NCBI RefSeq assembly: GCF_035621455.1
Contig: NZ_CP141822.1
Coordinates: 930,001 to 994,000, forward strand
Reading direction: 5' to 3'
From: Vibrio natriegens NBRC 15636 = ATCC 14048 = DSM 759
Lineage (GTDB): Bacteria; Pseudomonadota; Gammaproteobacteria; Enterobacterales; Vibrionaceae
DNA length: 64,000 nucleotides
The notes below the pieces were generated by a model. It did not search any database, was not told the DNA's origin, and saw only the letters and a list, made by a program, of their open reading frames with translations. Positions 1 through 64,000 of this stretch are shown one piece after another. Within the stretch, counting starts at the first letter, position 1; each line of letters opens with the position of its first letter. The position numbers and the translations under genes were made by a program.

Positions 1-378
1 ACGCGCTTTTTTAGAACGCTATCTAACTTAGACAAAAAGTCGCCTCAAGACGTGATTGATTTGTTTATTGATCGTGAAGCGGCCCAAGCGTGGTTAGATC
101 TTTATCTGGCACGATGCGAGTTAGAAGTCGATGAGCTAGGCAGACCAGTCACCACAGAACAGCGTTGTGAACAAATGCGTCGTGCGAATCCGAAATACAT
201 TCTTCGTAACTACTTGGCCCAACTAGCAATAGATAAAGCCGAAGAAGGCGATTTCAGTGAAGTCAATCGGTTGGCCGCACTACTGCGTCACCCTTACGAT
301 TCTCAGCCGGAGTTTGAAGAGTACGCGAAATTGCCACCAGAGTGGGGCAAAAAAATGGAAATAAGCTGCTCATCATAA
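1..378 (+). CDS. selO: Protein adenylyltransferase SelO, C-terminal part
   Basis: The frame is open from the first base of the window, so only the last 125 residues are seen. They carry the typical SelO/YdiU C-terminus: an [15 protein letters not shown] segment, then [19 protein letters not shown] and the terminal SCSS. SelO proteins are pseudokinase-fold enzymes that transfer AMP from ATP to Ser/Thr/Tyr residues of target proteins. The nucleotide-binding part lies upstream of the window. The terminal Cys occupies the place where some eukaryotic homologues have selenocysteine. The identity rests on the C-terminal motif alone. Confidence 0.85.
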
Positions 379-518
379 GGGATTTATTTTAGTGGTTTGT
401 TAATAAGATGTGACATTTATCCGCGACAGGTTCAAAGTATTTATAAATTGTCGCTGAATATGAATTCTGGTACCGATTACACTTGCTCTGAAATATAAGT
501 GATACATTGGATGGAAAA

Positions 519-1244
519 ATGTCAGCTAGAATTCTGGTCGTAGATGATGATCAAGAAATTTGTGAATTGCTACAGGAGTATCTGACGAAACAAGGATATA
601 TCGTCAGTGCCGTGAATGATGGTGAGCAAATGCACCTTCACATTGAGCAACATGGGTACCCAGACCTTATTTTGCTCGATGTGATGTTACCCGGTGAAGA
701 TGGTTTTTCTTTATGTCAGGCGGTTCGTCGGCATTCGTCTACACCAATCATTATGTTGACCGCAGTTTCAGATGACACCGACCAGATCATCGGCTTAGAA
801 ATCGGCGCTGATGATTATCTCGCCAAGCCATTTAATCCGCGTCATCTTAATGCGCGCATTAAAGCCGTATTGCGCCGAGTGAAAGTGACCAAAGAAGAGC
901 AAGTCAGCCCTTTAACAGCCAAGCCTATTCGTTTTGGTGATTGGCTGTTGGACACTTTGTCACACAGAATAACCCACCAAGAAACCCAACAATCGCACGA
1001 TTTATCCGGCAGTGATTTTTCGCTGTTGATGCTTTTTCTAAAACGTCCGAATCAAATAATCGACCGAGATACGATCTCAGTAGAGACGCGAGGTCGAGAA
1101 GCGTTACCCTTTGAACGAGGCATCGATGTTCAGCTCAGCCGTTTGCGTCAACGTCTCGGTGAAAGCACCAAATATCCACATTACATAAAGACGATGCGAG
1201 GCAACGGTTACTTACTCGCTGTGCCAGTCAGTTATGAACAATAA
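519..1244 (+). CDS. OmpR-family response regulator of the sugar ABC operon
   Basis: A 241-residue regulator. The receiver domain has the acidic cluster D9-D11, phospho-acceptor D54 in LILLDVMLPGEDG, T81 and K103. The C-terminal winged helix (about 140-240) ends in the usual DVQLSRLRQRLGE and TMRGNGYLL segments. I chose ATG 519, which has a GGATGGA ribosome site just upstream; an in-frame TTG at 507 is less likely. It overlaps the kinase gene by 11 bp and lies directly before a glucose/mannose-type ABC operon. This parallels the GltR/GtrS system of Pseudomonas, so control of sugar uptake is inferred. Confidence 0.88.
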   Translation: MSARILVVDDDQEICELLQEYLTKQGYIVSAVNDGEQMHLHIEQHGYPDLILLDVMLPGEDGFSLCQAVRRHSSTPIIMLTAVSDDTDQIIGLEIGADDYLAKPFNPRHLNARIKAVLRRVKVTKEEQVSPLTAKPIRFGDWLLDTLSHRITHQETQQSHDLSGSDFSLLMLFLKRPNQIIDRDTISVETRGREALPFERGIDVQLSRLRQRLGESTKYPHYIKTMRGNGYLLAVPVSYEQ

Positions 1245-2676
1245 ATGGTGGCGTTTTCTCCGGCGATTTAAGCCAAACTCGTTAGTTAATCGTACATTAG
1301 GCTTAACGTTATTGGCGGTGATTTTGGCTCAAGGTGTGGCAACAACCATTTGGTATACCGAGTCAAAACAGAAAGAACTGGCGGGGATTCGCGATGCGTC
1401 TCAAAGCATGGCGAATATGTTCTCCTCAACGGTAACCTTCTTTCAGTCGTTGCCTGTCAGCTATCGTCATATTGTGCTCGACCAGATCCGTAATATGGGC
1501 GGGACGCGCTTTTTTGTGTCGTTTAATCGAGAGCAGCTCATTGTTGAACCAATTAAAGATACTCCGCTTAAGTTGGCTTCTCTCGAAGCGATAGAAGAGG
1601 TGCTGAAAAAGAAGCTCCCAAAAGTAGACACGATTTTGGTCGACTTCTCGTTGCCCGAAAACCTACGTTTGCTGAAAAACGATATCTATTTGAGCGATTT
1701 ACCCAAGTCGTGGGCACATCACACCCTAACGTTGAGCCCAATCGATCCTCCTGTGTTGGTTGTGCAACTCGAACTAGCCAAAGATGAGTGGCTCTATATC
1801 GCCGCTTTGCTGCCAGCCCCTTACGTCAATCTAGACGATACCTTAATTGAGCGAGAGCAGATCCTGTTTCTGATTTTTTCTACCACGATTTTATTGGTTC
1901 TCACTTATTTGCTGATGAAAAGGCAGGTGAAGCCGTTAAAGCGATTGGCAAAAGCCGCCAATGAAATGAGTATGAACGTAGAGCAGGCTCCGCTACAAGA
2001 AGAGGGCGCGAGTGAGCTTGTCACCGCCACACGAGCATTTAATCGGATGCAGCAGCGAATTCGTCATTATATTTCTGATCGGGAACAATTGTTTTCTTCA
2101 ATCTCCCACGATTTAAAAACGCCCATTACCCGCCTAAGGCTGCGCGCTGAGCTGCTGGAAAGTGATATCAAACGTGAAAAATTTAACCGTGATCTTGATG
2201 ATCTGGAAATGATGGTGAAAGGGGCACTTCAGACCGTAAGAGATACAGAGTTGCATGAAAATACGGTCAATGTTGACCTGAATGACGTCATTACTAGCGT
2301 GATTGAGCCTTATAATCAGCAACAAACACGGGTGACGTTTTCGCCTAGTCCTATTAAATCAATCGTTGCAAAGCCATTGGCGATAAAACGCGTTATCGGC
2401 AACTTGGTTGATAATGCGGTGAAATATGGGGAAAAAGCGGAAATAACCCTCACCAACTTTGATGGCCGGGTCAAAATCGAGATTTGTGATCAGGGGCCTG
2501 GCATTCCAGAAGATCAGCTCGACATGGTATTTGAGCCGTACTATCGGTTGGCTGATGATGATCAGGGCCACGGGTTAGGGCTTGGAATTTGCCGTAATAT
2601 TCTCCACGGTCATGGCGGAGATCTCATAATTGACAACTTGCCTAGTCGCGGCTTGCGTGTTCAAGTGTTTGTTTAA
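1234..2676 (+). CDS. Sensor histidine kinase paired with the upstream regulator
   Basis: A 480-residue membrane kinase. Membrane segments lie near residues 20-37 and 207-226 and bracket a periplasmic sensor region of about 170 residues. A HAMP linker follows (VKPLKRLAKAANEMS). The H-box SSISHDLKTPITRLR has the phosphorylated histidine at about H292, and the ATPase domain has NLVDNAVKYG, GPGIPEDQ and GLGLGICR. The gene overlaps the response-regulator gene, so the two are surely co-translated. The ligand is not evident. By analogy with GtrS-type kinases next to gts-like transporters it may sense a sugar or sugar acid. Confidence 0.88.
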   Translation: MNNKWWRFLRRFKPNSLVNRTLGLTLLAVILAQGVATTIWYTESKQKELAGIRDASQSMANMFSSTVTFFQSLPVSYRHIVLDQIRNMGGTRFFVSFNREQLIVEPIKDTPLKLASLEAIEEVLKKKLPKVDTILVDFSLPENLRLLKNDIYLSDLPKSWAHHTLTLSPIDPPVLVVQLELAKDEWLYIAALLPAPYVNLDDTLIEREQILFLIFSTTILLVLTYLLMKRQVKPLKRLAKAANEMSMNVEQAPLQEEGASELVTATRAFNRMQQRIRHYISDREQLFSSISHDLKTPITRLRLRAELLESDIKREKFNRDLDDLEMMVKGALQTVRDTELHENTVNVDLNDVITSVIEPYNQQQTRVTFSPSPIKSIVAKPLAIKRVIGNLVDNAVKYGEKAEITLTNFDGRVKIEICDQGPGIPEDQLDMVFEPYYRLADDDQGHGLGLGICRNILHGHGGDLIIDNLPSRGLRVQVFV

Positions 2677-2689
2677 TATCAACTAAAAT

Positions 2690-2717
2690 CTTAATGTAAC
2701 ATAGTTGTTACGTTAAG
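2690..2717. promoter_or_regulatory. Inverted repeat upstream of the sugar ABC operon
   Basis: Two 11-bp arms, CTTAATGTAAC and GTTACGTTAAG, are separated by 6 bp and match at 10 of 11 positions. The repeat lies in the 161-bp gap between the kinase gene and the solute-binding protein gene. It is a good candidate operator for the adjacent OmpR-type regulator. Assignment to that regulator is inference. Confidence 0.45.
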
Positions 2718-2837
2718 GTTACGCTTTGTTTCAATCAAAATTTTCTCGTTGGATAGACTGACTTTAGTTCAAGTATGAACGCTTGAGGTCATCGAGTCGT
2801 CGACCTGAATGTCTAATCCAATACACGGAAGATAATA

Positions 2838-4085
2838 ATGAAACTAAATAAAACCCTACTAACTCTTTCTCTGCTCTCTGCGGCAAACATGGCTAACGCG
2901 GGTGAAGTCGAAGTGCTTCACTGGTGGACGGCTGGTGGTGAAGCAAAATCTGCGGCTGTTCTGAAACAAATGCTGGAAGAACAAAATCATACCTGGAAAG
3001 ACTTTGCAGTTGCTGGCGGTGGTGGCGAGTCAGCGATGACTGTGCTTAAAACTCGCGCGGTATCTGGCAATCCTCCATCTGCGGCTCAAATCAAAGGACA
3101 CGATATTCAGGAGTGGGGCAGCTTAGGTTTCCTTACTTCACTGGAAAGTACGGCGAAGCAGGAAAAGTGGGATGACCTACTACCGTCAGTTGTCACTAAA
3201 GTGATGAAGTACAAAGATGAGTATGTGGCTGTACCGGTTAACGTCCACCGTGTTAACTGGCTGTGGGCAAACCCTGAAGTACTGAAAAAATCAGGTGTAG
3301 AACTTCCAACAACACTGGACGAGTTTTTTGCTGCGGCAGACAAAATTAAAGCGGCCGGCTTTATCCCACTTGCTCATGGTGGACAGCCTTGGCAAGACGC
3401 GACCGTGTTCGAAGCCGTCGCACTGGACGTGCTGGGAAGTGAAGACTACAACAAAGCGTTTGTAGACCTAGATATGGACGTATTGTCTGGCGATAAAATG
3501 GTCGAAGTTTTCACCAAGTTTAAGAAGATCCACGACTACATTGACGCTAACTCACCAGGGCGTGACTGGAACGTTGCGACCTCGATGGTGATTAACGGTG
3601 AAGCGGCTATGCAGATCATGGGTGACTGGGCGAAAGGTGAATTTACTGCGGCGGGTAAAGTGCCGGGTAAAGACTACATTTGTGCGCCTGCGCCAGGTAC
3701 TGACGGTCAATTTACGTTCAACATTGATAGCTTTGCTTTCTTTGAACTCAGCAACGAAGAGAACAAGAAGGCACAGCAAGACTTAGCTCGTACCATACTG
3801 ACCAAAGAGTTCCAGGAAGTCTTTAACCTGAACAAAGGCTCCATTCCAGTTCGTCTTGATATGGATATGGCGAAATTTGACCAATGTGCTCTGGACTCAA
3901 TGGAAACCTTCAAAGCCAGTGCGCAGTCCGGTGATTTAGTGCCGAGCATGGCACACGGCCTGTCGACTACAAGCTATGCACAAGGTGCAATCTACGATGT
4001 TGTGACCAACTTCTTCAACGACGACAATGCGGATCCGAAACAAGCAGCACAAAAGCTAGCGAAAGCAGTGAAAGCCGCTATCTAA
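2838..4085 (+). CDS. Sugar ABC transporter periplasmic binding protein (glucose/mannose type)
   Basis: A 415-residue family 1 extracellular solute-binding protein. It has a Sec signal peptide ([21 protein letters not shown], with likely cleavage before GEVEVL). The mature N-terminus [20 protein letters not shown] is typical of the GtsA/glucose-mannose subgroup, as is the internal [16 protein letters not shown]. It would deliver monosaccharide to the two permeases encoded next. The start ATG follows a GGAAGATAAT ribosome site. First gene of a four-gene operon; a hairpin follows it. Exact substrate is inferred from family resemblance. Confidence 0.85.
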
Positions 4086-4107
4086 TCCATTGACAGATCA
4101 CACCCTA

Positions 4108-4144
4108 AAGGGCGTACAGGCTTGTAGGGAGCCTATGCGCCCTT
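4108..4144 (+). promoter_or_regulatory. Hairpin between binding-protein and permease genes
   Basis: AAGGGCG and CGCCCTT arms enclose an inner AGGCT/AGCCT stem. No T-run follows, so this is not a strong terminator. A hairpin after the binding-protein gene is common in ABC operons, where it stabilises the upstream mRNA and reduces downstream expression. That role is inferred. Confidence 0.5.
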
Positions 4145-4167
4145 CCTTTAAGACGTAAGGATTCGTT

Positions 4168-5091
4168 ATGGAGCATGTTGTGAATCGGTATCTAAAGAAG
4201 TCCCACGCGAAACTTAGTTTGGCGGACAGACTTCAGCACTGGTTGCCGAAAATCGTCCTTGCCCCGACCGTTCTGGTAACTGTGGTATGTATCTATGGTT
4301 ACATCTTTTGGACGGCGGCATTATCAATGACCAACTCCCGTTTTCTGCCAAGCTTTAATTTTGTTGGTTTTACTCAGTATGAAAAGCTGATGGATAACGA
4401 TCGCTGGATCACTTCTATTAGCAACCTTGGTATTTTTGGGCTGCTGTTTATGCTCATCGCTATTGTTCTTGGCGTGGGCTTAGCCATTTTGCTCGATCAA
4501 AATATTCGTCAGGAAGGCGCAATTCGGACCATTTATCTTTATCCGATGGCACTCTCGTTTATTGTGACGGGTACCGCCTGGAAATGGATTCTCAATCCTG
4601 GTTTGGGTATTGAGAAGTTGATGCAAGACTGGGGTTTTACCAATTTCAAATTTGACTGGTTAGTAAATTCTGACCTGTCTGTGTACACCTTGGTGATAGC
4701 CGCTGTTTGGCAGTCGTCTGGTTTTGTCATGGCGATGTTTCTGGCGGGTTTGCGCGGCATTGATTCATCCATTATCAAAGCGGCACAAATCGACGGCGCA
4801 AGTCTGCCAACCATTTACTGGCGCATCATTATGCCTTGCTTAAGACCTGTCTTCTTTAGCTCAGTCATCATCACTTCACATATTGCGATTAAGAGCTTCG
4901 ACCTGGTAACAGCGATGACGGCCGGTGGCCCGGGGTACTCTTCAGATTTGCCCGCACTGTTTATGTACGCGCACTCATTTACTCGTGGTCAGATAGGTTT
5001 GGGGGCTGCAAGCGCGATGATGATGTTGGCAGGTATTCTCGCCATTTTAGTTCCTTATTTGTACTCAGAGCTTAGGGAGAAAAAATCATGA
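4168..5091 (+). CDS. Sugar ABC transporter permease 1
   Basis: A 307-residue inner-membrane permease of the MalF/UgpA type with about six membrane segments. The cytoplasmic EAA loop reads AAQIDGASLPTIYWRIIMPCL, which docks on the ATPase. It overlaps the next permease gene by 4 bp (ATGA), indicating translational coupling. With the neighbouring permease it forms the heterodimeric channel of a CUT1-type sugar importer. Confidence 0.88.
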   Translation: MEHVVNRYLKKSHAKLSLADRLQHWLPKIVLAPTVLVTVVCIYGYIFWTAALSMTNSRFLPSFNFVGFTQYEKLMDNDRWITSISNLGIFGLLFMLIAIVLGVGLAILLDQNIRQEGAIRTIYLYPMALSFIVTGTAWKWILNPGLGIEKLMQDWGFTNFKFDWLVNSDLSVYTLVIAAVWQSSGFVMAMFLAGLRGIDSSIIKAAQIDGASLPTIYWRIIMPCLRPVFFSSVIITSHIAIKSFDLVTAMTAGGPGYSSDLPALFMYAHSFTRGQIGLGAASAMMMLAGILAILVPYLYSELREKKS

Positions 5092-5945
5092 TGCGCAGTG
5101 TGAATTTCTCTCGGCTGTTTATCTACTTCGGGTTAGCGCTTTTTTGTTTGTTCTACTTGATGCCATTGTTCGTGATGGTGGTGACTTCATTCAAAACCCT
5201 GCCGGATATTAAAGCCGGTAACTTGATGAGTTTACCAACCGAATGGGTTTTTGATGCCTGGTATAAAGCGTGGGACAGCGCTTGTACGGGCGTGAAATGT
5301 GAAGGGGTGAAAGGGTATTTCTGGAACTCTTTCCAAATGGTGATTCCTGCAGTGGCGATCTCTACGCTGCTGGGCGCATTTAATGGTTATGTGGTGACTA
5401 AGTGGCAATTCCGAGGTTCAAACTTGTTCTTCAGCTTGCTGCTGTTTGGCTGCTTTATTCCGTTTCAGGTGATTTTGTTACCAATGGCGGCGGTGCTCGG
5501 CAAATTAGGTTTGGCAAATACCACCACTGGCTTGGTTATCGTTCATGTGATTTATGGTATGGCGTTTACCACGCTGTTCTTTCGTAACTTCTACATCAGT
5601 ATTCCGGATGAGCTTGTCAAAGCTGCGAAGTTGGATGGGGCAGGTTTCTTTACCATTTTCTTTAAAATTCTTCTGCCAATCTCGACGCCAATCATCATGG
5701 TGACGGTGATTTGGCAGTTTACCGCTATTTGGAATGACTTCTTGTTTGGGGTTGTCTATTCAGGTTCCGAAACACAGCCAATTACGGTTGCCCTGAACAA
5801 CTTAGTGAACACCAGTACAGGGGTGAAAGAGTACAACGTCGATATGGCGGCGGCGATCATTGCGGCGTTACCAACGCTACTCGTTTATGTATTAGCAGGA
5901 AAATACTTTGTTCGTGGCCTTACGGCTGGATCGGTAAAAGGATAA
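5088..5945 (+). CDS. Sugar ABC transporter permease 2
   Basis: A 285-residue permease of the MalG/UgpE type with about six membrane segments. Its EAA loop is AAKLDGAGFFTIFFKILLPI. It starts inside the end of the first permease gene and is followed 5 bp later by the ATPase gene. A short extra loop, SACTGVKCEGVKG, carries two cysteines and faces the periplasm by topology. It is the second half of the membrane channel. Confidence 0.88.
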   Translation: MMRSVNFSRLFIYFGLALFCLFYLMPLFVMVVTSFKTLPDIKAGNLMSLPTEWVFDAWYKAWDSACTGVKCEGVKGYFWNSFQMVIPAVAISTLLGAFNGYVVTKWQFRGSNLFFSLLLFGCFIPFQVILLPMAAVLGKLGLANTTTGLVIVHVIYGMAFTTLFFRNFYISIPDELVKAAKLDGAGFFTIFFKILLPISTPIIMVTVIWQFTAIWNDFLFGVVYSGSETQPITVALNNLVNTSTGVKEYNVDMAAAIIAALPTLLVYVLAGKYFVRGLTAGSVKG

Positions 5946-5950
5946 TTATC

Positions 5951-7066
5951 ATGGCAACACTCGAACTTAAACAAATCCGTAAAACCTATCCAAAAGCGGA
6001 ACAAGAGACGTTAAAAGGTATCGATATCAGTATCGATTCGGGAGAGTTTCTTATCTTGGTTGGCCCATCTGGTTGTGGCAAGTCGACACTGATGAACACC
6101 ATTGCGGGTTTAGAGAACATCAGCTCCGGTGACATCGTGATTGATGGTAATAATGTGTCGAATGTGGAACCGAAAGATCGCGATATTGCGATGGTGTTCC
6201 AATCGTATGCGCTATATCCAAATATGACGGTAAGAGGCAACATCGAATTTGGTCTCAAGATTCGTAAAATGGCGAAAGAGGCAATTGATGCCGAAGTGGA
6301 GCGAGTGGCGGAAATGCTACAGATTGATCATCTGCTTGACCGTAAGCCTTCGCAATTATCAGGTGGTCAGCGCCAGCGAGTTGCGATGGGACGTGCGCTT
6401 GCTCGTCGCCCGAAGTTGTATCTGTTTGACGAGCCACTTTCGAACTTAGATGCGAAGCTGCGTGTTGAAATGCGCCACCAGATCAAGCGTCTTCACCAGC
6501 AACTGAATACGACGATTGTGTACGTAACGCATGACCAGATTGAGGCGATGACACTCGCGGACCGTATTGCGGTAATGAAAGACGGTGAGTTACAGCAACT
6601 CGGAACACCACAAGAAATCTACAACAAGCCTAATAATATGTTTGTTGCAGGTTTTATGGGCTCACCTTCGATGAACTTCATTAAAACCATGGTCGATTTG
6701 GATGCTCAGGATAACCCCGTAATAAAAGTGACAGGCAGTAACGCGCAGGAGCATCACATCAAGCTGCCAGCTTCGATGCGAAAACAAGACGGCAAAGAGA
6801 TTGTGATTGGCTTGCGTCCGGAACATATTACGGACAGTGAGAACCAAGAGTCTGCCGCATCTACCAAGCTTGATTTACAGCTTGAAGTCCTTGAGCCAAC
6901 GGGGCCAGATACCATCGCGATGATTAAGGTCAACGATCAAGAAGTCGCTTGTCGCTTGTCTCCGGAGTTTGATGTAAAGGTCGGTCAGGTCGCGCCGCTG
7001 CATTTTGATTTGTCCAAGGCGGTTTTCTTTGACGCTTCAACTGAGCAACGCATCGAGTTTCACTAA
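5951..7066 (+). CDS. Sugar ABC transporter ATPase (MalK/UgpC type)
   Basis: A 371-residue ATPase. It has Walker A GPSGCGKST, Q-loop VFQSYALYPNMTV, signature LSGGQRQR, Walker B LYLFDEPLSNLD and switch histidine VTHDQ. A C-terminal regulatory TOBE domain covers about residues 240-371. It energises the importer formed with the two upstream permeases. A strong terminator follows, so it closes the operon. Confidence 0.9.
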   Translation: MATLELKQIRKTYPKAEQETLKGIDISIDSGEFLILVGPSGCGKSTLMNTIAGLENISSGDIVIDGNNVSNVEPKDRDIAMVFQSYALYPNMTVRGNIEFGLKIRKMAKEAIDAEVERVAEMLQIDHLLDRKPSQLSGGQRQRVAMGRALARRPKLYLFDEPLSNLDAKLRVEMRHQIKRLHQQLNTTIVYVTHDQIEAMTLADRIAVMKDGELQQLGTPQEIYNKPNNMFVAGFMGSPSMNFIKTMVDLDAQDNPVIKVTGSNAQEHHIKLPASMRKQDGKEIVIGLRPEHITDSENQESAASTKLDLQLEVLEPTGPDTIAMIKVNDQEVACRLSPEFDVKVGQVAPLHFDLSKAVFFDASTEQRIEFH

Positions 7067-7105
7067 CGATAAGAGCAAGGCAAATCAACAACTCGTAACT
7101 TTTAA

Positions 7106-7133
7106 ATGGCAGCCAAGCGGCTGCCATTTTTAT
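7106..7133 (+). terminator. Terminator of the sugar ABC operon
   Basis: A GGCAGCC/GGCTGCC hairpin with a short AAGC loop is followed by a T-rich tract. It lies 40 bp after the ATPase stop codon. Confidence 0.85.
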
Positions 7134-7365
7134 TTGCTGATTCACTAATGTGTCTAAATCCACCCACTTAATCATTTGGCGTGGGTAGATTTCACCCATT
7201 TCAAAAATAATTTTGTGATCTAGGTAAATACACTGTGAATGGTATATTTTTAAGTTTTTGATTTATAAAAATAAAAACGTAGTTAAAGAAAGTGGTTCGG
7301 TCCTTGCTTTAGTAGATGCATCAATACCCAGTGATGGGGTTGTTCATTTATCAAGGAGAATAATA
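7134..7365 (+). promoter_or_regulatory. Regulatory region upstream of dctP
   Basis: A 232-bp AT-rich intergenic stretch with no credible gene. It contains the sigma-54-type promoter at 7293-7308. The 150 bp upstream of that promoter is where DctD enhancer sites would be expected; I see no clean palindrome there. Confidence 0.5.
7293..7308 (+). promoter_or_regulatory. Sigma-54 promoter of dctPQM
   Basis: TGGTTCGGTCCTTGCT fits the TGGCACG-N4-TTGCW consensus, with the invariant GG (-24) and GC (-12) at correct spacing. It lies 57 bp before the dctP start. The convergent genes encode DctD, a sigma-54 activator with a GAFTGA loop, which supports the call. Confidence 0.75.
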
Positions 7366-8364
7366 ATGTTTAAGCCTGTTACCCTACTAACTGCCTCAAT
7401 TCTTGCTGTTACCAGTTTTAACGCTGCCGCAAACTGTGACCCAGGTGAGCTGGTCATCAAATTCAGTCACGTAACCAACACCGATAAGCACCCGAAAGGT
7501 ATCGCGGCGTCGCTGCTTGAAAAGCGTGTCAATGAAGAGATGAACGGTAAGGCGTGTATGCAAGTGTTCCCTAACTCGACGCTTTACGATGATGACAAAG
7601 TACTTGAGGCCATGTTGAATGGGGACGTACAACTTGCTGCACCTTCACTGTCTAAGTTTGAAAAGTTCACCAAAAAATTCCGTTTGTTCGACCTTCCTTT
7701 CCTTTTTGATGACGTAGACGCTGTTGACCGCTTCCAAAACTCTGAGGCGGGTGAAAAGCTTAAGAATGCGATGAACCGACGTGGTATTCGAGGACTAGAG
7801 TTCTGGCACAACGGTATGAAGCAAATCTCAGCCAACAAACCACTGGTTCACCCGGAAGATGCTAAGGGCCTTAAATTCCGCGTACAGGCTTCCGATGTAT
7901 TGGTTGCACAGTTTGAGCAATTAGGTGCTAACCCACAAAAAATGTCATTTGCCGAAGTGTACGGTGGCTTACAAACTAAAGTTATCGATGGTCAGGAAAA
8001 TACCTGGTCGAATATCTACGGTAAAAAGTTCTTCGAGGTTCAAGACGGTACGACTGAAACCAACCACGGAATTTTGGATTACCTAGTGGTTACTTCTACC
8101 AAGTGGTGGGATGGACTTCCAGACGACGTACGTGACCAGCTTGCGACCATTCTTAAAGAAGTGACTCAAACCCGTAATGCGGAGTCAAACCGCGTAGAAC
8201 AACAAAACAAAGAGTACGTTATCGAAGCTGGTGGTGTGGTTCGCGAGCTGACGCCAGAACAGCGTGAAGAATGGGTAGCAGCGCTTAAACCAGTTTGGAA
8301 CAAGTTTGAAAAAGACATTGGTTCAGAGTTAATTGAAGCGGCATTAGCGGCCAACCAAAAATAA
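7366..8364 (+). CDS. dctP: TRAP transporter C4-dicarboxylate-binding protein DctP
   Basis: A 332-residue periplasmic binding protein of the DctP family. A signal peptide (MFKPVTLLTASILAVTSFNA, cleavage near AAA-N) precedes the fold. Family marks include KFSHVTNTDKHPKG, FRVQASDVLVAQFEQLG and the QENTWSNIYGKKFFEVQ segment. ATG 7366 is chosen because a strong AAGGAG site lies just upstream; the open frame extends further up to 7258 without a ribosome site. It binds succinate, fumarate or malate for the DctQM membrane proteins. It heads the dctPQM operon under the sigma-54 promoter. Confidence 0.92.
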   Translation: MFKPVTLLTASILAVTSFNAAANCDPGELVIKFSHVTNTDKHPKGIAASLLEKRVNEEMNGKACMQVFPNSTLYDDDKVLEAMLNGDVQLAAPSLSKFEKFTKKFRLFDLPFLFDDVDAVDRFQNSEAGEKLKNAMNRRGIRGLEFWHNGMKQISANKPLVHPEDAKGLKFRVQASDVLVAQFEQLGANPQKMSFAEVYGGLQTKVIDGQENTWSNIYGKKFFEVQDGTTETNHGILDYLVVTSTKWWDGLPDDVRDQLATILKEVTQTRNAESNRVEQQNKEYVIEAGGVVRELTPEQREEWVAALKPVWNKFEKDIGSELIEAALAANQK

Positions 8365-8382
8365 CTCAACATAATGATAAGC

Positions 8383-8403
8383 GGCTCCCGTTCGTCGGGA
8401 GCC
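8383..8403 (+). promoter_or_regulatory. Hairpin between dctP and dctQ
   Basis: A perfect 8-bp stem GGCTCCCG/CGGGAGCC with a 5-nt loop and no T-run. It likely protects the dctP transcript and lowers dctQM expression, as binding protein is needed in excess. Function inferred. Confidence 0.5.
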
Positions 8404-8433
8404 AAACTTACCTGATTCGAGCGATGTACCGTT

Positions 8434-9123
8434 ATGGAACACTCATTTTTTTCGAAAGTCGGTCAGTTTACCGACAAGGTTGAAGAAACTTTAATTGCTT
8501 TCTTCCTCGGAGCGATGACGATGCTGACATTTGTCAACGTCGTGATGCGTTACTTATTCAATGACAATATTCTTTGGGCGCTTGAAGTTACCGTTTTTCT
8601 TTTTGCCTGGATGGTTCTCGTAGGCGCTTCATACGGCGTGAAAAAGCATTTTCACATCGGTGTTGACGTGGTGATTAACTTATTACCTGAACGGTTTAGA
8701 AAAGCTTGTGCTTTGCTTGCCGTGTCATTTTGTTTGACGTTTTCAATTCTACTTCTCATTGGTTCATGGAATTACTGGTACCCGTTTGCCACAGAGCGAG
8801 CATGGTACGAGACGGATGATATTCCGATGCCAGAGATGTTGCAGTTTATGGCTGACTGGCTCAATGAAGGCGAGCGCTACGAGAAGCTGCCTCGATTTAT
8901 TCCTTACATGGCACTGCCAATTGGTATGGCGTTACTGACGTTTCGTTTTGCTCAGGCGGCCTACCAAATACTGACTGGCAAGCTTGACCGTCTGATTTCC
9001 AGCCATGAAGGTGAAGAAGAGTTAGAAGCACTTAAAGAAGAGCTTAAAGATGCGGGTGATGTGATGGAACCCACGCAGGGCAAAGACAATAGCCAAGATA
9101 ACAACAAGAACAAGGAGCACTAA
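8434..9123 (+). CDS. dctQ: TRAP transporter small permease DctQ
   Basis: A 229-residue protein with four membrane segments (near 19-41, 52-70, 90-110 and 150-170) and the DctQ mark NVVMRYLFNDNILWALEVTV. The C-terminal tail (about 185-229) is highly charged and rich in E, D, K and N, longer than in many DctQ proteins. It forms the membrane complex with DctM, encoded 3 bp downstream. Confidence 0.9.
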   Translation: MEHSFFSKVGQFTDKVEETLIAFFLGAMTMLTFVNVVMRYLFNDNILWALEVTVFLFAWMVLVGASYGVKKHFHIGVDVVINLLPERFRKACALLAVSFCLTFSILLLIGSWNYWYPFATERAWYETDDIPMPEMLQFMADWLNEGERYEKLPRFIPYMALPIGMALLTFRFAQAAYQILTGKLDRLISSHEGEEELEALKEELKDAGDVMEPTQGKDNSQDNNKNKEH

Positions 9124-9126
9124 CCG

Positions 9127-10488
9127 ATGGATATTTTATGGTTATTCTTGATGGTGATTGGCTTCATGCTGTTGGGCGTTCCGATCGCGGTTTCACTGGG
9201 CCTATCCAGTATTTTATTTTTGATGTGGCACTCAGATGCGTCTCTGGCATCGGTTGCTCAAACGCTTTTTAATGCGTTTGAAGGACACTACACTTTACTT
9301 GCTATCCCGTTTTTCATTCTCGCATCGAGCTTTATGTCCACTGGCGGCGTAGCAAAACGCATCATTCGTTTTGCAATTGCAATGGTCGGCTGGTTCCGTG
9401 GTGGTCTTGCTATGGCTTCGGTTGTGGCATGTATGATGTTTGCCGCGCTGTCAGGGTCGTCACCGGCGACGGTAGTTGCGATTGGTAGCATCGTTATTGC
9501 AGGCATGATCAAAAACGGTTATTCCAAAGATTTTGCCGCAGGGGTTATTTGTAACGCCGGCACACTTGGTATCTTGATCCCACCTTCTATCGTAATGGTT
9601 GTGTATGCAGCAGCGACAGATGTGTCGGTAGGTCGTATGTTCTTAGGTGGTGTTATTCCGGGGTTGTTAGCTGGTGTCATGCTGATGATTGCCATCTACA
9701 TTGCTGCCCGAGTTAAGAACTTACCGAAACAACCCTTTGTTGGCTGGAAAGAAGCCATCGCAGCCGCTAAGGATGCAATCTGGGGATTAATGCTGGTAAT
9801 CATTATTCTCGGTGGTATTTACGGCGGTATTTTTACACCAACCGAAGCGGCGGCAGTGGCAGCGGTCTACTCCTTCTTAATAGCAAACTTTGTTTACAAG
9901 GACATGGGGCCGTTTGCCGATAAACAGAATACTAAGCCTGCCGTGGTGAAAGTCATTCAGAGTTTTGTTCACAAAGACACTCAGCAAACGCTGTTTGAAG
10001 CCGGTAAGTTGACGATCATGCTGCTGTTTATCATCGCAAACGCGCTGATACTGAAGCATGTTCTGACAGAAGAACGCATCCCGCAGATGATCACCGAGTC
10101 GATGCTTTCTGCTGGTTTAGGTCCAATCACATTTTTGATCGTGGTAAACGTTCTGCTCTTGATTGGCGGCCAGTTCATGGAACCTTCTGGTTTGTTGATC
10201 ATTGTGGCGCCACTGGTATTTCCTATCGCCATTGCTTTAGGGATTGACCCTATTCATTTGGGTATCATGATGGTGGTGAACATGGAGATTGGGATGATCA
10301 CGCCGCCTGTCGGGCTTAACCTCTTTGTTACTGCAGGGGTGGCTAAAATGTCGATGATGAGTGTTGTTAAAGCGGCGTTGCCTTGGGTGGCGGTAATGTT
10401 CCTGTTCCTCATTATCGTAACGTACATTCCTTGGGTTTCAACATGGTTACCGACGATGTTGATGGGGCCGGAGATTATTACCAAATAA
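9127..10488 (+). CDS. dctM: TRAP transporter large permease DctM
   Basis: A 453-residue integral membrane protein with about 12 segments. It has the DctM marks GSSPATVVAIGSI, LGILIPPSIVMVVYA and MITPPVGLNLFVTAG. It is the sodium-coupled channel for C4-dicarboxylates delivered by DctP. A loop around residues 255-290, with several lysines, is longer than in minimal family members. Last gene of the operon, followed by a palindromic terminator. Confidence 0.92.
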   Translation: MDILWLFLMVIGFMLLGVPIAVSLGLSSILFLMWHSDASLASVAQTLFNAFEGHYTLLAIPFFILASSFMSTGGVAKRIIRFAIAMVGWFRGGLAMASVVACMMFAALSGSSPATVVAIGSIVIAGMIKNGYSKDFAAGVICNAGTLGILIPPSIVMVVYAAATDVSVGRMFLGGVIPGLLAGVMLMIAIYIAARVKNLPKQPFVGWKEAIAAAKDAIWGLMLVIIILGGIYGGIFTPTEAAAVAAVYSFLIANFVYKDMGPFADKQNTKPAVVKVIQSFVHKDTQQTLFEAGKLTIMLLFIIANALILKHVLTEERIPQMITESMLSAGLGPITFLIVVNVLLLIGGQFMEPSGLLIIVAPLVFPIAIALGIDPIHLGIMMVVNMEIGMITPPVGLNLFVTAGVAKMSMMSVVKAALPWVAVMFLFLIIVTYIPWVSTWLPTMLMGPEIITK

Positions 10489-10512
10489 CGGGCTCAGACT
10501 CATTAAGGCAAC

Positions 10513-10538
10513 AAGAGGTGTGACATGTCACACCTCTT
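10513..10538. terminator. Bidirectional terminator after dctM
   Basis: A perfect 26-bp palindrome with arms AAGAGGTGTGACA and TGTCACACCTCTT lies 24 bp after dctM. It also overlaps the 3' end of the small minus-strand gene and could stop both transcripts. Confidence 0.65.
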
Positions 10539-10710
10539 CGTCTATTGATTTGTGGTCATGTCTTCTGGGTTGAGAGTTTATTCTTCGCTCGTAGCCATGC
10601 CATTTTTGTTTATTCTTTCTGCGATCCTCACCGGAGCGTCGTTCTTCCTGATAATGTCCGTCGACAACCACTGTTTCCCTAATCACAGGTATCTTCGTTT
10701 TCTCATTCAT
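10528..10710 (-). CDS. Small charged hypothetical protein
   Basis: A 60-residue product from ATG 10710 (MNEKTKIPVIRETVVV...). It is very rich in Arg, Lys, Glu and Asp, with the motif EERRSGEDRRKN and a second YERR. No membrane segment or known domain is visible. An in-frame TTG at 10725 would add five residues. It lies between dctM and dctD on the same strand as dctD. The amino-acid make-up looks coding, but function is unknown. Confidence 0.5.
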   Translation of the reverse strand: MNEKTKIPVIRETVVVDGHYQEERRSGEDRRKNKQKWHGYERRINSQPRRHDHKSIDEEV

Positions 10711-10785
10711 GCTTAGCACTACCAACCATGGAACTATAAATAGTATGAGACAGGTTGACTAAGGCGACAAATGTGATGTCAGGTT

Positions 10786-12123
10786 TTATTTATACAGATC
10801 TTTATCAATCTGGTAGCGTTGCATTTTGTCATACAGTGTTTTGCGAGGAACATTCAATTGCGTCATGGTTTGCTTAATACTGCCATTATGCTCGAGCAAT
10901 GCGCGCTCAATGGCTGCTTTTTCAAACTCTGCCACTTGCTCAGCCAAGCTAGAGGAAGGAGCCGGAACTGGGCTTGTATCTCCGAGTTGAATCAATTTCC
11001 CAAGTAGCACAAAGCGCTCTGCTGCATTTCTCAGCTCTCGTACATTGCCGGGCCAGTCATGCGCCATCAATGTTGCCAGATCTTGAGACGACAAGCTCGG
11101 AGAGCTTTTTCCGTATCGAGAGGCCGCCACGAGCAAAAAGTGATGGAAGAGAGCTGGGATATCCTCTTTGCGCAGCCGCAGAGGGGGTAAATCCAGCGTG
11201 ACCACATTCAGTCGATAGTAGAGATCTTGGCGAAATGTTCCTTCTTCGGCGGCACGTTTTAAATCCACTTTGGTCGCCGCTATCACACGAATATCAAGGG
11301 GAAGGAGTTCGTTTGAGCCTACTCGCTCAATAACCCGCTCCTGAAGAACGCGCAGTAGTCGAATCTGTGCTTGAATGGGCATGGATTCGATTTCATCCAG
11401 GAATAACGTCCCGCCTTGAGCAAATTCGAATTTACCAATCCGGCGACTTTCTGCGCCAGTAAATGCGCCTTTTTCATGGCCGTAGAGTTCACTTTCGATC
11501 AGGTTTTCCGGTACCGCACCACAGTTTACGGCGACAAAGTTGTGATTTCTGCGCAAGCTTTGTTCATGTAATGAGCGAGCGACGAGCTCTTTACCTGTAC
11601 CTGTCTCACCAAACAACAAAATATCGGCATCGGTATCGGCAATGTGAGAAATCGTATCGCGTAGCATCTGGATACTGACCGTTTCGCCGATAATTCGGGG
11701 GCCGAGAGCCTGACTGGCTTTGAGTGATTGCCGTAACTTCTCGTTTTCATTCGTAAGCTGACGCTTTTCGATCGCGCGCTTGACCGTTTCAACCAACTGT
11801 TCGGGAGAAAATGGTTTTTCAATAAAGTCGTAGGCACCTTGATGTAATGCGTTCACCGCCATTGAGATGTCACCATGCCCGGTAATCATGATCACTGGCA
11901 GGTGGTTGTCTCTTTGCACCAGAGTATTAAGTAGATTCATTCCTGATATGCCGGGTAAACAAATATCAGTGATAACAACGCCAGGTTCCTCTCCGTTTTT
12001 CATCGCCAGCAGAGCGGACTCTGCATCGGGGAAAAACTGTGCGTCGATATCGGCCAGTTCGAACGTCTGTTCTATTGCTAGCCTGAGATCCGCTTCATCA
12101 TCAATAAAAAACACCTGACACAT
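10786..12123 (-). CDS. dctD: C4-dicarboxylate response regulator DctD (sigma-54 activator)
   Basis: A 445-residue NtrC-type activator. The receiver has D53 in VVITDICLPG. The central AAA+ domain has Walker A GETGTGKE, the sigma-54 contact loop GAFTGA and GGTLFLDEIESM. The C-terminal Fis-type helix-turn-helix reads GSIKQTMTQLNVPRKTLYDKM. It starts 2 bp after dctB. DctD activates the sigma-54 promoter of dctPQM, and the promoter at 7293-7308 matches. The operon converges on dctPQM. Confidence 0.92.
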   Translation of the reverse strand: MCQVFFIDDEADLRLAIEQTFELADIDAQFFPDAESALLAMKNGEEPGVVITDICLPGISGMNLLNTLVQRDNHLPVIMITGHGDISMAVNALHQGAYDFIEKPFSPEQLVETVKRAIEKRQLTNENEKLRQSLKASQALGPRIIGETVSIQMLRDTISHIADTDADILLFGETGTGKELVARSLHEQSLRRNHNFVAVNCGAVPENLIESELYGHEKGAFTGAESRRIGKFEFAQGGTLFLDEIESMPIQAQIRLLRVLQERVIERVGSNELLPLDIRVIAATKVDLKRAAEEGTFRQDLYYRLNVVTLDLPPLRLRKEDIPALFHHFLLVAASRYGKSSPSLSSQDLATLMAHDWPGNVRELRNAAERFVLLGKLIQLGDTSPVPAPSSSLAEQVAEFEKAAIERALLEHNGSIKQTMTQLNVPRKTLYDKMQRYQIDKDLYK

Positions 12124-12125
12124 AA

Positions 12126-13934
12126 TTATTCCTCTGAACCTTTTTCAGCGTGTATTGCTACAACAGGTAAACAAACTGAGAATCGAGCGCCACCCTGCGC
12201 TTGGTTGTAAGCACTTAATTGGCCGTTCATTCCACTCAATATTTGCTGTGATATCGACAGTCCCAAACCCAGGCCATTTTTCTTGGTAGTTAGAAATGGC
12301 TCACAAAGCTCGGTGAGGGAGCGTTGTCCTATCCCTGGGCCATTATCATCGATATGAACCATGATTTGATTTCGATTCTGGTCATGTTCTATCGAAAGCC
12401 AGACCTGTCTATTCTCTTGATCTTTGACCGCTTCAATCGCGTTACTCAGCAGGTTGACTAGGACTTGTTCCAGCTGAATCGTGTTGATAAAAACCTCTGC
12501 ATCCTGTGCCATTAGATCGGTCGACAAGTTTACGCGGGCTGACTTGAAAGCAGGCTTCATTAACTCTTTAGCAGAGGCGACGACAGGCAACAGCCGAGTT
12601 TTGGTTAGCTCAGTACCGCTGGTTTTCTTGGCAAATGAGCGCAGTTGTTGGCTGATATTCGCCATACGCTCAGTGAGCGCTGAAATACGGCTTAAATTGT
12701 CTTCGACTCGTTCAAATTTTTCTTTTTGTAAAAATAGCTTACCGTTTTCCGCGAAACTGCGAATTGCCGCAAGGGGATTATTCAGCTCATGGCTAATGCT
12801 TGCGGACATTTGACCCAGTACAGCCAGCTTTGCGGCCTGAACTAACTCATCCTGAGTGACACGCAGTGTTTGCTCAGCTTCTGTTCGTTGAGCGATCTCT
12901 GCTTGCAATTCTGCAGTACGAGCCATTACTTGATATTCCAGTTTTTGATTGGCTTCTTGCTGAATCAGCTCGAGTTGTAAATGGCGCTGTTGGCGGTGAT
13001 AAATCAGCTGGCCGATAAGGAATAGAATGGTAAAAATGAGAGTAAGTACCAGCAGGTAACCTAAGGTTATCCAAACGATAGATTGTTTAGGTGACAATAC
13101 CCTCATGGTCAGTTTTATCTCGGGAAGAGCGAGAGAAGAAACCACCAGAGTGCCTTTATTGTATGGGTAACCTTGCTTCAATTCGCTAATAGGTAGGCTC
13201 AGATCTCCGACGAAATTTAAACTACGAATTTGCGTTTCAAGATATTGTCGGCTGGCCCAAACTTGTTTTTTTTCTACCTCACTAAGCGGTTGTAAACTTT
13301 TGAGTAGCCAGTCCGTTCTGCTGCTCATGAACACAATGCCGTTAGGATCACTGGCGACAAATACGCTATCTGGTTGCTGCCAGTTATCTTCGATTTTACT
13401 CAAATCCATTTTTACGACCACAACGCCAATCACGCCGCCTGCGTAAACGATGGGAGAAGAGTAGTAGTAGCCCCGCTTACCAGACGTTGACCCAAGTGCG
13501 TAGTATTGGCTCTGCTCACCGATGATAGCTTGTTTGAAATAAGGACGAAAAGCAAAATTGCGCCCGACAAATGAATGCCTTTGCCGCCAGTTACTAGAGG
13601 CGATGGTGGTTCCCCATTGATCAATGAGATAAGTGTCGGAAGCGGCGATAACTTGATTTACCGATTCCAGATAGCGATTCGTTACTTCAAGTTGGGCGCT
13701 ATTTTTCGGGTGCAGCAATGCCTCAAACAAAGGTGCATCTTTTGCCAATAGGTTAGGAATATGAGCGTACTTATCCAATTTGTTCTTAATATGGCTAGAA
13801 AACTGTTCAAGCTGAGACTGGTGTTTATCCAGTAGCGATTGATAACTGTTTTTCCAGACCCAGTGGGCACCAACAAACGCACACAGGAAATATAAGGCGA
13901 AAAAAATCAGTAGAATACGGTTTCGTTGTGACAT
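12126..13934 (-). CDS. dctB: C4-dicarboxylate sensor kinase DctB
   Basis: A 602-residue kinase. Membrane segments near residues 7-27 and 290-312 bracket a large periplasmic dCache-type sensor with WGTTIASSNWRQRHSFVGRNFAFRPYF, the region that binds dicarboxylates in DctB. A coiled-coil linker follows, then H-box SASISHELNNPLAAIRSF, N-box NLLSNAIEAV and G-box GLGLGLSISQQIL. It is encoded directly upstream of dctD and would phosphorylate it in response to external succinate, fumarate or malate. Confidence 0.9.
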   Translation of the reverse strand: MSQRNRILLIFFALYFLCAFVGAHWVWKNSYQSLLDKHQSQLEQFSSHIKNKLDKYAHIPNLLAKDAPLFEALLHPKNSAQLEVTNRYLESVNQVIAASDTYLIDQWGTTIASSNWRQRHSFVGRNFAFRPYFKQAIIGEQSQYYALGSTSGKRGYYYSSPIVYAGGVIGVVVVKMDLSKIEDNWQQPDSVFVASDPNGIVFMSSRTDWLLKSLQPLSEVEKKQVWASRQYLETQIRSLNFVGDLSLPISELKQGYPYNKGTLVVSSLALPEIKLTMRVLSPKQSIVWITLGYLLVLTLIFTILFLIGQLIYHRQQRHLQLELIQQEANQKLEYQVMARTAELQAEIAQRTEAEQTLRVTQDELVQAAKLAVLGQMSASISHELNNPLAAIRSFAENGKLFLQKEKFERVEDNLSRISALTERMANISQQLRSFAKKTSGTELTKTRLLPVVASAKELMKPAFKSARVNLSTDLMAQDAEVFINTIQLEQVLVNLLSNAIEAVKDQENRQVWLSIEHDQNRNQIMVHIDDNGPGIGQRSLTELCEPFLTTKKNGLGLGLSISQQILSGMNGQLSAYNQAQGGARFSVCLPVVAIHAEKGSEE

Positions 13935-14458
13935 TCCTTCGTTCCTGACTTTGCTACTTCTTCGTAATTAAGAAATGTTAATGGCTTGTAGGTTAGATTG
14001 GGGATTTAGTTGCCAAGTCTGTGGAGTAAAACAAGAGCAAGATCTCTTTTTACGCTTTTCAATAAAAAAAGCGGTCGATTCCCTTGAAAAAGTCGCTATT
14101 GTCCCCATTCTAGATATGCCGATGTTTCTGATGCGGGTGTTTTATCGCATTTTTTACAAAAAATGAGGCAACATTCGAGAATTTAGTGCAGACAATGTCC
14201 ACATAGTGGCTATTGGCTCGACAGGGTAGTAACAGATCGCTAGAATGTCGCGTCTAAAAATCTGTCTTGAGGCTAATAGGAGATACCTTTGGTGATGACG
14301 CTGAAGATATCACTGATTAGTCCGGTACTGATGAACAGTATCGATACTCGATTTAAATTAGGTGCTCGGACAGAACACAACACAAGGATGAAGCGTTAAC
14401 TCAGGTGAGTTACGCTCATACGCTCGGAAAACCGAGCCACTTTAGAGGTTTATATATA
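13935..14458. other. Intergenic region between dctB and tig
   Basis: A 524-bp region between divergent genes. It should hold both promoters. A tig promoter candidate is seen at 14218-14246. A small hairpin CTCGG/CCGAG lies about 25 bp before the tig start. The 63-codon frame at 13975-14166 has no ribosome site or recognisable product, and I do not call it. Confidence 0.6.
14218..14246 (+). promoter_or_regulatory. Candidate sigma-70 promoter of tig
   Basis: -35 TCGACA and -10 TAGAAT are separated by 17 bp, each one mismatch from consensus. The predicted start leaves a leader of about 200 nt before tig, which is long but common for this gene. Confidence 0.5.
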
Positions 14459-15763
14459 ATGCAAGTTACTGTTGAAACGCTAGAGGGCCTAGAGCGCCGT
14501 CTAAACATTACTGTTCCAGCTGCAAACATCGAAGACGCTGTAACAGCTGAACTACGCAACATCGCTAAAAACCGTCGTTTCGATGGTTTCCGTAAGGGTA
14601 AAGTGCCTCTAAAAATGGTTGCTCAGATGTACGGCAAAGCAGTACGTCAAGACGTTCTTGGTGAAGTTATGCAACGTCACTTCATCGAAGCGATCGTAAA
14701 AGAGAAAATTAACCCAGCTGGCGCGCCAACTTTCGCTCCTGTAGAAAACAAAGAAGGTGCAGACCTAGTTTTCACAGCAACTTTTGAAGTTTACCCAGAA
14801 GTAGAGCTTAAAGGCCTAGAAAACATTTCTGTAGAGAAGCCTGTAACTGAAGTTAAAGATGCAGACGTAGAAGAGATGATCGATACTCTACGTAAGCAGC
14901 AAGCAACTTGGACTGAAGTTGAAGAAGCAGCAGAAGACGGCAAGCGCGTAAGCATCGACTTCGTTGGTTCTATCGACGGTGAAGAGTTCGAAGGCGGTAA
15001 AGCTGAGAACTTCCCACTAGAAATGGGCGCTGGTCGCATGATCCCTGGTTTCGAAGACGGTATCGCAGGTAAGACTGCTGGTATGGAATTCGACATCGAC
15101 GTGACTTTCCCAGAAGACTACCACGCTGAGAACCTAAAAGGTAAAGCAGCGAAATTCGCTATCAAAGTGAACAAAGTTGAAGCACGTGAACTTCCAGAGC
15201 TTAACGACGAATTCGTTTCTAAGTTCGGTGTTGCTGAAGGCGGTGTAGAAGCGCTTAAAGCTGAAGTTCGTAAGAACATGGAACGCGAACTTAAGCAAGC
15301 TGTTAAGAACCGCATCAAAGAGCAAGCTCTTGACGGTCTAGTTGAGCAAAACGAAATCGACGTACCTGCTGCACTTATCGATCAAGAAATCCAAGTTCTA
15401 CGTCAGCAAGCTGCACAACGCTTCGGTGGTAACCCAGAAGCAGCTGCACAGCTTCCACGTGAACTGTTCGAAGAGCAAGCTAAACGTCGCGTAGTTGTAG
15501 GTCTTCTACTTGGTGAAGTAATCAAGTCTGAAGAGCTAAAAGCGGACGACGAGAAAGTTAAAGCGCTAATCGAAGAAATGGCGACTGCATACGAAGATCC
15601 ATCAGAAGTTATTGCTTACTACGAGCAAAACGAGCAAATGATGAACAACATGCGTAACGTAGCGCTAGAAGAGCAAGCAATCGACGCGATCATCGCTAAA
15701 GCACAAGTTTCTGAGAAAGAAGTAGGCTTCAACGAGCTACTTAACCAGCAACAACCTGCTTAA
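14459..15763 (+). CDS. tig: Trigger factor, ribosome-bound chaperone and prolyl isomerase
   Basis: A 434-residue protein. The N-terminal ribosome-binding domain has the signature GFRKGKVP. An FKBP-type isomerase domain covers about 150-245 ([25 protein letters not shown]), and a long helical C-terminal chaperone domain follows. ATG 14459 gives the family start [10 protein letters not shown]; an upstream in-frame start at 14405 would add an atypical leader. It meets nascent chains at the ribosome exit. Codon use looks highly biased, as expected for an abundant protein. It precedes clpP-clpX-lon, as in many gammaproteobacteria. Confidence 0.96.
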
Positions 15764-15868
15764 TAAGCAATATCTTGCGTAGAAGGTTGACTTCACGTTA
15801 ACTATTCTGCTAACAATGGTCCGTATGATACTCATCATCCGGGCCATTTATTTTAGGGACATAAGAAT

Positions 15869-16495
15869 ATGAGCTACCAAGAAAAAAATGCAATGTCGCC
15901 AATTATGGACGCACTAGTACCAATGGTGGTTGAACAAACTTCCCGAGGCGAACGTTCTTACGACATCTATTCCCGATTGCTAAAAGAGCGTGTGATTTTT
16001 TTAACAGGTCAAGTGGAAGACCACATGGCAAACCTTGTCGTGGCTCAACTACTTTTCCTAGAATCTGAAAATCCAGATAAAGATATTTTCCTATACATCA
16101 ACTCTCCAGGCGGCAGCGTAACAGCAGGTATGTCTATTTATGACACCATGCAGTTTATCAAACCGAATGTAAGCACAGTATGTATGGGCCAAGCATGCTC
16201 AATGGGTGCCTTCCTACTTGCTGGTGGTGCTCCGGGTAAGCGTTACGTTCTGCCTAACTCACGTGTGATGATCCACCAACCGCTAGGTGGTTTCCAGGGT
16301 CAGGCTTCTGATATCCAAATCCATGCTCAGGAAATCCTGACTATCAAGCAGAAGCTAAACAAGTTGTTAGCGGAACATACAGGCCAGCCACTTGAAGTGA
16401 TTGAGCGCGATACTGATCGTGACAACTTCATGTCAGCAGAGCAGGCTGTGGAATACGGTATCGTGGATGCAGTGTTACGCCATCGCGGCGAGTAA
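15869..16495 (+). CDS. clpP: ClpP protease subunit
   Basis: A 208-residue serine protease with catalytic S111 in GQACSMGAF and H136 in MIHQPLGG, and the family segment [20 protein letters not shown]. The first residues, [16 protein letters not shown], are the usual short propeptide region. Fourteen subunits form the chamber that degrades proteins unfolded by ClpX, encoded 70 bp downstream. A hairpin at about 15813-15853 separates it from tig. Confidence 0.96.
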
Positions 16496-16565
16496 TTTGC
16501 CAGCGCATTTTGGCAAAAATTGATATACACTCATTCATGAAGAGTAAAGGCTAAGAGGTTAGCGA

Positions 16566-17846
16566 ATGACAGATAAAAGCAAAGAAAGTGGCAGCGGTAA
16601 ATTGCTGTACTGTTCTTTCTGCGGCAAAAGTCAGCACGAAGTTCGCAAGCTAATCGCAGGTCCGTCAGTGTACATATGCGACGAATGTGTCGACTTATGT
16701 AACGATATAATTCGCGAAGAAATTAAGGATGTTCTCCCTAAGAAAGAATCTGAAGCGTTACCAACGCCAAAACAGATCCGCGAACACCTTGACGACTATG
16801 TGATCGGGCAAGATTACGCGAAAAAAGTGCTTGCAGTTGCGGTATATAACCACTACAAGCGTTTACGCAATGGTGATACAACGAGCGAAGGTGTAGAGCT
16901 TGGTAAGAGTAATATCCTTCTAATTGGTCCTACAGGTAGTGGTAAAACATTGCTTGCTGAGACACTAGCTCGATTCTTGGATGTGCCATTTACAATGGCT
17001 GACGCAACTACGTTAACCGAAGCAGGTTACGTGGGTGAAGACGTAGAAAACATCATCCAAAAGCTTCTGCAAAAATGTGATTACGATGTAGCTAAGGCTG
17101 AACGCGGCATCGTATACATTGATGAAATTGATAAAATTTCACGCAAAGCTGAAAACCCATCCATTACGCGTGACGTATCTGGTGAAGGTGTTCAGCAGGC
17201 ACTGTTAAAACTTATCGAAGGCACGGTTGCTTCTGTTCCACCTCAAGGTGGTCGTAAGCATCCTCAGCAAGAATTCCTACAAGTGGACACGTCTAAGATC
17301 CTGTTCATCTGTGGTGGTGCATTCGCAGGCCTTGATAAAGTGATTGAACAACGTGTAGCTACAGGTACTGGTATCGGTTTTGGTGCTGAAGTTCGTTCTA
17401 AGAATGAAACCAAAACTGTCGGTGAGCTATTTACTCAGGTTGAGCCTGAAGATCTAGTGAAATACGGTCTGATTCCTGAATTCATCGGCCGTCTGCCAGT
17501 AACTACTACATTGACAGAGCTTGATGAAGAAGCGCTTATTCAGATTCTATGTGAACCGAAGAATGCGTTGACTAAGCAGTACGCAGCGTTGTTTGAATTA
17601 GAAAATGCTGAGCTTGAGTTCCGTGAAGACGCACTACGCGCGATTGCTAAGAAAGCGATGGAGCGTAAAACGGGTGCTCGTGGTCTACGTTCAATTCTGG
17701 AAGGTGTTCTACTTGAAACCATGTACGAGCTACCATCTGCAACAGATGTGAGCAAAGTGGTTATTGATGAATCAGTCATCAATGGCGAGTCAGAACCGCT
17801 GCTTATTTACAGCAACGCCGATAATCAGGCCGCTGGAGCAGAGTAA
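16566..17846 (+). CDS. clpX: ClpX ATPase, unfoldase of ClpXP
   Basis: A 426-residue AAA+ protein. The N-terminal zinc domain has CSFCGKS and CDECVDLC. Walker A is GPTGSGKT, Walker [10 protein letters not shown], and the IGF loop that docks into ClpP is in [10 protein letters not shown]. It recognises and unfolds tagged substrates for ClpP. A strong terminator follows, so clpP-clpX ends here. Confidence 0.96.
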
Positions 17847-17860
17847 ATCAAGCCATGAAT

Positions 17861-17894
17861 AAAAAGGAGGTAAGTAATTACCTCCTTTTTTTAT
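17861..17894 (+). terminator. Terminator of clpPX
   Basis: An AAAAAGGAGGTAA/TTACCTCCTTTTT hairpin with a short loop runs into a T tract, 15 bp after clpX. Confidence 0.9.
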
Positions 17895-17902
17895 TTCTCT
17901 TA

Positions 17903-17929
17903 TTGAATCCAAACAATTAGCCCCCATAT
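17903..17929 (+). promoter_or_regulatory. Heat-shock (sigma-32) promoter of lon
   Basis: TTGAATC (-35) and CCCCATAT (-10) with about 14 bp between TTGAA and CCCC fit the sigma-32 consensus CTTGAAA-N11-16-CCCCATNT. It lies 48 bp before the lon start. lon is a heat-shock gene in enterobacteria. Confidence 0.65.
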
Positions 17930-17976
17930 ACTGCCTTAAGTAATACGTTAAACGTGAAAGCGGAAGAGAGAATTAT

Positions 17977-20328
17977 ATGAACTTGGAACGTTCCGAGAGT
18001 ATCGAGATCCCGGTACTACCTCTACGTGACGTAGTGGTCTACCCGCACATGGTCATTCCATTGTTTGTTGGTCGTGAAAAATCGATTAGCTGTCTAGAAA
18101 CGGCGATGGAAACAAACAAACAAGTTCTGCTTGTGGCACAAAAGCAAGCGGATACAGACGAGCCAACGGTTGACGACCTATTTGAGGTAGGTACGGTAGC
18201 CACCATTCTTCAGCTTTTAAAGCTTCCTGATGGCACAGTAAAAGTACTGGTTGAAGGTCAGCAGCGTGCGAAGATTAATCACTTTAAAGAGAGCGATTTT
18301 TTCTTAGCTGAAGCTGAATTCATCGTGACACCTGAGCTGGATGAGCGTGAGCAAGAAGTTATTGTTCGTAGTGCGATCAACCAGTTCGAAGGCTTTATCA
18401 AGCTGAACAAAAAAATCCCACCAGAAGTTCTGACTTCGCTAAATGGGATTGATGAAGCCGCGCGTCTAGCCGATACCATCGCAGCTCACATGCCTTTGAA
18501 ATTGGTCGACAAGCAACAAGTACTTGAGATCATAGACGTTACCGAGCGTTTGGAATTCCTGATGGGCCAAATGGAGTCGGAAATCGATCTGCTGCAAGTT
18601 GAAAAACGCATCCGTGGCCGCGTTAAAAAGCAAATGGAGAAGTCTCAGCGCGAGTACTATCTGAATGAGCAAATGAAAGCGATTCAGAAAGAGCTAGGTG
18701 AGATGGAAGATGCGCCGGATGAATTTGAAACGCTGCAGAATAAAATCGAAGAGTCCAAAATGCCTCAAGAGGCGCGCGAAAAGACAGAGCAAGAGCTACA
18801 AAAGCTTAAGATGATGTCTCCAATGTCTGCGGAAGCAACAGTGGTGCGTAGCTACATCGATTGGATGGTGAGCGTTCCTTGGGCTAAGCGTTCTAAAGTG
18901 AAAAAGAACCTGGCTAAGGCAGAAGAGATTCTAAACGAAGATCATTACGGTCTGGAGCGCGTCAAAGAGCGCATTCTGGAATACTTGGCAGTACAAAACC
19001 GTATTAACAAGCTGAAAGGCCCAATCCTTTGTCTTGTTGGTCCTCCAGGTGTGGGTAAAACCTCTCTTGGCCGTTCGATCGCATCTGCGACTGGGCGTAA
19101 ATACGTGCGTATGGCGCTTGGTGGTGTGCGTGACGAAGCTGAGATTCGTGGCCACCGTCGTACTTACATTGGCTCACTACCGGGTAAGCTTATCCAGAAA
19201 ATGTCTAAAGTTGGGGTTAAAAACCCGCTATTCCTTCTTGATGAGATCGATAAGATGTCTTCTGACATGCGCGGTGATCCAGCATCTGCACTGCTAGAAG
19301 TTCTGGATCCTGAACAAAACAACTCGTTCAACGATCACTACTTAGAAGTAGATTACGATCTGTCGGATGTAATGTTCGTTGCGACGTCTAACTCGATGAA
19401 TATCCCAGGTCCGCTTCTTGACCGTATGGAAGTTATCCGTCTTTCTGGTTACACAGAAGATGAAAAACTGAACATCGCGAAACGCCACTTGGTAGATAAG
19501 CAGTTGAAGCGTAACGGACTGAAGCCAAACGAGATTGTTATCGAGGACTCAGCGATTGTCGGCATTATTCGTTACTACACTCGTGAAGCGGGTGTACGTA
19601 ACCTAGAGCGTGAAATTTCTAAGATCTGTCGTAAGGCGGTGAAGAATATCCTGCTGGATAAAGATATCAAGTCTGTGACCGTATCTATGGACAACCTGAA
19701 AGAGTACCTGGGTGTTCAGCGTTTTGACTATGGTAAAGCTGATGAAAGCAACCGTATTGGTCAGGTGACGGGTTTGGCTTGGACTGAAGTCGGTGGTGAT
19801 TTGCTAACTATTGAAACTCAGTCTATGCCGGGTAAAGGTAAACTGACACAGACGGGGTCTCTTGGCGACGTGATGCAAGAGTCTATCCAAGCGGCCATGA
19901 CAGTTGTTCGCTCTCGTGCTGAAAAGCTGGGTATCAACACCGATTTCTACGAGAAGAAAGACATCCACGTGCATGTTCCTGAAGGTGCGACACCAAAAGA
20001 TGGCCCAAGTGCTGGTACAGCAATGTGCACTGCTTTGGTTTCTGCGTTAACTGGTAACCCAGTGAAAGCGGAAGTGGCAATGACGGGTGAAATCACACTA
20101 CGTGGTGAAGTTTTGCCTATCGGTGGCCTAAAAGAAAAATTACTTGCGGCACATCGTGGCGGCATTAAAACGGTACTGATTCCAAAAGATAACGAGCGTG
20201 ATTTGGAAGAGATTCCAGAGAATGTTATCGCAGATCTGACAGTTATCCCGGTTCAGTGGATTGATGAAGTACTGAAAGTTGCACTCGAGCGAGACCCGAC
20301 GGGCGTTGAGTTTGAAGCTAAAAAATAG
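17977..20328 (+). CDS. lon: Lon ATP-dependent protease
   Basis: A 783-residue protein with the N-terminal substrate domain ([20 protein letters not shown]), Walker [10 protein letters not shown], Walker [10 protein letters not shown], and the C-terminal protease domain with the catalytic serine in [10 protein letters not shown]. It degrades misfolded proteins and short-lived regulators in the cytoplasm. It has its own promoter and terminator and is separated from clpX. Confidence 0.96.
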
Positions 20329-20359
20329 TGATGTGTAGCAAAAATAAGTAAAAGTTTGC

Positions 20360-20396
20360 GCTGATAAGCCTAAAAAGGCTTGTCAGCGTTTTTTTT
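20360..20396 (+). terminator. Terminator of lon
   Basis: A hairpin with arms around CGCTGATAAGCC and GGCTTGTCAGCG is followed by eight T residues. Confidence 0.9.
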
Positions 20397-20519
20397 GGGC
20401 GCTAAGTTAGTTTTGATAGCTCTCAGCCCTTTATGTATAAGGGTTGAAGCATATTTATTAATTATGGAACGAAAAGTCATCACAAAAATAATCACAGATG
20501 GCACAAAGGGGAAATTACA

Positions 20520-20792
20520 GTGAATAAAACTCAGTTAGTTGAACAAATCGCAGAAAATGCAGATATTTCTAAAGCGTCAGCAGGTCGTGCACTAGATGCA
20601 TTCATTGAAGCAGTAAGCGGTACGCTTCAAACAGGTGACCAAGTTGCTCTAGTTGGTTTCGGTACTTTCAGCGTTCGTACTCGCGCTGCACGTACTGGTC
20701 GTAATCCAAAAACTGGTGAAGAAATCCAAATCGCAGAAGCAAAAGTGCCTTCATTCAAAGCTGGTAAAGCACTAAAAGATTCAGTGAACTAA
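20520..20792 (+). CDS. hupB: DNA-binding protein HU-beta
   Basis: A 90-residue histone-like protein from a GTG start preceded by an AAGGGG site. The HU arm [18 protein letters not shown] and the C-terminal [14 protein letters not shown] are present. HU dimers bend and compact DNA. Gene order lon-hupB-ppiD is the standard one. Confidence 0.95.
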
Positions 20793-20995
20793 TTCATAGG
20801 GCTTTGACTCTATAAAGGCTATTTGAATAACTTTTGCTCAAACAATTCGTTTCGAACAAAAATTTACAATCTTCGGGCCGAACTTTCTTAAATTATGCGC
20901 ATCATACTGATGCGCATTTCTTTTTCTGGTACTATTGCGGCATTATTTCTATTAGATAGAAGCAGTAGGCTTCAATTGTGGAGAGCAATTAAATT

Positions 20996-22855
20996 ATGAT
21001 GGATCGACTACGCGAAGGCGTGAATAGCATCGCGGTCAAAATTATCCTTGGGCTTATCATCCTGTCTTTCGTATTCGCAGGTGTAGGTAGCTACATTGTT
21101 GGTGGCACTAACAACGCAGCAGCGAAAGTTGGTAACACGGATATCCCTCGTGGCGAGTTCGAGATGGCTTACCAAAATGAGCGTAACCGCATGCAAGCTC
21201 AATTGGGTGACTACTTCTCTCAAATGCTGGCAGATCCGGCCTACGTTGAATCTTTCCGCAAATCGGTTCTTGATCGTATGATCAATGATGTGTTGCTTGA
21301 TCAGCAAGCAGAAGCACTTGGTCTTCGAATCAGCGATGAGCAGGTTCGTAGCATGATTCTGGAAATGCCTCAGTTCCAGTCAAACGGCCAATTCGATCAG
21401 GAAATCTACCAAGCGTCTTTACGTCGCGCAGGTTTCTCTCCAGATACTTTTGCTGAATACATGCGTCGTGAGCTCGTTCGTGAGCAGCTGCTTAATGCTC
21501 TACAAACCAGTGAGTTCACTCTTCCTGGTGAAGTACAAGTTCAAGGTGAGCTTTTCACTCAAACTCGTGATATCCGCACTGTTGCTATCGATTTCGAAGA
21601 GTTTGCGAAAAACGTAGAACTAACCGATGAAGAAATTCAAGACTACTACAAAGCAAACCAAGATAACTTTACTCGCCCAGAGCAAGCTAAAGTGGCTTAC
21701 ATTGAACTGTCTGCTGAAGCACTGAAAACACAGATCGAAGTATCTGATGAAGAAGTGCAAAAGTACTACGACGAGCACCTTGATAAATACTCTTCAGAAG
21801 AGCAGCGTCGTGTCGCTCATATTCTGGTAGAAGGTGATGATGAAGCGAAAGCACAAGCTATTTTGGATGAGTTAAATAACGGTGCTGAGTTCGCAACACT
21901 TGCAGAAGAAAAATCTGATGACTTTGGCAGCGCTGAAATTGGTGGTGACTTAGGTTGGATTGAGCGTGATGTAATGGACCCGGCGTTCGAGGAAGCGGCT
22001 TTCGCACTTGAGAACGTTGGCGATGTGTCAGAGCTAGTGAAGTCTGATTTCGGCTACCACATTATCAAGCTTGAAGAGCTAAAAGATTCAGTTGCAAAAC
22101 CATTTGCTGATGTAGCTGCTGAAATCAAACAAGAACTGGTTGATCAGAAAGCGGTTGATAAATTCTATGAGCTACAGAATGAGCTTGAACGTGTTGCCTT
22201 TGAATACCCTGATTCACTGGACGACGCATCGAAAGCGGTAGATCAAGAAGTGAAAACGACTGGCTTTGTTTCTCAAGCGGATGCACCAGAAGTGCTTCGT
22301 AACCCTGCTGTGATGCAAGCTATTCTAAGCCCTGAAGTTAAAGAAGACGGCCTTAACTCTGAAGCGATCGAAGTGGCACCTGAACACATTGTCGTTGTTC
22401 GTGTTGAAGAGGCTCGCCCTGAGACGGTTCTTCCTCTTGACGAAGTGAAAGACCAAGTGGTTACTGAACTTTCACGAGTGAAAGGTGAGCAGGGTGCATT
22501 AGAGCTTGGTACAAAAGTTGTCGCGGCTCTGAAAGAAGGCAAAACGGAAGTTCTTGCTGAAAATAACTTAGCGTTCGGCGAGAAAGAAACTGTCGATCGT
22601 CGCTCTCCGTTTGCACAGACTGTATTTGCTATGGCAAAACCAGTTGAAGGTAAGCCTGTATACGCTCAATCGAAAGATCTAGAAGGCAACGTTGTTGTTA
22701 TTGAACTGGATGCGGTTAACTCTGAGCTAGATAGTGCCCTAGAGGATCAAGTAGCAATGCAGATGGAGCGTTCATCTTCGCAACAAGATCTGTCTTCTGT
22801 ACTGGCAGTACTACGAGCGAATACCGACATCGAATACTTTGTTGTGAGCAACTAA
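20996..22855 (+). CDS. ppiD: Periplasmic folding chaperone PpiD
   Basis: A 619-residue membrane-anchored protein. One N-terminal membrane segment (about 16-36, IILGLIILSFVFAGVGSYIVGG) precedes a SurA-like helical region and a parvulin domain (about 265-365, RRVAHILVEGDD ... FGYHIIKLEE). It assists proteins leaving the SecYEG translocon. Two start codons are adjacent (ATGATG); either is possible. A terminator follows at 22887. Confidence 0.93.
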   Translation: MMDRLREGVNSIAVKIILGLIILSFVFAGVGSYIVGGTNNAAAKVGNTDIPRGEFEMAYQNERNRMQAQLGDYFSQMLADPAYVESFRKSVLDRMINDVLLDQQAEALGLRISDEQVRSMILEMPQFQSNGQFDQEIYQASLRRAGFSPDTFAEYMRRELVREQLLNALQTSEFTLPGEVQVQGELFTQTRDIRTVAIDFEEFAKNVELTDEEIQDYYKANQDNFTRPEQAKVAYIELSAEALKTQIEVSDEEVQKYYDEHLDKYSSEEQRRVAHILVEGDDEAKAQAILDELNNGAEFATLAEEKSDDFGSAEIGGDLGWIERDVMDPAFEEAAFALENVGDVSELVKSDFGYHIIKLEELKDSVAKPFADVAAEIKQELVDQKAVDKFYELQNELERVAFEYPDSLDDASKAVDQEVKTTGFVSQADAPEVLRNPAVMQAILSPEVKEDGLNSEAIEVAPEHIVVVRVEEARPETVLPLDEVKDQVVTELSRVKGEQGALELGTKVVAALKEGKTEVLAENNLAFGEKETVDRRSPFAQTVFAMAKPVEGKPVYAQSKDLEGNVVVIELDAVNSELDSALEDQVAMQMERSSSQQDLSSVLAVLRANTDIEYFVVSN

Positions 22856-22886
22856 GCATTAATAATGTAATTTGCATGTCAACTAA

Positions 22887-22914
22887 AACGGGTCGCGCAA
22901 GCGGCCCGTTTTAT
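22887..22914 (+). terminator. Terminator of ppiD
   Basis: An ACGGGTCGC/GCGGCCCGT hairpin with a GCAA tetraloop is followed by a T-rich tract, about 30 bp after ppiD. Confidence 0.85.
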
Positions 22915-23033
22915 TTTCTGCTCAACAAACTTCAATGAATAGCGAGCTTTACCTAAATTAGTTCCGATGTTTTTACCAGCAACAATACTGAGACCATCGT
23001 TGAAATTTATATCTCAACTAATAGGGAGAGCAT

Positions 23034-23327
23034 ATGTTTAATATGAAATGGGTTTTAACTTTATTGTTATGCGTATTTGCACCGTTTGGGTTGGCAGCAG
23101 ATACAACAGCGGATAAATATGAAGGAATTGAAATTACCGTAAACATCAATTCAGCGACAGCAGAAGAGATTGCAACAATGCTGAAAGGGATTGGTGAAAA
23201 GAAAGCGCAAGATATTGTCGATTATCGTACCGAGCATGGCCCATTTAAAACAGTGAGTGACCTGGGGAATGTTAAGGGAATCGGAGATGCTACTTTGAAG
23301 AAAAACGAAGGTCGCATCATCCTCTAG
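23034..23327 (+). CDS. ComEA-like helix-hairpin-helix protein
   Basis: A 97-residue exported protein. A signal peptide (about 1-22, ending GLAA) is followed by VNINSATAEEIATMLKGIG and a second hairpin LGNVKGIGDATLKKN, the paired helix-hairpin-helix of ComEA. ComEA binds incoming DNA in the periplasm during natural transformation in vibrios. Vibrios often have more than one short ComEA-like protein, so a role in DNA uptake is plausible but not certain. The start follows a GGGAGAG site. Confidence 0.8.
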   Translation: MFNMKWVLTLLLCVFAPFGLAADTTADKYEGIEITVNINSATAEEIATMLKGIGEKKAQDIVDYRTEHGPFKTVSDLGNVKGIGDATLKKNEGRIIL

Positions 23328-23409
23328 CCACGGCTATTGTTCATTGTGTTATTGAGTTTTGTATCCGGTTACTGTTTTTCGAGCCAAGTTTTTTCTTGGC
23401 TCAGTTTAT

Positions 23410-23961
23410 TTACCCAAACAAACGGCGACGACTGCCTTTTTCCAGCAGTGCCATGCCCAGCCCGCCAATCGTCCCAAATAGGTGGGCATCAATTGCGACG
23501 CGTGCACCAATCATTGCTGCCGTGCTTGTTGATGGGCCGTAAAGCTGTTCCCAAACCACTTTAGCTATCAAACCGCCAACGAGTAATAAGCTGCTTCTTC
23601 TGGCTTCGAACACTTCTCTTAGCGCCCAAAAGCCAAACAGACCATGCAGCACACCAGAAAGTCCCACATAGACTTTCATGTTGGTGAACAAATTCAAAGC
23701 ACCGACGAAAGTACACAGCAGTAGAAAGACAATGAGGAAGTTTTTTGTACTCGGGCGGAAAACAAAGCTAATAATCCATAGTCCGGCCAGGTTCATGCCT
23801 AAATGAGCAAAGTTGGTATGAGTTAAATTTCCTGTTACGATTCGCCACCATTCACCGTGGCGAATATTATAGGCGTGCCACTCGCTCAGGCTCGCCATTG
23901 GTTCAAATTGCAGTGCTACGCAGATAACGCTGATGATAGTCAGCAAAGTATAAAGGTTCAC
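23410..23961 (-). CDS. rrtA: Rhombosortase (rhomboid-family intramembrane protease)
   Basis: A 183-residue protein with about six membrane segments. It has the rhomboid serine in GLSGVLHGLFG, the catalytic histidine in DAHLFG and the early NLTHTNFAHLGMN segment. The short length and this pattern fit the rhombosortase family, which processes proteins with a C-terminal GlyGly-CTERM anchor in vibrios and relatives. The start is GTG at 23961, only 3 bp from the divergent gene, so its ribosome site lies inside that gene's first codons. Confidence 0.78.
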   Translation of the reverse strand: MNLYTLLTIISVICVALQFEPMASLSEWHAYNIRHGEWWRIVTGNLTHTNFAHLGMNLAGLWIISFVFRPSTKNFLIVFLLLCTFVGALNLFTNMKVYVGLSGVLHGLFGFWALREVFEARRSSLLLVGGLIAKVVWEQLYGPSTSTAAMIGARVAIDAHLFGTIGGLGMALLEKGSRRRLFG

Positions 23962-23964
23962 TCT

Positions 23965-24588
23965 ATGTCTCGTTATTGTTCTCAGTGTGGAAAATCGCGC
24001 AAAGCTTGTATTTGCTCTTGGATTGTACCGCTAGAAAGCGAAGTCGAACTTATCATTCTTCAACATAGTAGTGAAGAGCATCGGCCACTTGGTACGGCAC
24101 GGATTCTAAAATTAAGCTTAGACAACTGTACTTGTTTGATCGGTGAAGATTTTTCTCAGGATGAAACCTTAAACAACTTACTGGCGGATGGCGATTATGA
24201 GCATTTGATTCTCTACCCATCGGAGCAATCCGTATGCCTGTCTGAAGTTGAAGAAGAGAAGCGTATAAACAACAAGAAAATTCGTCTTATCTTGTTGGAT
24301 GGAACCTGGAAGAAAGCGTACAAGATGTGGCAGCTTTCAACCAATCTACATGGCTTACCAACGGTGAAGTTGCCTGAAAACCTTCAAGGCGGGTATACGA
24401 TTCGAAAAGCACCTTCTCAGAACAGTTTATCGACGGTAGAAGCGGGCTTTTATGCACTAAGCATACTTGAACCTCAACAGAACTTTACGCCTCTGCTGAA
24501 TGTGTTTGAAAAGATGATTGAGTTTCAAATCGCCCAGATGCCTCCGGGCGTTTTTGAAAAGAATTATCTGAAGGACAGTAACGACTAA
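23965..24588 (+). CDS. DTW-domain tRNA-uridine aminocarboxypropyltransferase
   Basis: A 207-residue DTW protein. It starts with the cysteine motif CSQCGKSRKACIC, and the D-T-W signature is in LILLDGTWKKAYKM, followed by RKAPSQNSLSTVEAG. Members such as E. coli TapT (YfiP) make acp3U in tRNA from S-adenosylmethionine. ATG 23965 is chosen because it gives the family N-terminus MSRYCSQCG; a longer frame from 23857 would overlap rrtA. It converges with the dGTPase gene with a 4-bp overlap. Confidence 0.82.
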   Translation: MSRYCSQCGKSRKACICSWIVPLESEVELIILQHSSEEHRPLGTARILKLSLDNCTCLIGEDFSQDETLNNLLADGDYEHLILYPSEQSVCLSEVEEEKRINNKKIRLILLDGTWKKAYKMWQLSTNLHGLPTVKLPENLQGGYTIRKAPSQNSLSTVEAGFYALSILEPQQNFTPLLNVFEKMIEFQIAQMPPGVFEKNYLKDSND

Positions 24589-25907
24589 AGCACGATCGAC
24601 GAGAATAATTGTCGATGCAGTTTCTGCGCATGGCTGTCGGTCATAGCTGAAATGTAGTCAGCTATGACCCTCATTTTGTCGCTTTCAGTGTCAGCCTGAC
24701 ACCAAAGCTCTTTGGTGTGTATCGGAAGTAAACGTTCAGGCGCGGTCGTCAGCGCTTCAAAGATATCCATGATGATTTGTTGACCTTTGTACTCCACAAT
24801 TTGCACTTGTGGAACCTGGATGACGTACTGGCTAACGAAGTGTTTCAAAACATCGAGGGCTTTTGCTGTTTGCGGCTCTAAACAAGCATTCCAGGCGAGA
24901 AGCGGACTAGTGAAGGCGACATCCACAGGCTTAATTGAAATACTGGTCAGCAACGCATTGACCATACCGCCAATCGCGTCTTTTCGTTCATGGTGTTTAC
25001 CGCTGAACAACATTTGGCCAATAGAGTCGATATGTGCCTCAAACCACGGGTCACCACAGTCGGCTAATTGGCTGGCAGCACCTTCTTGCCATTGATGGCG
25101 CGTTACCATGCCGAGAACAATCGCATCTTCTAAGTCATGAACGCCATAAGCGATATCATCGGCTAACTCCATGATGGAGCAATCAAGTGATTTAAAGCGC
25201 GTTTTGCTGTGTTCCAAATCGGATTCTGGCTCATTGCGCATTTGGCTAAGTTGAGCTTTGTCATTGTCTGTAAGAGGCTCTAAAACCCAGTCGAACAGCG
25301 CTTTGTCGCAGTCGTATATTCCTTTCGCTGGGTACCATTCGTGCGCTTTCAGTTTTCGTTGGTGTTCTGCTGGCGCAGGTAAAACGGTTGAGCGAGTCTG
25401 GCTTATTAGGGCGGGGTACTTTATTAGGCCAAGCAGAGTTCGGCGCGACAAGTTCATGCCAAAGTGTTCTGTATACGGCTCCAGCTTGGTCACGATGCGA
25501 AAAGTTTGTGCATTACCTTCAAAGCCACCATGTTCTCGCATCATGTAATTTAGCGCGATTTCACCACCATGTCCGTATGGAGGATGACCGATGTCATGCG
25601 CCAGACAGAGCGAATCTATCAGGCTATCTGATGGTAATAGATCGCGAAATTCCGCTTGTTTCTTTTTGAGCTGAGCAACGATTCCCGTTCCCAGCTGAGC
25701 TGCTTCCAGTGAATGGGTTAAGCGGGTGCGGTGAAAGTCTTCTAGGCTGTTACCGTGCACCTGGGTTTTGGCCTGCAGGCGACGAAAAGCGGCAGAGTGC
25801 AGGATTCGGGCTCTGTCACGTTGGTACGGGCTTCTGTGGTCATCTCGACGGATCTTATGTTCATCGTCATGGCGTTGTTGCCATTGTGAGTGCAATTCAA
25901 ATGACAC
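24585..25907 (-). CDS. dGTPase-like HD-domain triphosphohydrolase
   Basis: A 440-residue HD-domain protein of the dGTPase-like family. Metal-binding residues are in TRLTHSLEAAQLG and LAHDIGHPPYGHGGE, with a later ELADDIAYGVHDLED. The N-terminus RDDHRSPYQRDRARILHSAAFRRLQ is typical. Such enzymes hydrolyse dGTP or other dNTPs to nucleoside and triphosphate. Some relatives restrict phages by draining dNTPs. It is next to the nucleotidase gene yfbR. Confidence 0.88.
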   Translation of the reverse strand: MSFELHSQWQQRHDDEHKIRRDDHRSPYQRDRARILHSAAFRRLQAKTQVHGNSLEDFHRTRLTHSLEAAQLGTGIVAQLKKKQAEFRDLLPSDSLIDSLCLAHDIGHPPYGHGGEIALNYMMREHGGFEGNAQTFRIVTKLEPYTEHFGMNLSRRTLLGLIKYPALISQTRSTVLPAPAEHQRKLKAHEWYPAKGIYDCDKALFDWVLEPLTDNDKAQLSQMRNEPESDLEHSKTRFKSLDCSIMELADDIAYGVHDLEDAIVLGMVTRHQWQEGAASQLADCGDPWFEAHIDSIGQMLFSGKHHERKDAIGGMVNALLTSISIKPVDVAFTSPLLAWNACLEPQTAKALDVLKHFVSQYVIQVPQVQIVEYKGQQIIMDIFEALTTAPERLLPIHTKELWCQADTESDKMRVIADYISAMTDSHAQKLHRQLFSSIVL

Positions 25908-25930
25908 GAATATCTCCTTTGACTAAGACC

Positions 25931-26515
25931 TTAACTGATTTCATCCAGTGACAACTCAAAGCTTGGTGCAAAGGTAGTCAGAAAGTAATCCATTTCTGGT
26001 GTGTGACGCTCTTGCAATGTCACTTCAAGTCTCTTTTTCGCTAAAGCAAACTCGTGGTTACCTGCACTCAATTCCTCTAAGCATTTCAAATAGGCGCAAA
26101 TGGAATCAGCTTGTTTGACAATTTTTGCGTCTTCTTCGTGTGCAGAGTGAGAGAGAAGAAATGGGGCAAAGTCTTCATGAAATTCTTCAGGCAGCATAGA
26201 CAGAAGCTTTTGCTCAGCAGCGGCTTCAATCTTTTTATACTCTTTCGCGATTTCTGGATTGTAGTACTTAACAGGCGTTGGTAAATCGCCAGTAAGCACT
26301 TCACTTGAATCGTGATACATCGCGAGAAGGGCAATACGTTCAGGGTTCAGAGCGCCGCCGAACTTCTTGTTTTTGATTAACGCGAGGGCATGGGCAACAA
26401 AAGCGACTTGTAAGCTATGTTCCGAAACGTTTTCTGGTGATACAGAGCGCATCAAAGGCCAGCGTTGGATCAGCTTCATTCTTGCCAAGTGGGCGAAAAA
26501 ATGGCTCTCTTTCAT
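25931..26515 (-). CDS. yfbR: 5'-deoxynucleotidase YfbR
   Basis: A 194-residue HD-domain phosphohydrolase. It begins [20 protein letters not shown] and has the metal residues in [12 protein letters not shown] and [15 protein letters not shown] 26515 gives the family length; the open frame runs 12 codons further up to 26551 but adds an atypical leader. It dephosphorylates deoxyribonucleoside 5'-monophosphates. Position between a dGTPase-like gene and alaA matches the yfbQ-yfbR order known in E. coli. Confidence 0.92.
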
Positions 26516-26605
26516 AGCTTTCTCCGTTTCTGGTGTAAAAAAGGAACTCACTAGGAGTTCCTCTAAGCATATGAGAGATCAGTACTAATTACTACCAGTG
26601 ATTCA

Positions 26606-27820
26606 TTACTGGCTATAAGTCGTTAAGAAGCGCTCGAATCGTCCGATTGCGGTTTCAAGATCTTCGACATGTGGGAGTGTCACGATGCGGAAGTGATCCG
26701 GTTTTGGCCAGTTAAAGCCGGTGCCCTGAACCAAAAGCACTTTTTCTTGTTTCAGGAAGTCCAACACCATTTGCTGATCGTTTTTGATGTTGTACATCTT
26801 GGTATCAATTTTCGGGAACAGATACATAGCGCCTTTCGGCTTAACGCACGATACTCCCGGGATTTGCGTGATCAGCTCATAAGCGCGATTACGCTGCTCG
26901 AGCAGGCGACCACCAGGTAAAATCAGTTCATTGATACTCTGGTATCCACCCAGTGCAGTTTGGATTGCGTGCTGCATTGGCACGTTTGCACACAAGCGCA
27001 TTGACGAGAGCAGTTCCAGACCTTTTATATAGCCAGGTGCGAGGTGCTTCGGCCCTGTAAGGAACATCCAGCCACCGCGGAAACCACATACACGGTATGC
27101 TTTTGACAGGCCGTTGAACGTCATCACAAGTACGTCTTCAGTCAGTGTCGCAACAGAGGTGTGTGTCGCTCCGTCGTAAAGAACTTTATCGTAGATTTCG
27201 TCTGCAAAAATAATAAGATTGTGCTGACGTGCAATTTCAATGAATTCAAGTAGGAAATCACGGCTGTAAACCGCACCCGTTGGGTTGTTCGGGTTGATTA
27301 AAACGATGCCGCGAGTTTTCGGCGTGATTTTACTCTTGATATCTTCTAAATCTGGATACCAGTCTGATTCCTCATCACAAATATAGTGAACCGGTTTACC
27401 ACCCGATAGTGCCACAGAAGCAGTCCACAATGGGTAATCTGGGGCAGGAATAAGCAGCTCGTCACCATTGTTTAACAGCGCCTGCATCGACATCATGATC
27501 AATTCTGATACACCATTGCCTACATAGACATCTTCTACGTCTAGAGAGCGAATGCCTTTACGCTGATAATGCTGAACTACGGCTTTACGAGCCGAATAGA
27601 TCCCTTTGGAATCGCAGTAACCTTGAGAAGTTGGCAGATTTCGGATTACATCGACTAAAATCTCATCAGGGGCGTCAAAACCAAATGGGGCGGGGTTACC
27701 AATGTTTAGCTTTAGGATTTTATGCCCTTCTTCCTCCATGCGCTTAGCATGTTTGAGTACAGGACCCCTAATGTCGTAGCAGACATTATCGAGTTTTGAC
27801 GACATCCCGATATTTTGCAT
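26606..27820 (-). CDS. alaA: Alanine aminotransferase AlaA
   Basis: A 404-residue class I/II PLP aminotransferase. PLP lysine is in FNGLSKAYRVCGFRGGW, with INPNNPTGAVY and the AlaA N-terminus KLDNVCYDIRGPVLKHAKRMEEEG. It makes alanine from pyruvate and glutamate. The E. coli homologue (YfbQ) also neighbours yfbR. The 217-bp upstream gap separates it from the divergent men operon. Confidence 0.92.
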   Translation of the reverse strand: MQNIGMSSKLDNVCYDIRGPVLKHAKRMEEEGHKILKLNIGNPAPFGFDAPDEILVDVIRNLPTSQGYCDSKGIYSARKAVVQHYQRKGIRSLDVEDVYVGNGVSELIMMSMQALLNNGDELLIPAPDYPLWTASVALSGGKPVHYICDEESDWYPDLEDIKSKITPKTRGIVLINPNNPTGAVYSRDFLLEFIEIARQHNLIIFADEIYDKVLYDGATHTSVATLTEDVLVMTFNGLSKAYRVCGFRGGWMFLTGPKHLAPGYIKGLELLSSMRLCANVPMQHAIQTALGGYQSINELILPGGRLLEQRNRAYELITQIPGVSCVKPKGAMYLFPKIDTKMYNIKNDQQMVLDFLKQEKVLLVQGTGFNWPKPDHFRIVTLPHVEDLETAIGRFERFLTTYSQ

Positions 27821-28037
27821 TGTTTAATTCCTAAAAATTCGTTAATTTCTTTATTAAAATACAATAATTTGTATTTTAATAGAATATATATCTGTAAATT
27901 ATCTGTTTATAGTCTTTGTTTTGCACCTTTGCTGTTCTACGAGTTTGCAAAAGATCGCATACAGCCTTGATTTGCTTTAGGTCTAAACTTAGAGTAGCCA
28001 TAAGTTACCCTTTATCCTCACATACTACGAGGTTGAT

Positions 28038-29345
28038 TTGTCACAGTTCCATCAAGCCGTACAAAGAATTATCAAGCGAGTTCAGAAAATACAAGGCAAT
28101 CCAATGCGTTTGGTCGAGCCTCTTGGCGAGAAACCACACTTTTCATTGATTGATTGGCTTGATGCGCAACCTCTTTTTCCCAAGTTTTATTGGCAATCCC
28201 GTGATACTCGTGAAGAAGTTGTCGCTTTAGGACAATTGCATTCTTTTGTCGACCCTGGTTCAGCCTATACGATTCTGGGAGAGGGCCAGCGAGTTTGGGG
28301 CGGGCGCTCTTTTGACGGTCAGCATGAGAAAAACCGTCGCTGCATGACCTCGTTTTTCTTTTTGCCGCAAATAGAACTGATTCGCTTTGATGAACAATGG
28401 TCTTTAGCGGTTAATATTGCTGAAGATACTTCACGTACATTAGCTGGATTACACAAGCTGGCTTGTGATGTCGCAGCCTTAACGCCAATTTCTACTCACA
28501 TACGGTTAATAGAGCATACTCCGACTCAGCCTGAGTGGGGAGACCTGGTAGACAAAGTACTGAATGGTATTGAAAATGATGACTTCAAAAAGGTTGTTCT
28601 GGCACGTCGTTCCACGCTTCACCTCGATAGAGAGTTGAGTGCAGCACAATTGCTCAAAGCAAGTGCCAGCCAAAATCATCATAGCTTCCATTTTCTGTTC
28701 AGTTTGGATCGTAAGCACAGCTTTATGGGCTCTACCCCAGAGCGTCTCTATGCGCGGGTGGGGCATGAACTTCATACTGAAGCTTTAGCTGGAACCATTG
28801 GTCGTGGGGATAATGCGACCCATGATATGGAACTGGCTAACTGGCTATCGCAAGACATAAAAAACCTGAAAGAAAATCAGTATGTTGTGGATGATATTGT
28901 TGAGCGTTTATCCCCTCACTCTGAATCAGTCGAGGTGGAAACGGAGCCCCGATTGGTGCGACTGAGAAAAGTGCAGCATCTCAAACGTAATATCCACGCA
29001 AGCCTCAAAGCTGGCATAAATGGTGTGCAGCTGCTTTCTGCATTACAGCCTACTGCGGCCGTTGCTGGTTTACCTCGTCAAGAGTCTATGCAGTTCATAC
29101 TTGAAAATGAGCCGTTTGCTCGAGGTTGGTACGCAGGTTCTATGGGGTACATTAGTCACGAACGCGCGGAGTTTTGTGTTGCGATAAGAAGTGCTTTGGT
29201 ACTTGGTGATCAAGTTCAGTTGTTTGCCGGGGCAGGGATCGTACCTGGCTCGGTTGCCGAGCATGAATGGGCTGAACTGGATAAGAAAATGTCAACGTTG
29301 TTAACGCTCATCTCTGAGCACCCGCCACTTGGAGTGGCATCATGA
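28038..29345 (+). CDS. menF: Isochorismate synthase, menaquinone pathway
   Basis: A 435-residue chorismate-binding enzyme. It has the late-domain marks KKVVLARRSTLHL, FSLDRKHSFMGSTPERL, AGTIGRG, the metal-binding region and FAGAGIVPGSVAEHEWAELDKK. It converts chorismate to isochorismate, the first step of menaquinone synthesis. The start is TTG 28038, with an ACGAGG ribosome site 5 bp before. It overlaps menD by 4 bp. First gene of menF-D-H-B-C-E. Confidence 0.9.
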   Translation: MSQFHQAVQRIIKRVQKIQGNPMRLVEPLGEKPHFSLIDWLDAQPLFPKFYWQSRDTREEVVALGQLHSFVDPGSAYTILGEGQRVWGGRSFDGQHEKNRRCMTSFFFLPQIELIRFDEQWSLAVNIAEDTSRTLAGLHKLACDVAALTPISTHIRLIEHTPTQPEWGDLVDKVLNGIENDDFKKVVLARRSTLHLDRELSAAQLLKASASQNHHSFHFLFSLDRKHSFMGSTPERLYARVGHELHTEALAGTIGRGDNATHDMELANWLSQDIKNLKENQYVVDDIVERLSPHSESVEVETEPRLVRLRKVQHLKRNIHASLKAGINGVQLLSALQPTAAVAGLPRQESMQFILENEPFARGWYAGSMGYISHERAEFCVAIRSALVLGDQVQLFAGAGIVPGSVAEHEWAELDKKMSTLLTLISEHPPLGVAS

Positions 29346-31060
29346 GTCATGATCAAGCCGTACTAAATCGTATTTGGTCTGAAACACTGTTGATAGAGCT
29401 GAATCGATTTGGTGTTGAGCATGTGTGCATCGCGCCTGGTTCACGTTCAACACCGTTAACGCTAGAAGCCGCCGATAATCCTAATTTTACGATTCATACC
29501 CATTTTGATGAGCGTGGATTAGGCTTTATGGCGTTGGGCTTAGCGAAAGCCAGTCAAAGTCCGGTAGCGGTCATTGTGACTTCTGGTACTGCTGTCGCGA
29601 ATTTACTGCCAGCGATTGCGGAAGCTAAATTAACCGGTGAGAAGCTGGTGCTGTTAACCGCAGATCGTCCGGTAGAACTGGTTGGCTGTGGAGCGAATCA
29701 AGCCATCAATCAATTGGGCATTTTTTCTCAACATGTGTCTGCGAGCTTGAATCTGCCAAGTCCGACAGAAACTACGCCGCTTAACTGGTTGCTTACATCC
29801 GTTGATGAAGTGATGTATACACAGCTGCTGGAAGGGAGCGCTGTACATATTAACTGTGCTTTCCCTGAGCCTCTCTATTCCACAGGCTCTAAACGCGAAT
29901 ATCAGCACTATCTCAGCTCTGTCACCGCTTGGAGGGAGAGCCGCCGTACTTACACTCAGCGTTTTTCGTCTCTCGCAGTCAGCGACATCCCTTGTTTAGA
30001 ACAGAAAAAGGGTGTTGTGATCATTGGTAGCTTGCCTTTAGAAGAGTCCGAAGCTGCGCTTTCATTTGCTCAAAAGATGGGTTGGCCAGTATTGGCTGAT
30101 CCGCAAAGTGGCGTCAGCTCCGAGTGGGGACACTACGATTTATGGTTGACCTTGCCGAATCTGGCACAACAGCTTGAATTGTGTGATCTGATAATTCAGT
30201 TCGGCAGTCGCATCATCTCCAAGCGTCTGAATCATTGGATTGAAACTCAGGTTACCCGGGGAATTGAAGAGCGAGAAACTGAATATTGGTATATTTCCCA
30301 GCGCCCAGGCCGAAATAACCAAAGCCATCTGCCGCAACTGCATTGGGTTGAGTCGCCAAAAAGTTGGGTGGAACGTGTCTCTGCTGAAAATTCAATTGAG
30401 TCTGGATGGGCAAGCCAGCTAAAAACAGACGTTGAGCAAATCAGCCAGCACATTAGACACTCGTTTTTAAGTGCATCGACCTTCGACTTAAATGAAGTTG
30501 CCGTGGCGGTTGATATCGAAGAAAGAGCGAAAAACGTAGACGTCTTTCTTGGCAATAGCCTGTTCGTCCGTTTAGTCGATATGTTTGGTCGTCTGGGCAA
30601 AAGTGAGGTGTTTTCTAATCGTGGCGCTTCTGGTATTGATGGAATTCTGGCTACGGCATCTGGCGTACAGCGCTCTCGTGACAATCCATTACTGGTTTAT
30701 ATTGGTGATACATCCGCGTTGTACGATCTTAACTCTCTGTCGCTGTTTACTCATTCGAAGCGGCCTGCTGTTATTGTTATTACTAATAATGACGGCGGCG
30801 CCATATTTGATATTCTCCCTGTGCCACAGGAACATCGCCAGACCTATTACCAAATGCCTCATGGTTATCAGTTTGAACATGCGGCAAAACAATTTGGCTT
30901 GAGTTACCAACAGCCCAAAACGTTAGAACAGTATCAGGCACTGGTCTCCGATCACTTTGAGCATGGGCAAGGTACACTGGTAATAGAAGTACAAACACCA
31001 CCTAGCCAAGCGGTGGAACTGATTAAAATATATAATAAAAACCTGCATGCTAAGTTCTAA
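29342..31060 (+). CDS. menD: SEPHCHC synthase MenD
   Basis: A 572-residue thiamine diphosphate enzyme. N-terminal CIAPGSRSTPLTLEAA and DERGLGFMALGLAKAS, and late SNRGASGIDGILATASGV and IGDTSALYDLNSL (cofactor region), are classic MenD marks. It joins 2-oxoglutarate to isochorismate. It overlaps menF (ATGA) and menH (14 bp), so the genes are translationally coupled. Confidence 0.94.
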   Translation: MSHDQAVLNRIWSETLLIELNRFGVEHVCIAPGSRSTPLTLEAADNPNFTIHTHFDERGLGFMALGLAKASQSPVAVIVTSGTAVANLLPAIAEAKLTGEKLVLLTADRPVELVGCGANQAINQLGIFSQHVSASLNLPSPTETTPLNWLLTSVDEVMYTQLLEGSAVHINCAFPEPLYSTGSKREYQHYLSSVTAWRESRRTYTQRFSSLAVSDIPCLEQKKGVVIIGSLPLEESEAALSFAQKMGWPVLADPQSGVSSEWGHYDLWLTLPNLAQQLELCDLIIQFGSRIISKRLNHWIETQVTRGIEERETEYWYISQRPGRNNQSHLPQLHWVESPKSWVERVSAENSIESGWASQLKTDVEQISQHIRHSFLSASTFDLNEVAVAVDIEERAKNVDVFLGNSLFVRLVDMFGRLGKSEVFSNRGASGIDGILATASGVQRSRDNPLLVYIGDTSALYDLNSLSLFTHSKRPAVIVITNNDGGAIFDILPVPQEHRQTYYQMPHGYQFEHAAKQFGLSYQQPKTLEQYQALVSDHFEHGQGTLVIEVQTPPSQAVELIKIYNKNLHAKF

Positions 31061-31841
31061 ATACTTTACGGCAACTGGAAAACACCAAAGCGTCAAACTC
31101 CCTACTTTGGTGTTTTTGCATGGCTTGTTAGGAAGTGGGGAGGATTGGCAAACCTGTATCGATGAGTTGACCGAGTTTGAACGGGTGACCATAGACCTAC
31201 CCGGCCATGGGGCTAGCCAGGCTACCTGTTGCTCCGATTTAGATGATTGCTGCAAATCCCTTAATTCCACACTATCTTTATTATTTTCTTCTCACCAACC
31301 GCTTGTTTTGATTGGTTACTCCATGGGTGGCCGAATTGCCATGCATGGATTAGCCAAGAACTGCTTTCCAGATCTCAATATTTGCGCCGCGTTTATTGAG
31401 GGGGGAAACTTCGGGCTTCAAACAGAGTCAGAGAAACGAGCGAGGTTTGAAAACGACTATCGCTGGGCGTCGCGCTTTGAAATCGAACCTATTGAACATG
31501 TTTTGAGCGATTGGTATCAGCAAACGGTGTTTTCTTCACTAAACCATGAGCAAAGACAAACATTGATTGCGAAGCGTAGTGCTAATCTTGGCGATGCTGT
31601 CGCGAAGATGTTACGTGCGACATCGCTGGCAACACAGTCGTATCTGTTACCAGCATTACAAGCGCAACCAGTACCAGTTTATTACCTTTGTGGTGCGAAA
31701 GATAAAAAATTCTGTCAACTGGCAGCAAATAGCGGGTTGATGTATCGACAAATTGAGGGAGCCGGGCACAACGTCCATCATGAGCAACCCAAACAATTTG
31801 CGATGTATATAAAGCAAATAATTGAATCTCACTTAAAGTGA
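31047..31841 (+). CDS. menH: SHCHC synthase MenH (alpha/beta hydrolase)
   Basis: A 264-residue alpha/beta hydrolase-fold enzyme. The oxyanion region is [12 protein letters not shown], the nucleophile elbow [11 protein letters not shown], and the late catalytic histidine [11 protein letters not shown]. It removes pyruvate from SEPHCHC to give SHCHC. It starts inside the end of menD. Confidence 0.9.
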
Positions 31842-31867
31842 GAGTAACGATAACAATGGGAATCACC

Positions 31868-32734
31868 ATGGCAAAAACAGTAGGCATTTCTGAAGAAGAA
31901 CTTTACGCTCCGGTTGAATGGAAAGATTGCAGCGAAAAATACGATGATATCCATTATCACAAGTCTGTAGATGGCATTGCGAAAATAACCATCGCGCGTC
32001 CACAAGTGCGTAATGCGTTCCGCCCTCAAACAGTGAAAGAGATGATTGATGCATTAGCAGACGCACGTTATGACTCTGCTGTTGGTGTGATTATTTTAAC
32101 CGGTTTGGGTGAAGATGCGTTCTGTTCTGGTGGTGACCAGAAGATCCGTGGTGATTACGGCGGTTACAAAGATGACCAGGGCACTCACCATTTGAATGTT
32201 CTGGACTTCCAACGTGACATCCGCACTTGTCCAAAACCAGTCATTGCTTCTGTTGCTGGCTGGGCTGTCGGTGGTGGTCATGTTCTGCACATGATGTGTG
32301 ATTTAACCATTGCCGCTGATAATGCGCAGTTTGGTCAGACTGGTCCTAAAGTCGGTTCGTTTGACGGCGGTTGGGGTGCCTCTTACATGGCTCGTATCGT
32401 CGGTCAGAAAAAAGCACGCGAAATTTGGTTCCTGTGTCGTTTCTACAATGCGCAAGAAGCATTAGATATGGGCTTAGTGAATACCGTTGTACAACTGGAA
32501 GATCTTGAGAAAGAAACCGTTCGCTGGTGTCGTGAAGTACTTCAGCACAGCCCAATGGCGCTGCGTTGTCTGAAAGCGGCGTTGAATGCTGACTGTGATG
32601 GTCAGGCAGGCTTACAAGAACTGGCAGGTAACGCGACCATGATGTTCTACATGACCGATGAAGGTCAGGAAGGCCGTAACGCCTTTAACGAGAAGCGTCG
32701 CCCAGACTTCGATAAATTCCCTCGTAACCCTTAA
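31868..32734 (+). CDS. menB: 1,4-dihydroxy-2-naphthoyl-CoA synthase MenB
   Basis: About 288 residues of the crotonase fold. Marks are [46 protein letters not shown] and the C-terminal [12 protein letters not shown]. It closes the naphthoate ring from o-succinylbenzoyl-CoA. ATG 31868 ([11 protein letters not shown]) has a GGGA site before it; ATG 31856, four codons upstream, is the alternative. A structured 100-nt segment separates it from menC. Confidence 0.92.
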
Positions 32735-32844
32735 TCCGTATAGAAGAGAAGCCATAGGGCTTCTCTGAATTAAATTTAGAGCCCAAGGATCTTGTCCTTT
32801 GGGAGGACGCTGATTTTTCTTTTAGCGTGCTTGGGCTATACGGA
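32735..32844 (+). other. Structured multi-stem element between menB and menC
   Basis: Nested inverted repeats fill nearly the whole menB-menC gap. The outer arms TCCGTATAG (32735-32743) and CTATACGGA (32836-32844) are perfect complements. Inside are AGAGAAGCC/GGCTTCTCT (32745-32766), GCCCAAG/CTTGGGC (32781-32836) and GTCCT/AGGAC. The outer stem and the GCCCAAG stem share one base. No T-run follows, so it is not a simple terminator. It may be an intercistronic RNA structure or a small palindromic repeat unit. Confidence 0.6.
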
Positions 32845-32860
32845 CGACTAGGAGAGGATT

Positions 32861-33850
32861 ATGCGTAAAGCTAAAATTTACCGTTACTGCCTTCCCATGG
32901 ATAGTGGCGTAATACTGCGTGATAACAAATTGACCGAGCGTGTCGGTTACGTTATTGAGTTAACTGATGGTGAGCAGGTTGGCCTTGGTGAAGTGGCCCC
33001 TCTTGTAGGGTTTAGCCACGAAACCAGCGATGAGGCGGGTATGCAGCTTCAGGACCAGGCTGAACGTTGGGTTGCCGGATTGCCGATTGATTACGCCAAT
33101 ATGGTGCCGTCGGTTGCTTTCGGCTTATCAATGGCTCAGCTTGAATTAGCTGGAGAGTTGCCTCGAGATGGTCAATATCAAGCAGCGCCACTTTGTACTG
33201 GTGATCCTGACGAACTGATTCCAAAATTGAACGAGATGGAAGGGGACAAAGTCGCCAAGATCAAAGTAGGGCTTTATGAGCCTATTCGCGATGGTATGTT
33301 GGTGAACCTGTTTCTGGAATCCATTCCTCAGCTCACTTTGCGACTTGATGCTAATCGAGCGTGGACACCAGAAAAAGCTCAGCAGTTCGCCAAGTATGTA
33401 ACACCATCGTTGCGTCAACGGATCTCATTCTTAGAGGAGCCTTGCCGTTCGCCGGGCGATAGCCTATCGTTCGCTATTAACACTGGCATTGCGATCGCTT
33501 GGGATGAAACCCTACAGGATGCGTCTCGCCGAGAAGATTTCCGTCTCGAAGATCTAACCGGCGTAAAAGCTATCATCATTAAGCCGACTCTGATTGGCTC
33601 CGTTGATTTTTGTATTAAGCTAATCGAAAAAGCAAAGTCTCTGGGCATGAAAGCGGTGATCAGTTCAAGTATCGAATCCAGCTTAGGATTGACTCAACTT
33701 GCACGTTTTGCGAAATGGCAACTTCCTGATGAAGTTCCGGGATTAGACACCATCGGACTGTTTAAATCACAGTTAGAGCAAGGTTGGCCAGAGTGTGAAC
33801 TTCCAATTGCTCCTCTCGCTGAGCAGGAATTAGTGTGGCAATCAGCGTAG
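32861..33850 (+). CDS. menC: o-Succinylbenzoate synthase MenC
   Basis: A 329-residue enolase-superfamily enzyme. Metal and catalytic residues are in KIKVGLYEP, LRLDANRAWTPE, ISFLEEPCR, IAWDETLQD and AIIIKPTLIG. It dehydrates SHCHC to o-succinylbenzoate. The ATG follows an AGGAGAGG site. It overlaps menE by 16 bp. Confidence 0.92.
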   Translation: MRKAKIYRYCLPMDSGVILRDNKLTERVGYVIELTDGEQVGLGEVAPLVGFSHETSDEAGMQLQDQAERWVAGLPIDYANMVPSVAFGLSMAQLELAGELPRDGQYQAAPLCTGDPDELIPKLNEMEGDKVAKIKVGLYEPIRDGMLVNLFLESIPQLTLRLDANRAWTPEKAQQFAKYVTPSLRQRISFLEEPCRSPGDSLSFAINTGIAIAWDETLQDASRREDFRLEDLTGVKAIIIKPTLIGSVDFCIKLIEKAKSLGMKAVISSSIESSLGLTQLARFAKWQLPDEVPGLDTIGLFKSQLEQGWPECELPIAPLAEQELVWQSA

Positions 33851-35268
33851 AGCCATTCGCGACAGAAAATAGCGCGATTGCACCTTGGAATTACTGGGCT
33901 CAGACGAGCCCATTTTCTACTGCATTAGTGACTCCAGAAGAGTCCTTAACCTGGCAGCAGCTTGAATCTCGTATTGAAGATTATGCTCACTATTTGCGGG
34001 AGCAAGGAGTAGGATGCGGAAGTGTTGTTACGCTCGTCGGCAAGAATCAAGCTGAGACGGTGTTGATATATCTGGCGGCACAACAGATAGGCGCTATTGC
34101 GGCATTAACTATGCCACAGCCGTTCGAGGCTCTTAACGGCAAGTTGCACACTTTGTACCAGCCAAAACAGCCGCGTTTCATGTGGTTTACCGAAGAGGTA
34201 TTGGCCTCTTATTGTAAACAAGATCAAACCGCTCTGAACGGCACATTACTGACCTGTCCCAATAATACATCTCAACCATTAAACGCCAAGCAAGAGAGCG
34301 GTTATCGCCATGACAATGCGGCGTCGATTGTCTTCACTTCCGGCTCAACTGGTGTACCGAAAGCCGTGGTGCATACTCATCGACAACATTACGCCTCAGC
34401 ACAAGGTTTGCTGAGTGAGTTTACGTTCATTCAGCAGGATACTTGGTTGTTGTCACTGCCTCTTTATCACGTGTCTGGGCTGGCGATTATGTATCGTTGG
34501 TTGTTTGCTGGTGCAACGCTGAAGGTTGGTGATGGTCAGTTGGCAGAGGATATTTTAGGTGTCTCTCATGCCTCACTAGTGCCTACACAACTTAAACGAT
34601 TATTGGATGACAAGGCAGAGCTGTCTTTGTCTCATGTCTTGCTGGGTGGGAGCCATGTCGATCATGAGTTGGCTTTGCGTGCAGCAAGTCAGGGGATTGA
34701 AACCTGGCTGGGTTACGGCATGACAGAAGCGGCGTCTACAGTGACAGCAAAGCAAATCGACAAAACCAGCAATGCTGGCCACGTGCTCCAAAATCGCGAC
34801 ATCAAGATAGTGGATGGCCGTATTTTTATCGGTGGGCAAACCTTAGCATCTGGCTATTTTTTCCAGGGTGACATTACGCCGTTGGTGGACGAATCAGGTT
34901 GGTTTGACAGCAAGGATTTAGGAGAGTGGCAGGGCAATGAGCTGAAGATTATTGGTCGGGCTGATAATCAGTTTATCTCTGGTGGTGAAAACATTCATTG
35001 CGAAGAGATAGAGGCGGTTCTGAACCAGATCGAGACTGTGGTGCAAAGTATTGTGGTGCCCGTTGAAGATAAGGAGTTCGGTTATCGACCTGTAGCGGTG
35101 ATTCAAACCGACCAGTTGATGAGTTCAGAGTACTACGAACATTTTCTGCAGGCCAAACTTGAGAAGTTCAAGTGGCCAATCGCGTATCACTCGATGCCAA
35201 AGACATTATTAGCGGGTGGAATAAAGGTCTCTCGCAAAGCGGTAAAAGAGTGGCTGCAGGGGAATTGA
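33835..35268 (+). CDS. menE: o-Succinylbenzoate-CoA ligase MenE
   Basis: A 477-residue AMP-forming acyl-CoA ligase. The P-loop-like motif is VFTSGSTGVPKAVVHTH, with GYGMTEAAST, DLGEWQGNELKIIGR and the late lysine in LAGGIKVSRKAVKEW. It activates o-succinylbenzoate with CoA for MenB. Translation starts at GTG 33835 inside menC. Last gene of the menaquinone operon. Confidence 0.9.
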   Translation: MAISVEPFATENSAIAPWNYWAQTSPFSTALVTPEESLTWQQLESRIEDYAHYLREQGVGCGSVVTLVGKNQAETVLIYLAAQQIGAIAALTMPQPFEALNGKLHTLYQPKQPRFMWFTEEVLASYCKQDQTALNGTLLTCPNNTSQPLNAKQESGYRHDNAASIVFTSGSTGVPKAVVHTHRQHYASAQGLLSEFTFIQQDTWLLSLPLYHVSGLAIMYRWLFAGATLKVGDGQLAEDILGVSHASLVPTQLKRLLDDKAELSLSHVLLGGSHVDHELALRAASQGIETWLGYGMTEAASTVTAKQIDKTSNAGHVLQNRDIKIVDGRIFIGGQTLASGYFFQGDITPLVDESGWFDSKDLGEWQGNELKIIGRADNQFISGGENIHCEEIEAVLNQIETVVQSIVVPVEDKEFGYRPVAVIQTDQLMSSEYYEHFLQAKLEKFKWPIAYHSMPKTLLAGGIKVSRKAVKEWLQGN

Positions 35269-35388
35269 CCAATCTTAAGTAAGGTTAGTCAATTTTGCTA
35301 TGTGTTAGTCAGAAAGGGAATTTTGTATCCTTATAACACTGAATCATAATTACGCTTCATTCTAGAGAATAAAAGCATAAGGTTCAGT

Positions 35389-35568
35389 ATGGTCAAGACT
35401 GCGTTAGTAGCGGCAGTTCTGCTACAAATAGGCATCTCACTCAACAGTGAAGGGTTAGCACGCTCTTTAGCTGAACTGACCGCATTTCTTATCGCGATCG
35501 CTTTAGTTTTTATTCATAAGCAACGAAGTGATCGTGCGTCAGGCAGAACTGAGTCAGAAAGCGTTTGA
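35389..35568 (+). CDS. Small single-pass membrane protein
   Basis: A 59-codon gene starting MVKTALVAAVLL, preceded by an ATAAGG ribosome site. Two hydrophobic stretches are seen: an N-terminal one of about 15 residues and LTAFLIAIALVFIHK near 31-44, followed by a basic hydrophilic tail. No known family. It sits between menE and the convergent yeiH-like gene. The ribosome site and membrane pattern support it as real; function is unknown. Confidence 0.5.
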   Translation: MVKTALVAAVLLQIGISLNSEGLARSLAELTAFLIAIALVFIHKQRSDRASGRTESESV

Positions 35569-35593
35569 TTAATACTTTCTACGGTTGATTGGC

Positions 35594-36526
35594 TCAGTGA
35601 ATCAATAGCCATATCAGTGATGATACGGAAACTAAAACCCACAAACTGACACCAAACAGCAATGGCTTAGCACCAGCAGACTTCAGCTTGGAAACAGAAA
35701 TACTGCATCCTATCAAGAATAAGCACACCACCAATGCCTGCTTGGCAACGGTAAAGATACCGTGATAGAGCATCTCGAATTGAGGTAAAAAGTCACTGAA
35801 CGCGATGGCCGCGCAATACCAAAAAATAAAGTAAGGAATCGCAATCTTACTTGAACCATCTTCTCCATTATCTCGCGAGAAAATCACAGCACTAATTAAT
35901 GCAACCGGAATGATCCAAAGCGCGCGAGCTAATTTGAGGGTCGTTGCTGTGGTAAGCGCTTCCTCACCATAAGCCGATGCGGCACCGACCACAGAAGAGG
36001 TATCATGAATGGCAATGGCTGCCCATGTGCCAAACGTATGTTGGTCTAGTTCCAGCGCATGGCCAATTACGGGGAATACGAATAGGGCGACCGAGTTTAG
36101 GACGAAGACAGTTGCCAGTGCCAAACCAATCTGTTCATCTTTGGCTCTGATCGCGGGCGCAACGGCGGCGATAGCACTGCCACCACAAATAGCAGTGCCA
36201 GAAGAAATTAAATACGCCGTCGTTGTTTCAAGTTTGATGGCTTTGGCAATGAGCGAACCGATCACCAATGTACCAAGTATGGTTGCGATGATTAGACCGA
36301 TACCATCAGACGTAACCGCCAGAGCCTGATCGAAATTAATCCCAAACCCTAAACCGATAATGGAATAAGAAAGTAGCTTTTTGGTGAAAGACGCGATAGG
36401 CAGTTCGCCTGGCACAAAGCCAAAGCTAGCGAGTAGAAAGCCAATAACCAGCGCGATAGGTGAGGATACAAAAGGGGTCAGGCAAAACAGCAGCGCTAAT
36501 CCAAAAAGAAGATACTTTTTATTCAA
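35594..36526 (-). CDS. YeiH-family putative sulfate/anion exporter
   Basis: A 310-residue protein with about ten membrane segments, of the UPF0324/YeiH family. Marks are [35 protein letters not shown] and [16 protein letters not shown]. Family members are proposed sulfonate or sulfate exporters and are often next to a LysR regulator; none is seen here. A long inverted repeat lies upstream at 36598-36636. Confidence 0.85.
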
Positions 36527-36597
36527 GGTTTATTATTCGTTATTGTTTGTGAAAGTGTGAGTATATCGCATCACTTATGGTCAGTTTGTCTTAATGA

Positions 36598-36636
36598 TTT
36601 GAACACATGTTCAGTTATCCTAAACATGTGTTCAAA
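36598..36636. repeat. Long inverted repeat between yeiH-like and MFS genes
   Basis: Perfect 14-bp arms TTTGAACACATGTT and AACATGTGTTCAAA are separated by 11 nt. It lies 22 bp after the MFS-acyltransferase gene and 71 bp before the YeiH-family start. No T-run follows on the minus strand, so it could be a weak terminator or a regulator site for the yeiH-like gene. Confidence 0.55.
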
Positions 36637-36658
36637 TGAATAGATTCAATGGGGCTTA

Positions 36659-38533
36659 TCAGCGCCAATCACCGCGTAATTCTCGCACCTTCTCAAACAT
36701 CAATTGAGCCGTTGCGTCGTTTGGCTGGACTGGCGAGCCTGCTTCTATTTCCAGCTTCGACCAGAATCTGGTTGGAAGCCCTTTGCAGGCTCTGCCTTTG
36801 CATCGGCTAAAGTAGCTACCCCAAAGCCCTTTTAATGCTACTGGAATAACAGGGACTGGACTGCGGCGCAGAATAATATCAATACCGCGCATGAACTCTT
36901 GGATCTCTCCGTCAGAGGTCAGCTTACCTTCCGGGAAAATACACACGATATCGCCTTCGGCTAATGCTTGTTCGACGTCATTGAACGCTCTTCGGATTGA
37001 ATTTCGATTACTGGCTGAAATAGGTATCACACCCGTTCGGCGCAAGAAGCCGCGTATCGGCGTCAGGTTGGCGTAATCTTCTTCCATTACAAAGCGAATT
37101 AGGCGAGGGCATACCGCACTTAAAAGTAATGCGTCCATATAACTGACGTGATTACACACAATCAAGGCACCGCCGCTTTCTGGCAAATGATGCAGGTTCT
37201 TGTGTTTGACTCGGTAAATAGTGTGAGTCAGCATCCAAACAACAAAACGGACGACGAAGATAGGTACCTGCATAAATAGGTACACAGTGACAAGGAGGTT
37301 GAGTACTGCAAGTAACGCAAACAACTGCGGAATCGTCATTTCAATCACGCTTAAGCAGACAATACCTAACACCGCGCTACCGACCATAAAGAACGAGTTA
37401 AAGATGTTGAGCCCAGCAATGACCTGAGCACGTTCGGTTTCTTTTGCTCGGTGCTGCATTAACGCGTAAAGAGGAACAATGAATAACCCGCCTGATGCAC
37501 CAATCATCAATAGGTAGAAAAACAGAAGCCAGTAATCCTGGAAGGCGATGAATTCACTAAAAGTTTGAAATTGAGGTAAGTCGCCTGGAATCGAGGTCGC
37601 CATCAAGTAACCGAATATTGTGATACCCAGCGCGCCAATTGGCACGATGCCGACTTCAATTCGGTGATTGGAAATCCAGTTACAAAGCAATGACCCAAGC
37701 GCAATACCGATTGAAAAGAGGGCAAGTAAGAAGGAAACCGCGCTTTCTGTGCCGTTCAGATACACTTTCGTAAAGTTTGGAAATTGGGTCAGGTAAGCAG
37801 CACCCAGGAACCAGAACCAACTGATCGCCATAATACACTGAAAGACCACCCGATCAGACTTACAGATCGAGAGAGTGTGCTTAGTTTGTTGATATGGTTG
37901 CCAGCGGAAGGTCAGGTTCGGTGCACTAGCGGCCGAAAATGGGATAAAACGACTCGATAAATAACCGAGCAGCGCAAATAGCACCACACAAAATGCCGCG
38001 AGGTATTTGGCATTCTCTGATGAGGCAATAATGCCGGCTCCCAGCGTCCCAATCAGAATCGCGATAAAGGTACCGGCTTCGACTAAGGCGTTACCCGGAA
38101 CCAATTCTTTGTCATTCAGGTTTTGTGGCAGCAGAGCGTACTTTACCGGGCCAAAAAATGCGGACTGAGTGCCCATCAAAAACAGCAGCAGTAATAACAC
38201 GCCATAACTTTCGGTAACAAAGCCAATGGCGCCTAAAGCCATTATCGCAATTTCAAATAACTTTACCTTGCGGATAAACCAGGACTTTTCGTACTTGTCT
38301 GCTAACACACCTGCTGAGGCTGAAAACAGAAAGAAAGGAAGAATGAATAAACCCGCGGCTAAATTGATGAACAGGTTGCTGGAAATAGGTAAGGCACCCG
38401 CACCAGCAAAGGCGACAAAAAGCAGTAAAACGTTCTTAAAAATGTTGTCATTGAAAGCGCCGAAAAACTGAGTAATGAAATAAGGCAGGAACTTTCTTTG
38501 TCTAAGTAAGGAGGGATGTCTGTCCGATGACAT
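36659..38533 (-). CDS. MFS transporter fused to 1-acylglycerol-phosphate acyltransferase
   Basis: A 624-residue fusion. The first 410 residues form a 12-segment major facilitator related to the lysophospholipid flippase LplT (FITQFFGAFNDNIFKNVLLLFVA). The last 200 form a PlsC-type acyltransferase with NHVSYMDALLLS (HX4D) and FPEGKLTSDGEI. LplT-Aas proteins usually carry a third acyl-ACP synthetase domain, which is absent here. Likely role: take up lysophospholipid and reacylate it. It is co-transcribed with the upstream TetR gene (13-bp gap). Confidence 0.85.
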   Translation of the reverse strand: MSSDRHPSLLRQRKFLPYFITQFFGAFNDNIFKNVLLLFVAFAGAGALPISSNLFINLAAGLFILPFFLFSASAGVLADKYEKSWFIRKVKLFEIAIMALGAIGFVTESYGVLLLLLFLMGTQSAFFGPVKYALLPQNLNDKELVPGNALVEAGTFIAILIGTLGAGIIASSENAKYLAAFCVVLFALLGYLSSRFIPFSAASAPNLTFRWQPYQQTKHTLSICKSDRVVFQCIMAISWFWFLGAAYLTQFPNFTKVYLNGTESAVSFLLALFSIGIALGSLLCNWISNHRIEVGIVPIGALGITIFGYLMATSIPGDLPQFQTFSEFIAFQDYWLLFFYLLMIGASGGLFIVPLYALMQHRAKETERAQVIAGLNIFNSFFMVGSAVLGIVCLSVIEMTIPQLFALLAVLNLLVTVYLFMQVPIFVVRFVVWMLTHTIYRVKHKNLHHLPESGGALIVCNHVSYMDALLLSAVCPRLIRFVMEEDYANLTPIRGFLRRTGVIPISASNRNSIRRAFNDVEQALAEGDIVCIFPEGKLTSDGEIQEFMRGIDIILRRSPVPVIPVALKGLWGSYFSRCKGRACKGLPTRFWSKLEIEAGSPVQPNDATAQLMFEKVRELRGDWR

Positions 38534-38546
38534 GTCGAATCCTTTA

Positions 38547-39137
38547 TTACCAGTTATTGAGGTAGTTAGATAGCAGGTTACTTATTAAAACTTTACCGTC
38601 CACTGGTTCACTCGAGAAAAATTTATCGTCTACGCTGAGTAGGGTAATGCCATGTACTCCAGACCACAACACACGACTGGCTTGAATTACTTCAGAGTCT
38701 GTGCGGTGAGGCGCAATTTCCGCGAGAAGTGACTCTAATATCCCCGTCATACCATCAATGCGTTTTGCTTGCCATTCAGGGAGTTCTGCGCCGTTCATGT
38801 TATGCTCAAAGACCAACTGCCAGCGATAAGGATGCTTAAGGGCAAAATCGTGGTAACAATAGGCCAGTTCAAACAGTGCTTCGTTTGCGTTTTTACAATC
38901 ACTTGTCGCTTTTCTTGACTCCTGGGATAACTCATCCAGAGTCTGAGCAACAACATGTAAAAGTAGTAAGTTGTAGTTACCGAAAATGTTAACTAATGTA
39001 CTTGGCACGTAACCGATCATGTTAGCGATCTTACGAAGACTAAGCTCGTGATAAGAGTTCTCTTCTAAAAAATCTTTAACGGTTGCTAAGGTTAGGTTTA
39101 TTAACTCTTCTCTGGTGTGATCGTTTCTGCGCGCCAT
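38547..39137 (-). CDS. TetR-family repressor
   Basis: A 196-residue regulator. The N-terminal helix-turn-helix is in ELSLRKIANMIGYVPSTLVNIFGNYNLLLLHV, and a ligand-binding domain follows. It is the first gene of an operon with the MFS-acyltransferase gene. A perfect palindrome lies 15 bp before its start, so autorepression of the operon is likely. It may sense a fatty acid or lipid, inferred from its partner gene. Confidence 0.85.
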   Translation of the reverse strand: MARRNDHTREELINLTLATVKDFLEENSYHELSLRKIANMIGYVPSTLVNIFGNYNLLLLHVVAQTLDELSQESRKATSDCKNANEALFELAYCYHDFALKHPYRWQLVFEHNMNGAELPEWQAKRIDGMTGILESLLAEIAPHRTDSEVIQASRVLWSGVHGITLLSVDDKFFSSEPVDGKVLISNLLSNYLNNW

Positions 39138-39453
39138 ACTTCAAACTGCTTTATTGAACATTGTTCAATATGATAGTCGGCTAGTTATTCACCGTCAATA
39201 AATCCTGTATCCAAATGAGCATAACAAGAGGTGGATTTGTCTGTTGTTACTGATACTTGCATAAGAAATGATCAGCGAGTGTAACTTTGGCAATATTCTG
39301 ATACATGTCAGACGGGTTAGATTGTTTTAATGAGCATGCATACGGAGTATGATGATTCAACACTCATCTTTGACGTGCCACTATCTGAACACTAGAAATG
39401 ATGATTCAGTTGGGCACATTCTTGGATAACTATCGTCAATTGTAAGGATAACG
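39138..39453. other. Intergenic region between tetR and the Tim44-domain gene
   Basis: A 316-bp region between divergent genes. It holds the TetR operator candidate at 39152-39170. The rest, 39171-39453, has no open frame of interest and no strong hairpin. Confidence 0.6.
39152..39170. promoter_or_regulatory. Candidate TetR operator
   Basis: A perfect palindrome, TATTGAAC-ATT-GTTCAATA, 15 bp upstream of the tetR start. Size, symmetry and position fit an autoregulatory TetR site. Confidence 0.7.
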
Positions 39454-40329
39454 ATGAAACGCATATTTTCGATTGTTGCTCTGCTAATGTTCACCGTTGC
39501 TGTAACACCTATTGCAGAAGCGAAAAAGTTTGGTGGTGGTAAGTCTTTTGGTAAGAGCTACAAGACTGCGCCTGCGCCAACACAGAAGCAAACAACAAAC
39601 ACGAGTACCGTCGGTAAAGATCAAACCGCCAAATCTTCGAGCAAGAAAGGCTTGATGGGTGGTTTACTCGGAGGTCTTTTAGCTGGTGGCCTTCTGGCAG
39701 CATTCTTTGGTGGTGCTTTTGAAGGTATCCAATTTATGGATATCCTTATTATTGGCTTGATTGCCTTCCTGATCTTTAAACTGATGCGAGGCATGTTGGC
39801 TGCGAAGCAGGGCAGTATGAATCAGCATCGTCAGCAGCCTGCATTTGGTGGTAACAGCTCGAAGTTCGAACAGCCGAACACACAAAATTTTGAGCAGCAG
39901 CCAAACGTAAATGCTGGTGGTTTTGGTGGCTTCGGTGCGCAAACTGATGTTCCACATAACTTTCCACCGGGCTTTGATCAGGCAGGTTTTGTGAATGGTG
40001 CTCGCGAACACTACCGAATTCTACAAGGTGCGTGGAACCATAACCAGCTAGAAACGATTGAAGAATATGTTTCTCCGAGCTTACTTGATGATCTAAAAGC
40101 AGAGCGCGCGAAACTGGATGGCGAACAGCACACTGATGTGATGTACGTTGATGCAGAGATTGTTCGTGCGGATTACGACGCAAACAAAGCTGAGCTTAGC
40201 TTGCAGTTTAGTGGCCGTTACCGCGATGCTGTCGAAGGTATCGAAGAAGATATCACTGATATCTGGCACCTTGAACGTGATCTAACTGTACCTAACGCAC
40301 CTTGGCTGATTGTTGGTATTCAAGGTTAA
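39454..40329 (+). CDS. Tim44-like domain membrane protein
   Basis: A 291-residue protein. A signal-like N-terminus (ending EAKKFGGGKSFGKS) is followed by a Gln/Thr/Ser/Lys-rich stretch. Then come a Gly-rich hydrophobic segment (about 68-110, LMGGLLGGLLAGGLLAAFFGG and a second helix), a Gln/Asn-rich linker and a C-terminal Tim44 domain (about 175-290). The domain name reflects homology to a mitochondrial import factor; the bacterial role is unknown. It has its own terminator. Confidence 0.8.
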   Translation: MKRIFSIVALLMFTVAVTPIAEAKKFGGGKSFGKSYKTAPAPTQKQTTNTSTVGKDQTAKSSSKKGLMGGLLGGLLAGGLLAAFFGGAFEGIQFMDILIIGLIAFLIFKLMRGMLAAKQGSMNQHRQQPAFGGNSSKFEQPNTQNFEQQPNVNAGGFGGFGAQTDVPHNFPPGFDQAGFVNGAREHYRILQGAWNHNQLETIEEYVSPSLLDDLKAERAKLDGEQHTDVMYVDAEIVRADYDANKAELSLQFSGRYRDAVEGIEEDITDIWHLERDLTVPNAPWLIVGIQG

Positions 40330-40358
40330 TCTTCAACAGCGTTCAATTTAGTATCAAT

Positions 40359-40387
40359 AAAATCCCGCTTTTATAGCGGGATTTTTT
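40359..40387 (+). terminator. Terminator of the Tim44-domain gene
   Basis: An AAAATCCCGCT/AGCGGGATTTT hairpin with a TTTAT-type loop and a T tract, 30 bp after the stop codon. Confidence 0.88.
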
Positions 40388-40740
40388 GTACCTGAAAGTT
40401 ACCATTAAATTTTGGTGGGTAGTCTAGTAATGCCAGCCTAGTAATGCCAGCACCAGAAAACTCTCATTGATGTGTTTGGTTACACTTGGTGTTAGCCACG
40501 TTATGCCTAGTAATGCGATAAACTCGTTACTGCAATTTACACCTTGTTCTCAATGCTTTTTCTCGCTCAATAACTTGCTGTTATTTTGGACTATGGGTAT
40601 TAGCCATAGGGGGATAAATAACCGTCTGTTACTTTGTATTTAGCTGTGTTGAAGGAGCTCAGTATCTGAATGAGCAGTGAGAAGGTGAATGAAGGGAAAT
40701 AACGTTTATAAGTCTGTAGGTTAACGAAGGGCAAAACGAA

Positions 40741-40767
40741 AAAAGCCAGCTCAATGAGCTGGCTTTT
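40741..40767 (-). terminator. Terminator of the tRNA-Tyr operon
   Basis: A hairpin with arms AAAAGCCAGCT and AGCTGGCTTTT lies just beyond the last tRNA on the minus strand and runs into a T tract in that direction. Confidence 0.85.
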
Positions 40768-40772
40768 CAATA

Positions 40773-40857
<85 letters not shown>

Positions 40858-40943
40858 AGGGTGTTTTATACTTAAAAGATGATTTCCCAACACATCGTTC
40901 AAGTTGTTCTAACGTTTAAAAGGAATAAACGTCAGAAAAAATA

Positions 40944-41028
<85 letters not shown>

Positions 41029-41114
41029 AGGGTATTTTTATACTTAAAAGATGATTTCCCAACACATCGTTCAAGTTTGTCTAATGTTTAAAAGGAATAA
41101 ACACCAGAAGAATA

Positions 41115-41199
<85 letters not shown>

Positions 41200-41285
41200 A
41201 GGGTGTTTTTATACTTAAAAGATGATTTCCCAACACATCGTTCAAGTTGTTCTAATGTTTAAAAGGAATAAACATCAGAAGAATA

Positions 41286-41370
<85 letters not shown>

Positions 41371-41456
41371 AGGGTGTTTTATACTTAAAAGATGATTTCC
41401 CAACACATCGTTCAAGTTGTTCTAACGTTTAAAAGGAATAAACATCAGAAGAAATA

Positions 41457-41541
<85 letters not shown>

Positions 41542-41598
41542 AGGGTATTTTTATACTTAGAAGCTGTTTTCCCAACTCATCTCCCAAGTGCGGAGCGA

Positions 41599-41626
41599 AT
41601 CATAGCAAACTCGCTCCGACTGTAAA
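41599..41626 (-). promoter_or_regulatory. Promoter of the tRNA-Tyr operon
   Basis: On the minus strand, -35 TTTACA and -10 TATGAT are separated by 16 bp, followed by a GC-rich discriminator (TCGCTCCGC). This is the pattern of stable-RNA promoters under stringent control. Confidence 0.75.
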
Positions 41627-41823
41627 GTATTTTTCTTGCGTTTATACGTCGAATGCTGTCTTTTTATGCAAAGATGCTAGAAAGTCAGCGTTTTGTTTGT
41701 CATTTATACAGAATAAATCCTCATTTCTTCCGGAATTTACACTACTTGACGTTGAGGCTCGTAACTATTGATAAACTGTATGAAGTTTAATGACCTAAGT
41801 TTATTCGCTAATTGACTAAGAAT

Positions 41824-42918
41824 ATGAATATGAAAGCCACTTTATCCTTATCTGTTTTAACGCTTTCTCTATTATTGGCATCGCAAACTACTTTAGCAGC
41901 GCAGCGCGGCCCAACTGCTGTTACGGTTGTGACTGAGCAAGTAGAAACGCATGAAATCAATCAGTCTTTATCTCTTATTGGTAAATTAGAAGCTGCAGAG
42001 TCTGTAGTTGTTGCTTCTGAGGTTTCCGGAAAAGTCGAGCAAATTGCCGTAAAAGCGAATCAGAATGTCCAACAAGGGCAATTGTTGATTAAGTTAAATG
42101 ATGACAAAGCAAGAGCAGCGCTTGTTGAGGCTCAGGCATACCTTAAAGATGAGCAACGTAAGCTCAAAGAGTTTCAGCGATTAGTCGCACGAAATGCAAT
42201 TACGCCGACGGAAATTGATGCTCAGAAAGCCAGTGTTCAAATTGCAGATGCTCGCTTAGATGCTGCAAAAGCTAACCTTGCCGATCTCCATATTGCAGCA
42301 CCATTCTCCGGGACTGTTGGATTTATTGATTTCAGCCGAGGAAAAATGGTCAGTGCGGGTACTGAACTTTTAACGCTGGATGATCTTTCGGTGATGGAAT
42401 TAGACCTACAGGTACCAGAACGATACTTGTCGAAGCTTTCTGTTGGTATGGAAGTCCAAGCCAAGACAAGCGCATGGGGTGATCAAACTTTTATCGGTAA
42501 AGTGACAGGTATTGATACTCGTATTAGCACAGCGACATTGAATTTACGTGTTCGTATTCAGTTTGATAATCCGGAAAATCGCTTGAAGCCGGGAATGCTG
42601 GTGAATGCATCTTTAGCGTTTCCAGCGATTGAAGCGCCGATTATCCCAGTACAGGCATTGGAATATTCTGGTACCAAGCGATACGTATACGTCATTGATG
42701 AAAACAACAAAGCCACACGTACAGAGGTGCTGCTTGGCGCTCGCGTGGACAACGAAGTTGTGATTGAGTCAGGCGTAAAAGTCGGTGACAAGATCGTGGT
42801 GCAAGGCATCGTTAACATGCGTGATGGTGTTCAGGTCGAAGAAATCGTCGCTCCGCTCAAGTCGCCAAAAATGACGTCTACTAATCAGAGCAACGATTCG
42901 GATAAGGAAGAAAACTAA
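41824..42918 (+). CDS. RND efflux periplasmic adaptor subunit
   Basis: About 364 residues. A signal peptide (ending TTLAAQRG) is followed by the membrane fusion protein fold: a split biotinyl-lipoyl domain (VASEVSGKVEQIAVKANQNVQQGQ and DLHIAAPFSGTVGFIDFSRG), a helical hairpin, and beta-barrel and membrane-proximal domains. ATG 41824 or 41830 is the start; an in-frame TTG at 41812 is less likely. It links the inner-membrane pump, encoded 1 bp overlapping downstream, to an outer-membrane channel that is not encoded here. Confidence 0.88.
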   Translation: MNMKATLSLSVLTLSLLLASQTTLAAQRGPTAVTVVTEQVETHEINQSLSLIGKLEAAESVVVASEVSGKVEQIAVKANQNVQQGQLLIKLNDDKARAALVEAQAYLKDEQRKLKEFQRLVARNAITPTEIDAQKASVQIADARLDAAKANLADLHIAAPFSGTVGFIDFSRGKMVSAGTELLTLDDLSVMELDLQVPERYLSKLSVGMEVQAKTSAWGDQTFIGKVTGIDTRISTATLNLRVRIQFDNPENRLKPGMLVNASLAFPAIEAPIIPVQALEYSGTKRYVYVIDENNKATRTEVLLGARVDNEVVIESGVKVGDKIVVQGIVNMRDGVQVEEIVAPLKSPKMTSTNQSNDSDKEEN

Positions 42919-45900
42919 TGTTACTTTCTGACATTTCCGTAAAACGCCCTATCGCGTCATTGGTATTGAGTATGCTGCTTTGCGTGTTTGGCTTTGTGTC
43001 ATTCAGCAAGCTTTCTGTACGCGAAATGCCAGATATCGAAAGCCCTGTCGTGTCAATTACGACACGTTACGAAGGGGCTTCCGCCACAATCATCGAGAGC
43101 CAGATTACGTCGGTTCTCGAAGATCAGCTTTCCGGCATCAGTGGCATAGATGAGATCAGTTCAACAACACGTAACAGCTCCTCACGAATCACCATCACTT
43201 TTGACCTCGGGTATGATCTCAACACTGGCGTCAGCGATGTGCGTGATGCGGTTGCCCGAGCTCAGCGTTCATTACCTGACGAAGCAGATGACCCAATTGT
43301 TTATAAGAACAATGGTTCTGGCGAGGCTTCTCTTTATATCAACCTTAGTTCGTCAGAAATGGATCGCACCCAGCTGACGGATTATGCAGAGCGCGTGTTG
43401 ATGGATCGCTTCAGTTTGATTTCTGGGGTGAGTTCCATCGATCTTTCTGGTGGTTTGTACAAAGTGATGTACGTAAAGCTAAAACCAGATCTTATGGCTG
43501 GTCGAGCGGTGACGGCTTCGGATATTACCACCGCATTGCGTAATGAAAACCTCGAGAGTCCGGGTGGGGAAGTGCGAAATGATTCTACCGTCATGTCGGT
43601 ACGCACTGCACGAACCTATAAAACGCCAGAAGACTTTCAGTACCTAGTTGTTAAGCGCGCGAGTAATGGTACGCCAATTTACCTTAAAGATGTTGCAGAT
43701 GTCTTTATCGGCGCAGAAAACGAAAACTCGACGTTTAAAAGTGATGGTGTGGTAAACATCAGTTTAGGAGTAGTGCCTCAGTCGGATGCTAACCCGCTGG
43801 AGGTGGCTGAACGCGTTCGCTCTGAAGTGGATAATATCCAGAAATTCTTACCGGAAGGTACTCGCCTTGCGATTGACTATGATGCGACGGTGTTTATCGA
43901 GCGCTCGATAGAAGAAGTGTATAGCACGCTGTTTATTACTGGCGGTCTGGTGATTCTGGTGCTGTATATCTTTATTGGTCAAGCTCGAGCGACGTTAATA
44001 CCAGCCGTGACGGTGCCAGTCTCGTTGATCTCGTCTTTCATCGCCGCGTATTACTTCGGTTTCTCTATCAACTTGATCACGCTAATGGCATTGATTCTAT
44101 CTATCGGTCTGGTGGTCGATGACGCCATTGTGGTCGTGGAGAATATCTTCCACCACATAGAGCGGGGAGAGTCTCCGTTGCTTGCCGCCTATAAAGGGAC
44201 TCGAGAAGTTGGCTTTGCGGTTGTCGCCACTACGTTCGTTCTGGTGATGGTATTCCTGCCAATCTCCTTTATGGATGGCATGGTTGGCTTGCTGTTTACC
44301 GAATTTTCAGTATTGCTGGCGATGTCGGTAATTTTCTCTTCGCTGATAGCACTGACGTTGACGCCAGTATTGGGCAGTCAGATTCTAAAAGCGAACGTCA
44401 AACCAAATCGTTTCAATGAAACCGTCGATCGAATGTTTGCCAAACTTGAGGCTGGTTATCGCGGTGCATTAAAAGGCGCGTTAAAAGTGCGTTGGATTGC
44501 GCCTTTGGTTATCTTAGCTTGTATGGGCGGAAGCTATGTTCTGATGAATCAGGTTCCTGCGCAGTTGACACCGCAAGAAGACAGGGGCGTGATTTTTGCC
44601 TTTGTTCGTGGTGCCGATGCGACTTCGTACAACCGAATGTCCGCGAACATGGATATTGTCGAAGACCGACTAATGCCTTTATTAGGACAAGGGTTCCTCA
44701 AATCATTCAGTATCCAAACCCCGGCATTTGGAGGTCAGGCGGGTGACCAAACGGGTTTTGTCATCATGATTCTGGAAGATTGGAACGAGCGAAACATCAC
44801 TGCTCAACAGGCTTTAGGTCAAGTGCGTGGCGCGTTAGCCGGAATTCCTGACGTGCGTGTGTTCCCATTCATGCCTGGTTTCCGCGGCGGATCAAGCGAA
44901 CCCGTTCAGTTTGTGTTGGGCGGCTCAGATTATGATGAGCTGCTGGTCTGGGCTGAAGCACTGAAAAACAAAGCGGAAGAGTCACCAATGATGGAAGGCG
45001 CAGAGATTGATTACTCTGAGAAGACGCCTGAACTATTAGTGACCGTCGATAGACAGCGTGCAGCGGAACTCGGTGTCAGCGTGAAAGACATCTCTGATAC
45101 GCTTGAAATTATGTTAGGCGGTAAAAGTGAGACAACGTATGTCGATCGCGGCGAAGAATACGACGTGTATCTGCGCGGTGACGAGAATAGCTTTAACAAT
45201 GCGGCAGATCTAAGCCAGATCTACTTGCGCACCAATAGTGGTGAGCTAGTGACGCTTGATACGGTTACCAAAATAGAGGAGGTGGCCGCTTCCATTCGTC
45301 TGTCTCACTACAACAAGCAAAAATCAATCACCATTACGGCAAACTTGTCAGAAGGCTACACCTTAGGTGAAGCGCTGAACTTCCTTGACCAAGAAGCGAT
45401 TGATTCTCTACCGGGTGATATCTCAGTAAGTTACTCTGGCGAGTCAAAAGACTTTAAAGAGAATCAGTCCAGCGTAGCGGTTGTTTTTGCACTGGCCTTG
45501 CTGGTTGCCTATCTCGTACTGGCGGCTCAGTTTGAGAGTTTCGTCAACCCATTGGTGGTGATGTTTACCGTTCCAATGGGGGTATTTGGTGGCTTCTTAG
45601 GCTTAATCGTAATGAGCCAGGGCATGAACATTTACAGCCAGATTGGTATGGTCATGTTGATCGGTATGGTAACGAAAAATGGTATTTTGATCGTTGAATT
45701 CGCTAACCAGCTTCGTGACCGTGGGGTTGAGTTTGAAAAAGCCATCATTGATGCAGCGGCTCGCCGTTTGCGTCCAATCTTGATGACGGCATTTACTACT
45801 CTAGCTGGTGCTATCCCATTGATTTCGTCAACAGGGGCGGGTTATGAAAGCCGAGTCGCCGTTGGTACGGTGATTTTCTTTGGTATGGGCTTCGCGACAA

Positions 45901-46031
45901 TGGTTACTCTATTCGTTATTCCGGCAATGTACCGATTGATTGCAGCGAATACGCGCGCACCAGGTCATGTTGAAGCGGAACTCAATAAAGCATTGAGTCA
46001 GGACACCAAAGGGCGTATTGCTCACCCTTAG
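42918..46031 (+). CDS. RND multidrug efflux permease (AcrB/HAE-1 family)
   Basis: A 1037-residue proton antiporter with 12 membrane segments and two large periplasmic loops. The N-terminus LLSDISVKRPIASLVLSMLL, the proton-relay region LSIGLVVDDAIVVVENIFHH and the late GMVTKNGILIVEFANQLRDRG are hallmark motifs. It forms a trimer that exports drugs, detergents or bile-type compounds. It overlaps the adaptor gene by one base, and no regulator or outer-membrane factor gene is adjacent. Confidence 0.92.
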   Translation: MLLSDISVKRPIASLVLSMLLCVFGFVSFSKLSVREMPDIESPVVSITTRYEGASATIIESQITSVLEDQLSGISGIDEISSTTRNSSSRITITFDLGYDLNTGVSDVRDAVARAQRSLPDEADDPIVYKNNGSGEASLYINLSSSEMDRTQLTDYAERVLMDRFSLISGVSSIDLSGGLYKVMYVKLKPDLMAGRAVTASDITTALRNENLESPGGEVRNDSTVMSVRTARTYKTPEDFQYLVVKRASNGTPIYLKDVADVFIGAENENSTFKSDGVVNISLGVVPQSDANPLEVAERVRSEVDNIQKFLPEGTRLAIDYDATVFIERSIEEVYSTLFITGGLVILVLYIFIGQARATLIPAVTVPVSLISSFIAAYYFGFSINLITLMALILSIGLVVDDAIVVVENIFHHIERGESPLLAAYKGTREVGFAVVATTFVLVMVFLPISFMDGMVGLLFTEFSVLLAMSVIFSSLIALTLTPVLGSQILKANVKPNRFNETVDRMFAKLEAGYRGALKGALKVRWIAPLVILACMGGSYVLMNQVPAQLTPQEDRGVIFAFVRGADATSYNRMSANMDIVEDRLMPLLGQGFLKSFSIQTPAFGGQAGDQTGFVIMILEDWNERNITAQQALGQVRGALAGIPDVRVFPFMPGFRGGSSEPVQFVLGGSDYDELLVWAEALKNKAEESPMMEGAEIDYSEKTPELLVTVDRQRAAELGVSVKDISDTLEIMLGGKSETTYVDRGEEYDVYLRGDENSFNNAADLSQIYLRTNSGELVTLDTVTKIEEVAASIRLSHYNKQKSITITANLSEGYTLGEALNFLDQEAIDSLPGDISVSYSGESKDFKENQSSVAVVFALALLVAYLVLAAQFESFVNPLVVMFTVPMGVFGGFLGLIVMSQGMNIYSQIGMVMLIGMVTKNGILIVEFANQLRDRGVEFEKAIIDAAARRLRPILMTAFTTLAGAIPLISSTGAGYESRVAVGTVIFFGMGFATMVTLFVIPAMYRLIAANTRAPGHVEAELNKALSQDTKGRIAHP

Positions 46032-46271
46032 AAAGACTAAGTTGTTGATGACAAGAAGCATCGATTGATTTTCCATTCGGTGCTTTTTTGTTTTGTCTAA
46101 ACCCGTTTTGCGTATGACGCAATGGCGTTTTTGGCAACTTGGCGTTACCCTGTGTGACGATTCATTTTTACAATAATAGTACTTGTTGTTCTCGCTTTAG
46201 CGCTGGATGAGATTACGCTACGCCAACATATGCCGACAGCAGCAAGTAAAATAGTCGAGAAGGAAAGTAAA

Positions 46272-46589
46272 GTGGCTGAATTTAAATACAAAAATCTTAC
46301 GCAAGAAGAGCAAGATAAACTTGATGCAGCGACATTCCGTCGTCTTTTAGCCCACTTGGATGCAAATAAAGACGTACAGAATATTGACTTAATGATCCTC
46401 GCGGGCTTCTGCCGTAACTGCTTTAGCAAGTGGTACACCGCAGAGGCAGAAAAACTGGGTGTCGACTTAGACATCGATGATGCTCGTGAGCGTGTTTACG
46501 GTATGACTTACGATGAGTGGAAGCAAAACCACCAACCAGCAGCGACACCAGAGCAGCTAGCGGCTTTTGAAGCGCGTCAGAAAAAATAG
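46272..46589 (+). CDS. DUF1244 family protein
   Basis: A 105-residue protein starting at GTG 46272 after an AAGGAAAG site; the open frame extends to 46230 but without a ribosome site. The DUF1244 core is LMILAGFCRNCFSKWYTAEAE followed by YGMTYDEWKQNHQ. The family is small, cytoplasmic and of unknown function, with two conserved cysteines. Confidence 0.8.
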   Translation: MAEFKYKNLTQEEQDKLDAATFRRLLAHLDANKDVQNIDLMILAGFCRNCFSKWYTAEAEKLGVDLDIDDARERVYGMTYDEWKQNHQPAATPEQLAAFEARQKK

Positions 46590-46613
46590 TGCTATAAACG
46601 GACATTTATAGAT

Positions 46614-46642
46614 AACAGCCCGCGTCGTGCGGGCTGTTTTGT
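46614..46642. terminator. Terminator between DUF1244 gene and desulfhydrase gene
   Basis: An AACAGCCCGC/GCGGGCTGTT hairpin followed by TTG and T-rich sequence lies between convergent genes and may serve both. Confidence 0.85.
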
Positions 46643-46668
46643 TTTTCCTATCTCGTTGTTTAGAATCT

Positions 46669-47763
46669 CTAGGCAACGACCGGCTCACAGCATGCAGGCT
46701 CAACACAGCCTTTCGCCTGAATAATTTCGAGCTGGGTTAGATAAGGCTGAATATCGCCGATGTTTGCCTTAACCCATTCCATATTGAAGTAAGTATCCAA
46801 GTAGCGGTCACCAGAATCACACAGCAGGGTCACGATAGATCCCGTCTCACCACGCAGCTTCATCTCACAAGCAAGCTGAAGCACCGCATACAGGTTGGTT
46901 CCCGTAGAAGCACCTACCTTGCGACCGATCAAGTGAGAAACCCAGTGTGCGGTAGCTACGCTTGCCGTATCTGGTATTTTGCGCATTTCATCGACCACGC
47001 CAGCGATAAAGCTAGGCTCTACCCGAGGGCGACCAATGCCTTCAATTTTGCTTCCGCTCTCGCACTTCAAATCCGAATTCCCGGACTGGAAAGCTTCATA
47101 GAACACCGAATTTTCAGGGTCAGCAACGCACAATTTCGTCTCATATTTTTGGTAACGGATAAATCGACCTATGGTTGCCGATGTGCCACCCGTACCCGGA
47201 CTCATTACCACCCAACTTGGAATGGGATGGTCTTCTAATTTCATTTGGCTAAAGATCGAGTTTGCAATGTTATTGTTCCCACGCCAGTCAGTTGCACGTT
47301 CCGCATAGGTGAACTGATCCATGTAGTGTCCGTTTAACTCTTTTGCGAGACGTCGGGACTCGTCATAGATTTGATCTGAGCGTTCGACTAAATGGGCTTT
47401 ACCACCATAAAACTCGATTTGTTCTATTTTTTTTCGGGCCGTACTTTTTGGCATAACGGCAATAAATGGCAGGCCAAGCAGACGCGCGAAGTAGGCTTCA
47501 GATACAGCAGTGCTTCCTGAAGAGGCTTCAATGACGGTAGTCTCAGGGCCAATCCAGCCATTGCAAATCGCATATAGGAAAAGAGAACGCGCTAAACGGT
47601 GTTTTAATGAACCAGTAGGGTGTGTGCTCTCATCTTTCAAGTAGATATCGATACCATCAAGAGAAGGAAGGTCGAGTTTAAACAGATGAGTGTCTGCAGA
47701 GCGTTGAAAATCCGCTTCAATTTTACGTACTGCATTATTGATCCACTGGTGGTCAGTACACAT
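46669..47763 (-). CDS. PLP-dependent L-cysteine desulfhydrase-like enzyme
   Basis: A 364-residue fold-type II PLP enzyme related to cysteine synthases. The PLP lysine is in [11 protein letters not shown], with [13 protein letters not shown] and the phosphate loop [17 protein letters not shown]. The last motif and length fit the Cds1-type desulfhydrases, which release H2S from cysteine. The C-terminus has a run of cysteines ([10 protein letters not shown]). Divergent from an Lrp-type regulator, an arrangement seen for cysteine detoxification genes. Cysteine synthase activity cannot be excluded. Confidence 0.7.
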
Positions 47764-47896
47764 AGCGTCTCTCCTTGGAAGTGATAAATTAGGTTTTGTT
47801 TAAAAATAATTTACCTATAACCTGGGAGAAAAACTTTGCTATATTTGTTTGATGATGATTATTTTGTAGAAATAAATTCTCTTGAAAATAGGTTTT

Positions 47897-48370
47897 ATGG
47901 AAAATAATTTAGATAAAATTGACAAGCAGTTACTTGCTTTACTCCAGACCGACGGAACACTGTCTTTAAACGAATTGGCTGAACGGGTTAACCTCACCAC
48001 AACGCCATGTTGGAAGCGCCTTAAGAAACTGGAGGACGACGGGTTCATTGAAAAGCGAGTTGCGCTGTTAAGTGCGGAAAAACTGGATCTGTCGTTCATT
48101 GCGTTTGTGCAACTTAAGACCATCGATCACTCTGAAGAGTGGTATCACCATTTTGTCACTACTGTGAGTGATTTCCCCGAAGTCATGGAATTCTATCGAA
48201 TGGCGGGTGAGTACGATTACATGATGAAAGTGCTGGTCAAAGACATGAAGTGCTTTGATAAGTTTTATAAGCGTTTGGTGAATAGTGTGAAAGGGCTTTC
48301 AAATGTGACCTCTACGTTTGCCATGGAGTCGATCAAGTACACCACAGAGCTCCCGATTGGCCGTATTTAA
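47897..48370 (+). CDS. Lrp/AsnC-family regulator
   Basis: A 157-residue regulator. The N-terminal helix-turn-helix is [20 protein letters not shown] with [20 protein letters not shown], and the RAM ligand domain follows. ATG 47897 follows an AGG site; a TTG at 47882 is in frame. Divergent from the desulfhydrase-like gene across 133 bp, like DecR and its cysteine-catabolic target, so cysteine-responsive activation of the neighbour is inferred. Confidence 0.85.
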
Positions 48371-48433
48371 TCAACGGCAACCCGTTACTAAAAAGGAGCG
48401 CGAGCCGCTCCTTTGTCGTATTTAAAAGCCAAT

Positions 48434-49294
48434 CTATTTCGTGTAACGCATCACGCCTTCTTGAACCGCTGTTGCGACCAGGTGACCTTGTTGGTTGTAG
48501 ATTTCTCCGCGAACCAGTCCACGAGTGTGGCTTGCGGTTGGGCTTTCTATAGCGTAAAGCAACCATTCATCCATCTTAAACGGGCGATGGAACCAGATAG
48601 AGTGGTCGATGGTTGCCACCTGGAAGTTTGGTGTCATTAAAGAAACACCATGTGGATGTAACGCAGTGACTAGGAAGCCCCAATCCGATGCGTACGCCAA
48701 CAAGTACTGGTGGATCAGCTGGTTGTCTGGCATCTCACCATTAGCGCGAATCCAAAGGTATTGTTTAGGTTCGGCTTTGGTGGGCTTTAGCGGATTGATC
48801 ACCGTAACTGGTCGCGTCTCAATCGGCTTTTCACCACAAAACGTTTTACGCAGCCGTTCAGGCAGATATTCCGCAATATGGCTTGCCAGCTCGCTTTCGG
48901 AAGGAAAGTTTTCTGGCCCCGGAATATCAGGCATGGTTTTCTGATGGTCGAATCCAGGTTGATCGCCATGATAGGAAGCCGTCAGGTAGAAAATAGGGCG
49001 ACCATTTTGAATTGCTTTAACTCGGCGGGTACTAAAACTACGCCCATCGCGCAGGTTTTCCACGTCGTAAATAATCGGTTTTTCAGAATCGCCCGGATAG
49101 AGAAAGTAGCTATGAAATGAGTGTACAGTGCGTGTCTCTTCTACGGTGTAACGAGCGGCAGAAAGTGCCTGTCCAATCACCTGACCACCATACACTTGAG
49201 GTAAACCTAAGTTCTCGCTTTGTCCGCGGAACAAGCCTTCTTCTAATTGTTCGAGTTGTAGCAGGCTGAGCAACTCTCTTAGTGGTTTACTCAT
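48434..49294 (-). CDS. tesB: Acyl-CoA thioesterase II
   Basis: A 286-residue double hot-dog thioesterase. The N-terminus [20 protein letters not shown], then [24 protein letters not shown] and the late [19 protein letters not shown] with WFHRPF are TesB marks. It hydrolyses a broad range of acyl-CoAs. Neighbour of ybaY, atl and ffs, the same group seen in E. coli. Confidence 0.92.
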
Positions 49295-49523
49295 TGTGTC
49301 TCCTCACCGTGTGTGTTGAACATCAAGTTAACCCATTTCCCACAGGTCTGTGAAGTGGATCTTAAACTACTAAGAGTATACCTTGTAACAAATATGAAAC
49401 AAAATCAAATGGTTGGTATCTCTTGAGTTCGTCAAACTATTGTTAAATCAAGTAACTAATCAAAGACAGCCTCGTGATTCGGCCGTATACTTACCTTGGC
49501 TTAATATTCATCCTGAGGAATAT

Positions 49524-49958
49524 ATGAAAAAAACACTATTGCTTGTTACATCTTTATTTTTTGGTGCTGCTCTTGTGGGTTGCCAAACTTCTCAAACAAC
49601 AGAAGTGGATTCTGCTGAGGTGTCAATGAAGACCATTACAGGTACAGTGGCTTACCGTGAACGTATTGCTTTACCGCCAAACGCTTTGGTTAGCGTATCT
49701 CTAGAAGATGTGTCTCTGGCGGATGCACCATCAAAAGTGATCGCGAAGCAAACCTTTAATACTGAAGGTAAACAAGTTCCTATTGCTTTTGAACTTAGCT
49801 ACGACAGCAATGAAATTCAAGCGAAGCACAGATACAGCGTTCGTGCTCGTATTGAAGTTGACGGTAAGTTGCGTTTCATCAGCGATACCCATCACGCGGT
49901 TATTACTGATGAAGCACAAACTCATCAGGTAGACATCCGATTGGTTGGTGTTCGTTAA
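49524..49958 (+). CDS. ybaY: YbaY-family lipoprotein
   Basis: A 144-residue lipoprotein. The signal ends in lipobox LVGC, and the mature part has the YbaY domain (TGTVAYRERIALPPNALVSV, then YSVRARIEVDGKLRFISDT). ATG 49524 follows a GAGGAA site; the frame extends upstream without a start signal. Function unknown; envelope location is predicted. Confidence 0.85.
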   Translation: MKKTLLLVTSLFFGAALVGCQTSQTTEVDSAEVSMKTITGTVAYRERIALPPNALVSVSLEDVSLADAPSKVIAKQTFNTEGKQVPIAFELSYDSNEIQAKHRYSVRARIEVDGKLRFISDTHHAVITDEAQTHQVDIRLVGVR

Positions 49959-50005
49959 TTTACGTTCGATAAAAGAACCAAGCGAACAAAAGATGGCAGC
50001 TTTAG

Positions 50006-50308
50006 TTAAGGCTGCCATTTGTATTTTCTGAGCGATACTTTTCCAATTTCAGACACTTCTATCCCTTCTGCCTCAAGCTTGGCTTTTTGCCTATCCAGAT
50101 CCCGACCTTTTAATGAAATCTTGCCTTGGCTGTTGATGACTCTAAACCATGGGAGTTTGCTGCCTTCAGGTAAGTTACCTAATGCTCTACCAACATGCCG
50201 AGCGTAGCCGGGATAACCTGCCATTTTTGCGATCTCCCCGTAAGTTGAGACTTTCCCAGATGGAATTTGGTGAATCACAGCAAAGATTTGCGCTAAGAAT
50301 TGGTCCAT
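50006..50308 (-). CDS. atl: Alkyltransferase-like protein (ATL, MGMT family)
   Basis: A 100-residue protein of the O6-alkylguanine transferase fold. The reactive Cys of the PCHRV motif is replaced by Trp (LPWFRVIN), which defines ATL proteins. These bind O6-alkylguanine and hand the lesion to nucleotide excision repair instead of removing it. Start ATG 50308 (MDQFLAQIFAVIHQIPSGKV) gives the usual length; the open frame continues to 50485. Known as ybaZ in E. coli, also near ffs. Confidence 0.88.
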   Translation of the reverse strand: MDQFLAQIFAVIHQIPSGKVSTYGEIAKMAGYPGYARHVGRALGNLPEGSKLPWFRVINSQGKISLKGRDLDRQKAKLEAEGIEVSEIGKVSLRKYKWQP

Positions 50309-50555
50309 ACTCAAAGTGTCCGTTGTGGATTGCCAAGGAATGGTAATACAGACGGCCAGTATTTCGCCATTAGTTATTGACGTGTGTAGCACCCCAGTTT
50401 TTCGCGTTTGAACGCCGTTACATTTTCGCAGCGCAGTAACGATATTGGTGAACTCTGTGAGATTCAAAATGATGTCTAGACCCACTTAACGATGAACGAG
50501 TTCGTGCCTTATTTGTCGTTGAGTTCCAAAGTTGGTGGGGAAGCCAGGAGGCGCT

Positions 50556-51299
50556 ATGATTTTTTCTACAATCCAGTTTTTTATCACGATTCTACTCGCG
50601 GTAGTGTGTGCCAGAGCAATGAGTTTAAGTGGCGGTGAGCTCCCTGTTCTCGCTCTCATGATCCCTGCATTATGGCTACTCCCTCAAGGCGGACTAGCGG
50701 GTTTGGTGCTGCTTGGCGCTATGATGGCATACGGAGCCACACTCTCGATGCAGCCCATTGCGTTATCAATTGGGGTGTTAATTCTATTCCCACTGTTAAT
50801 GGTAGTGTTCTCTCATCGTAGTTCTCTTGGTGTATTGCTCACCACCGGGTTAATTGTATTGACTTTGCAAGTCGGCATTATGGTCACTCAGCAGGGTGGA
50901 AAATTGGCAGGTTCAGCATCAGTAACCGTTGTGCAGACGCTTGCTGTCATCGTCATGTGGTGGGCAATTACTCATTGGAAGGCTTCGAATAAGCACAGCT
51001 GGTGGCCATTGCTGTTGTTATTACCACTGTGGGTGGCAGATTTAACCTATGCCGCATTGGTTGCACTCTGTCTGACCGGTATGCTTGCCTCCATGGAGAC
51101 ACTGACAAAGATAAAGCAATCCATTCACTGGAGTAAGCTGCTTTGTTGGACGCTTCCGACAGTTGGTTTTGCCGCATTGGTTGTCAGCCCTGCGACCGAT
51201 GTGCCTAAGCCCGTTTTTGTTGTTTGGATCTGTTTATTGGGTACGGCGTGGATGACGGATTACATCCTGCGCAGTGGTGATGAGCAAGCAGAGCTGTAA
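50556..51299 (+). CDS. Hypothetical multi-pass membrane protein
   Basis: A 247-residue very hydrophobic protein with six to eight predicted membrane segments and short loops. ATG 50556 follows a GGAGGC site. Segments such as LPVLALMIPALWLLPQGGLAGLVLL and the final VWICLLGTAWMTDYIL show no family I recognise. Last gene before ffs; no link in function is evident. Confidence 0.65.
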   Translation: MIFSTIQFFITILLAVVCARAMSLSGGELPVLALMIPALWLLPQGGLAGLVLLGAMMAYGATLSMQPIALSIGVLILFPLLMVVFSHRSSLGVLLTTGLIVLTLQVGIMVTQQGGKLAGSASVTVVQTLAVIVMWWAITHWKASNKHSWWPLLLLLPLWVADLTYAALVALCLTGMLASMETLTKIKQSIHWSKLLCWTLPTVGFAALVVSPATDVPKPVFVVWICLLGTAWMTDYILRSGDEQAEL

Positions 51300-51442
51300 G
51301 TTCTCAGTAGATCCTAGATTGACCGAGTTTTGTTCAAACGATCGCTAATTGGTGAAATTAAAGGTTTTTGCCCTTGCATTATGAGGTCCGATACTGAATA
51401 ATCGCCCCATCGTTTGAGGCAAGTCCTCAACAAAAGAATTAT

Positions 51443-51548
51443 GGGGCTCTGGTCCTCTCGCAACAATAGCTCGTGAACTCGGTCAGGTCCGGAAGGAAGC
51501 AGCCGCAGCGTGTGACTTGTGTGCCGGGATGTGGCTGGGGTCCCACCC
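51443..51548 (+). ncRNA. ffs: 4.5S/SRP RNA (ffs), attachment site of the CAST
   Basis: About 106 nt. It has the highly conserved SRP loop core GTCAGGTCCGGAAGGAAGCAGC, described here as 51482-51503, with the apical GGAA tetraloop and the asymmetric AGCAG side. The 5' GGGGCTC and 3' GGTCCCACCC ends pair. It binds Ffh to form the bacterial signal recognition particle. The gene is intact. The transposon begins directly downstream, and the segment from 51485 is matched by the second CRISPR spacer of the element. Confidence 0.93.
51485..51504 (+). other. Protospacer in ffs matched by the home guide
   Basis: Twenty positions align with the second spacer (63757-63776), with mismatches only at 6, 12, 15 and 18. 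Positions 6, 12 and 18 are those flipped out of the guide-target duplex in type I effectors. The bases 5' of it are TC, not the preferred CC, in keeping with the relaxed PAM use of I-F3 systems. Identity past position 20 drops to chance level. Confidence 0.8.
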
Positions 51549-51551
51549 ATT

Positions 51552-51592
51552 GTGAAGCCTGCAATATATGTTCGCATAAATTGCAGGCTTTC
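51552..51592 (+). terminator. Terminator-like hairpin after ffs, at the element boundary
   Basis: Sixteen-base arms, beginning AAGCCTGCAAT and ending ATTGCAGGCTT, pair with one mismatch around a stable TTCG loop. A short T-rich tract follows. It would end the ffs transcript. It lies exactly where guided insertion should occur, so part of it may be transposon end sequence. Confidence 0.7.
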
Positions 51593-51622
51593 TTCATATT
51601 TGCACCATAAGTCTTCATAGTC
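51571..51622 (+). repeat. Candidate TnsB-binding repeats at the ffs-proximal end
   Basis: Three TTC(G)CATA-type motifs have CATA at 51575, 51595 and 51616, steps of 20 and 21 bp. Tn7-like ends carry several TnsB sites of about 20 bp in the 90-110 bp before tnsA, which fits. The motif is short and the assignment is inferred. Confidence 0.45.
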
Positions 51623-51628
51623 TATTTT

Positions 51629-51648
51629 TTTGTTGTAGGTTTACAACA
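51629..51648. promoter_or_regulatory. Palindrome upstream of tnsA
   Basis: An 8-bp inverted repeat TTGTTGTA/TACAACAA around a 4-nt centre ends 15 bp before tnsA. It differs from the ACTTAG palindromes used elsewhere in the element. It could be an operator for tnsABC or part of the transposon end. Confidence 0.45.
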
Positions 51649-51662
51649 ACAGTGATTTTGCT

Positions 51663-52286
51663 ATGTTCGACCAAACCAAGAAGTCATCTCACGTACACAA
51701 CATCTGTAAGTTCATGAGCTTGAAGAATGATGCTGTTGTTCGAACGCTCTCTATTTTAGAGTTCGACTTTTGTTTCCATCTCGAATATAACCCCGACGTA
51801 GAAAAATACCTTTCTCAACCACATGGTTATCATTACCAGTTCAACAATCGTAAATGTCGTTACACTCCTGATTTTTTAGTCTTTGATCGCCAAGAACGTT
51901 CTTCATTTATTGAGATCAAGCATTCTAGCCAAATTCTGAAACCTGACTTTAGAGCAAGGTTTGCGGAAAAACAGCGTGTTGCACGAGAAGAGCATGATAA
52001 ACGTCTAATTTTAATCACCGAGAAACAAATCAGAATCAACCCAATATTCAATAATCTGAAGCTCTTGCATCGATACTCAGGTCTTCATTCGGTGACCAAA
52101 GTACAAAAAAGCGTATTAGGTTATATTCAACGTAAGCAAAGAGTAAAACTGTATGAAGTGTCTGAATACCTTGGGTTATCTGAGCATGAAACATTAACAT
52201 CGGCACTTTGCTGGCTGTCATCGGGTAAGGTTAAGACGGATTTTAAAAGTGCTGATTTTAGCTTAAATAGTTATGTTTGGTGCTAA
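51663..52286 (+). CDS. tnsA: TnsA endonuclease of the Tn7-like transposase
   Basis: A 207-residue endonuclease. The restriction-enzyme-like catalytic residues are visible as E33 in LEFDF, D70 in YTPDF and E84/K86 in FIEIK. The C-terminal part (about 130-205) is the winged-helix region that contacts TnsC. TnsA cuts the 5' ends of the element so that, with TnsB, it moves by cut-and-paste. It is the first gene from the ffs-proximal end, and its stop overlaps the tnsB start by one base. Confidence 0.93.
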   Translation: MFDQTKKSSHVHNICKFMSLKNDAVVRTLSILEFDFCFHLEYNPDVEKYLSQPHGYHYQFNNRKCRYTPDFLVFDRQERSSFIEIKHSSQILKPDFRARFAEKQRVAREEHDKRLILITEKQIRINPIFNNLKLLHRYSGLHSVTKVQKSVLGYIQRKQRVKLYEVSEYLGLSEHETLTSALCWLSSGKVKTDFKSADFSLNSYVWC

Positions 52287-54166
52287 TGGTGGCATCAGAA
52301 CTTGATAACTTTGTCGGCTTTTTTGATGAAGTGGAAGCTTCAAGATCAGAAGCTCAAATGGAGTCACAAATTCCCGTTGAGTTATTTCAAAGTGATACTG
52401 ACCGCTCATCTTCATTTGATTCTCTTCCTGAAAAAACACAAAAAGAAGTACTTCGTCGTCTCAAAATTATTCAGTTTGTAGAAGTCCGTCTTAAAGGTGG
52501 ATGGACAGAAAAGAACCTCGACCCAATATTAAATATGGTCGAAAATGCTTTAGAACTACCTCGTCCAAGCTGGCGAACTCTCGCTAGTTGGAAAAAAGAC
52601 TATTATGAGTCGGGAAAAAAGTGGCTCTCTTTAATCCCGAAGCATACCCAAAAGGGGAATCGAACTGCTCATACAGATTCCCAATTCCTTATTGATGAAG
52701 CAATTGAAAGAAAGTATCTGACGAGAGAGCGTTTAAGTGTCGCTGAAACATACAGGTACTATAAAAGCCGTGTGATAAAGACCAATCAAACGATTGTAGA
52801 AGGAAAAATAGACCTGATTAGCCAGCGGGCCTTTTATGATCGGGTGAATAGTTTACCTGCTTATGATGTAGCAGTGGCAAGGTATGGTAAGCGCTATGCT
52901 GATAGGGCATTTCGCTCTGTAGGTCAGCAAATCCCTGCGACTAAGCCCATGGAGTACGTAGAAATAGACCATACTCCGGTGCCAGTTATATTGATCGATG
53001 ATGAGTTAGACGTGCCATTAGGGCGTCCTTACTTAACAATGCTCTACGACAGGTTTAGCAAGTGTATTGTAGGTTTGAGTGTTAATTTCCGAGAACCTAG
53101 TTTTGATTCTGTTCGAAAAGCTTTGCTTAACGCTCTTTTAAATAAAAATTGGGTTAAGGACAAGTATCCGTCAGTTAAGAATGATTGGCCTTGCTGTGGG
53201 AAAATTGATTACTTGGTGGTTGATAATGGAGCGGAGTTTTGGAGTAATAGCTTGGAAGACTCGCTGAAACCCCTAGTGTCAGACATTCAGTACAGTCAAG
53301 CCGCTAAGCCATGGCGAAAATCGGGTATAGAGAAACTTTTTGATCAGCTTAATAAAGGTTTGACTAATTCTTTACCTGGAAAAACATTTACAAATCCAAC
53401 CCAATTAGAAGATTACGACCCTAAAAAAGAGTCGGTTGTTCGAGTATCTGTATTTTTGGAACTACTACATAAGTGGGTAATCGACTATTACCATATGTCT
53501 CCTGACGCACGAGAACGTGATGTCCCATACCACAAGTGGCATGAATCGAAGTGGCGTCCTAATACTTATGAAGGTGAGGAGAAATCTAGGTTAAAAATAG
53601 AGCTTGGGTTACTCCGGCACCGAACAATAGGGCTTGCAGGTATTAGATTGCATAACTTACGTTATCAATCAGACGAGCTAATCGAGTATCGGAAATATTG
53701 CTCTGTAAAATATGAAAGGAAGTTGTTTGTAAAAACAAAAACAGACCCCTCTGATATCAGTTCCATTTATGTCTACCTTGAGTTTGAAAATCGCTACATT
53801 AGAGTCCCTGCAGTTGATAATAGCGGTTATACACAAGGACTTTCTCTGTTTGAACATGAACGAATCCAACGAGTTCGCCGTCTAAACACGAAGCGTATGG
53901 TTGATGAAGAAGCGCTAGCTGATACCTATCTCTATATGGAAAGCAGGATTGAAGCAGAGACCGAACGACTGCGTAATTATGGGAATAAGAAGCGGTCGCA
54001 ACCCAAGATTGGAAACACATCAAAATTGGCGAAGTTTAGGGATGTTGGAACTACAGGGCCAAGCTCCATTATTACTAAGTCAGTTAACGAACCTTTAACC
54101 AATTCATACGATGAGAGCGTTATCGATTTAGATGACGAGGATTTTGATGAAATTGAGGGGTATTGA
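52286..54166 (+). CDS. tnsB: TnsB DDE transposase
   Basis: A 626-residue transposase. The DDE triad is D228 (EIDHTPV), D313 (LVVDNGAEFW) and E349 (KSGIEKLFDQL). N-terminal helix-turn-helix regions (about 40-200) bind the element ends. A C-terminal acidic tail (SVIDLDDEDFDEIEGY) is the probable TnsC-contact hook. ATG 52286 is chosen over the in-frame TTG 52277 because it overlaps the tnsA stop. TnsB cuts and joins the 3' ends. Confidence 0.94.
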   Translation: MVASELDNFVGFFDEVEASRSEAQMESQIPVELFQSDTDRSSSFDSLPEKTQKEVLRRLKIIQFVEVRLKGGWTEKNLDPILNMVENALELPRPSWRTLASWKKDYYESGKKWLSLIPKHTQKGNRTAHTDSQFLIDEAIERKYLTRERLSVAETYRYYKSRVIKTNQTIVEGKIDLISQRAFYDRVNSLPAYDVAVARYGKRYADRAFRSVGQQIPATKPMEYVEIDHTPVPVILIDDELDVPLGRPYLTMLYDRFSKCIVGLSVNFREPSFDSVRKALLNALLNKNWVKDKYPSVKNDWPCCGKIDYLVVDNGAEFWSNSLEDSLKPLVSDIQYSQAAKPWRKSGIEKLFDQLNKGLTNSLPGKTFTNPTQLEDYDPKKESVVRVSVFLELLHKWVIDYYHMSPDARERDVPYHKWHESKWRPNTYEGEEKSRLKIELGLLRHRTIGLAGIRLHNLRYQSDELIEYRKYCSVKYERKLFVKTKTDPSDISSIYVYLEFENRYIRVPAVDNSGYTQGLSLFEHERIQRVRRLNTKRMVDEEALADTYLYMESRIEAETERLRNYGNKKRSQPKIGNTSKLAKFRDVGTTGPSSIITKSVNEPLTNSYDESVIDLDDEDFDEIEGY

Positions 54167-54168
54167 TA

Positions 54169-55236
54169 GTGAATATTACTCCAGATCAAAGGGCACAATT
54201 AGCTGCTTATGAGAACTGTTTTATTGAGTATCCCGAAATCACTGAGATCTACTCAATCTTTGACCAGCTTCGTTTTAATCAATCATTAGGTGGAGAGCCG
54301 GAGTCGTTTCTCCTTACGGGCGAAGCTGGAAGTGGTAAGACAGCGTTGATCGATAATTATCTTAGTCGTTTTGAAGTCAGTGCGAATAGTTGGTCTCAGC
54401 AAACCATACTGAGCACTCGAATTCCTAGCCGAGTAAATGAGCAAAATACGTTGACTCAGTTCTTGGTCGATTTAGATGTAAAATCCGGTGGAAGAGGTGT
54501 ACGGCGGCGCAATGAAATTGCTTTAGCGGAAGCGGTTGTGGCGCAACTAAAGCGTAAATTGGTAGAGCTTATAATTGTTAACGAAGTGCAAGAGCTGGTC
54601 GAGTTTTCAACGGCTCAAGAAAGGCAAGTTATTGCCAATACATTTAAATATATAAGTGAAGAGGCAAGGGTTTCGTTTGTGTTAGTCGGTATGCCTTATG
54701 CGAGTGTATTAGCACAAGAGCCGCAATGGGATTCACGATTGAGTTGGAGAAGAAATCTCAACTATTTTAAGCTGTTCAAGAGTAAAGTCGATGAAAGAAA
54801 TACCGCTCAATCATATGAAATCGATGTCGCCCAAAAGAAACATTTTGCTAAATTTGTCGCTGGGTTAGCATCTAGAATGGGATATGACAACCCTCCGAAG
54901 CTTACTAATAATGACATCCTATATCCGTTGTTTGTAATGTGCCGAGGCGAGTGCCGGAGACTGAAACACTTTCTGTCAGATGCAATGATTATGAGCTTTA
55001 AAGACAGTACAGATACGATTGACAAAGAAACTTTGTCTCGTACTTTTGCCTTTAAGTTTCCGCACATGGCGAACCCTTTTATTTGCTCTCTTAGTGAGAT
55101 CAAACTGAGCCAAATTGATACCAATTCATTTTACAACACAAAAGCTATTTCAATAGAAGATAGGATCTTAGCTCCACGTTTTACAGACGATTTCCCCTTA
55201 AGTATGTTGTTAAGCAAAGGAGGTATGAAGGTTTAG
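54169..55236 (+). CDS. tnsC: TnsC AAA+ targeting ATPase
   Basis: A 355-residue AAA+ ATPase. Walker A is GEAGSGKT (51-58). The Walker B strand reads LIIVNEVQEL, with Asn138 where Asp is usual, followed by the catalytic Glu139. Sensor region VSFVLVGMPYASVL is typical. TnsC filaments link the TniQ-Cascade target complex to TnsA-TnsB. The GTG start follows GAGGGG. The gene overlaps the convergent xre by 4 bp. Confidence 0.92.
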   Translation: MNITPDQRAQLAAYENCFIEYPEITEIYSIFDQLRFNQSLGGEPESFLLTGEAGSGKTALIDNYLSRFEVSANSWSQQTILSTRIPSRVNEQNTLTQFLVDLDVKSGGRGVRRRNEIALAEAVVAQLKRKLVELIIVNEVQELVEFSTAQERQVIANTFKYISEEARVSFVLVGMPYASVLAQEPQWDSRLSWRRNLNYFKLFKSKVDERNTAQSYEIDVAQKKHFAKFVAGLASRMGYDNPPKLTNNDILYPLFVMCRGECRRLKHFLSDAMIMSFKDSTDTIDKETLSRTFAFKFPHMANPFICSLSEIKLSQIDTNSFYNTKAISIEDRILAPRFTDDFPLSMLLSKGGMKV

Positions 55237-55538
55237 TCTCGAACTAAAGACGCAAGCAGGGCCGCCTTATCTTCATCACTCATCTTTTCAATTACACACG
55301 CAAGCTCCGCACTCAACTCATTTTCACAAAAGAAATAGTTGAGTGGTACATCTAACTCTTCAGCCATACGACGTAGAGTACCGATATCCGGCACATGTCT
55401 TCCTTTTTCGTAGTGGTTCATTCGACCACTAGCAGAACTCGGCTCCATACCAATTTTCACCCCTAGATCTTTTTGGGTGATCTTGGCTTTTTTACGTGCA
55501 GCTTTGAGCCTCTCTGGGATTGGGTTGTGGTTTTGCAC
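55233..55538 (-). CDS. Xre-family repressor of the CAST
   Basis: A 101-residue protein starting at GTG. The helix-turn-helix is LKAARKKAKITQKDLGVKIGM with YEKGRHVPDIGTLRRMAEEL, and a short C-terminal helical part (SDEDKAALLASLV) follows. I-F3 elements commonly encode an Xre regulator that controls the transposition and guide genes. Two ACTTAG-N5-CTAAGT palindromes lie in its own promoter region and a third before tniQ, so it likely regulates itself and the targeting operon. Confidence 0.88.
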   Translation of the reverse strand: MQNHNPIPERLKAARKKAKITQKDLGVKIGMEPSSASGRMNHYEKGRHVPDIGTLRRMAEELDVPLNYFFCENELSAELACVIEKMSDEDKAALLASLVRD

Positions 55539-55566
55539 TTACTCATTTCTAACAAACCTATCGATA

Positions 55567-55583
55567 ACTTAGATTGTCTAAGT
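55567..55583. promoter_or_regulatory. Xre operator candidate 1
   Basis: ACTTAG-ATTGT-CTAAGT, a perfect 6-bp palindrome, 29 bp upstream of the xre start and 34 bp from operator 2. Confidence 0.75.
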
Positions 55584-55600
55584 TTTACTGATTTTTGTAT

Positions 55601-55617
55601 ACTTAGCAATCCTAAGT
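55601..55617. promoter_or_regulatory. Xre operator candidate 2
   Basis: ACTTAG-CAATC-CTAAGT, the same palindrome. It lies 22 bp before ATG 55640 of the divergent gene, so it may control that gene as well as xre. Confidence 0.75.
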
Positions 55618-55639
55618 TTTTACTGGTTTGAATAGGCTA

Positions 55640-56266
55640 ATGAAGAAAGTACTCAAAATGAATCCTTATATGTTTAACTTATTGATTGAAAGAGAGATGG
55701 ATAATTTTTCAGTCGTAGAGATAAGAGATGCATTGATGGAATGTGCTCAGATTTTTGAAGATAAAGAGCAAGCTCGTAAGTACGTATACAGACAACTTCT
55801 TTCATTTGAGAGGAAGGGGTGGTTGGCTTCCACGGGCTCTAGGAGAGATAAACGCTATTTGTTGACAAAGAAATTTCACTCTCAGTCTTTTGAACCAAGA
55901 AAAAGCAGTAAGGAAAAACCAATATCAGCGCGCAGCGAAGAGATAGAAAATACGATTGGTGTGCTTAACCAAGAGAAAACACAATATGAGGGGGAGCTAT
56001 CAATTGTCTTAAGTGAGCTCGAAGAATATCAATCATTGTTAGTACGTTTTCCTAGCAACACAGTGATATTAAAGCCCATGTTTGATGCTACTAAAGATAG
56101 AACTGCCAAACTACTAGGTAAAATCAACGCGTTGACTAACTGTATACATGCTACGAGGACTGAGGCTTCTACATGCAAAAAAGTTAGCACTCTGAAGTAT
56201 CGAGAAGACGCTGGTTCAGTTTGTTCTTGGTTCCCTTTATCTGCTACTCGACCGAAAACAGAATAG
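55640..56266 (+). CDS. Unknown protein, winged-helix-like N-terminus plus coiled coil
   Basis: About 208 residues. I do not recognise a family. The first 75 residues look like a winged helix (FSVVEIRDALMECAQIFEDK, then RKGWLASTGSRRDKRYLLTKKF). A basic linker follows, then a helical coiled-coil stretch (about 100-175), and the tail has three cysteines. ATG 55640 or TTG 55628 is the start. It is divergent from xre with two shared operators, so it is probably co-regulated with the CAST. Role unknown. Confidence 0.65.
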   Translation: MKKVLKMNPYMFNLLIEREMDNFSVVEIRDALMECAQIFEDKEQARKYVYRQLLSFERKGWLASTGSRRDKRYLLTKKFHSQSFEPRKSSKEKPISARSEEIENTIGVLNQEKTQYEGELSIVLSELEEYQSLLVRFPSNTVILKPMFDATKDRTAKLLGKINALTNCIHATRTEASTCKKVSTLKYREDAGSVCSWFPLSATRPKTE

Positions 56267-56934
56267 AAGCACTCATACGGGCAAGTAACATGGTTGCGAT
56301 TTACAGCATGATTTTGTGTACTGTGAAGAAGTGAAAGTGCAGTGGATGTTGAAGAACAGGCAGTTTTTAAAGGTGTCTTTTATTTTGATAACTGAAATAA
56401 AAGGTTGTTTACTTTCAGTCTTTACACTTAATTTGTGATGTTACTCATATTAATTTCCATCAAGGATTGACTCAAATATTTCATGTAAGATCAAGGAAAA
56501 TATTTTTCCGTGCGGTTATTTATAAGCCGATCTCAATACTTGTGATTTTACTTATTCAAGTCTGCCCTTTCCTCATCGGTTAGTATTTACTCACTGATTT
56601 TTTTCTTTTGAGTAGTTATCCACAAGTCATCCTAGAACTGTAACTTGATCAAAAAGATCAATAGCACTATCTTGAACGGGCTTACAACCGAAACACAATA
56701 TATAGTATTCTGGTTGTGAGTAACTTTATACACAATGGAGGGAATGTTGATTGATAAGATTTAAGTAAAAACCCCTAAGCCAAGCTAAGGCTTAGATTAG
56801 GGGAAAGAGTATAAAATAGGTTTAGGAGTAAACTAATTAGTATACGACTTTTTTGAGCGGTCTTAGAAGAGTATACATAGTTAGGCACCTCCGCAACCTG
56901 AGAATTTTTACAGTGTGACACAGGAAATAGAGAT
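56267..56934. other. 668-bp AT-rich non-coding stretch in the cargo
   Basis: No gene is seen. It holds an 8-bp-stem AT hairpin near 56378-56402, one TTATCCACA box (56616-56624), a TTGATC-N5-GATCAA palindrome (56646-56662) and a hairpin at 56770-56801. The last 110 bp, with a GTATAC repeat pair, leads into the small repeat-protein gene. It may be degraded cargo or a long leader. Confidence 0.5.
56770..56801 (-). terminator. Hairpin with minus-strand T-run
   Basis: CCCC and GGGG outer arms, with CTAAGCC/GGCTTAG inside. On the minus strand the hairpin is followed by GTTTTTAC, so it could terminate leftward transcription. Confidence 0.5.
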
Positions 56935-57177
56935 ATGAACACTAAGAAATCTTCGAAACAGGTTGCCTCTTTAGCGGCAACAACGTTGCAGGATCCATCT
57001 GCATCTGAAACGGCTAAAACTCTTGCAGGGTCAGTATTAGCTCAGTCCTCAACAAATAAACAGACTGGTGCCGACCTCGAAGAAAAAGCCTCAAAAGTTC
57101 TGAAAAGCAGTAAATACAGTGAAGACACTAAAACGCTTGCTGGTTCAGTTCTTTCACAGTCCAATAAAAAGAGATGA
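56935..57177 (+). CDS. Small two-repeat protein of the TIR cassette
   Basis: An 80-residue basic, Ser/Thr/Ala/Lys-rich protein. It consists of two imperfect copies of a unit of about 40 residues, each ending S-x-TAKTLAGSVLAQS-like (SETAKTLAGSVLAQS and SEDTKTLAGSVLSQS). The start follows an AGGAAATAGAG site. Similar short repeat proteins occur beside defence-type genes on mobile DNA; I recognise the pattern but no function. First of three same-strand cargo genes. Confidence 0.65.
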   Translation: MNTKKSSKQVASLAATTLQDPSASETAKTLAGSVLAQSSTNKQTGADLEEKASKVLKSSKYSEDTKTLAGSVLSQSNKKR

Positions 57178-57188
57178 GGGTAACACTA

Positions 57189-57610
57189 TGTGTAGAACCG
57201 ATTTGTTGAAAGATACGCAACGTATTATTGAAGGCTTAGGCTTTGAAGAAAATCAATCTGAAAAGCCATTCACTTACCAACGAAATGTAAAGTATCCAAG
57301 CATTTTTTCGGAAAAGAGCGATTACGCTAACTTCCTTCTTCACACACCTAAAGGCACTATTCAAGTTATGGCAAGGTTCCAAGAGGTTACCGGAACTGCT
57401 ATTGAAAAACTTGCTTATATCCCTTTTGATGCCGCCCGCACATCACACAACCATTATATTGTTGTTTGTGGTGGTGGTGAGCTATTGAAACAGAATAGGG
57501 CTGTGCGTTTCCTTAATGAGCATAAAGATGATGCCCCTAAGTTGCATGCTTTAGATATAAATAGCTTAGAGAGTTATCTTGAAAGTTGTTTTGACAACAA
57601 AGCTGCATAA
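57189..57610 (+). CDS. PD-(D/E)XK nuclease-like protein of the TIR cassette
   Basis: A 140-residue protein from ATG 57189 with a GAGGGTAAC site. The core NFLLHTPKGTIQVMARFQEVTGTAIEKLAYI with YIVVCGGGEL resembles the small PD-(D/E)XK nuclease-like families, where an E-x-K-x-Q strand precedes SGTA-EKL. Here the E-x-K is not clearly kept (QVMARFQ), so it may be catalytically altered. Placed 11 bp after the repeat protein and before the TIR gene; a cassette role in defence is inferred. Confidence 0.55.
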
Positions 57611-57629
57611 ATAGAAATATCTACAAATC

Positions 57630-57667
57630 AATCTGTCAGTATCCGAATAAACCTGATCTGACAGATT
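57630..57667 (+). promoter_or_regulatory. Hairpin between nuclease-like and TIR genes
   Basis: Ten-base arms AATCTGTCAG and CTGACAGATT are separated by 18 nt. No T-run directly follows. It may attenuate or terminate weakly before the TIR gene. Confidence 0.45.
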
Positions 57668-57730
57668 GTTCTAAAGCATTTTTGCGCCGCATCGCGGTAA
57701 GACTATTTATTTAATTAAGGGACAAATATT

Positions 57731-58426
57731 ATGTCAAGATGCACAGCACCAGTGAGAGGACACAGTTCAGCAGCAGCGGCTGCAAACTGTCCTGCATGCC
57801 GTTATAAAAGTCGTGGATATAGTAACTATAGCGGCTACAGCTCACCCTATCCATCGTATAGCAGTACGAGTAGCTACCCAAGAAACAGTGGTAGCGCTTC
57901 CAGAAGTTCAAGACCTCGTTGGTCTAAACCTAGCTCGACTGTATCGTATACTTCATCTCAAATTCTATCACTTACACCAATAAGGGAAGCCGTTGAAGTT
58001 CGAGCCGCCGCGCAGCCGGATCTTCGTGATGCATTTTTATGTCATGCATGGGCAGATCGTAAAGAGTCAGCCAAAGAACTGCATGATTTACTTGAAACCG
58101 CAGGTGTTAAAGTTTGGTTTAGTGAGAAAGATTTAGGACTAGGTGTACCAATGATGCGCGCCATTGATAAAGGTTTAGCAAATTCCAAAGTTGGGCTTGT
58201 GTTGGTTACCCCTGCAATGTTGGAGCGTCTACCGAAAGAGAGTGTTGCTGATAAAGAGCTTTCAGCTCTATTAGCAGGTAATCAACTCATCCCTATTGTA
58301 CACAATACGACATATGAAGCTCTTCGCAATGTAAGTCCTTTACTTGCATCTAGGTCAGGCTTGGACACTTCAGAAGACACAATGGCTGAAATTGCTGAAA
58401 AGATCGCAGAGTTAGTTGATATTTAG
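57731..58426 (+). CDS. TIR-domain protein with Cys/His N-terminus (putative defence effector)
   Basis: A 231-residue protein. The N-terminus has a possible zinc site (C4, H11, CPAC at 20-23). A Ser/Tyr-rich disordered linker covers about 28-82. The TIR domain (about 98-228) has DAFLCHAWADR, VKVWFSEKDLGLGVPMMRAIDKGL and SKVGLVLVTPAML, with a glutamate in VADKELSALL at the usual NAD-hydrolase position. Bacterial TIR proteins often deplete NAD during phage infection. It has its own ribosome site and terminator. Confidence 0.82.
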   Translation: MSRCTAPVRGHSSAAAAANCPACRYKSRGYSNYSGYSSPYPSYSSTSSYPRNSGSASRSSRPRWSKPSSTVSYTSSQILSLTPIREAVEVRAAAQPDLRDAFLCHAWADRKESAKELHDLLETAGVKVWFSEKDLGLGVPMMRAIDKGLANSKVGLVLVTPAMLERLPKESVADKELSALLAGNQLIPIVHNTTYEALRNVSPLLASRSGLDTSEDTMAEIAEKIAELVDI

Positions 58427-58450
58427 CTTTTTATCGATGCGTTTTTAATT

Positions 58451-58472
58451 GGCGACTTTTGTCGCCTTTTCT
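58451..58472 (+). terminator. Terminator of the TIR gene
   Basis: A GGCGAC/GTCGCC hairpin with a TTTT loop and following T tract, 25 bp after the TIR gene. Confidence 0.85.
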
Positions 58473-58529
58473 GTAAGTTATAACGTGTTCAGCTCCTCAA
58501 TACTGGCAATATCACAAACTTATACCAAA

Positions 58530-58556
58530 CTAAAACTTAGTTATTCTAAGTTTTAG
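58530..58556. promoter_or_regulatory. Xre operator candidate 3, upstream of tniQ
   Basis: A perfect palindrome with 11-bp arms CTAAAACTTAG and CTAAGTTTTAG around TTATT. The core ACTTAG-N5-CTAAGT equals the two xre-promoter sites. It ends 9 bp before the tniQ GTG, so bound Xre would block the targeting operon. Confidence 0.8.
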
Positions 58557-58565
58557 TGGTGGCAT

Positions 58566-59777
58566 GTGAACTCAAATATCCAATTATACCGAGACGAATC
58601 ACTCGAAAGCTTTTTGTTGCGGCTATCACAAGAGCAAGGCTACGAACGATTCGCTCACTTCGCGGAAGAACTTTGGTATCAAACACTTGATGATAGTTCA
58701 GGATTGTTAGGTGCGTTCCCACTAGAGCTCAATCGAGTCAACGTTTACCACGCACAAACGACAAGCCAAATGCGGGTGCGCGTTTTCATTTACCTTGAAA
58801 ATCAGCTAAAGCTCAGTAATTTTGGTGTGCTTCGCCTTACACTCACTCATTCTAAATCTCAATTCTCTCCTGATTTCAAAGCAGTACATCGTTTGGGTGT
58901 TGATTACCCCTATGCTTTTCTTCGTAAACGTTTCACGCCAGTTTGTCCTTCTTGTCTATCTGAAGCCTCGTATATTCGCCAGCATTGGCACTTGATACCT
59001 CATCAAGTTTGCGAGAAGCATGGTTGCGAGCTCATTCATCGATGCCCTGAGTGTTACGCTTTACTTGAGTACCAGTCAATCGAGAGTATTACTCAGTGCG
59101 AATGTGGTTTTCACTTGCCAGAAGCATTGCCTAAGCCAGCGTCAAAATCTGCTCAAATAGTTGCTCGTTGGCTGACAGGGGACCATTTAGACGTGGTTGG
59201 GCCCATGGGCAAAGCGATGAGCATTTCAGAGCGTTATGGCTTGTTGCTTTGGTATGTGAATCGCTACGGTAGATTGGAAGACTTTAGTCTTGATGAGTTT
59301 GTGCAATATTGCGCAATATGGCCCAAAAGACTGCATCAAGACTTGGATATGCTCGCCAAAAAAGCAGAATTGGTTCGAATCAAGGAATGGAAACAGACGT
59401 TTTTCTCTGAAATATTTGGAACATTATTGAAAGAGTGTCGTTATCTCCCAAGTCGCCAGTTGAGTAAGAATATTGTACTTGCCGAATTGCTACGTTATTT
59501 CAATCGGCTAGTTGCTGATCATCCTTCATCAGTAAAAGGAAACATCGCAGATATTCTATTGAGCCCACTAGAAGCTTCGACGTTACTTTCGTGCACGACG
59601 GATGAAATCTACCGTTTGTATGAATACGGAGAAATCAAAGCGGCCGTTCGACCCCAAATGCACGTAAAAATTGCCAGTCATGAATCAGTATTCACCTTGA
59701 GAAGTGTCGTTGAGACTAAGTTAGCGAGAATGTGCTCAGAAAACGATGGTTTAAGTGTTTATCTTCCGGAGTGGTGA
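58566..59777 (+). CDS. tniQ: TniQ, transposition targeting protein bound to Cascade
   Basis: A 403-residue TniQ/TnsD-family protein. A cysteine/histidine zinc region lies near 125-185 (CPSCLSEASYIRQHWHLIPH, CEKHGCELIHRCPECY, CECGFHL), with helical domains after it. In I-F3 systems a TniQ dimer sits on Cas7-Cas6 and recruits TnsC. GTG 58566 is the start; the ribosome site is weak and lies close to the operator. First gene of the tniQ-cas operon. Confidence 0.9.
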   Translation: MNSNIQLYRDESLESFLLRLSQEQGYERFAHFAEELWYQTLDDSSGLLGAFPLELNRVNVYHAQTTSQMRVRVFIYLENQLKLSNFGVLRLTLTHSKSQFSPDFKAVHRLGVDYPYAFLRKRFTPVCPSCLSEASYIRQHWHLIPHQVCEKHGCELIHRCPECYALLEYQSIESITQCECGFHLPEALPKPASKSAQIVARWLTGDHLDVVGPMGKAMSISERYGLLLWYVNRYGRLEDFSLDEFVQYCAIWPKRLHQDLDMLAKKAELVRIKEWKQTFFSEIFGTLLKECRYLPSRQLSKNIVLAELLRYFNRLVADHPSSVKGNIADILLSPLEASTLLSCTTDEIYRLYEYGEIKAAVRPQMHVKIASHESVFTLRSVVETKLARMCSENDGLSVYLPEW

Positions 59778-59779
59778 AA

Positions 59780-61876
59780 ATGATAAAACTCGGCGATGTA
59801 TTAGCAATAGAAAAAGACGAGGTAAAGCAGGCGACTTTGAAAAAGGTTTTCATGCCTTACTCGCAAAACATTGACATCGATGGCCATGAAAGAGAGGCGT
59901 TAACGGTATTAATTAATTTGAGTTCACACCACAAAGGGTCTAAGTGCACCGATTGGCTTGATATTGATAGAGCGAAAAGCTATCTGTCTCAGGAAGCCAA
60001 CGTAGACTTATCACTCGCGGAGATAAAATGGTTTCATACCCATAATTTGAAGTATCCAGATTGCCGTGTAAGCGCACAGCGAATTATTGCTGAACCTCTT
60101 CCGGCAGAGGGTGCCTTTATTTCAAGTTCTGGGTTACCGCCGAGTTTAGGCTGGGCGCATAATGCAGCTTCTTATAGACACACCATTTGGTTACTGAGTT
60201 CTTTTTGTTGGCAGTCGCGAACCGTCAGTATTGTTTCATTAATTCAGCAGCAAAATCCGGTTTGGCTAGACTTGCTACAAGAATTTGGGCTGAGTGTTAA
60301 ATCACTTAATCTTATTAGCGAAGAAATAGAATTACAGCTTTCATCGACAACATTTCCAACTGAAGTAAACACCTACTCTAAACAGTTACGATTCCCTTGG
60401 AATGGTGACTACTTATCGGTTACTCCTGTCGTTAGCCATGCAATGCAAAGTGAGTTAGAGCATCGTCAGCGATCTGAAGATAGTCATCTGAAGTTTGTGA
60501 CTATGTTGTTACCCAACTCAGCGAGCATTGGTAATTTGTGTGGCAGTGTAGGCGGTTATATGAAAGTGCTGAATTATCCATTGGATATCAGCCCTAAAGT
60601 GAACAGAGCATCATCTGAGCAGACATTGGGCGCTAGTAGGCAAAGGAATGGTCGGTATTTTGATGATTACCAAATTACGAACATTAGAATTTGTGAAATC
60701 CTAAATCGGTTGGTTGGGGCGGAGCCACTTAAAACACACAAACAAAGAGTGAAGGCGCGAAAAGACCAAAGCAAGATATTAAGAAAGCAGATAGCTTTGT
60801 GGATGCTGCCCTTAATTGAATTACGTGATCGTATGGTGAATGATGAGCGAGAGCGAACCATGCATGGTGATCAGTTGATTCACGATTTTTTGTTTTTACC
60901 TGAACGTGAATTGTCTTCGCTGGCAACATCACTTAATCAAAAATTACATTTGGTAATGCAAGGCAATAAGTTTACTCGAAAATTTGCTTATCACCCTAGG
61001 CTGATGCAACTGATAAAGGCTCAGATTGTTTGGATTCTAGATGTGCTGAGTAAGCCTCAACAACAAGAGGGCGGTTGTGGTGCAGAGGAACAGTATATCT
61101 ATCTGTCTTCACTACGGGTACAAGATGCGCTCGCAGTAAGTAGCCCTTATTTATGTGGCGTCCCCTCATTGACCGCAATTTGGGGGTTTGTTCACCAATA
61201 TCAACGAGACTTTAATACGCTGACTAACGGCGACGCATTTTATGATTTCACGGGGTTTGCATTTTATGTACGTAGCCAAAACATTATTGCTACCGCCAAG
61301 TTGACTGAGCCCTGCTCGTTAGCGAAAGCGAGAACCCTTTCAAATGCAAAACGTTCCACAATTCGGGGCGATAGGCTGGCTGATTTAGAGATTGATTTAG
61401 TCATTCGTGTCCAAAGTAGAGGCCGGTTATCAGATTGTTCTTCAGAACTTAAAAATGCACTGCCAGTATCGTTTGCTGGAGGTTCTGTGTTTCAACCTCG
61501 TATTTCTTCCAAAATTGACTGGTTAAGAACTTTCTGTAGCCGTTCTAGTTTGCTTCATATTTTGAAAGGTTTACCTGCCTATGGAAGCTGGTTGTACCCA
61601 AGTGAGAGGCAACCAGAAAGCTTTGATGAACTTGAATTGATGTTATTAGAGAATGAAAACTACCTTCCAGTTTCTAATGGCTATCACCTGTTGGAAGTGC
61701 CTACGCAGCGAAAGAACTCCCTTACTGATCTGCACGCTTATGTCGAAAATACCTTAAGCGTCGCGAACCAGGTGAACCCAATAGAAATGCGTTTTTCTGG
61801 AAGAGCTCCCTTTTTTGAGCAGGCTTTTTGGTCGCTAGAATGCAGTCCTACAACTATCCTTATTAAAAAATTATAG
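59780..61876 (+). CDS. cas8/5: Cas8f-Cas5f fusion (type I-F3 large subunit)
   Basis: A 698-residue protein, the natural Cas8-Cas5 fusion that distinguishes I-F3 transposon systems from ordinary I-F. It starts at ATG 59780, 2 bp after tniQ; a longer frame from 59732 would overlap tniQ. The subunit recognises the PAM and holds the 5' handle of the guide. Identification rests on length, position between tniQ and cas7, and the middle-region residues FPWNGDYLSVTPVVSH and RFDDY-like segment GRYFDDYQITN. Confidence 0.85.
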   Translation: MIKLGDVLAIEKDEVKQATLKKVFMPYSQNIDIDGHEREALTVLINLSSHHKGSKCTDWLDIDRAKSYLSQEANVDLSLAEIKWFHTHNLKYPDCRVSAQRIIAEPLPAEGAFISSSGLPPSLGWAHNAASYRHTIWLLSSFCWQSRTVSIVSLIQQQNPVWLDLLQEFGLSVKSLNLISEEIELQLSSTTFPTEVNTYSKQLRFPWNGDYLSVTPVVSHAMQSELEHRQRSEDSHLKFVTMLLPNSASIGNLCGSVGGYMKVLNYPLDISPKVNRASSEQTLGASRQRNGRYFDDYQITNIRICEILNRLVGAEPLKTHKQRVKARKDQSKILRKQIALWMLPLIELRDRMVNDERERTMHGDQLIHDFLFLPERELSSLATSLNQKLHLVMQGNKFTRKFAYHPRLMQLIKAQIVWILDVLSKPQQQEGGCGAEEQYIYLSSLRVQDALAVSSPYLCGVPSLTAIWGFVHQYQRDFNTLTNGDAFYDFTGFAFYVRSQNIIATAKLTEPCSLAKARTLSNAKRSTIRGDRLADLEIDLVIRVQSRGRLSDCSSELKNALPVSFAGGSVFQPRISSKIDWLRTFCSRSSLLHILKGLPAYGSWLYPSERQPESFDELELMLLENENYLPVSNGYHLLEVPTQRKNSLTDLHAYVENTLSVANQVNPIEMRFSGRAPFFEQAFWSLECSPTTILIKKL

Positions 61877-61889
61877 GAATGAGTTGCTT

Positions 61890-62927
61890 ATGGAACTGTG
61901 TAGCCAACTGAATTATGTCAGGTCTCTTTCTGCGGGTAAGGCGTGTTTTTACTATCTAACGCCAAGTGGCGATATGTGTCCTTTGTCTATCGACAAAACT
62001 CGTTTGAGGGCCCCAAAGGGAGGTTATTCAGAGGCGTATAGAGGGAGTCAGTTCCATCAAAAGAATGTAGCGCCTCAAGACCTGGCCTATGCAAATCCTC
62101 AGTTTATCGAGGAGTGCTATGTTCCCCCAAGTACTGATGAAATAGTCTGTGAGTTTTCGCTTCGTGTTAAAGCTAACTCGTTGCACCCTGAAGTTTGCAA
62201 TGATGATTCGGTTCGTGAACAACTCGCTTTACTTGCCGCTACTTATAAAGATCTAAACGGTTACCAAGAGCTTGCCTATCGATATGCAAAAAATATTTTA
62301 TTGGGTACTTGGTTATGGCGAAATAGAGAGTGCCGCGGTGTTGCTATTGAAGTGACAACAAGTGATGGCGAAATTATTCTCATCAGCGATGCTACAAGGC
62401 TATCTTGGTATGGTCATTGGGATGAACAATCGACTGAGAGCTTAGAAAGGTTAACAAGTTATTTGTCTAGGGCATTGTCTGATAGTGCACAATATTTCTA
62501 TATGGATGTGAAGGCCTTACTGGCTGTGGGGCGGGGAGATGAAGTGCACCCTAGTCAGGAGTTCTTAGATGATAAACAAGAAGGTGTCCCGACCAAACAA
62601 TTAGCTAAAGTTCGACTAGCCGATGGCCGAGAAACTGCCGCCTTTCATGCTCAGAAAATTGGTGCAGCTTTGCAGTCGATTGACGATTGGTGGCATGAAA
62701 AAGCAGATAAACCGTTAAGAGTTAATGAATATGGGGCTGACCGAGAATATGTCATTGCCAGGCGTCATACTCAATCAGGGAACGATTTCTATCAGTTGAT
62801 TCGTCGTACCGAAGCATGGACAGAGGAAATGGAGAAATCGAAAAGTATACCTAATGATGTTCATTTTATTATGTCGGTACTCATTAAGGGTGGGTTGTTT
62901 AATAGTTCTAAGAGTACTGCTAAGTGA
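61890..62927 (+). CDS. cas7: Cas7f backbone subunit
   Basis: A 345-residue Cas7f (Csy3) protein. Marks are RSLSAGKACFYYLTPSGD, the LRVKANSLHPEVCND segment, YRYAKNILLGTWLWRNRE and the late REYVIARRHTQSGNDFYQLI. Six copies normally coat a 32-nt spacer, one per 6 nt. ATG 61890 is preferred; TTG 61884 is in frame. Seven bases separate it from cas6. Confidence 0.92.
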   Translation: MELCSQLNYVRSLSAGKACFYYLTPSGDMCPLSIDKTRLRAPKGGYSEAYRGSQFHQKNVAPQDLAYANPQFIEECYVPPSTDEIVCEFSLRVKANSLHPEVCNDDSVREQLALLAATYKDLNGYQELAYRYAKNILLGTWLWRNRECRGVAIEVTTSDGEIILISDATRLSWYGHWDEQSTESLERLTSYLSRALSDSAQYFYMDVKALLAVGRGDEVHPSQEFLDDKQEGVPTKQLAKVRLADGRETAAFHAQKIGAALQSIDDWWHEKADKPLRVNEYGADREYVIARRHTQSGNDFYQLIRRTEAWTEEMEKSKSIPNDVHFIMSVLIKGGLFNSSKSTAK

Positions 62928-62934
62928 GGTACGC

Positions 62935-63564
62935 ATGATAAGTAAACGATACTACTTCTCGATACGTTACGTTCCTCTACATGCAGACTTCGGATTATTG
63001 GCGGGTCGCTGTATCCAACAAATGCATATGTTTATTGTTAATAACCCTCTGGCGAAGAACAAAGTGGGAGTTTGTTTTCCTCGCTGGAATGCGACGAATA
63101 TTGGGGACACTATTGCATTTGTTATGGATGATAAAGAGGTGCTGTTAGGACTCTCTTTTCAGTCTTATTTTTCAATGATGGTGAAAGAGGGGGGATTTGA
63201 ACTATCGAGAGTGTGTGAGGTTCCGGTAAATACTCCTGAAGTACGGTTTGTGCGTAATCAGATTGTCGGAAAGAGTTTTATCGCGTCTAAACAACGACGG
63301 ATGAAACGTAGCATGTTGAGAGCGGACTTGTCTGCTACAGAACACACCCCAATCGCTAAAGAAGAGCGAGTAGTGGATCATTTTCACCGAGTTCCAATTT
63401 CAAGTGCTTCATCAGGTCAGGAATACCTATTACATATTCAAAAAGAGTTTGTTGAATCAAGAGAACAGGCTAATTTCAATAGTTACGGACTCGCAACGAA
63501 TCAAGAGAAAAGAGGGACAGTCCCAGACCTTAGTATTTACCCCTTTTTTGAAGAATCAATGTAA
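62935..63564 (+). CDS. cas6: Cas6f guide-processing endoribonuclease
   Basis: A 209-residue Cas6f (Csy4). The first strand is YYFSIRYVP, a histidine (H31) lies in the first helix where the catalytic His of Csy4 sits, and KVGVCFPRW follows. The Arg-rich helix (KQRRMKRSMLRADL) binds the repeat stem. It ends with the typical SYGLAT and FF tail. It cuts each repeat after its stem-loop. ATG 62935 has a GTGAGGT site; last cas gene, 104 bp before the array. Confidence 0.9.
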   Translation: MISKRYYFSIRYVPLHADFGLLAGRCIQQMHMFIVNNPLAKNKVGVCFPRWNATNIGDTIAFVMDDKEVLLGLSFQSYFSMMVKEGGFELSRVCEVPVNTPEVRFVRNQIVGKSFIASKQRRMKRSMLRADLSATEHTPIAKEERVVDHFHRVPISSASSGQEYLLHIQKEFVESREQANFNSYGLATNQEKRGTVPDLSIYPFFEESM

Positions 63565-63668
63565 TTAACTATAAAGCAGTAGGTTACAAGACGTGATGTA
63601 AAAAGGGGAATTTCAAAGAGTCACTTGGCTTAGTCAATAAATCAGAAGCCTATGGGCTATGCTTAACA
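63565..63668 (+). promoter_or_regulatory. Leader between cas6 and the CRISPR array
   Basis: A 104-bp AT-rich region. It contains an AGCC/GGCT small hairpin near 63647-63658. No complete ACTTAG-N5-CTAAGT site is present, so array control by Xre, if any, would be through the tniQ-cas transcript. Confidence 0.4.
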
Positions 63669-63802
63669 GGTATCTGCCGCATAGGCAGTCAAGAAAAGGC
63701 TAAGTTTCTTATGTTGCTCAATTTCTTTGTGATCTGCCGCATAGGCAGCTAAGAATAGGTCTGGAAGAAAACAACCTACCTGCTGAACAAGCAGTTTTTA
63801 TT
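63669..63802 (+). CRISPR. Minimal I-F3 CRISPR array: two repeats, two spacers and a diverged third repeat
   Basis: Repeat 1 (63669-63696) and repeat 2 (63729-63756) are 28 nt with the I-F stem CTGCC-GCATA-GGCAG. They differ at the 5' edge (GGTAT versus GTGAT) and in the 3' handle (TCAAGAAA versus CTAAGAAT). Spacer 1 (63697-63728) is 32 nt. Spacer 2 starts at 63757 and matches ffs. A third, diverged repeat is seen at about 63775-63802, with stem CTGCT-GAACA-AGCAG at 63780-63794. No copy lies at the 60-nt register, 63789. Confidence 0.88.
63757..63776 (+). other. Home-site guide (spacer 2) matching ffs
   Basis: AGGTCTGGAAGAAAACAACC aligns to ffs 51485-51504 with 16 of 20 identities. Mismatches are at 6, 12, 15 and 18. 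The following bases do not match and lead into the stem of the diverged repeat. Effective guide length is therefore 18-20 nt instead of 32. The guide would direct insertion just downstream of ffs, where this element sits. Confidence 0.82.
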
Positions 63803-63839
63803 AAACCCACTAAGTAAATACTTGGTGGGTTTGTTTTTT
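63803..63839 (+). terminator. Terminator of the cas-CRISPR transcript
   Basis: A 14-bp stem AAACCCACTAAGTA/TACTTGGTGGGTTT with one G-T pair runs into TTTTTT. It starts directly after the diverged third repeat. Confidence 0.88.
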
Positions 63840-64000
63840 GTAGTATCTGAAACATAATTTTCCCGAAATGAGTTGACGGGATGTGTAACACATAAATGCC
63901 CCTTTTTAATTTAGAGTTTCTAATAATCCCATTTTTAACCATCAGCATTTGACCAAATTTCCCTAATGATTCAGTATCGTACTGATTGCATTATGATGTT
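63840..64000. other. AT-rich flank after the array
   Basis: No gene. I looked for an inverted TnsB-type repeat set ending in ACA followed by a copy of the ffs-side target sequence and did not find one. The distal transposon end is therefore probably beyond the window, and more cargo may follow. Confidence 0.5.

Follow-up and report, generated by a model that had tools for sequence, protein, structure and literature searches.

The Vibrio natriegens window (the whole stretch of 64,000 nucleotides analysed here) carries a CRISPR-associated transposon (CAST) beside ffs, and this element is probably a type I-F3b-like CAST that homes with a short guide. In this best explanation, the last spacer of its array is the attachment-site guide and reads about 20 nt instead of 32, the Cascade that carries it would hold four Cas7 subunits, and insertion takes place about 49 bp past the guide end, related elements with a short guide lying about 12 bp nearer to the target.

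The element and its home site

The element spans positions 51553 to 74699 (window numbering), extends beyond the window end and is flanked by the 5-bp target site duplication CATTG, one copy of which lies at 51548–51552 (+ strand) and the other outside the window at 74700–74704. Its right end begins TGAAGCCTGC (51553–51640, +, inner limit approximate), 68 bp from the PAM edge, and an identical right end is given for V. parahaemolyticus UCM-V493 (PMC6360697). A TGT at 51569, at a canonical-looking distance, was considered as the right end and ruled out by the right-end comparison and the target duplication, which place the end at 51553; the reading of a canonical distance was therefore reversed. 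The gene set of a type I-F3 CAST is complete within the element, all on the + strand: tnsA (51663–52286; PF08722), tnsB (52286–54166, start picked within the ORF 52277–54166; PF09299), tnsC (54163–55236; PF05621, TniB), tniQ (58566–59777; PF06527), cas8/5 with a Csy2-like stretch (59780–61876; PF09614), cas7 (Csy3; 61890–62927; PF09615, top solved-structure match 7u5d) and cas6 (Csy4; 62935–63564; PF09618). A gene for an Xre-type regulator lies on the opposite strand (55233–55538, −; PF01381). No match to the Cas3 nuclease model TIGR02562 was found in genome G000 at E 0.001, and the Cas genes present are of the Csy2, Csy3 and Csy4 types, with no Cas12k effector as in type V-K. Two further proteins are cargo, a TIR-domain protein (57731–58426, +), whose TIR region resembles a retron-associated TIR family too, though with a score far under the family cut-off, and, just beyond the window between array and left end, a 1213-aa protein with a YobI-like P-loop NTPase domain (L003, 69–3710).

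The array consists of two repeats and one atypical terminal repeat, all read on the + strand. Repeat 1 (63669–63696) and repeat 2 (63729–63756) enclose a typical 32-nt spacer (63697–63728) defined by the 60-nt repeat spacing, 26 bases of which had no exact match in the viral contigs. Behind repeat 2 lies the short ffs homing guide (63757–63776), and then the atypical terminal repeat (63775–63802, 28 nt in register), whose hairpin CTGCT-GAACA-AGCAG occupies 63780–63794. A terminator-like inverted repeat with a T-run follows at 63805–63830 (+), and a similar hairpin and T-run stand after the terminal repeat in relatives.

The home site is the 4.5S SRP RNA gene ffs (51447–51543, +; Rfam RF00169, 71.6 bits), which holds a TC PAM (51483–51484, +) abutting the protospacer (51485–51504, +). 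Alignment of the guide AGGTCTGGAAGAAAACAACC (63757–63776) with ffs AGGTCCGGAAGGAAGCAGCC (51485–51504) reproduced the match described in the initial annotation, with 16 of 20 identities and mismatches at positions 6, 12, 15 and 18. On its own the match carries modest weight: among 2000 shuffled guides, 154 had a match of at least 16/20 on one or the other strand of the window, and the guide itself has another 16/20 site at 56403 (−; mismatches 2, 4, 8 and 12). We accepted it as real because of the comparison across Vibrio relatives, not because of the single match. The annotation had also read the spacer as a home-site guide that stands in for TnsD; the element indeed adjoins ffs with CATTG at both sides, and att-guides replacing TnsD are established for I-F3 CASTs (PMC11406308). 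Homing of I-F3b elements to ffs by an RNA guide, with a TC PAM and atypical repeats, is already known (PMC11406308, PMC12774636), ffs or rsmJ being the I-F3b home sites (PMC11406308) and TC the usual PAM at ffs (PMC12774636). The 5-bp duplication at the ends is as in I-F3 CASTs, and the ffs home site and the array spacer with an atypical repeat are as in I-F3b. The 32-nt homing guide and insertion at about 81 bp from the PAM that are usual for I-F3, perhaps not strictly, are replaced here by a hairpin offset of 23 and an insertion at 68 bp. Among the RNA genes of the window, five tandem tRNA-Tyr genes (40773–41541, −; anticodon GTA) were also seen, 171 bp apart and with equal Rfam scores.

A better full-length match to a phage or plasmid had been named in the initial annotation as grounds for giving up ffs as the target. 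With positions 6, 12 and 18 left open, the guide matched three viral contigs with two distinct sequences, and one of them (L225), with 19/20 identity and TC in front, resembles the guide more closely over 20 nt than ffs does. This match ends at 20 nt, and the search leaves the assignment to ffs standing; by our estimate, a viral collection of that size should yield a handful of matches of this kind by chance, and L225 would not explain an insertion beside ffs.

The short guide and its terminal hairpin in relatives

For comparison, 227 Vibrio genomes were searched, TniQ was matched at E ≤ 1e-15 in 61 of them, and array regions were taken from the 51 genomes with TniQ at least 55% identical. An ffs guide passed the filter in 41 of the 51 array regions. 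The filter missed four more (G051, G118, G096, G033); in the remaining regions another gene was targeted (G189, G021, G115), the region was cut at contig ends (G204, G135) or no array was found (G222). Right-end regions were examined in 53 cases, 45 with ffs and 8 without, and guide and own ffs were both read in 36 genomes, giving 36 guide/ffs pairs. Two order-level genomes (G255, G324) were set aside, as no homing guide could be read in them. As I-F3a controls, 10 array/right-end pairs were taken, 8 of which had arrays; only one spacer (G119) reached 20/32 against the right-end flank, which was taken as chance, and the controls were left unused. TniQ matches were fragmented or contained stops in G097, G033 and G146, the elements of which may be inactive with their guides kept, and the array of G115 is identical to that of a Vibrio penaeicida plasmid record.

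Neither the shortness of the guide nor the Cas6-type hairpin at its end had been mentioned in the initial annotation. In the window element this hairpin begins 23 nt after the guide start, compared with about 37 usually, and 46 nt after the repeat-2 hairpin, compared with 60. The offset is 23 nt in 36 of the 41 filtered guides and 24–25 in the other five; in G008, G071 and G028, a 4-nt loop places the hairpin at offset 24. Offsets in the further guides are also 23–25, a range that applies to the ffs guides read from one large clade, and CTGCT-GAACA-AGCAG is nearly unchanged across most Vibrio guides. The same layout was found at the Neiella, Aliivibrio and Photobacterium aquae loci (offsets 23–25), the Aliivibrio terminal hairpin being less regular in that its best 5-bp stem requires a 6-nt loop. 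On a Cas6 tree rooted on Aeromonas S44 (the root being a choice, and several branches being long), the short guides clustered in a single group of 58 rows with good support (SH-aLRT 96). This group also contains two elements with 32-nt guides to another gene (G021, G115) and two rows without an assigned guide length, and two changes between long and short guides are required on the tree. In Photobacterium aquae (L046, 11969–12090), a 32-nt spacer between atypical repeats precedes the short ffs guide, possibly making two homing guides.

An alternative is that the terminal hairpin is nothing more than a transcription terminator and that it fixes where the guide RNA ends without any cut by Cas6. 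The TTTTT directly after it in the window element speaks for this. In relatives, however, it is followed by TTAATAAT, by TAGATAAT or, as in G015, by the normal repeat tail CTAAGAAT, and a separate hairpin with a T-run lies downstream. The terminal stem also follows the repeat stem: where the repeat stem is CCGCC/GGCGG (G005, G102, G051, G096, G118), the second pair of the terminal hairpin is C-G in 5/5, and among 39 guides with U-A at this pair in the repeat it is U-A in 36, the other 3 being read in a shifted frame. We regard a terminator alone as the least probable of the alternatives considered, and a short guide would result from it all the same.

Pairing with the target differed strongly by position. 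Among the 36 Vibrio guide/ffs pairs, positions 12 and 18 were mismatched in all 36 and position 6 in 35; the other mismatches lay at positions 3 (3 pairs), 4 (6), 7 (1), 13 (11), 15 (2) and 20 (1). Of the four mismatches first described, those at 6, 12 and 18 therefore recur, while the one at 15 is not part of the pattern and was seen only here and in G131. The concentration of substitutions at 6, 12 and 18 that the annotation had proposed to look for was found: over 56 ffs guides on the Cas6 tree, 20 of 46 changes fell on these positions, against 6.9 expected (binomial P about 3e-6 at an expectation of 3/20, a rough test, as many tree forks are weak). Guide position 4 had 12 changes and tends to agree with the host ffs (T/T in 19 pairs, C/C in 11, C/T in 3, T/C in 1, G on one side in two), being discordant in 4 of 34 T-or-C pairs (Fisher p about 1e-5, uncorrected for relatedness). 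From these position-wise counts, the paired guide bases either stay fixed or go along with the host, and the flipped-out bases vary with more freedom, which supports the initial annotation. Its wording of drift at silent positions fits in part: change is freer there, but A predominates at the flipped-out bases (in 46 of the 56 guides at position 6 and in 49 each at 12 and 18), a prevalence that could be selected rather than the result of drift. The flipped-out bases equalled the host ffs only once across the 36 pairs (position 6). A strict avoidance of the matching base was also considered and was not established, given the exceptions in Photobacterium aquae (G at 18, as read from the guide alone), G391 (equal to its ffs at 6 and 18) and G285 (equal at 18).

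Insertion distance and guide length

The distance from the PAM edge to the right end was 68–72 bp for short guides (mean 68.8, n = 45, mostly one clade and hence not independent) and 79–83 bp for guides of 31–33 nt (mean 81.3, n = 9, comprising seven homing guides and two plasmid-targeting spacers, hairpin offsets of 36 and 38 included). Guide and right end lay on separate draft contigs in 3 of the 45 short cases (G215, G146, G096) and 3 of the 9 long ones (G285, G523, G392), and for G523, which has two spacers for the same target, the better one was used. The table leaves out G042, G165, G086, G071 and G028, where a guide was read without a usable ffs/right-end pair (G042 sits at ffs, the start of which reads N in the stored sequence), and G125, G222, G204, G135 and G174, where a right end at ffs was read with no guide. 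The shift in insertion site with guide length was also seen with the target gene held constant, for two genes: long guides at ffs gave 83 bp (G285) and 79 bp (G391), and at an AraC-family gene (Pfam) a 32-nt guide gave 83 bp (G021) compared with 69 bp for a short one (G189). This AraC-family regulator gene is an alternative home site reached with two guide lengths (L157 in G189, L154 in G021).

The shift was also seen with one type of right end. A plasmid copy in Vibrio sp. THAF190c belongs to the short-guide clade and has a short ffs guide and the TGAAGCC right end of the window element's type; it lies 79 bp from the PAM edge of the target of a 32-nt spacer, with the duplication on both sides, compared with a mean of 68.1 (n = 30) for short-guide elements with a TGAAGCC-type right end. 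The spacer matches beside this insertion at 23/32 with PAM CC. Its mismatches (L185, 36–67) fall at 3, 6, 9, 12, 15, 21 and 30–32, for the most part with the 3-nt period of codon drift, and the element sits at the guided place despite them. Both distance classes agree with published geometry. PseCAST inserts 49 nt past its target (PMC13228271) and VchCAST about 82 bp from the PAM (PMC13345079), and in I-F1 Cascade the spacer length is L = 6N − 4 for N Cas7 (PMC7296934), so that 20 nt would correspond to four Cas7. The arithmetic then predicts 20 + 49 = 69 bp for four Cas7 and 32 + 49 = 81 bp for six, which fits both classes.

These distances weigh on two other readings of the window guide. It could be a normal 32-nt guide with 12 mismatched PAM-distal bases and an incidental internal hairpin, and the array register would permit this, with an end at 63788. 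Against it, bases 21–32 depart from ffs, a hairpin is kept at these bases in the relatives read, a 32-nt guide should place the insertion at about 81 bp whereas it lies at 68, and mismatch at positions 25–29 abolishes transposition by VpCAST (PMC12774636); we consider this reading very unlikely. Equally improbable is a guide that has decayed into a relic, with the element having reached its place in some other way. The terminal repeat of the window element has indeed TTTTTATT in place of the normal repeat's CTAAGAAT, but the layout is conserved across a deep clade, guide position 4 tracks the host ffs (with the reservation on relatedness given above) and insertion distance follows guide length. 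A functional short guide remains the preferred explanation. As a separate observation, TniQ in seven genomes (G062, G030, G079, G114, G189, G021, G115) is about 66–70% identical to that of the window element and TnsB 36–39%, and the right end, where read, is of a different type (TGTCG/TGTTG); it seems that these elements swapped their transposase part and retained the guide part.

Proposed mechanism and related systems

In the mechanism that we propose, Cas6 would cut repeat 2 and also the atypical terminal repeat, releasing a 46-nt crRNA with an 8-nt 5' handle, a guide of about 20 nt, a short linker and the hairpin. On this short crRNA a reduced Cascade would form, its Cas7 subunits numbering four and not six. 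This complex would pair with the conserved ffs core and ignore the flipped-out bases 6, 12 and 18, and TniQ, TnsC and TnsAB would then place the element some 49 bp past the end of the short guide, at the 3' edge of ffs. Among 45 Vibrio ffs sequences, the protospacer varied at 4 of positions 1–20, compared with 8 of positions 21–32. The 32-nt spacers of the same array would direct the same Cas proteins to plasmids. The main difficulty is that VpCAST requires pairing at guide positions 25–29 (PMC12774636), positions that a 20-nt guide does not have; the small complex would have to apply this checkpoint nearer the PAM. VchCAST spacers shortened in 6-nt steps are described as having 'little or no effect' on transposition (PMC10188703), an ambiguous wording that we read as little or no activity and that counts against the short guide.

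We lean slightly towards a reading in which one Cas set forms two Cascades, one with four Cas7 for homing and one with six Cas7 and 32-nt crRNAs for plasmids, guide length separating the pathways. If so, homing would be confined to the conserved core of the 4.5S RNA, insertion would be shifted to where the gene ends 3', and the chromosomal guide would be useless to Cas3-bearing I-F1 systems. Guide length would thereby explain in a simple way why the two target pathways of a single element do not mix.

One of the closest known systems is the element on plasmid pS44-1 of Aeromonas salmonicida S44, which we take to be Tn6900 (AsCAST), type I-F3b, at ffs. Its gene types and their order agree with those of the window element, and its last guide starts at the same ffs base, with mismatches at 4, 6, 12, 15 and 18 within its first 20 positions against the common Vibrio ffs (not the Aeromonas ffs). 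It differs in that its ffs guide is 32 nt long and its terminal repeat stands in normal register. Type V-K CASTs differ in using a Cas12k effector, which has no Cas7 backbone whose number sets the complex size. Their homing crRNA is likewise truncated relative to others, and the excerpted treatment of I-F3 in the same source does not mention truncation there (PMC11406308). Vibrio Tn7-like elements at the SRP-RNA gene share the location and, through V. parahaemolyticus UCM-V493, the right end, and the excerpts describing them mention neither a guide nor its length (PMC6360697). I-F1 Cascade with engineered short spacers, where 20 nt is expected to hold four Cas7, still binds its target (PMC7296934); it differs in being engineered and part of an immune system.

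A literature search, whose partial coverage did not extend to the key 2020 paper, returned no report of natural short I-F3 homing guides with shifted insertion, and their novelty is provisional. The figures for guide length and insertion distance of I-F CASTs in the published excerpts were obtained for elements whose guides measure 32 nt. With a natural clade homing on about 20 nt, its insertion moving with guide length, a ruler model can be put to the test, and guides shorter than 32 nt may well be functional. Because truncated I-F1 complexes bind their target and do not trigger Cas2/3 (PMC7296934), cells that carry I-F1 systems may also tolerate a short guide safely. Co-occurrence with I-F1 Cas3, taken as a gauge of such guide privacy, weighs neither for nor against it: the Cas3 cut-off was passed by 22 of the 227 Vibrio genomes, three of them with short-guide elements (G051, G071, G097).
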